DNA of 21,308 nucleotides, from positions 1 through 21,308 of IMG/VR virus record IMGVR_UViG_3300049595_001292. One strand, written 5' to 3'. Numbering within the stretch: the first letter of the stretch is position 1; every line of letters begins with the position of its first letter. Shown here piece after piece: positions 1 to 21,308 of this stretch. The notes under the pieces were generated by a model that saw only the letters and a program-made list of their open reading frames with translations, searched no databases and had not been told where the DNA came from. Source of the DNA: a virus. The position numbers were made by a program, and so were the translations under genes.

Positions 1-1
1 C

Positions 2-925
2 CTCTTTGATCAGTCGGATGATATTGCCGATGTCGTGCTTCATCACGCACCGCTTACTTCCGCACTTGACGATGCAGGGCGCGTTAAAAAGATTTCTGGT
101 GGTTATGAACTGCGTAAGCCCGTCATGTACAATGACGCTGCTGTAGGTGGATTCTACCAGGGATACCAGTCGTTCGATCTTAGTTCAATCGACGACCTTA
201 CAGCTTTCCGATTTGGCATCAAGCAGGTTTATGAGCCTGTTTCTATGTCAGGTCGTGAGCGTCGTGCTAACCGAGATGAGGCACAGCTTCTTGATCTTGC
301 TGAGGCAAAGATTGAGGCATCTATTTCCCGTCTGAAGAATACTGTTTCGTCTTCACTTCGAGGCGATGGAACTGGCTTCGGTGGAATGGAGTTCGACGGC
401 TTGAAGAAGGCAGTTTCGACTTCACCTTCGTCGGGAACATACGGAACTATCGACCGTTCAGCTAACATTTGGGCGCGTAACTACGCTACCAACGTAACGC
501 TTTCGGCTTCGAACGTTCAGGAGACAATCACGGATGTTATCAGCCGCTTAACTCGTGGCGATGAGCAGCCTGACCTTGGAATCATGGACCGTACTGCATG
601 GAAGTACCTCCACTCGTCATTGACTGCAATTCAGCGTATTCAGCTTCCCGTTAAGGAAGCAAAGGCTGGATTCCGCAAACTCTACTATGACGGTTGTGAG
701 TTTGTATTTGACGGTGGTTACGGTTCAAGCGTTCTTGAGACTAACTCATGCCGATTGCTCAATACTAAGTATTGGACATTTGACATGGTTCGAGGCGCTG
801 ACTTCAAGCCGCTTGCACCAACTATGGATCGCCCAGTAGATCAGGATGCTTTCTTCACCGTAATTCTCGTTGAAGGAAACCTTTGCTGCTCTGCTCCAGC
901 TCTCCAGGGTGTAATTTACGCTTAA
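2..925 (+). CDS. Major capsid protein, 5' end missing
   Basis: Forms the icosahedral head shell. The frame is open to the left edge (about 11 codons precede the GTG at 35), so the true start lies outside the window. About 307 residues are present. I recognise a capsid family of tailed phages by its pattern: an N-terminal stretch GRVKKISGGYELRKP followed by MYND, then FRFGIKQVYEPVSMSGRE, a long helix with LLDLAEAKIEAS, then the glycine-rich SLRGDGTGFGGMEFDGLKK and a GTYGTIDRSANIW segment that would sit in the A-domain region. It is followed at 16 nt by a decoration-like gene with a strong ribosome site, the usual order in head modules. The HK97-type fold is inferred from the family, not shown directly by the sequence. 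Confidence 0.9.
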   Translation, partial: LFDQSDDIADVVLHHAPLTSALDDAGRVKKISGGYELRKPVMYNDAAVGGFYQGYQSFDLSSIDDLTAFRFGIKQVYEPVSMSGRERRANRDEAQLLDLAEAKIEASISRLKNTVSSSLRGDGTGFGGMEFDGLKKAVSTSPSSGTYGTIDRSANIWARNYATNVTLSASNVQETITDVISRLTRGDEQPDLGIMDRTAWKYLHSSLTAIQRIQLPVKEAKAGFRKLYYDGCEFVFDGGYGSSVLETNSCRLLNTKYWTFDMVRGADFKPLAPTMDRPVDQDAFFTVILVEGNLCCSAPALQGVIYA

Positions 926-941
926 TAAGGAGGACTAGAGT

Positions 942-1427
942 ATGTCACAGGTAGGATCGTTTGGAGTTAATTACAAGAAGGTTTGGGATAGCACTTCAGC
1001 TATGCTTCCAGCTACAGTTGGAACAGTAGGGTCACTCGTCGAAGGCGAGTTTCTTTTTGTTCAGGCTGATGGAGCTATTGACCAGTATGGTTTCGTAAAA
1101 ATCGAAGCCGATGGTCAGGCTGCTATGCTCACCACTACTAATGCAGGTTCTCAGAATCTCACCGTTGGCGTAGCTCAAGTAGCTGCTGCTGACAATGAGT
1201 ACCTCTGGGTATGGATTGGTGGTGTAGCTGCTGGTGGAGCGACAAAGGGTATTAAGGGTAAGGCTGCTGCTTCATATGCTGCAAAAGCTAACCTGAATAC
1301 TACTGCTACCGCTGGTGTTGCTGACGATGCTTCGACTACGCTCATTAAGAACGTAGTTGGACTAGAGACGCTTACTGGTGCTGGAACAGTAAATCTGTTT
1401 TCAACAGGCCATTTGCGAGTCAACTAA
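942..1427 (+). CDS. Probable capsid decoration (cement) protein
   Basis: 161 residues, directly behind the capsid gene with a perfect AAGGAGG ribosome site. The protein is rich in Ala, Gly, Thr and Val and has no membrane segment or signal peptide. It reads as alternating short beta strands: an N-terminal GTVGSLVEGEFLFVQADG, a middle VGVAQVAAADNEYLWVWIGG and a C-terminal LFSTGHLRVN. This layout (a value that is 'fresh' with a default, followed by strand-rich Ala/Gly repeats) resembles the small trimeric cement proteins encoded next to capsid genes in many phages, including the DUF2190 type, but I cannot assign a named family with certainty. It would sit on the outer head surface. It could also be a head fibre base. 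It ends 4 nt before an intercistronic hairpin. Confidence 0.65.
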   Translation: MSQVGSFGVNYKKVWDSTSAMLPATVGTVGSLVEGEFLFVQADGAIDQYGFVKIEADGQAAMLTTTNAGSQNLTVGVAQVAAADNEYLWVWIGGVAAGGATKGIKGKAAASYAAKANLNTTATAGVADDASTTLIKNVVGLETLTGAGTVNLFSTGHLRVN

Positions 1428-1431
1428 TCAA

Positions 1432-1453
1432 ATGGGGGGTGAAGGCCCCCCAT
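1432..1453 (+). terminator. Intercistronic G/C hairpin 1
   Basis: ATGGGGGG, a 6-nt loop, then CCCCCCAT: a perfect 8-bp stem starting 4 nt after the decoration gene stop. It is followed by ATATTTGTG, not by a clear T tract, so it may be an attenuator or an mRNA-stabilising 3' end rather than a full terminator. It would shield very abundant capsid and decoration message from the less abundant messages downstream. Confidence 0.65.
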
Positions 1454-1467
1454 ATTTGTGAGGTCTT

Positions 1468-1788
1468 ATGCCATCAGTAACTAATCTTATTGGCTTGGGT
1501 ATGCCACCTGAGCAAGCAGCAGAGGTGTCAGACGGCACTTTTGCTGTAGTTACGTCAACCGCAGCGCTTGTTGCAACCGCTGCCGGACTGCGTACCAAAA
1601 TGGCAATCAACAACGTAAACGACACAACCCCAACAGCAGCAGAGCTTACCACTTCGTTTGGTACGCCAGCTTCAGTTGGTACAGGTTTTGTAGGTGTTGT
1701 TAAGGATGCTGATGTTGATACTAACTGCTATGTAGTTGTATCCAACGGTGTTTCTTACTTTTACCTAAAGTTTACTAAAGCCGTTTAG
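1468..1788 (+). CDS. Small virion-associated protein, unknown
   Basis: 106 residues, starting with MPSVTNLIGLGMPPEQAAEV, an N-terminal pattern (Asn-Leu-x-Gly-Leu-Gly-Met-Pro) that I have seen on short structural proteins in head regions of phages. The rest is strand-rich and polar, with VGTGFVGVVKDADVDTN and YVVVSNGVSYFYLKF near the end. There is no signal peptide, membrane segment or catalytic motif. It sits between two hairpins and two other small beta-rich proteins, which suggests a minor head protein or head fibre. Ribosome site GAGGTCTT is moderate. Function not known. Confidence 0.65.
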   Translation: MPSVTNLIGLGMPPEQAAEVSDGTFAVVTSTAALVATAAGLRTKMAINNVNDTTPTAAELTTSFGTPASVGTGFVGVVKDADVDTNCYVVVSNGVSYFYLKFTKAV

Positions 1789-1795
1789 TAACTAA

Positions 1796-1813
1796 GGGGG
1801 GAGTAATCCCCCC
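1796..1813 (+). terminator. Intercistronic G/C hairpin 2, terminator-like
   Basis: GGGGGGA, a GTAA tetraloop, then TCCCCCC: a perfect 7-bp stem 8 nt after the preceding stop, followed by AATTTTAT at 1814-1821. The short T tract makes this the most terminator-like of the three hairpins in this stretch. Its place just before a ribosome site means readthrough must occur for the downstream genes, unless a promoter that I cannot see lies in between. Confidence 0.65.
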
Positions 1814-1830
1814 AATTTTATAGGTGATTT

Positions 1831-2148
1831 ATGACGTGTTACGCAGGAAAAGCTACAGTTGCAACTCCAACTATCGCCACAGCTACTAGCACACAAGTAT
1901 TAGCTGCTAACCCATTTAGAAAGTATCTTTTAATCCAAAACAATAGTGCTGCTCACATAGGCATTGGGCTAAACGGTGAAACTTTAACAGGTATAGCCCC
2001 AACCAGCACCAACAAATGCATTAACGTGCCAAATAGCGATAATGCTAAAACTATAGTATTTCAAGGACAGTTTGTACCAAGTGGAGCGATTACGGCTTAC
2101 CAGACGTCTGGTGGAACGATCAATACGTTAGTCGTTATTGAGGGGTAG
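1831..2148 (+). CDS. Small beta-rich virion-associated protein
   Basis: 105 residues. After a Thr/Ala-rich N-terminus the core reads ANPFRKYLLIQNNSAAHIGIG, a strand pattern (Arg-x-Tyr-Leu-x-Ile-Gln-Asn-x-Ser) common in small phage virion proteins with a beta-sandwich fold. The C-terminus, VPSGAITAYQTSGGTINTLVVIEG, also reads as strands. There is no membrane segment. It is the third small head-region gene in a row and, like the other two, is followed by a hairpin. A minor capsid, head fibre or neck surface protein is the most reasonable guess; the exact role is unknown. Confidence 0.65.
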   Translation: MTCYAGKATVATPTIATATSTQVLAANPFRKYLLIQNNSAAHIGIGLNGETLTGIAPTSTNKCINVPNSDNAKTIVFQGQFVPSGAITAYQTSGGTINTLVVIEG

Positions 2149-2156
2149 TGCTATAA

Positions 2157-2182
2157 CTAGGTAGGCAACTATGCCTATTTAG
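2157..2182 (+). promoter_or_regulatory. Intercistronic hairpin 3, touching the next ribosome site
   Basis: TAGGCA, loop ACTA, TGCCTA forms a 6-bp core (2162-2177), extended by two G-U pairs and A-T, T-A, C-G to 11 bp. Its 3' arm takes in the first two bases of the AGGAG ribosome site (2181-2185) of the gene at 2193, so folding could damp that gene's translation. Unlike the two upstream hairpins it is not G-run based and has no T tract. Confidence 0.5.
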
Positions 2183-2192
2183 GAGAATAATT

Positions 2193-2864
2193 ATGGCAAA
2201 TATAGACTGGAGCAGCATCATGTCCGGTAATAGCCAACCCAAGAAGCGGTACCAGGGGGCTAATATCAAGTTCTTTTTCGCTTACAACGAGAACGAGGAA
2301 AAGTCGCTGCGTGAGGGACGGCCAATATTCGATGAAATCCCATCGATCAGTATCCAGTGGCCTGGTGGAGATGAGACAGTAAGACGCATTGAACCACAGG
2401 ATATTCAGGAATACCCCGAACTTTATAGTCGGTTTCAAGCTGGTAGTGAGCCAGTAGCCGATGGTACTCCGTTAGCTGAATGGTCGCTTATGACTGGCTC
2501 TGCTATGCGTGAATTGCAGTACCTTGGGTTTAAGACAGTCGAGCAGTTAGCTAATGGTTCTGACGAAGCAAAACGAAAACTTGGCTCATTGTCTAAGTTT
2601 GTTAAATTGGCTCAAGATTGGCTTGCAGCAGCTAAGTCAGATCAGAACGAAGTAGTAAAACTCAAACAGCTTTTGGAAAAGTCGGAGACTCGTACTAAGG
2701 CACTTGAGGAGAAGATGGAACTGCTCCTTCAGCGAATCGAGGCAAATGAGGGGACTGATTTGCGGTCGTATCGCAGAGAGTTAATTCAGCCGGTAGAGCT
2801 TGACGATGTAACCGATGATGTAATGGATGAGCCTCGACGCCGAGGACGACCAAGGAAAGTATGA
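2193..2864 (+). CDS. Head-region protein with coiled coil and C-terminal AT-hook
   Basis: 223 residues. The N-terminal part reads as a compact domain with FFFAYNENEEKSLREGRPIF and a Trp-Pro-Gly-Gly-Asp-Glu turn; a conserved middle follows with GTPLAEWSLMT and LGFKTVEQLAN. From about residue 150 to 185 there is a leucine-heptad coiled coil (KLKQLLEKSETRTKALEEKM). The tail is acidic, then ends in the basic RRRGRPRKV, a textbook AT-hook core (Gly-Arg-Pro at 218-220). Similar proteins sit in head modules of other phages; no function is established that I know of. A scaffold-like or DNA-contacting inner head role is possible. The ATGA overlap with the next gene implies coupled translation. Confidence 0.7.
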   Translation: MANIDWSSIMSGNSQPKKRYQGANIKFFFAYNENEEKSLREGRPIFDEIPSISIQWPGGDETVRRIEPQDIQEYPELYSRFQAGSEPVADGTPLAEWSLMTGSAMRELQYLGFKTVEQLANGSDEAKRKLGSLSKFVKLAQDWLAAAKSDQNEVVKLKQLLEKSETRTKALEEKMELLLQRIEANEGTDLRSYRRELIQPVELDDVTDDVMDEPRRRGRPRKV

Positions 2865-3724
2865 GCATAGCCACGGTTATACAAAATGTAGCAAACGAAG
2901 CGGGCTATACGGTTGAGTCAAATATATTTACTTCAACCGAAACAACTACCAAGCAGCTTCTTGCCATTGCACAACGTATTAACCGTGACATTTTTGAGGC
3001 GTATCCTTGGCCTAAATGTTACGCTTCAGGGTCAATAACGCTGGTAGGGGGCCAAGCAACCTATGCTCTACCAGCAGCTTTTTCCCGCTATCAATACGAA
3101 ACATTTTGGAATCAAAGCACTCGGTGGCGCGTTCTTGGCCCTATGAGCGAACAAGAATATGCAGAGATTCGTGGCTTTGGACTTGAACCTACAATTTACC
3201 AGCGGTTTCAAATTCGAGGATTAAGTAACACTGAACTGCTAATCAACCCTACGCCTGGAGCTAACAATAACGGCGATACCCTTATCTTTCAGTATATCGC
3301 AGACCGGTCAGTAGTGCCTGTAACATGGTCGAGCGGAGTGGTTTTCGCTGCTAACACATACTGTTTTTACAACGGCAACTACTACGTTACTACCGTAGGA
3401 GGCACTACAGGAGCCACAGCACCGACGCACACGAGCGGTTCGGTGTCTGATGGTGGCGTAACGTGGACTTATTATAACGGGCCTTACAACGAGTTTAGAG
3501 CCGATACAGACACCTCCATATTTCAGGAGAAATTACTTGAGCAAGGGATGTTAGAGCGCTTTGGTGAAATCCATGGCTTAGAAAGCATTAAGCCAGTTTT
3601 TCAGCAACAGGTGCATGAAGAGTTTGGTAGAACTTTGTCAGGTAAAGTTATTTGGGCAGGTGGAGCAACCAGACCGCTTCAATATGCTCGTAATGGTGTA
3701 GCTATGTTTGGGACGTGGATATAA
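2861..3724 (+). CDS. Podophage neck/adaptor-like protein with inserted surface module
   Basis: 287 residues. The start is helical (VIQNVANEAGYTV, LLAIAQRINRDIFEAYPWP), followed by a strand-rich part with GQATYALPAAFSRY and later LLINPTPGANNNGDTLIFQY. This sequence of features (paired N-terminal helices, Tyr-Pro-Trp-Pro, Tyr-x-Leu-Pro-x-x-Phe, Pro-Thr-Pro) matches the neck or head-completion proteins of podophages, which join portal and tail and keep DNA inside. A module of about 55 residues (about 155-208) with Trp at both ends and a GTTGATAPTHTSGSVSDGG core is inserted, then the helical C-terminus resumes at YNEFRADTDTSIFQE. Similar to P22 gp4 or T7 gp11 by place and size, but the relationship is inferred. 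The frame continues to the stop that overlaps the next ATG. Confidence 0.7.
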   Translation: MSIATVIQNVANEAGYTVESNIFTSTETTTKQLLAIAQRINRDIFEAYPWPKCYASGSITLVGGQATYALPAAFSRYQYETFWNQSTRWRVLGPMSEQEYAEIRGFGLEPTIYQRFQIRGLSNTELLINPTPGANNNGDTLIFQYIADRSVVPVTWSSGVVFAANTYCFYNGNYYVTTVGGTTGATAPTHTSGSVSDGGVTWTYYNGPYNEFRADTDTSIFQEKLLEQGMLERFGEIHGLESIKPVFQQQVHEEFGRTLSGKVIWAGGATRPLQYARNGVAMFGTWI

Positions 3725-5283
3725 TGCAAGAACCAACGATTACACAAAAAGACCCTATTGCTTATTACCGATGGTTACGGTCCCAGCGAATGTCTGGTGC
3801 CCAAGCTACTCAACTTGTAGAGCAGCGATTTGGCCCACCGACAACGCCTGAGGAGCGTAATCAACGACAGCAAGCGGCAAACGAAAATGCTGCTTTGGCT
3901 CAGGCTGGTGGATTGGTTGGTGGCGCTGTAGCTACTAATTGGGCAATGCAAGGTTTCAAAACTCCTGAATGGATGAAAAGCACCCCTACAACTACACCAA
4001 CAACTACGACTACAGCACAAGTGCCACCAACTACAGCAACTCCCGTAACTGGAGGATTTGGTAGTACCGCAGAGATGGTTGGTAACGGAATGTCTACTCC
4101 ATTCAAGCCCGAAGTTGTGGCGACTAATGGAGATGTTTCCATCATAAAGACACCGACCGGTGGAACTACTCAAGTGCCAACCGAGGCGTTGAATGACCCA
4201 GGTTTTATGAGTTCCGTTAATTGGAACGCCGTCGGTGCCGGTGCTATTTCTGCGTTGCAAGCATATCAGGCGTATAAGGCATATCAATCAGGCGATAAGT
4301 TGGGTGCTGGCATTTATGGGGCAGGTGCTATTGCTTCTGGCGCCGCCGCAGCAAATGCTGCTAACGCTGGCTTTGCTGGTTCTCAAACAATGGGAGCAGC
4401 TGCTCCTTATTTAGGTATTGCAGCCGGTGCCTATGGTGGTTATCAAACCGCAAAAATGATTGGAGATACCGCAGCAGGTTCTCAGCGTAACCAACAGGGA
4501 GCGCTGCAAGGAGCTTCATCAGGTGCGCTAATAGGCGGTAGTATTGGAAGCATTGTGCCAGGTCTTGGTACTGGAATCGGTGCTGCTATTGGTGCTGTTG
4601 TTGGAGGTGCTGCTGGCTTAGTTGGTTCGTGGACTGGAAGCTCAAAAGGTAAAGCTCAGTTTATGCGTGATAACATCCGCAAGGTCATGCAGGAAGGTGG
4701 CATCCTTGATCAGAACTATCAAGGCACGTTGGCTGACGGAACTACCTATGACTTTGGTACGGATGGTAAGGCGCTACGTTGGAAAGAAATTGATAAAATT
4801 TCGTCGGCTCAACCTAAAGCCTGGAATAGCGCAGTTCCTCTCGCCGATGCGTTGGCTTCCTCTTATGGCTTGGTAGGTCAAAAGGCATCGGATCTTGCGG
4901 CTTGGTATTCACGAGCCGCTGTAAGTAATGCAAAGAACGATTCGAACGTTGCCATAGCGAATATGCGACACTTTGCAGCACAGCAAGGACTTACATATGA
5001 CCTTGTAAAAACGAAACTTGATGAGGCAATCAAAGACAATCGAATTTCTCAATCTCAGTACGATTATTACCTTAACGGCGCATCGCAACTTGTAGGGCAG
5101 GGAGGGGCAATGCAAGCGACTGTACAACGTCCTGAAAAGGGTAAGGTAGCTCGCGTATCTCCTGGCATGTACATGAATGACAAAGGCAAGGTATCGGCAG
5201 CAAAAACAGTTCGTCAGGCATTAGAAATCAATTACAAAAAAACGAATAGTAAGTCCGACCAACCCAGTAAAAAACGTAAGTAA
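3724..5283 (+). CDS. Glycine-zipper virion protein, probable ejection protein
   Basis: 519 residues from the ATG in the TAATG overlap with the previous stop. A GTG three codons earlier is possible but the one-base overlap is used again at 5814 and 10301. Order of parts: short charged N-terminus; Pro/Thr linker with a run of threonines (about 85-110); Ala-rich helical region; a Gly/Ala/Ile segment (about 255-305) containing SGALIGGSIGSIVPGLGTG and IGAAIGAVVGGAAGLVGSW, a glycine-zipper type that can insert into membranes; a helical domain; and a C-terminal peptide RVSPGMY (477-483) before a Lys-rich tail. This makes it a good candidate for a protein that leaves the head with the DNA and helps it across the cell envelope. 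I recognise no catalytic motif. Confidence 0.65.
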   Translation: MQEPTITQKDPIAYYRWLRSQRMSGAQATQLVEQRFGPPTTPEERNQRQQAANENAALAQAGGLVGGAVATNWAMQGFKTPEWMKSTPTTTPTTTTTAQVPPTTATPVTGGFGSTAEMVGNGMSTPFKPEVVATNGDVSIIKTPTGGTTQVPTEALNDPGFMSSVNWNAVGAGAISALQAYQAYKAYQSGDKLGAGIYGAGAIASGAAAANAANAGFAGSQTMGAAAPYLGIAAGAYGGYQTAKMIGDTAAGSQRNQQGALQGASSGALIGGSIGSIVPGLGTGIGAAIGAVVGGAAGLVGSWTGSSKGKAQFMRDNIRKVMQEGGILDQNYQGTLADGTTYDFGTDGKALRWKEIDKISSAQPKAWNSAVPLADALASSYGLVGQKASDLAAWYSRAAVSNAKNDSNVAIANMRHFAAQQGLTYDLVKTKLDEAIKDNRISQSQYDYYLNGASQLVGQGGAMQATVQRPEKGKVARVSPGMYMNDKGKVSAAKTVRQALEINYKKTNSKSDQPSKKRK

Positions 5284-5295
5284 AATGGTGAGCAT

Positions 5296-5814
5296 ATGGA
5301 AAAAGGCAAATTACTAAAGGGTGCGCTTACAAAGGCTCCAAAAGAAAAACCAGTTCAAAGGGTATCGCCTGGAGTTTACCGTGGTGAGAAAGGCAATCTC
5401 GTAACTTCAAAAGGACGAGTACTGCCAAAACCTTCACAACCAACGCCTCAACAAGTAGGTAATGCAATTGGTCAATTGACCCCGATGCCTCAACAAGTAG
5501 GTGATGTAGTGGACCAACTAAGACCGATGGGGAATTGGAATCAATCCCCCATGCTAATAACTGAACAACAACCGAACTTGGGCCCATTGTATACGCCAAT
5601 GACACCTGCACAGGTGGGTCAAAGTGTTGCACAGATACAACCAGGAATTGCAAATTTGCGTGGAAATTGGGAACCTCAACCATCGGCAAACCAAGGTGGT
5701 AAATACAGATTGTCGCCAGGAGTGTATGGCACTCGTGAGCAAGCCATTCAGCAACAATTAGACTTTCTTAAAAACACTCTAGCTCAAGGTCAAGCTAACA
5801 AACGTAGATACTAA
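5296..5814 (+). CDS. Repeat protein of the virion region with two SPGVY peptides
   Basis: 172 residues, basic, low complexity and rich in Gln, Pro and Gly; no membrane segment. Two copies of the R-[VL]-S-P-G-V-Y peptide bracket it: RVSPGVY at 22-28 and RLSPGVY at 138-144. Between them are three copies of a short unit: PQQVGNAIGQLTPM, PQQVGDVVDQLRPM and PAQVGQSVAQIQPG. The last two are followed by a second shared piece, GNWNQSP and GNWEPQP. The C-terminal 25 residues form a Gln-rich helix ending in RRY. A flexible linker or adaptor among virion proteins is my inference. Family unknown. ATG has a weak GGTGAG ribosome site; the stop overlaps the next start (TAATG). Confidence 0.7.
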   Translation: MEKGKLLKGALTKAPKEKPVQRVSPGVYRGEKGNLVTSKGRVLPKPSQPTPQQVGNAIGQLTPMPQQVGDVVDQLRPMGNWNQSPMLITEQQPNLGPLYTPMTPAQVGQSVAQIQPGIANLRGNWEPQPSANQGGKYRLSPGVYGTREQAIQQQLDFLKNTLAQGQANKRRY

Positions 5815-7358
5815 TGGCGTTTCAAGGTACTACCATGCCTGGTCCATACTTAGGGCTCGACCTCGTGAGCCCTATTGATAATATGGACCCTGCAACGGCA
5901 TTAAAATTGATAAACATTTTCCCAGGAGCAAACAGTCCTGCTTTACGGGCAGGGTATGAATCGTTTGCTACAGTAGGCTCAGGAACGCCTATAACTTTTT
6001 TGCAATCACTTAATTTAGCCGATGGCTCATCGAGATTGATTGCTGGCAATTCGAGTGCGTTGTTTTCAGTAACTACAAGTGGAACACCTACAACGATTAC
6101 TGGCTCGACCGTTACCAACGGAGAGTGGCAAAGCACAACGTATAATAATCGAATTTACCTGTGTAACGGAGTTGATTCGGCCCGCAGTTGGGATGGCATT
6201 GCAGCAACTACCAGCAACCTTACCTTTACTGGACTAGCACTGACGTCAATGATTGGTGTTCACGCTCATAAAGAGCGATTGTACTTTATTGAAAAAAATA
6301 GTTGTAAAATTTGGTATGGCGGTGTTCAGGTTACGGGGACTGGTGGAAGTCCAGCATTAACAAGTTTTGATTTAAGTTATGTAATGACTCGTGGTGGATT
6401 TGTAGTTGCATTGGGCAGTTACAGCAATACTACTAGCATGACATCACAAGATTATTTTTGGGCATGTAGCTCCGAAGGTGAAATAGTATTTTACACTGGA
6501 ACCTACGCTGGCGACCCTACCACATGGGGGTTGGTAGCTCGCTATTATATTGGTCGGCCACTCGGTCGTAGAGCCTTTGTACGTGTAAACAATGACGTTT
6601 GGATTGTTACTGAACAGGGAATTGTCCCCATTTCTGGACTATTTCAATCCGACCCAGAAGCTGCACTAAACATTCTCAGTCGCAGAATCAATCCGTTAAT
6701 AAGTGAAGCAGCTAAGTTATTCCCTTTCAACTATGCGTGGAGTGGGTTTTTTTGGCCGCAAGGTAGGGCCGTTTATTTTGCTATTCCCGTTAGCACCGTC
6801 GGATGTCATTTATTGGTTTATGCAATTGATCAAAAAGCCTGGACTCTTTTCCAGTTGTACGACGACTCCCATTGTTTGAGTTCTTGTTTATTCAACAAAC
6901 TACCGTTTTACGGTTCCAATCAAGGACGAATATGGAAAGGAGAAACTGGTCCGGCAGATGCTAGAATAGGGTCAATCGATCAATACATAAGTTTTGATTG
7001 CACTCTTCCGTACAGTTTTTATCAAACCCGAAACAACTATAAAACCTTTAAAGATATTCGAGCTATCATTCAAGCAGCGCCCACAATTAAGGTGGGTATT
7101 GTTCTTGATACGGATTTTCGACCGGTTCAAACACTTGTAAAACCCATAAGCAGCTCAACTGTTTTGACGACTTGGGGTAGCCCTTGGGGTTCCCCTTGGT
7201 CTGGGGCATCAGTTGCTTCCGGTTCATACAGCTTTGACCGCTATTCTTTAAAAGGCCAAGGCCATGCCGCTTCTATTCGATTTGGCGGTTTCGTAAAAAC
7301 ACAAAATTTGCAAATACTAGGATTCGAGGTTAGGTATGAAATTGGTGGACAGGTGTAA
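5814..7358 (+). CDS. Podophage tail nozzle / DNA-stabilisation-like protein
   Basis: 514 residues, almost entirely beta strands. The N-terminus, GPYLGLDLVSPIDNMDPATA followed by LKLINIFPGANSPALRAGYE, is the usual opening of podophage tail proteins of the T7 gp12 / P22 gp10 type (x-Gly-Leu-x-Leu, Asn-x-x-Pro, Arg-x-Gly). The central part has propeller-like repeats such as NRIYLCNGVDSARSWDG, KERLYFIEKNSCKIWYGG and NDVWIVTEQGIVPISG, and the last 150 residues are again strand-rich with paired Trp-Gly-Ser-Pro-Trp. Such proteins form the lower tail tube that holds DNA and carries the fibres. Function assigned from fold pattern and neighbours, with no specific ligand recognised. Confidence 0.7.
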   Translation: MAFQGTTMPGPYLGLDLVSPIDNMDPATALKLINIFPGANSPALRAGYESFATVGSGTPITFLQSLNLADGSSRLIAGNSSALFSVTTSGTPTTITGSTVTNGEWQSTTYNNRIYLCNGVDSARSWDGIAATTSNLTFTGLALTSMIGVHAHKERLYFIEKNSCKIWYGGVQVTGTGGSPALTSFDLSYVMTRGGFVVALGSYSNTTSMTSQDYFWACSSEGEIVFYTGTYAGDPTTWGLVARYYIGRPLGRRAFVRVNNDVWIVTEQGIVPISGLFQSDPEAALNILSRRINPLISEAAKLFPFNYAWSGFFWPQGRAVYFAIPVSTVGCHLLVYAIDQKAWTLFQLYDDSHCLSSCLFNKLPFYGSNQGRIWKGETGPADARIGSIDQYISFDCTLPYSFYQTRNNYKTFKDIRAIIQAAPTIKVGIVLDTDFRPVQTLVKPISSSTVLTTWGSPWGSPWSGASVASGSYSFDRYSLKGQGHAASIRFGGFVKTQNLQILGFEVRYEIGGQV

Positions 7359-7360
7359 TT

Positions 7361-9274
7361 ATGGCAAATCCTAGTGTTTGGGCGCGGCAAAGTCCTGGCG
7401 TTTATAAAGACCAATACGGCAACGTTGTCAAAAGTCCAAAACCACCAACTCAAAATATGGCACCTAAACCGAAGCAAACGGTTAAGCCAACAACACCCAG
7501 CAAAACCCCGCCGGTACAAACACCAGCACCGTCAAATTCACCAGAACCATTCAATTTTAACAGGGCTGAAACTCGAATTGAGTATTTAAAAAGAGTTCGT
7601 CCAAATGACCCTGAAATTAAAGAACTGACGAAACGCATTGCCGCAGCTAGGAAAGCCGAAGGTGGTTCTACAACAACTCCTCCAGCAGCAGGTCAGCCAG
7701 GTTCATCTCAACCAGACCCATCACAGGGTATGGGAGCATTTTGGAAAGAACCGACAGTACAACCACCCACTGCTACTTGGCCTGTAGGTGGCACGCCTTC
7801 ACAGCCGATTGAATATAAACCAGCTTGGCCTGGTCCTAGCACCCCGCCAACAGGGGCTTTATCAGCAATGCCATCCGCTGAAACCGGCACTCCAACTTCG
7901 CAACCTGCTGGCACTATGCCTCCACCTAACACGGTTTCAACGCAAATTGAGCCGCCTGGTTTCCAGCCTATTGCACCTACCCCGCCGACCTCACAGCCAC
8001 AACCAGCCGTAACGCCATCTCCTCAACCGGTGGCAGCCGCTCCACAAATATCGCCAATGAAGCCAGCATCAGGAGGTGCGCTTAATACTGAACCCTCTCA
8101 AGAAGCAGCTACACCACCTCCACCTGTAGCTCAACCTGCACCTGCGCCTGTGCCACCGACGCCTCCCGTTACGCCTACAACGGAAACTCCTGCTCCTGCT
8201 CCTATGCCTACCCAACCATCGACGACACTACCTCCACCGTTGGGAGAGAACATTAACAGATTTACGAGCGCGGCAGGTTCGGCTTATGAAAACCTAGTTA
8301 ATAGGTTTAACACGTCCGACCCGTATCAAATGCAAGCACAGTATAATCCTGTGTTTACTGCGGAAATGGAGAGACAACGCAATCGCGTTATGAGCGAATT
8401 TGAACGTCGAAACGCCGAAGAATTTCAACGTCAAAATGAAAGCACTCAATTACAAATTGCAGAGCGTGGGTTAGATCCTAACAGCCCTGCTGCTCAAGCG
8501 ATAATGAAGGCAAATACTCAGCGACAAGACCTTATGCGACAAGAGGCGCTTAGCGCCGCCGAAGGTATTGCATTACAAGCTCAAGCTCAATTTGCAAACC
8601 AAGCTGCTCAGTTTGGCAATATGCCGTATGAGCAATTTCAGGCTATTCAAGCTCCCCTCATGGCTGGGGTGCAAGGGTACTACACTGGTCAGGAAAGTAC
8701 TGCTCAACGAGAATTTCAACGAGGGGAAAGAGTTGGGACGCAGCAGTATCAAGCTGAACAATCAGCGATTGATCGTGCATTGCAAGTTACGGAAGCGGAG
8801 AAAGGACGAGCCTTTACTGGTGAGCAAGCCGAAATTGTCAGACGTTATGAAAGTGGCGAAGCTGCTGCAAACAAAAGTTTTCAAGCTATGCAAGCTGATA
8901 TTGACCGTCAGTTCCAATCAGTTATGCAAGCTGCTGGCTTTAGTTTCCAAGCACAGCAAGGCGTTCTTGAACGTCAATTTGAAGCAGCAAAGCAGGATTT
9001 CGTGGTGCGAAATCAACGTGAAATGACAGATAACGAAGCTAAAGCTGCTATGACGCGATTAAAAGCTGAACTTAAAAATAGAATTCAAATTGCAAGGATT
9101 GGCTCCCGTTCTAGCGGGGGAAGTGCTGCAAACCCAGACGCAGCGAGTGATGCGTTTTATGATGCACAAATTAATTCAAGTTACGGGCAAGGTGGGACGA
9201 AGCCAAATCTTGGAGCGGCAGCAGCACAAGGTGCTACAGCAGGTGCCGGTAACGTACTAACAAGAGGGCGATAA
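7361..9274 (+). CDS. Proline-rich, Ala/Gln-rich coiled virion protein
   Basis: 637 residues in two clear halves. Residues 1-30 carry RQSPGVY (9-15), the peptide shared with two upstream genes. Residues about 30-290 are a flexible linker of Pro, Thr, Gln and Ala, broken by one helical island (RAETRIEYLKRVRP to AARKAE). From about 300 the protein is long helix, very rich in Ala, Gln and Glu, with repeating Phe/Tyr-Gln-x-x-x-x steps such as SFQAMQADIDRQFQSVMQ. A Gly/Ser-rich tail follows. No membrane segment and no enzyme motif. Position between the nozzle-like gene and the ejection-like genes suggests a virion protein, probably an internal or tail-associated structural protein. Family unknown to me. 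Confidence 0.65.
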   Translation: MANPSVWARQSPGVYKDQYGNVVKSPKPPTQNMAPKPKQTVKPTTPSKTPPVQTPAPSNSPEPFNFNRAETRIEYLKRVRPNDPEIKELTKRIAAARKAEGGSTTTPPAAGQPGSSQPDPSQGMGAFWKEPTVQPPTATWPVGGTPSQPIEYKPAWPGPSTPPTGALSAMPSAETGTPTSQPAGTMPPPNTVSTQIEPPGFQPIAPTPPTSQPQPAVTPSPQPVAAAPQISPMKPASGGALNTEPSQEAATPPPPVAQPAPAPVPPTPPVTPTTETPAPAPMPTQPSTTLPPPLGENINRFTSAAGSAYENLVNRFNTSDPYQMQAQYNPVFTAEMERQRNRVMSEFERRNAEEFQRQNESTQLQIAERGLDPNSPAAQAIMKANTQRQDLMRQEALSAAEGIALQAQAQFANQAAQFGNMPYEQFQAIQAPLMAGVQGYYTGQESTAQREFQRGERVGTQQYQAEQSAIDRALQVTEAEKGRAFTGEQAEIVRRYESGEAAANKSFQAMQADIDRQFQSVMQAAGFSFQAQQGVLERQFEAAKQDFVVRNQREMTDNEAKAAMTRLKAELKNRIQIARIGSRSSGGSAANPDAASDAFYDAQINSSYGQGGTKPNLGAAAAQGATAGAGNVLTRGR

Positions 9275-9275
9275 T

Positions 9276-10301
9276 ATGGCCGATTTATTAGTTAACGCCT
9301 TAACTGGATTGAATTACAATCAGCAAGAAACGCCTTGGGGCATTGCTCAGTCGAGTCTTAACACATTAACTCCTCAGTTGATCACGCCCTACACTTCGAC
9401 TGGTCGCGCTGTCGGTGTAGGTCTTGGTTCAATCCTGCTGCAATCTTTGCTTGGCTATCAGGCTAGGCAGCAAGCCGCACAGGATACATTGGCAGTAAAC
9501 AGCCTAGCTAATCAGCTTCAGACTTTAGAAACGCCACAGGCTCGCACAGATTTTATTAAGGGCGTTGGAGACACCGGCTACCAAAGTCGTTTGTCCAACT
9601 TGGCTACTGCATTGACGGCACAGGAAACGGCTAGAAAAGCTAAGGCCGAAGATAAAATGTTGGAATTGATGACAGGCTATAAAGCTCAATTATCCCCAGA
9701 GGGAACTGAAGTGTTTGAGCGTGAGCAACAATCATTGCTTGATAGAGCTTTGCAACAAGCGGCAGCTAGTAGACAACCACAAAATCAACAATTACCAACT
9801 GGTGTGCAAGAAAGAATTGTTGATGCTTCTACATTTTCTGAAGCGGCGGCAGCCCACCGCAACAAAATAGCTGAAATGTCGCCAGCAGAACTAAAAACTT
9901 TGCTCACGACTGGAACTAGCATGTTCGGTTTAGTAGGCGAACCAGGATTTGTGCCCGAAAATGAAGCAATAATACAGTTGTACAGAAAAGCAAATTTTGG
10001 AGCTACACTTACGGGACAGGAGAAAAAAGCTGCTGATATAATTACTGGTAAAACTTTTACCGCTTCCAAAGCTGATATTTTAGCGGCTTGGGATACTTTA
10101 ATCGATCAAAGCAATAAACGTGCTAAACGCACCATCGAAGTCGCAACTAAATCTCCCAATACTATTCAAGAGATGTTTGGTGCCCCTGTCGCGGCTACGC
10201 CAACCACGCCAATCGCAACAACTCCGGACAATGACAAATTAAAAATATTACAACAGCTTCAAGCCGAAATAGCAGCGGAAAAAGCCAGAAGGGGTCGCTA
10301 A
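9276..10301 (+). CDS. Helical virion protein, probable internal/ejection protein
   Basis: 341 residues, mainly helices, Ala/Gln/Leu/Thr rich. One moderately hydrophobic piece lies near 45-60 (GRAVGVGLGSILLQSLLGY). Helical segments follow (LSNLATALTAQETARKAKAE and others). The C-terminus has a Pro/Thr linker and then LKILQQLQAEIAAEKARRGR, a short charged helix similar in type to one at the start of the next protein. No catalytic motif. It starts 1 nt after the stop of the previous gene (TAATATG), and its stop overlaps the next ATG by one base. Grouped by position with podophage internal proteins that move into the cell with DNA; this is inference. Confidence 0.6.
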   Translation: MADLLVNALTGLNYNQQETPWGIAQSSLNTLTPQLITPYTSTGRAVGVGLGSILLQSLLGYQARQQAAQDTLAVNSLANQLQTLETPQARTDFIKGVGDTGYQSRLSNLATALTAQETARKAKAEDKMLELMTGYKAQLSPEGTEVFEREQQSLLDRALQQAAASRQPQNQQLPTGVQERIVDASTFSEAAAAHRNKIAEMSPAELKTLLTTGTSMFGLVGEPGFVPENEAIIQLYRKANFGATLTGQEKKAADIITGKTFTASKADILAAWDTLIDQSNKRAKRTIEVATKSPNTIQEMFGAPVAATPTTPIATTPDNDKLKILQQLQAEIAAEKARRGR

Positions 10302-13222
10302 TGGATGAACTTGACGCGGCAATAGAAGCAGCACGAGCAGAACTGGCGGCATTAAAAGCACAACCAGAACAGCCTTCATACGGTGTCGGGCAACTTTTGT
10401 ATGATATTCCTGTTGGGGTAGCAAAAGCCGGTGCTGGTGCAGCAGATATTGTAGCGTATCCATTTGTAAAAGGATTGGAATATCTGGGCGCTCCTGTCGA
10501 ACCCTGGGGAACTACAAAAACATTGGAAGCAGTCAGCGAGCAATTAGCACCATCTTTCGGAGTGCGGCCAGAAACAGGCGCTCAAGAATTAGTTAGTTTT
10601 TTAACTCCTTCCCCTGCTTCGAAAGCTAAATTATTGAGTCAAGCTGGAACTGGTTTGGTTTCGTATTTGGGCATGAAAGGAGCAGAGGCTATTGCGCCAG
10701 AATCTCCTTATGCTGGTTTAGTAGGCGCATTAGCGGCTCCTGCCACGGTTGCTGGAGTAGGTAAAGCTGTTGGCGCTGGTACGCGATTAGTATCACCCGC
10801 TGTTGGTGTTGCAGTTGGAAGTGAAGATGCTTTACAGGCAGCAGCGCAAGCAGAGATATTGCGTCAAGCAGGTCCTGAAGGAATCGAGCGTTTAAAAGCA
10901 TTGCAAGATATGCCAGAACTTGCAGTTGGAACAGGAAATGTTCCTCTTACAGCAGCGGAAATCGTACAAACACCTGGCCTTGCACAATACCAGCAGGAAA
11001 TTGGTAAAAAACTAGGGGCTACTGACATATTGCAAGCAGCCAAGGAACAACGTGGGATAGAGTTAAAAGCAGCGTTAAATCGTTTTGGTGTAGATACCGA
11101 AACTGGTGATTTTGCTTTAGCCTTAAGAGATGCTGCGGAAGAGGCAGTCAAAAAGAAAGCCGCAAGCGAAGGAAACATTTTACAGTCTCTTGGCCTGACT
11201 GAAGAAGGGAAGGCTGTTAGTAAATTGGAGCGTGGGGCGACGCTTCGAGAGGCAATAAATACCCGTTTAGAACAAGCTGATGACCTTGTATCGGGCGCTT
11301 GGAGCGCTGTTCCAAAATCAACAAAACTCGACCTAACCGGAGCCTTAAACGAAACTTTGCGTGAATATGCTCAGTTCGGAGAACTTGCTAAAGCCGATGT
11401 ATCAGGCAAAGCACAGCGAGTAATGGACAAAGTACGCGAAATAGTTCAGGCCAAAAATGGCGTTGCAACAGTTGGTGAGTTGCAAGATTTACGATCAGCC
11501 GCAGGTCGAGCTATGGCTGAAGCGAGTGGGGTCAACAAAACGCAAGCCGCGTTAATGGCAACATTACGCGACAACATAGATAACTTTGGAATAAGTTATT
11601 TCTATGATCCAGCCGTGGGCATAAAAGGGGGACTGCCTGGAACTGCTGCAACAGCACCAGACCTTGAAGCATTGCAAAAATTAAGCAAAGCAGTAGACCT
11701 TACACGCGAGTTGAAACAAACATTTAATACTGGTGTAGTAGGTGAAATTACTGCGACACGACGATTTCAACCGCGCCTCCAAACCAGCAAAGTTATTGAT
11801 CGTGCATTAGCAAGTCCAGAAAATGCACAAGATATTATTAACAAGTTTGGCCGCACTTCTGTTGAAGTAACAGAGATGCGAATGGAAATGCTAGCTAGAC
11901 TTGATAAAGCGACAAACCCAACCGACTTTTTAGGAAGAAATAAAGATACATTAAAAGCACTGTTTGATACCGATTATGAGGCTTTAAACAAGTTTGCCCA
12001 ACAGAAAGGACGCGGCACGGGGTTAGAGCAGTTTGAACGTATTACTGAAAGCAAAATACCAAACAAAGTATTTGCTGATGTTCGTCAGGCCGATGCGTTT
12101 ATGAAACAGTTTCAAGGTACTGAACTTGAACAATACGCTCGTGCCAAGTTTATAAATACCAACCTGACAAAAACGGGCAATGCTGTTGCAAACCTTGAAG
12201 CTAACAAAAAGATAGCTCAACGATTGTTTGCTGCTGATTACGATGACCTACAAAAAGTACTAACTGACCTGGAATTAGCTAAGAGTCCTGCTGAACTTGC
12301 AAAAGCAGCTAGTAAAGGTCAGGCAATAACATCCCAAAGTTTAACAACACTTGGTGCCATTGCAGCAAGTCGTGGTGTTATTGCGACTATGAAGCAACAA
12401 GGCCCAACATCAGGCGGTATCATTGGAGCTTTGACCGGCGGGGGCATTGGAGGTTTAATTGGTGCCGGAACTGGAGCGGCTATAAGCAAAGCAGGACAAT
12501 CGCGAGAATTGCAGCTTGATACGATTGTCGCAAGGATGCTTGCAAACCCAAGACTAATGAAGCTTGCTGCTGCTGCACCAACTGAAACCAACATAAATCG
12601 CTTTTTGGAATTGAGCCAAACTCTTCAGCGCGGTGGGATTGCAGCAGCGCCGGAAACAACTGAGCAATTCTCCGTACAACCTACTGAAGAGGGGAATACA
12701 GCGGTCAACATAGATGCAGCGATTGAGGAAGCTCAACGTGAACTTGAAATGCTTCGTGCAGAAACAAACACGGAAAGTCCTAAGCCAACTGTGGAGATTG
12801 GCAGACAGAAAATCAACATACCCACCGGCGAAAACTACGCATCGCCAGATTTGGTAAAAGCTGTAATTCGTGCTGAGTCAGCCGGTAATCCAAAGGCGGT
12901 GAGCGAAAAAGGTGCTGGTGGTTTAATGCAGCTTATGGCTGGGACTGCTCGTGATCTTGGCCTCACACCGAAACAAAGATTTGACCCAGTTAAAAACGTA
13001 GAAGCTGGTAGTCGTTATTTGCAACAGCAGATTGAAAAGTTTGGCTCGATTGAAGCAGCACTAGCGGCATATAACTGGGGGCCACGGAATATAGCTAAGG
13101 CTAAAGCAAAGTTAGAGTCTGAAGGTTTGCCGGTAACATGGGAAAACATTAAAAAGGCAGTCAAAGTACCTGGCGAAACAAAAGCGTACGTGAACACAGT
13201 ATTAAAGTATTTAGAAGCATAA
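10301..13222 (+). CDS. Large ejection protein with C-terminal lytic transglycosylase
   Basis: 973 residues. The final 135 form a lysozyme-like SLT domain: AVIRAES with catalytic Glu859, then GNPKAVSEKGAGGLMQLM and ALAAYNWGP, the three usual motifs of soluble lytic transglycosylases. It would cut peptidoglycan locally to let the DNA through the wall. Upstream are long helices, and a glycine-rich hydrophobic segment (about 705-732, GGIIGALTGGGIGGLIGAG) able to enter a membrane. A short charged helix, DAAIExAxxEL, occurs at residue 5 and again at residue 805, just before the SLT domain. Length and layout match podophage internal core proteins such as T7 gp16 in kind, but no clear relationship outside the SLT part is claimed. 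Confidence 0.85.
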   Translation: MDELDAAIEAARAELAALKAQPEQPSYGVGQLLYDIPVGVAKAGAGAADIVAYPFVKGLEYLGAPVEPWGTTKTLEAVSEQLAPSFGVRPETGAQELVSFLTPSPASKAKLLSQAGTGLVSYLGMKGAEAIAPESPYAGLVGALAAPATVAGVGKAVGAGTRLVSPAVGVAVGSEDALQAAAQAEILRQAGPEGIERLKALQDMPELAVGTGNVPLTAAEIVQTPGLAQYQQEIGKKLGATDILQAAKEQRGIELKAALNRFGVDTETGDFALALRDAAEEAVKKKAASEGNILQSLGLTEEGKAVSKLERGATLREAINTRLEQADDLVSGAWSAVPKSTKLDLTGALNETLREYAQFGELAKADVSGKAQRVMDKVREIVQAKNGVATVGELQDLRSAAGRAMAEASGVNKTQAALMATLRDNIDNFGISYFYDPAVGIKGGLPGTAATAPDLEALQKLSKAVDLTRELKQTFNTGVVGEITATRRFQPRLQTSKVIDRALASPENAQDIINKFGRTSVEVTEMRMEMLARLDKATNPTDFLGRNKDTLKALFDTDYEALNKFAQQKGRGTGLEQFERITESKIPNKVFADVRQADAFMKQFQGTELEQYARAKFINTNLTKTGNAVANLEANKKIAQRLFAADYDDLQKVLTDLELAKSPAELAKAASKGQAITSQSLTTLGAIAASRGVIATMKQQGPTSGGIIGALTGGGIGGLIGAGTGAAISKAGQSRELQLDTIVARMLANPRLMKLAAAAPTETNINRFLELSQTLQRGGIAAAPETTEQFSVQPTEEGNTAVNIDAAIEEAQRELEMLRAETNTESPKPTVEIGRQKINIPTGENYASPDLVKAVIRAESAGNPKAVSEKGAGGLMQLMAGTARDLGLTPKQRFDPVKNVEAGSRYLQQQIEKFGSIEAALAAYNWGPRNIAKAKAKLESEGLPVTWENIKKAVKVPGETKAYVNTVLKYLEA

Positions 13223-13232
13223 GGAGAATACT

Positions 13233-15071
13233 ATGCCTTGGGCAGCGGGAACATATACGAAAGGTAATAACGCAACCGGTGGTTGGGCTGGAGATGCTGC
13301 TGTAAATATCGGTATTGAAGCCGGTCGGCATGATACTCAGGACAATGACTTTGCGACTGGCATTAGCCAATGCTTGAACAAGGACGGTTCAAATGCTGCA
13401 ACTGGTAATTTGAATTTAGGCACAAACAAAATTACTAATTTGGGGGCACCAACGTCAGCTAACGACGCAGCTACCAAAACCTATATTGATACGTTGGTTG
13501 GGCCTGTTACTGCTGCTGGTCGAGCGTTGATAGATGATGCGGACGCTGCTGCTCAACGCACGACTTTAGGCCTTGGCACTTTGGCTACTCAAAGCGGTAC
13601 GTTTTCTGGAACATCTTCTGGTACGAACACGGGCGATCAAACCATTACCCTAACTGGAAATGTAACAGGCAGTGGCACAGGAAGTTTTGCAGCAACGATT
13701 GCAAATGATGCTGTTACCTATGCCAAGATGCAAAATGTTTCTGCGACCGATAGAATTTTGGGGCGTCAATCTGCGGGTTCGGGAGATGTAGAGGAAATTA
13801 CCTGTACTTCAGCAGGAAGAGCGTTGATAGATGATGTGGATGCCGCTGCTCAGCGCACGACTTTAGGGCTGGGAACTGTTGCAACGCAAGCTGGTACGGC
13901 AGTCACAAGTCTTAATGGTATTACTGGTCAGGCTACGCAAACGTTTGCAACTGGAACAACGGGCACTGATTTTGCTATTAGTTCCGCTGGGTCAACTCAT
14001 ACTTTTAACATTCCCAATGCTTCAACGACCGCTCGTGGGCTAATTACAAGCGGGAATCAAACCCTCGGTGGAAGGAAAACATTCAGTGAGACGTGGTTAG
14101 TACAAACCCTGGATGGCAATGCTTGTGAATATACAAACTTTATTAACAGCGGCAGTAATCCGGCGATTATATCTTTGAATAAAAGTAAAAGCGGCGTCAT
14201 CGGAAATCAGGCGTTGCTTAGCAACGGCGACCAAATTGGTCAGGTGAATTTTGCATCATCGAACGGGACCGCGTTAGTCAGCACAGCGCGTGTAATGGCT
14301 TTAGCCAATGGTACACAAACTGCGTCAAGTTTGCCTACTCGATTAGCATTTTCCACTTGTCCTGATGGCAGTACAACTCTTACTGAGCAAATGACCCTTC
14401 TCAACAATGGGCGACTTGGTCTTGGAACAGCAACTCCCACAAGAGATTTCACCATCGACAAAACAGTCAACACCGATGTCGTGTTTCATCCTTACAATCG
14501 AAGCAACGGAACGAGTGCAACCGCTGGCATACTGTTTGGAAATGACGAAGCGGAAAGTATAGCAAAAATCAGTATGAATAGCACCACTCACAGTGCCGGT
14601 AATAGTGCCCTACAATATATCAATTCAGGAACTGGCGGTAGTCACACATTTGTAGCAGGTGGGGCAAACAGACTTATTATTGCTGCTGCTGGCACAGTGC
14701 AAATGAACGCATACGGTGCTGGAACCGCAACATTTGCTGCTAACGGCGTTATTTCGTCAACATCTGATGAGCGATTGAAAATTAAAGATGGATCAATCGA
14801 AGATGCAAAAAGCAAACTTGAAGCGTTAGAACCTGGATATTGGTATTGGAAGCCAGAAGTGGCAGCCAATATTGGCGATCAACGCGAGTTAGGATTCTTT
14901 GCTCAGAATGTAAACGCTGCTATTGGTGAAGAAGCTGCACCAACACCCGAAGACGGTAAAGCATTTGGTTACTACGACCGTTCAGTGTTAGCGGTTACGG
15001 TCCAAGCCTTTAAAGATTTAATGATTGAGTTTGCAGAACTCCAGGCTCGTGTTGAAGCACTTGAAGCATGA
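13233..15071 (+). CDS. Tail fibre with S74 intramolecular chaperone
   Basis: 612 residues with a strong AAGGAG ribosome site. The N-terminus is a baseplate/tail-binding piece. Residues about 55-88 hold a typical phage fibre motif, LNLGTNKITNLGAPTSANDA followed by ATKTYID, also common in other short-tailed phage fibres. A 27-residue unit (AGRALIDD...LGLGT) appears twice, at 95 and 194. The middle is repetitive beta strand rich in Thr, Gly and Ser. The C-terminus from about 505 is a Peptidase S74 chaperone: VISSTSDERLK with the Ser511-Asp512 pair used for self-cleavage, then ALEPGYWYWKPE and a coiled coil ending in LQARVEALEA. It trimerises the fibre, then is cut off. The receptor-binding part is probably just before 500. 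Confidence 0.88.
   Translation: MPWAAGTYTKGNNATGGWAGDAAVNIGIEAGRHDTQDNDFATGISQCLNKDGSNAATGNLNLGTNKITNLGAPTSANDAATKTYIDTLVGPVTAAGRALIDDADAAAQRTTLGLGTLATQSGTFSGTSSGTNTGDQTITLTGNVTGSGTGSFAATIANDAVTYAKMQNVSATDRILGRQSAGSGDVEEITCTSAGRALIDDVDAAAQRTTLGLGTVATQAGTAVTSLNGITGQATQTFATGTTGTDFAISSAGSTHTFNIPNASTTARGLITSGNQTLGGRKTFSETWLVQTLDGNACEYTNFINSGSNPAIISLNKSKSGVIGNQALLSNGDQIGQVNFASSNGTALVSTARVMALANGTQTASSLPTRLAFSTCPDGSTTLTEQMTLLNNGRLGLGTATPTRDFTIDKTVNTDVVFHPYNRSNGTSATAGILFGNDEAESIAKISMNSTTHSAGNSALQYINSGTGGSHTFVAGGANRLIIAAAGTVQMNAYGAGTATFAANGVISSTSDERLKIKDGSIEDAKSKLEALEPGYWYWKPEVAANIGDQRELGFFAQNVNAAIGEEAAPTPEDGKAFGYYDRSVLAVTVQAFKDLMIEFAELQARVEALEA
13521..13900 (+). repeat. Direct repeat inside the tail fibre gene (two copies, 297 nt apart)
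   Basis: Copies at about 13521-13603 and 13818-13900 share GCGTTGATAGATGATG exactly, then CGCACGACTTTAGG exactly, with synonymous and other changes between. The spacing keeps the frame, so the fibre gained a 99-residue period (AGRALIDD to GLGT). It looks like an old in-frame duplication. Confidence 0.75.
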
Positions 15072-15460
15072 AGCAGTTAAAGTTGGTCCGATGTTTTGAT
15101 TGCGATGATGCCACTTTTGGTGTGCTTGCGATTGATAATCGGCCAATGTTTACCACGCTGGAGGATGCTTGGCGCAACAATGAGCGGATGGTGTCGTGTA
15201 TCCCAGAAGGGAAGTACACCATTGTGCGTCACAAGAGCCCTAAGTTTGGCGAGTGCTTTTTGGTTAAGGATGTTCCTAATCGTTCTGACATACTAATTCA
15301 TGCTGGCAATACCGATGCTGACACGCATGGTTGCATCCTGCTGGGTATGACGTATGGCACTGTGGGCAAGAAGGCTGCGATATTATCCAGTCGTACAGCC
15401 GTTAGCTTATTTATGCAGCAAATGATTGGAGTGAATGAGGCTACGCTGGAGGTGGTATGA
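15068..15460 (+). CDS. DUF5675 family protein, possible lysis enzyme
   Basis: 130 residues, overlapping the fibre stop by ATGA. Family features: LEDAWRNNERMVSCIPEGKY (residues 31-50) and DILIHAGN (74-81), then DTHGCILLG (85-93). These match the DUF5675 consensus (Thr-Leu-Glu-x-x-x-x-x-Asn, Cys-Ile-Pro-x-Gly-x-Tyr, Ile-His-x-Gly-Asn, Gly-Cys-Ile). The His78 and His87-Gly88-Cys89 arrangement recalls YkuD L,D-transpeptidases. The family is common in phage lysis regions; its activity is not known to me. Being the first gene of a small end-of-late-operon cassette, it is a candidate for the cell-wall active protein, with no signal peptide visible. Confidence in the family is high, in the function low. 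Confidence 0.8.
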   Translation: MKQLKLVRCFDCDDATFGVLAIDNRPMFTTLEDAWRNNERMVSCIPEGKYTIVRHKSPKFGECFLVKDVPNRSDILIHAGNTDADTHGCILLGMTYGTVGKKAAILSSRTAVSLFMQQMIGVNEATLEVV

Positions 15461-15696
15461 CGCATGATGTTACTGAAATACGGTATTGGATTGACTTATT
15501 TATTAAGGCGGTCATTGGCGTAGTAGTTAGTATTGTTGGGCTTGATTACAGAAACCTCAAGAGTTCGCTGCATGACCTTGAGCAGAACAAGTATACGCTT
15601 ACAGCGCAGGTACAGGTGCTTCAGGCTGAGATGATGGGTGTTAAGGACCGGCTTGAGCGCATTGAAAAGAAACTGGATAGAGCGCTGGAGAAATGA
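15457..15696 (+). CDS. Single-membrane-span coiled-coil protein, lysis candidate
   Basis: 79 residues, starting inside the previous stop codon (ATGA). One transmembrane helix lies near residues 12-29 (IDLFIKAVIGVVVSIVGL), followed by a charged helix to the end with heptads (LEQNKYTLTAQVQVLQAEMM, VKDRLERIEKKLDRALEK). A short N-terminal anchor plus a coiled coil outside or inside the membrane is what i-spanins and some holin accessory proteins look like. It is small for a spanin, and I do not recognise its family. It overlaps the next gene by ATGA, so the four cassette genes are probably made together. Confidence 0.7.
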   Translation: MTHDVTEIRYWIDLFIKAVIGVVVSIVGLDYRNLKSSLHDLEQNKYTLTAQVQVLQAEMMGVKDRLERIEKKLDRALEK

Positions 15697-16508
15697 AGCT
15701 AATATTGGTGGTGGTGATAGCCTTGCTTACCCCACCGGCTTATGGACAAGGAGCGAGTTACTTAGGGTTATGCCATGCGACTTGGGATTGCCGTGGCATG
15801 ATGAAAACCTGGACTCAGCATGGTGTGATTATTACCGGTTGGCTGGAGGATACTTTTGCCAATGATTGCAAGTGCGCTGACAAGCTCTTAAATGACGCCA
15901 GAGCAAAGATAGTTAGGGTCCACATCATGAATGGGCCTTGCATGAGAAATGAGCGCTGTGGCCGTTATGAGGCGTTTTGGGGCTACTCCATACCAAAAGC
16001 CAACCGTGATGTAAGGCGATGGAAGGGGAGGGTTGTTAAAAGGTTTAAAAAGGCAGTAACTAAATTAAAACAAAGGTTGGATAACTCAAAGGGAGAACTG
16101 ACTTGTTATGTATCCCCGTGTTTGGAGTGTGACCTGAATGAAGCTGCTCGAAGAGTTCTCTTGGCTTATGTATCTGTTCATCTGCCTAATTGTATCCTTG
16201 TGGATAATCCTTACGGCAGAAGATGTCTCAGGGGAACCGTCTGTGAAAAACACGGATCGAATCCTGTTATTGATAAACCGTGTATAGTTGACCTGGACGG
16301 TATCGACGGAAAGTACGTCAACATGAAAAAGTGGGTTGAACAGTACAAACACTGTGACATAGCCTACTATTGGGAACCCTGGATGAATTGCATCAAGGGT
16401 AAGTTTGTAGACCCAAGAAAACGTAGCTGTAAAGTTATCCACAAGTTATTTACAACTGTTAGGAACTTGTTATGCCGATTATACTTTCCATTGTTAGGCA
16501 CTTGCTAA
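15693..16508 (+). CDS. Secreted cysteine-rich protein, putative TIM-barrel hydrolase
   Basis: 271 residues. Signal peptide at 1-18 (Lys then LILVVVIALLTPP, cleavage after Ala-Tyr-Gly), no lipobox cysteine, so periplasmic or exported. The body holds 18 cysteines, suggesting many disulfides. Patterns that I associate with a phage family of unknown function: LGLCHATWDC, TGWLEDTFANDCKCAD, VRVHIMNGPCMRNERCGRYE, CYVSPCLECD (138-147), CEKHG, DLDGIDGKYV and AYYWEPWMNCI. Glu145 ends one strand and Glu228 another, 83 residues apart, as the acid/base and nucleophile do in clan GH-A glycosidases. Its place in the lysis cassette would suit a cell-wall or polysaccharide hydrolase, but it could also be an o-spanin replacement. 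The last 25 residues overlap the next gene. Confidence 0.7.
   Translation: MKLILVVVIALLTPPAYGQGASYLGLCHATWDCRGMMKTWTQHGVIITGWLEDTFANDCKCADKLLNDARAKIVRVHIMNGPCMRNERCGRYEAFWGYSIPKANRDVRRWKGRVVKRFKKAVTKLKQRLDNSKGELTCYVSPCLECDLNEAARRVLLAYVSVHLPNCILVDNPYGRRCLRGTVCEKHGSNPVIDKPCIVDLDGIDGKYVNMKKWVEQYKHCDIAYYWEPWMNCIKGKFVDPRKRSCKVIHKLFTTVRNLLCRLYFPLLGTC
16199..16454. promoter_or_regulatory. DnaA-box-like 9-mers near the convergence point
   Basis: Perfect TTATCCACA occurs on the plus strand at 16435-16443 and on the minus strand at 16199-16207 (read TGTGGATAA on plus). A degraded TTATTTACA follows at 16446-16454, 11 bp on from the first, about one helical turn. All are inside the secreted-protein gene. 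A 9-mer of this kind is expected less than once by chance on both strands of this window, so two is suggestive, not conclusive. They may be host DnaA contacts at or near a phage origin. Confidence 0.35.
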
Positions 16509-16657
16509 CCCTTGCTGCTGGTAGTCTTTTGACTATTGGCGTTACTGAGGACGAGGCTGCTGGTTTGGTTAAGGCAGCGGAGCCGGTCGTAGCTGGCGCT
16601 GTACTGTACGGAGCAAGTCAGGCTTGGTCTGTACTGGACAAGAAAAAGAAACGCTAA
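16472..16657 (+). CDS. Holin-like small membrane protein
   Basis: 61 residues with two hydrophobic stretches, about 3-22 (IILSIVRHLLTLAAGSLLTI) and 36-54 (AEPVVAGAVLYGASQAW), a polar turn with EDEAAG between, and a basic tail DKKKKR. Start ATG has AGGA 7 nt upstream and overlaps the end of the secreted-protein gene by 37 nt. Its size, two spans, charged tail and last place in the lysis cassette make it the best holin candidate in the window. Its stop codon overlaps the stop of the opposing gene by 4 nt. No family name is certain. Confidence 0.65.
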   Translation: MPIILSIVRHLLTLAAGSLLTIGVTEDEAAGLVKAAEPVVAGAVLYGASQAWSVLDKKKKR

Positions 16658-16971
16658 TAGTAGCCCTTGTAGCGCCTACCACGGGCAAATGCCGTAGGGT
16701 CAGGGTTATTTAGCATGGCCTCAAGCCTTCGTCTTACGGCGAGGTGAGAATCAGGTGCGTCAAATAAGGTATTGCAGATATAGACCAGGTTAAACGGCTG
16801 AGGGACGTCATTGTAGAAGAAGTCCCGCAGGTCACGCCGGTAGATGATGTTGAGGTCAGTTGAGGGGTACACTACATCGAGCATGGCTCGTTCGATGACT
16901 GCCAACCATAAGACGACTTCGGGCATCGCTATCTTTTCAACGTGTCCGATATCGCTCAGGTCAATTTTCAT
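16654..16971 (-). CDS. Conserved phage protein of unknown function, last gene of the leftward operon
   Basis: 105 residues, starting inside the stop of the nuclease gene (ATGA overlap). The N-terminal part reads MPEVVLWLAVIERAMLDVVY, a helical Trp-Leu-Ala-Val-Ile-Glu-Arg-Ala pattern I associate with small proteins of phage replication regions. Then come DLRDFFYNDVPQPFNLVYIC and a basic helical end. No catalytic motif is visible. Aromatic residues and FFYNDVPQPFNLVYICNTLF suggest a compact folded domain. Function unknown. It ends tail-to-tail with the holin-like gene. Confidence 0.7.
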   Translation of the reverse strand: MKIDLSDIGHVEKIAMPEVVLWLAVIERAMLDVVYPSTDLNIIYRRDLRDFFYNDVPQPFNLVYICNTLFDAPDSHLAVRRRLEAMLNNPDPTAFARGRRYKGYY

Positions 16972-17276
16972 TTGTGCAGTTTAAGCCAATCCTCAAGGTA
17001 CATAGTGACCAGCCACGGACGCTGCTTCTTTCGATGCACGACAATGGGGGTTCGGTCCCCACAGTCACGAGTGGATTGGTCAATAGCCTTGTCGATGTTT
17101 AAGGCTTCCACCATCTTACACTCAATATGGTAGTTTGAAAGCTCTTTGCACTCTACGTCAGAGTCACCAGCCTTACCGCAGAACTGTTGAGTACGGTGGG
17201 CTTGATAGCCATATTCTTGGAGGCGGTGGGCAAGCTCACGCTCGGCTCTTGCGCCTTTGGCTCTGCTATTTACCAT
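16968..17276 (-). CDS. PD-(D/E)XK nuclease, Holliday junction resolvase-like
   Basis: 102 residues. The nuclease core is easy to see: AKGARAERELAHRLQEYGY with Glu14 in the first helix, then RTQQFCGKAGDSDVEC with Asp40, and YHIECK with Glu52-Cys-Lys54. These are the Glu, Asp and Glu-x-Lys of the PD-(D/E)XK fold, in the small-form layout of archaeal Hjc-type resolvases and phage resolvases. It would cut branched DNA made by recombination or replication before packaging. TPIVVHRKKQRPWLVTMYL is the conserved strand and basic region. The gene sits downstream of a RecT/Bet gene in the same operon, and its ATG overlaps the HNH gene end by 11 nt. A ribosome site GAGGAAG is present. Exact substrate not shown. 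Confidence 0.8.
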   Translation of the reverse strand: MVNSRAKGARAERELAHRLQEYGYQAHRTQQFCGKAGDSDVECKELSNYHIECKMVEALNIDKAIDQSTRDCGDRTPIVVHRKKQRPWLVTMYLEDWLKLHK

Positions 17277-17811
17277 TAGCTTCCTCCTTCGGCGGCTGGG
17301 GTAGTTTCCATGTCTTATAATTAGCTATGTCGCTAATCGTTCTCTGAGAAACCTTAAACCACTCTACAAGAAGATTCCTAGGGGCTCCTTTTTTCAATAG
17401 CTTTCTCAGCACTTCAACTTGTCTCCATGTCAGCTTTGCGCTTGGGTGTCGCTCACCCGTCAGTCGAGGCATTTTGTTACGCTGCTTCCGCTCACGGTCG
17501 TCTACGTTGTCTTGTCGATCTCCCAAGAATAAGTGAGCAGGATTAACGCAAGATGGATTGTCACACCTATGCAAGACCCACATTCCATTCGGTATCTTAT
17601 CTATGAATACCTCCCACGCATAGCGATGAGCCGCAATCGAGCGCCTAGTCCCATCTACTCTGGAGCCAACAGTTAAATGACCGTACCGTTTTAGCTTGTC
17701 CTGCCCTTTGAATGACGACTGCCACTCCCAGCACCCAGTCTTTTCATTGACCTTAGACAGCGACCGGATTCGCTCTTTAGCGTTTAGAACAACTTGCCCT
17801 CTAATCTTCAT
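17266..17811 (-). CDS. HNH endonuclease (HNH_3 type) with C-terminal HTH
   Basis: 181 residues. The N-terminal GCWEWQSS (26-33) opens the domain, then AHRYAWE (61-67) gives the first His, and VLHRCDNPSCVNPAHL (79-94) the second part with His81, two Cys and the final His93, followed by a conserved GDRQDNVDDRE. This is the standard order of free-standing phage HNH homing endonucleases. The last 50 residues are a DNA-binding part with LTWRQVEVLRKLLKKG and a helix-turn-helix reading VSQRTISDIANYK. It cuts double-stranded DNA and often spreads its own gene by homing. Ribosome site GAGGTG. It overlaps the genes on both sides by 11 nt. Confidence 0.9.
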   Translation of the reverse strand: MKIRGQVVLNAKERIRSLSKVNEKTGCWEWQSSFKGQDKLKRYGHLTVGSRVDGTRRSIAAHRYAWEVFIDKIPNGMWVLHRCDNPSCVNPAHLFLGDRQDNVDDRERKQRNKMPRLTGERHPSAKLTWRQVEVLRKLLKKGAPRNLLVEWFKVSQRTISDIANYKTWKLPQPPKEEANGK

Positions 17812-18148
17812 GCTTCACCTCTGGGCTAGAAGGTAGCGGCATCCAGTGGGTGACTTGATCTTTATTATAATGTTTCCATCCACTGCACATATTAGGATCT
17901 CCTGATGCAGTTTCAATAAAAACATATTCGCTCGTTCCACATTTTATCCATGCCAATACATTAAGATCTCGCTCCGGCAATCGATTCTTCACCGAGATCC
18001 AACCGTTCAAATTATTCGAAGAGTTGATCTGATCCTTTGCGGCTTGGTAGCCAGCGAGGAAGCCATTGCGTAGTCCATGCTCATATGTTTTGCTGCCTGT
18101 GGTATTCTTGGAGGCCCACTCTTCTGCCAACTCTTCAGGCGTTTTCAT
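17801..18148 (-). CDS. DUF551 domain protein
   Basis: 115 residues from ATG 18148; the frame reaches a TTG four codons earlier, which I do not favour. The N-terminal half has EELAEEWASKNTTGSKTYEH and an Ala/Gln-rich helix. The C-terminal half carries the DUF551 pattern: GWISVKNRLPERDLNVLAWI, then a Thr-His-Trp-Met-Pro-Leu-Pro ending. The domain is common in phage and prophage genes of unknown role, and short basic proteins of this kind often sit among early genes. There is no catalytic motif. The end overlaps the HNH gene start, and its start overlaps the previous gene by 14 nt. Confidence 0.8.
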   Translation of the reverse strand: MKTPEELAEEWASKNTTGSKTYEHGLRNGFLAGYQAAKDQINSSNNLNGWISVKNRLPERDLNVLAWIKCGTSEYVFIETASGDPNMCSGWKHYNKDQVTHWMPLPSSPEVKHED

Positions 18149-18362
18149 CGTCTTTCTCAAATATGTTTGTAAGTTGATGCAGCTCCTCGTCGGTTACACT
18201 TCGCATGTTTAGCTCAACAAAACTTTTGTTTACTGCACGACACAAGGCCTCAGCATAGTCGCGTGACATGAACATGACATCTGGTCCGTCAGCGTTTTTA
18301 AGGTTGCCGATTATTTCCTCGATTCGCTCGGTTAGGCTTTTGTTTTTATCTACCATAGCCAT
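18135..18362 (-). CDS. Small early protein, unknown
   Basis: 75 residues from ATG 18362 (MAMVDKNKSL); a GTG eight codons earlier and an ATG at 18356 are alternatives, and none has a good ribosome site. Mixed charge, helical: LTERIEEIIGNLKNADG, MFMSRDYAEALCRAVNKS, VTDEELHQLTNIFEKDD. No known motif, signal or membrane segment. It starts inside the tail of the 40-residue membrane gene (overlap 13 nt), which argues for coupled translation. Function unknown. Confidence 0.6.
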   Translation of the reverse strand: MAMVDKNKSLTERIEEIIGNLKNADGPDVMFMSRDYAEALCRAVNKSFVELNMRSVTDEELHQLTNIFEKDDENA

Positions 18363-18472
18363 TTCACCATCTTTATGACTATCCACACTGATAGCGCTAA
18401 TATGCCAAAATTAAATGCGATTATGGCTAGGCCAGCTCCGAAATAAACAATCAGGTCTTTTATGTTGCTCAT
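18350..18472 (-). CDS. 40-residue single-span membrane microprotein
   Basis: Not in standard length-filtered gene calls. ATG 18472 lies in the stop of the 78-aa gene as ATGA, the coupling used throughout this operon, and GGAGA sits just before it. The translation is 40 residues: a short MSNIKD start, one hydrophobic span (LIVYFGAGLAIIAFNFGILA and following LSVWIVI), and a basic/aromatic end KMVKWLW. The perfect span and the 4-nt overlap make a chance ORF unlikely. Early membrane microproteins in phages often modify the host membrane or block superinfection, but nothing here shows which. Confidence 0.65.
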   Translation of the reverse strand: MSNIKDLIVYFGAGLAIIAFNFGILALSVWIVIKMVKWLW

Positions 18473-18705
18473 TCTCCGTCCCACTCTTTGCACTTGTTTT
18501 CTAAATGTCGGATAAGTTGTTTACCCATTGGTGGCAGGACGTAAGCATCGCCATCCTTTTCAACTACACCTTGCTCAACCAAGGCTTCTAATAGCTCTGT
18601 TGATAGGTGTTCATCGCTTCCCTTATCCCACGGGTTGTCTTGCCTGTACTTATGCACAACCATGCCAAGTAGTAATCGCCAGCCGTACTTGTCTTTCTCT
18701 TCCAT
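18469..18705 (-). CDS. Small early protein, winged-helix-like
   Basis: 78 residues with a strong AGGAGG ribosome site 3 nt before ATG. The sequence is helix then a basic-acidic mix: WRLLLGMVVHKYRQDNPWDK, ELLEALVEQGVVEKDGDAYV, LPPMGKQLIRHLENKC. The pattern of helix, helix, turn with VEKDGDAYVLPPMGKQLI reads like a small winged helix, where a strand pair follows the recognition helix. No clear family. A regulatory or DNA-binding role is a guess. Confidence 0.65.
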   Translation of the reverse strand: MEEKDKYGWRLLLGMVVHKYRQDNPWDKGSDEHLSTELLEALVEQGVVEKDGDAYVLPPMGKQLIRHLENKCKEWDGE

Positions 18706-18708
18706 TTT

Positions 18709-18742
18709 CCTCCTAGTTGGGCCGCATCATCTGACACGGCCC
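18709..18742 (-). promoter_or_regulatory. Hairpin plus shared CAACTAGGAGG ribosome-site element
   Basis: On the minus strand the stem GGGCCG/CGGCCC (18719-18742, 6 bp, 12-nt loop) is followed directly by CAACTAGGAGG (18709-18719), whose last bases are the ribosome site of the 78-aa gene. The same 11 bases follow another hairpin at 19533-19543. No T tract, so not a simple terminator. Confidence 0.5.
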
Positions 18743-18749
18743 GTTGTTG

Positions 18750-18893
18750 TTACTTTTTCTTGCTTGTTTTCTTCTTTACGCCTTTAATTGTTCCTTTGTT
18801 CTCGCTCGCGTAAAACACTTCATCACCCTTATCCTTGCCATAGTATTTCTCCATAGCTTTTCGGATTTTAAGTCCCTTTTTTGTCAGTGGCAT
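18750..18893 (-). CDS. 47-residue basic phage protein of unknown function
   Basis: Below common length cutoffs. It has a strong AAGGAG ribosome site at a good spacing and a clean stop. The start MPLTKKGLKIRKAMEKYYGK and the middle GDEVFYASENKGTIKGV match a small protein family found widely in phages (Met-Pro-Leu-Thr-Lys-Lys-Gly, then Val-Phe-Tyr-Ala-Ser-x-Asn-Lys-Gly-x-Ile). The last 9 residues are nearly all Lys, Ser and Thr. Charge is strongly positive. The family's role is not known to me; nucleic acid contact is possible. Confidence 0.85.
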   Translation of the reverse strand: MPLTKKGLKIRKAMEKYYGKDKGDEVFYASENKGTIKGVKKKTSKKK

Positions 18894-18901
18894 AAGTCTC
18901 C

Positions 18902-19201
18902 TTAAAATGGAATTAAATCATCATCGTCAATCTCATACGCCGCGCTTGGTCCTGCTTTACCTTGCCCACTTGGGATGCCTTCATGCTGATGCTCTGCACG
19001 GTCGTGTGCGTAGCTCAGTGCTGATTGTATTAGCAGCGTCAAAGCCTCCATATCCTCCTTGTAGAGATATTTGGAGTCCTTCCATTCGCCTGTTTGCTTG
19101 TCCTTGTAGCGCTTGCTGATGGTGTAGCTGTAGCCTCCAGTGCGGTTCTCCCACACTGCTACTTGAAGACCTTTTTCCTTGTATGATGTGACTGGTGGCA
19201 T
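18902..19201 (-). CDS. Probable ssDNA-binding protein with SSB-like acidic tail
   Basis: 99 residues. The domain at about 10-65 reads LQVAVWENRTGGYSYTISKR, then YKDKQTGEWKDSKYL, then a helix EDMEALTLLIQSALSYA. This strand-strand-strand-helix order is like the PC4/YdbC single-stranded DNA-binding fold, where a dimer grips DNA. A Gly-rich linker is followed by the end IDDDDLIPF, almost the same as the DDDIPF tail by which bacterial SSB recruits replication and repair proteins. A close paralogue lies just upstream. Start has GGAG at good spacing. SSB function is inferred from tail, fold pattern and closeness to the recombinase. Confidence 0.6.
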   Translation of the reverse strand: MPPVTSYKEKGLQVAVWENRTGGYSYTISKRYKDKQTGEWKDSKYLYKEDMEALTLLIQSALSYAHDRAEHQHEGIPSGQGKAGPSAAYEIDDDDLIPF

Positions 19202-19202
19202 A

Positions 19203-19487
19203 TTACTCCTGTATTTTGTTGATAACTGTACTTACTACATCTCCGATTCTGGTCATTCCATCGGCTTGCCGCTCCATATTGGTTTTGTCTTCGCTCCACT
19301 TTGCAGCGCGGATGAACATATCACCGATTTGAGCTAATTCATCAGCAAACAAGGTTTCAGTTTTGCGCCATTCGCCGGTTCGCTTGTCCTTGTAGTGCTT
19401 CCCAAAGGTAAAAGTGATGCCGTTGTTGCCTTCCCAAATAACCAACTGTGTTGCTTTCGTTTTGAACGCTCCTATTCTGGTTCCCAT
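19203..19487 (-). CDS. Paralogue of the ssDNA-binding-like protein, without the acidic tail
   Basis: 94 residues with an AGGAGG ribosome site. It aligns with the downstream gene through most of its length: TQLVIWEGNNGITFTFGKHY then KDKRTGEWRKTETLF then a helix DELAQIGDMFIRAAKW. Shared signature at the same residue numbers: Tyr32-Lys-Asp-Lys35 and Thr37-Gly-Glu-Trp40. Its C-terminus (GDVVSTVINKIQE) lacks the DDDLIPF ending, so if both form dimers they could form mixed ones with or without a partner-binding tail. Its exact job is unknown. Tandem duplication is likely; the pair differs much, so it is not recent. Confidence 0.65.
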   Translation of the reverse strand: MGTRIGAFKTKATQLVIWEGNNGITFTFGKHYKDKRTGEWRKTETLFADELAQIGDMFIRAAKWSEDKTNMERQADGMTRIGDVVSTVINKIQE

Positions 19488-19528
19488 TTGTCCTCCTGTT
19501 TGCTACTGTTCCAGGTAAGGCCATCCAT
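19472..19528 (-). CDS. Possible 18-residue leader peptide
   Basis: ATG 19528, four bases after a perfect AGGAGG, opens 18 codons (MDGLTWNSSKQEDKWEPE), ending inside the next gene, past its start at 19487. The overlap means ribosomes translating it would pass the AGGAGG of the downstream gene. It could be a translational leader, or a by-product of the repeated ribosome-site element. There is no conservation evidence here. Confidence 0.3.
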   Translation of the reverse strand: MDGLTWNSSKQEDKWEPE

Positions 19529-19532
19529 TGGC

Positions 19533-19575
19533 CCTCCTAGTTGCCCCCGCCAAAGTGTTGCCGCTCTGGTGGGGG
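19533..19575. promoter_or_regulatory. Hairpin with T tract on plus and CAACTAGGAGG on minus
   Basis: On plus, CCCCCGCCA (19544-19552) pairs with TGGTGGGGG (19567-19575), with one G-U pair, followed by ATTTTT: this has the form of a rightward terminator. On minus the same stem has one mismatch and is followed by CAACTAGGAGG (19533-19543). A rightward terminator inside the leftward operon would stop plus-strand readthrough or antisense RNA. Confidence 0.5.
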
Positions 19576-19580
19576 ATTTT

Positions 19581-19739
19581 TCAATCAGTTTCATCAATTA
19601 TCTGAGCTACCCAACGCAACCCGTCAACTTGACCGCGCTCAAACTCGGAGAGTTTTTCGTCGCTTTTGAAGCTGTCGATTATGCGTTTGATTGCTGCCTT
19701 AATTGCTTCCAATTCGTTTTTTCCATTCTCTGAGCGCAT
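19581..19739 (-). CDS. 52-residue small protein, unknown
   Basis: Read from ATG 19739 to TGA 19581 in a frame other than the 59-residue gene, which it overlaps by 41 nt; a TTG at 19712 would cut the overlap to 14. The product is helical and charged: LEAIKAAIKRIIDSFKSDEK, LSEFERGQVDGLRWVAQIID. Amphipathic helices with a Phe-Glu-x-Gly-Gln-x-x-Gly-Leu core are seen in small phage proteins. The long overlap is the weak point, but the sequence is protein-like and fills an otherwise empty gap. Function unknown. Confidence 0.5.
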   Translation of the reverse strand: MRSENGKNELEAIKAAIKRIIDSFKSDEKLSEFERGQVDGLRWVAQIIDETD

Positions 19740-19878
19740 CAGTCACCACATCCGCTACATAAATCTGATGTTTTCTGGCGTACTCCCTGACGTATTCCAC
19801 CAGAGCTTTGTCTGCGATTACTGTCCACCGGCAGTAACCGGCTCTGGGGGTATCGTCCCGTGTTTTTTTGGTCTTCAT
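19699..19878 (-). CDS. Ribbon-helix-helix DNA-binding protein (59 residues)
   Basis: Too short for common gene callers. AAGGAG lies 6 nt before ATG 19878. After a basic N-terminus (KTKKTRDDTPRAGY) comes a strand, CRWTVIAD, then helix one (KALVEYVREYARKHQIY), a turn and helix two (VADVVTDALREWKKRI). This is the ribbon-helix-helix order of Arc/MetJ repressors and phage regulators, which dimerise and put the strand in the DNA major groove. A 15-bp palindrome lies 16 bp upstream of its ATG and could be its own operator or an mRNA hairpin. It directly follows the recombinase gene. Likely an early transcription regulator. Confidence 0.7.
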   Translation of the reverse strand: MKTKKTRDDTPRAGYCRWTVIADKALVEYVREYARKHQIYVADVVTDALREWKKRIGSN

Positions 19879-19894
19879 TAACTACTCCTTTTGC

Positions 19895-19909
19895 GCGCTC
19901 AATGAGCGC
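19895..19909. promoter_or_regulatory. Palindrome GCGCTC-AAT-GAGCGC before the RHH gene
   Basis: Perfect 6-bp arms with a 3-base centre, between the recombinase stop and the ribosome site of the ribbon-helix-helix gene. It may be an operator for that protein or an RNA hairpin that separates messages. Sequence alone cannot decide. Confidence 0.4.
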
Positions 19910-19916
19910 CTTCCGT

Positions 19917-20759
19917 TTACGCTTGTATATGATTTGCATCGTTCCAATCCTCGGTTATGCACTGTGTCAGTTTCTTTAGCCGAATTGGTGCCCTCCATAC
20001 CCCTGGCACCATCTGCTTCGCTTCGCAGTCAGTCAGGTATTTTTCTGCTGCTGTGAGCGCCTTCTCGTCCAGACTTCTTACATCGTAGTACGTCGGCTGG
20101 GCTCGTGTAGGCTCTACAACGGCCTCAGCTTGCACAGTTTGAGCATCCCAGTCTGGCAGTTGGTCAGCCTTGAAATCGTCGATTGCAGCGGCTTGTGCGG
20201 CCTTCTGCGATGCCTTGTATTCCTTAGCTGTTATTACCTCGCCTGTACTGGTGTCTACTCGGCTTGCACCATACTCTGAAGGCATTTCTTCGGCTGTGTA
20301 GAGTCCCCCAAGCTCTTGAATAAATGCCTCACGAATCGCCAACGACTTGGCACACTTTGCAAGCATCACCGTAGGCATCTGCTTCCAAATTGGAGTCTGT
20401 TTTGCATACTCATTCCAGTAGGCCGTGGCCACGGACGGGAACCGCCTATCTTTGCGGTACACTTTGACCGTACTGCTAATAAGCTGCTTTCCATCCCATT
20501 CAAAAGTGACCTCCATGCCGTCAAATTGCGGGTGCGAGTTAGCTATCTTCAGGAACCCGTTGATCCCCGTCATAAGCTGCAAACGTCCACCGGCTTTGAT
20601 AGCCCAAATCTCCTTAGTTGCAGGGTTTAGGCCAGTTGCGCGGCACATCTCCGCAAACAGCCGAAACTCCGGCTCTGTAAGCCCTGGTGCTACTGTGTTA
20701 CGGAGCGCGTGAAGCATCTCCAGGCTAGTTGTCGATGTAGTTGTTAGTTCCTTGCTCAT
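19917..20759 (-). CDS. bet: RecT/Bet-family single-strand annealing recombinase
   Basis: 280 residues from ATG 20759 (MSKELTTTS); an upstream in-frame start exists, but this one sits 1 nt after the 26-aa gene stop and has GGGA upstream. Family signs: LTEPEFRLFAEMCRATGLNP, then EIWAIKAGGRLQLMTGINGF, FDGMEVTFEWDG, YWNEYAK and a C-terminal block of MPTVMLAKCAKSLAIREAF followed by LGGLYTAEEM. These fit the Bet type better than classical RecT. It anneals complementary single strands in phage recombination and replication, working with an exonuclease (not seen in the window) and an SSB. The last 100 residues are a variable Ala/Glu/Lys-rich tail. The downstream ssDNA-binding-like genes and resolvase fit the same pathway. 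Confidence 0.9.
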   Translation of the reverse strand: MSKELTTTSTTSLEMLHALRNTVAPGLTEPEFRLFAEMCRATGLNPATKEIWAIKAGGRLQLMTGINGFLKIANSHPQFDGMEVTFEWDGKQLISSTVKVYRKDRRFPSVATAYWNEYAKQTPIWKQMPTVMLAKCAKSLAIREAFIQELGGLYTAEEMPSEYGASRVDTSTGEVITAKEYKASQKAAQAAAIDDFKADQLPDWDAQTVQAEAVVEPTRAQPTYYDVRSLDEKALTAAEKYLTDCEAKQMVPGVWRAPIRLKKLTQCITEDWNDANHIQA

Positions 20760-20760
20760 G

Positions 20761-20841
20761 TTATCCCTTTTTAATTGTTTCACAGGCTGTCCAGACCTCC
20801 CAGTCGCAGCACTCACACCTAAACAGTTGGTGGTTACTCAT
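20761..20841 (-). CDS. 26-residue Cys-rich microprotein
   Basis: ATG 20841 overlaps the 75-aa gene stop (ATGA), and its TAA stop is one base before the recombinase ATG, so it fills the gap exactly. The product, with FRCECCDWEVWTACETIKKG in its second half, has four cysteines in a C-x-C-C-(8)-C layout that could bind zinc or form a small disulfide knot. Aromatic Trp pair between. No family that I can name. The coupled spacing is the main evidence. Confidence 0.6.
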   Translation of the reverse strand: MSNHQLFRCECCDWEVWTACETIKKG

Positions 20842-21065
20842 ACGGCTTCCACCTGCCACAGTTCGGGAGTTGCGTTGTAGATTGCATCGTCGATATCCTC
20901 CAACAGCGCCTCCCCGCAGCAATTAGTGTTAGCCTCTAACTCGTTCCAACCATCGACGGGGTCAAATTGCAGTTTACCGTCGCGGTCATAGCTTGCCATT
21001 ACTTCAAACTCGTGGCCCCGTGTTTCCAGGGTGTATCGTAACCCGTTTACTTTAATAACTCGCAT
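20838..21065 (-). CDS. Small early protein, unknown
   Basis: 75 residues with an AAGGAG ribosome site at good spacing. Strand-rich start (RVIKVNGLRYTLETRGHEFE, VMASYDRDGKLQF) then a helix and an acidic end with LLEDIDDAIYNATPELWQ. Two neighbouring Cys (NCC). No known domain or motif. It is directly followed by the 26-aa gene through ATGA. Function unknown; a small regulator or accessory to the recombinase is possible from its position only. Confidence 0.7.
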   Translation of the reverse strand: MRVIKVNGLRYTLETRGHEFEVMASYDRDGKLQFDPVDGWNELEANTNCCGEALLEDIDDAIYNATPELWQVEAV

Positions 21066-21140
21066 TGTTGTCTCCTTGTTGTTACGACTGTTTCCAGCCT
21101 GTTGCCAGTAGTATCATCACGCTGGTTACAGTGCAATCGG

Positions 21141-21308
21141 TTAATCTTCCCAATCTCCATCTCCGGCATCCTCCAATATTTCCCAAATGGGCTTTATTGG
21201 GTTCCCCCAAGCATCGTTAGGCCGTATTGATGTCACTGTTTCCGAGTCTGTCATATCCCGATCCATGCGCTGCCGTGTCACGACACTGTAGCCGGTCCCG
21301 TAGGGGTT
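21141..21308 (-). CDS. C-terminal end of an early gene, start off the window
   Basis: Open from the right edge for 55 codons to TAA 21141. The readable end is polar with VVTRQRMDRDMTDSETVTSI, then PNDAWGNPIKPIWEILED and an acidic finish DAGDGDWED. Nothing identifies a family; only the acidic tail is distinctive. An internal ATG exists but has no ribosome site, so the gene probably extends beyond the window. The next 75 nt (21066-21140) hold no gene I can support and no convincing promoter. Confidence 0.55.
   Translation of the reverse strand, partial: NPYGTGYSVVTRQRMDRDMTDSETVTSIRPNDAWGNPIKPIWEILEDAGDGDWED

Follow-up and report, generated by a model that had tools for sequence, protein, structure and literature searches.

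A short peptide module recurs in three genes around the nozzle gene of podophages and probably acts as a docking micro-domain

The usual annotation of small disordered phage proteins is "hypothetical", and no route by which they enter the particle is known. In phage T4, the capsid targeting sequence (CTS) is cleaved, and T4-type internal proteins also have cleaved leaders. The foldon of T4 fibritin is a β-hairpin mini-domain of about 27 residues at the end of the protein. The CTS itself is a short conserved peptide that otherwise diverse particle proteins have in common and through which they enter the particle (PMC3012670). An ejection-protein review, screened for its statements on motifs, contains none on a shared peptide motif (PMC8954989).

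The window, i.e., the whole stretch of DNA that was analyzed, is a 21.3-kb virus record with a podophage-like gene order: capsid, small genes, an SU10-type adaptor, a glycine-zipper protein (GZ), a small protein (SP), the nozzle (phrog_5107), a post-nozzle protein (PN), a 341-aa protein, a 973-aa SLT-domain protein, and a long tail-type protein. For GZ and PN, the names follow from composition, the order of the genes, and weak matches to profiles. GZ had a Gly-zipper match in Pfam under the cut-off of that family and weak PHROG matches to tail lysin and internal virion protein. PN itself matched a DNA pilot protein once and weakly, and 14 of 34 PN relatives matched phrog_6121, "virion structural protein". 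GZ, PN, and the SLT protein give the impression of an ejection block, and we infer that GZ, SP, and PN are all particle proteins. A glycine-zipper-like stretch, GGIIGALTGGGIGGLIGAGTG, can also be read in the SLT protein itself (10301-13222).

The initial annotation had reported four copies of R-x-S-P-G-[VM]-Y in three neighboring virion genes. All four copies were recovered in the window (Table 1), and three of them are followed, after four further residues, by Gly-Asn or Gly-Lys, as had been described. The three genes are indeed close neighbors, but the nozzle gene separates the second from the third. At the DNA level, the window contains four matches to the motif versus none in 100 shuffles, and at the protein level four versus a mean of 0.0001 in 20,000 protein shuffles. 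Together with a reversed-codon control scan (see below), the shuffles rule out a chance origin of the repeat.

Table 1. Genes and sequence elements of the module-bearing region, in coordinates of the window
Feature	Position	Strand	Remarks
GZ, glycine-zipper protein	3724..5283	+	519 aa; GTG at 3715 is a possible alternative start; bears the module at its C-terminus
GZ module copy, ARVSPGMYMNDKGKVSA	5149..5199	+	residues 476-492; predicted strands 476-479, 482-484, 490-492
GZ core, RVSPGMY	5152-5172	+	residues 477-483, numbered from ATG 3724
GZ C-terminal helix, VRQALEINY	5209..5235	+	residues 496-504; right behind the module
SP, small protein	5296..5814	+	172 aa; mostly disordered in the AlphaFold2 model; low column identity among relatives
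SP second tag, GALTKAP	5320..5340	+	residues 9-15
SP N-terminal module copy, QRVSPGVYRGEKGNLVTSKGRV	5356..5421	+	residues 21-42; pLDDT about 91-94 across residues 21-40
SP N-terminal core, RVSPGVY	5359-5379	+	residues 22-28
SP C-terminal short form, RLSPGVY	5707..5727	+	residues 138-144; followed by a predicted helix, 147-165
Nozzle/neck protein	5814..7358	+	phrog_5107; without module; annotated relatives are "phage stabilization protein" or "tubular tail B"
PN, directly 3' of the nozzle gene	7361..9274	+	637 aa; Pro-rich, coiled-coil-like; PHROG matches of relatives
PN N-terminal module copy, WARQSPGVYKDQYGNVV	7379..7429	+	residues 7-23; core RQSPGVY at 7385-7405 (residues 9-15)
PN second N-terminal element, RAETRIEYLKRVRPNDPEIKEL	7562..7628	+	common to many PN relatives and the unrelated-nozzle lineage L102

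The heptapeptide, which had been taken as the unit, turned out to be the core of a module that is about three times longer. The first relatives were found via the nozzle alone (25 loci, most of them about 60% identical), and in those loci the gene directly before the nozzle, where covered, contains R[VL]SPG[VI]YRNxxGQLVxSxGxxLP. The extended module reads R-[VL]-S-P-G-[VMIL]-Y-[RKM]-[NDG]-x-x-G-[QNK]-[LV] and has a size of about 17–26 residues. A degenerate pattern for SPGVYRxxxGxL was used to scan 2.9 million viral contigs. The true pattern was found in 81 contigs and the codon-order-reversed control in none, so that the motif is enriched in the database, a point on which the initial annotation had staked its proposal. 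A version of the pattern with AGY serine codons yielded 14 further matches. In bacterial genome contigs, eight matches were obtained, which were judged to be mostly due to chance.

In SP, the mean column identity across 43 relatives was only 15%, whereas the module columns were more than 90% conserved, and conservation in this protein is limited to the module. All six Arg codons and all four Gly codons occur at invariant positions of the module. Because these codons vary freely, selection acts mainly on the peptide, and a DNA-level element was ruled out as the main cause. The codon usage of the invariant Pro (e.g., 5161-5163 in the window) was conspicuous in its own right: CCT is used in 75–84% of the GZ, SP N-terminal, and PN copies versus 50% of the other Pro-Gly pairs of the same phages, with values that are uncorrected for kinship.

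The module had no match in Pfam, PHROG, the PDB, or the literature. The module peptides did not match PHROG at E values up to 10, and no PHROG match was found for 43 SP members. For the SP of the window, Pfam returned only a chance-level match to Cas3_C (E 0.042), which is below the cut-off. When the module profile was compared with PDB sequences, no foldon chain was retrieved at E values up to 10, and the best matches were a β-glucanase and a flagellin (E 0.45–1.3). By sequence, the module could be assigned neither to the foldon nor to another solved structure. The string SPGVY occurs in no phage paper of an open-access library. Turning to the carriers, GZ and PN had no sequence match of note to solved ejection proteins in the PDB, and a fold search with GZ led to two proteins of uncultured phages and, in the PDB, to unreliable matches only. 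Cultured phages (50,697 phage records) yielded no relatives of GZ, SP, or PN, with the exception of a microvirus pilot protein, to which PN had one short match (11% of its length).

As the pattern scan favors loci with the motif, a motif-independent set of 80 loci was drawn with a nozzle alignment. The frequency of the module differed between the three genes. SP carried it in 77 of 78 nozzle-selected contigs, the sole exception being cut by the contig end, the C-terminus of GZ in 48 of 76, and the N-terminus of PN in 9 of 73. In nozzle-type podophage loci, the module profile matched only the C-terminus of GZ, the N-terminus of PN, the N-terminal part of SP, and, as a short form that reads RLSPGVYG[TS]REQA, the C-terminal part of SP. 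The motif does lie near protein ends. In the surveyed 4–21 kb of the nozzle-selected contigs, no other recognized gene scored above the threshold, except for one 42-aa frame. The C-terminal copy of SP was present only in nozzle clusters whose GZ also bears the module (8 of 10 clusters versus 0 of 2; P 0.09 in a Fisher test), which is only suggestive of a tie between the two. The module has been gained and lost independently between the three genes. It is absent from the sister lineage L198, which has related nozzle and GZ-type genes, and from more distant podophages with related nozzles, among them the cultured ones that were covered. Sister lineages of this kind show that the module is not required for this gene architecture.

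Structure prediction gave similar pictures for two of the carriers. In the AlphaFold2 model of SP (43 sequences), the pLDDT was below 50 over most of the protein and rose above 90 only at the N-terminal module (Table 1). Its strands are predicted at QRVS, VYR, and LV, and a helix is predicted behind the second copy. The model of GZ (48 sequences) places its strands, ARVS, MYM, and VSA, in register with those of SP, with a pLDDT of about 90, and a helix follows. GZ proteins that lack the module still have a SIRDVLQ-type helix. GZ and SP are thus predicted to share one small meander of three strands; both models are single-chain predictions to which the alignment of the module itself contributed, and their agreement is a matter of consistency and not of proof. 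The module would comprise a strand (xR[VL]S), a Pro-Gly turn, a second strand ([VM]Y[RM]), an NxxG turn, and a third strand ([LV]V).

The initial annotation had also considered a processing tag. A proteolytic tag or cleavage site would fit the location of the motif near protein ends and would have a parallel in the leaders of the T4-type internal proteins. However, the module is predicted to be folded, with a pLDDT near 90, and conserved sequence runs on at both sides of it. Cleavage would discard the conserved helices (VRQAL, TREQA) behind the C-terminal copies, and many SP copies are situated 20–70 residues inside the protein. Processing is thus very improbable, and this part of the earlier proposal was abandoned.

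A second explanation is that the modules bind one another. As a foldon-like mini trimerization or cross-strand domain, they would let GZ, SP, and PN assemble together, with no third partner involved. The size, the Pro-containing lead-in, and the β-hairpin with Y-x4-G spacing resemble mini-assembly domains, and most genomes have two or more copies in different proteins. On the other hand, SP alone carries a copy within the surveyed region of some genomes (for example, L152, L159, and L169), a situation that favors docking on a third partner, although a homo-oligomer of one protein would still be compatible with it. The PDB comparison, in which no foldon-bearing chain was matched, also speaks against homotypic assembly. 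We regard it as rather unlikely, but as the main rival; the explanations by processing and by recombination are weak.

The N-termini of SP and PN turned out to have more in common than the module. Behind a short basic start, a second tag, [GTS]A[LM]xx[DEN]P, is found in 50 of 53 SP (94%) and 63 of 72 PN proteins (88%), but in at most 6% of 12 other gene families of the same phages. The description of the carriers as otherwise unlike each other is thus valid within the window, but not for the SP and PN families, which have this second signature in common. The PN of the window has lost the second tag; its start, PSVWARQSPGVYKDQYGN, is apparently the counterpart of PSVWRRTGPGTYVDQYGN, which PN relatives have at this place. 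With the second tag and further recurring elements, the SP and PN tails appear to be strung together from short elements that can be exchanged. The GNW hairpin of marine PN proteins was considered as a diverged module copy; a comparison of the two profiles was not significant (P 0.11).

Several of these further elements were noted in passing. RxxYLKRVRPNDPEIKRL, with a helical RPNDPEIKRL part, occurs in PN proteins of both nozzle lineages (for the window see Table 1). A third recurring SP element, [VMF]YxGG[ST]xxF[DN]ExTGxY, was seen in L063, L077, L081, L095, L168, and other loci, and it is also present in another podophage lineage (L207). The GZ of L198 has near its end YMAGGSPQG, which resembles it.

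One related locus, L007, provides a natural replacement experiment. Its DNA is 95.6% identical to the window at 1-3932 and 99.5% from 5710 on, including the nozzle, but between 3932 and 5710 most of GZ and SP have been replaced, and the proteins are only 41% (GZ) and 54% (SP) identical. All three module copies were kept despite the replacement. The 3' half of the adaptor is also more diverged between the window and L007.

Exchange of this kind raises the possibility that the module is a relic or mobile sequence, scattered by gene-end duplication and recombination and without a function of its own. The partly homologous appearance of the SP and PN N-termini would be in line with such an origin, as would the swap of GZ and SP, one junction of which is located inside the C-terminal motif of SP. 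But the module residues persist while their flanks fall to about 15% identity, and the codon data point towards purifying selection in the module. In addition, the end-points of near-identical stretches are not concentrated at the modules (5 seen versus 6.1 expected, 205 end-points), and the candidate role as a recombination hot-spot was rejected. It is improbable that the module is such a relic.

The module is not restricted to this lineage. In two podophages of another lineage, L102 and L208, it was found in two or three proteins, i.e., in SP-like and PN-like proteins and, in L102, also in the protein at the GZ position. The nozzle of L102 belongs to phrog_578 and is unrelated to the nozzle family of the window. 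Furthermore, six contigs encode a λ-J-like tail protein (about 1,200 aa; phrog_31, phrog_5616) that has the module close to its N-terminus. This case represents one protein family that was found by the motif scan, and its module may have arisen by convergence. Two more J relatives (48–53% identical), which were found without the motif, keep the module as TRVSPGIYRTATGKL and TYLSPGVYRTPSGGL. In all, eight contigs have the module at the extreme N-terminus of a λ-J-like central tail fiber protein. The nozzle of the window as the only partner cannot account for a module that also occurs alongside an unrelated nozzle and in a J-like protein of a siphophage. It is possible, albeit doubtful, that the module serves tailed phages in general as a plug-in docking micro-domain. 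In this case, one β-meander on flexible ends would be reused by neck or ejection proteins of podophages whose nozzles belong to two unrelated families, as well as by the N-terminal end of a siphophage J-like tail protein, and genes would exchange it as a connecting part.

The J-like proteins also bear on a role after ejection, in which the module would bind, instead of a site in the virion, either a protein of the host envelope or one that is ejected as well. The resemblance of GZ, PN, and the SLT protein to an ejection block, the glycine zipper of GZ, and the single weak DNA pilot protein match of PN are compatible with this idea. However, the near-constant carrier is the disordered SP, and in known phages the N-terminal part of the J-like tail protein, where the module is also located, is particle-bound. 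A role after ejection therefore appears unlikely.

We favor, with some confidence, the view that the module is a portable docking micro-domain on flexible protein ends, which would anchor several virion proteins to one partner. It would clip GZ, SP, and PN to one common surface, probably in the neck or the portal-proximal interior. In this way, the glycine-zipper, the small disordered, and the post-nozzle coiled-coil proteins could be built in together. SP, in which almost nothing else is conserved and which can carry two copies, might serve as a tether. The initial annotation had suggested a short docking peptide for a common partner. This is the best-supported reading, as the module is conserved, has a predicted fold, is located on flexible ends, moves between genes, and survives the swap of GZ and SP; the partner and the binding are still conjectural. 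A common plug, if it exists, would reveal which proteins enter the particle together and at what location, and with it as a tag, proteins of choice could possibly be loaded into phage particles. The module is a concrete marker for the poorly understood neck/ejection block of uncultured podophages.

Comparison with known systems revealed partial likenesses. The podophages of the Sulfitobacter phage phiGT1 type have a related nozzle (about 27% identical) and the same order of adaptor and nozzle, but they lack the GZ and SP genes in between as well as the module. The podophage ejection proteins (P22 gp7/gp16/gp20, T7 gp14-16) resemble GZ and PN in their operon place near the adaptor, the nozzle, and the SLT-domain protein and in glycine zipper and coiled-coil content, but the PHROG matches are only weak or partial. 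The fibritin foldon is likewise a mini-domain at a protein end, and a hairpin or meander is predicted in the monomer models of the module; however, the profile search showed no sequence likeness between the two, and genomes with a single copy exist, within the surveyed region. The CTS of T4 is N-terminal, whereas the module is also found C-terminally (in GZ and as the second SP copy near the C-terminus) and internally, and it is predicted to form a β-meander. Nevertheless, like the CTS, it is a short peptide common to otherwise unlike, presumably particle-borne proteins, GZ, SP, and PN, and SP and PN have an N-terminal tag in common.
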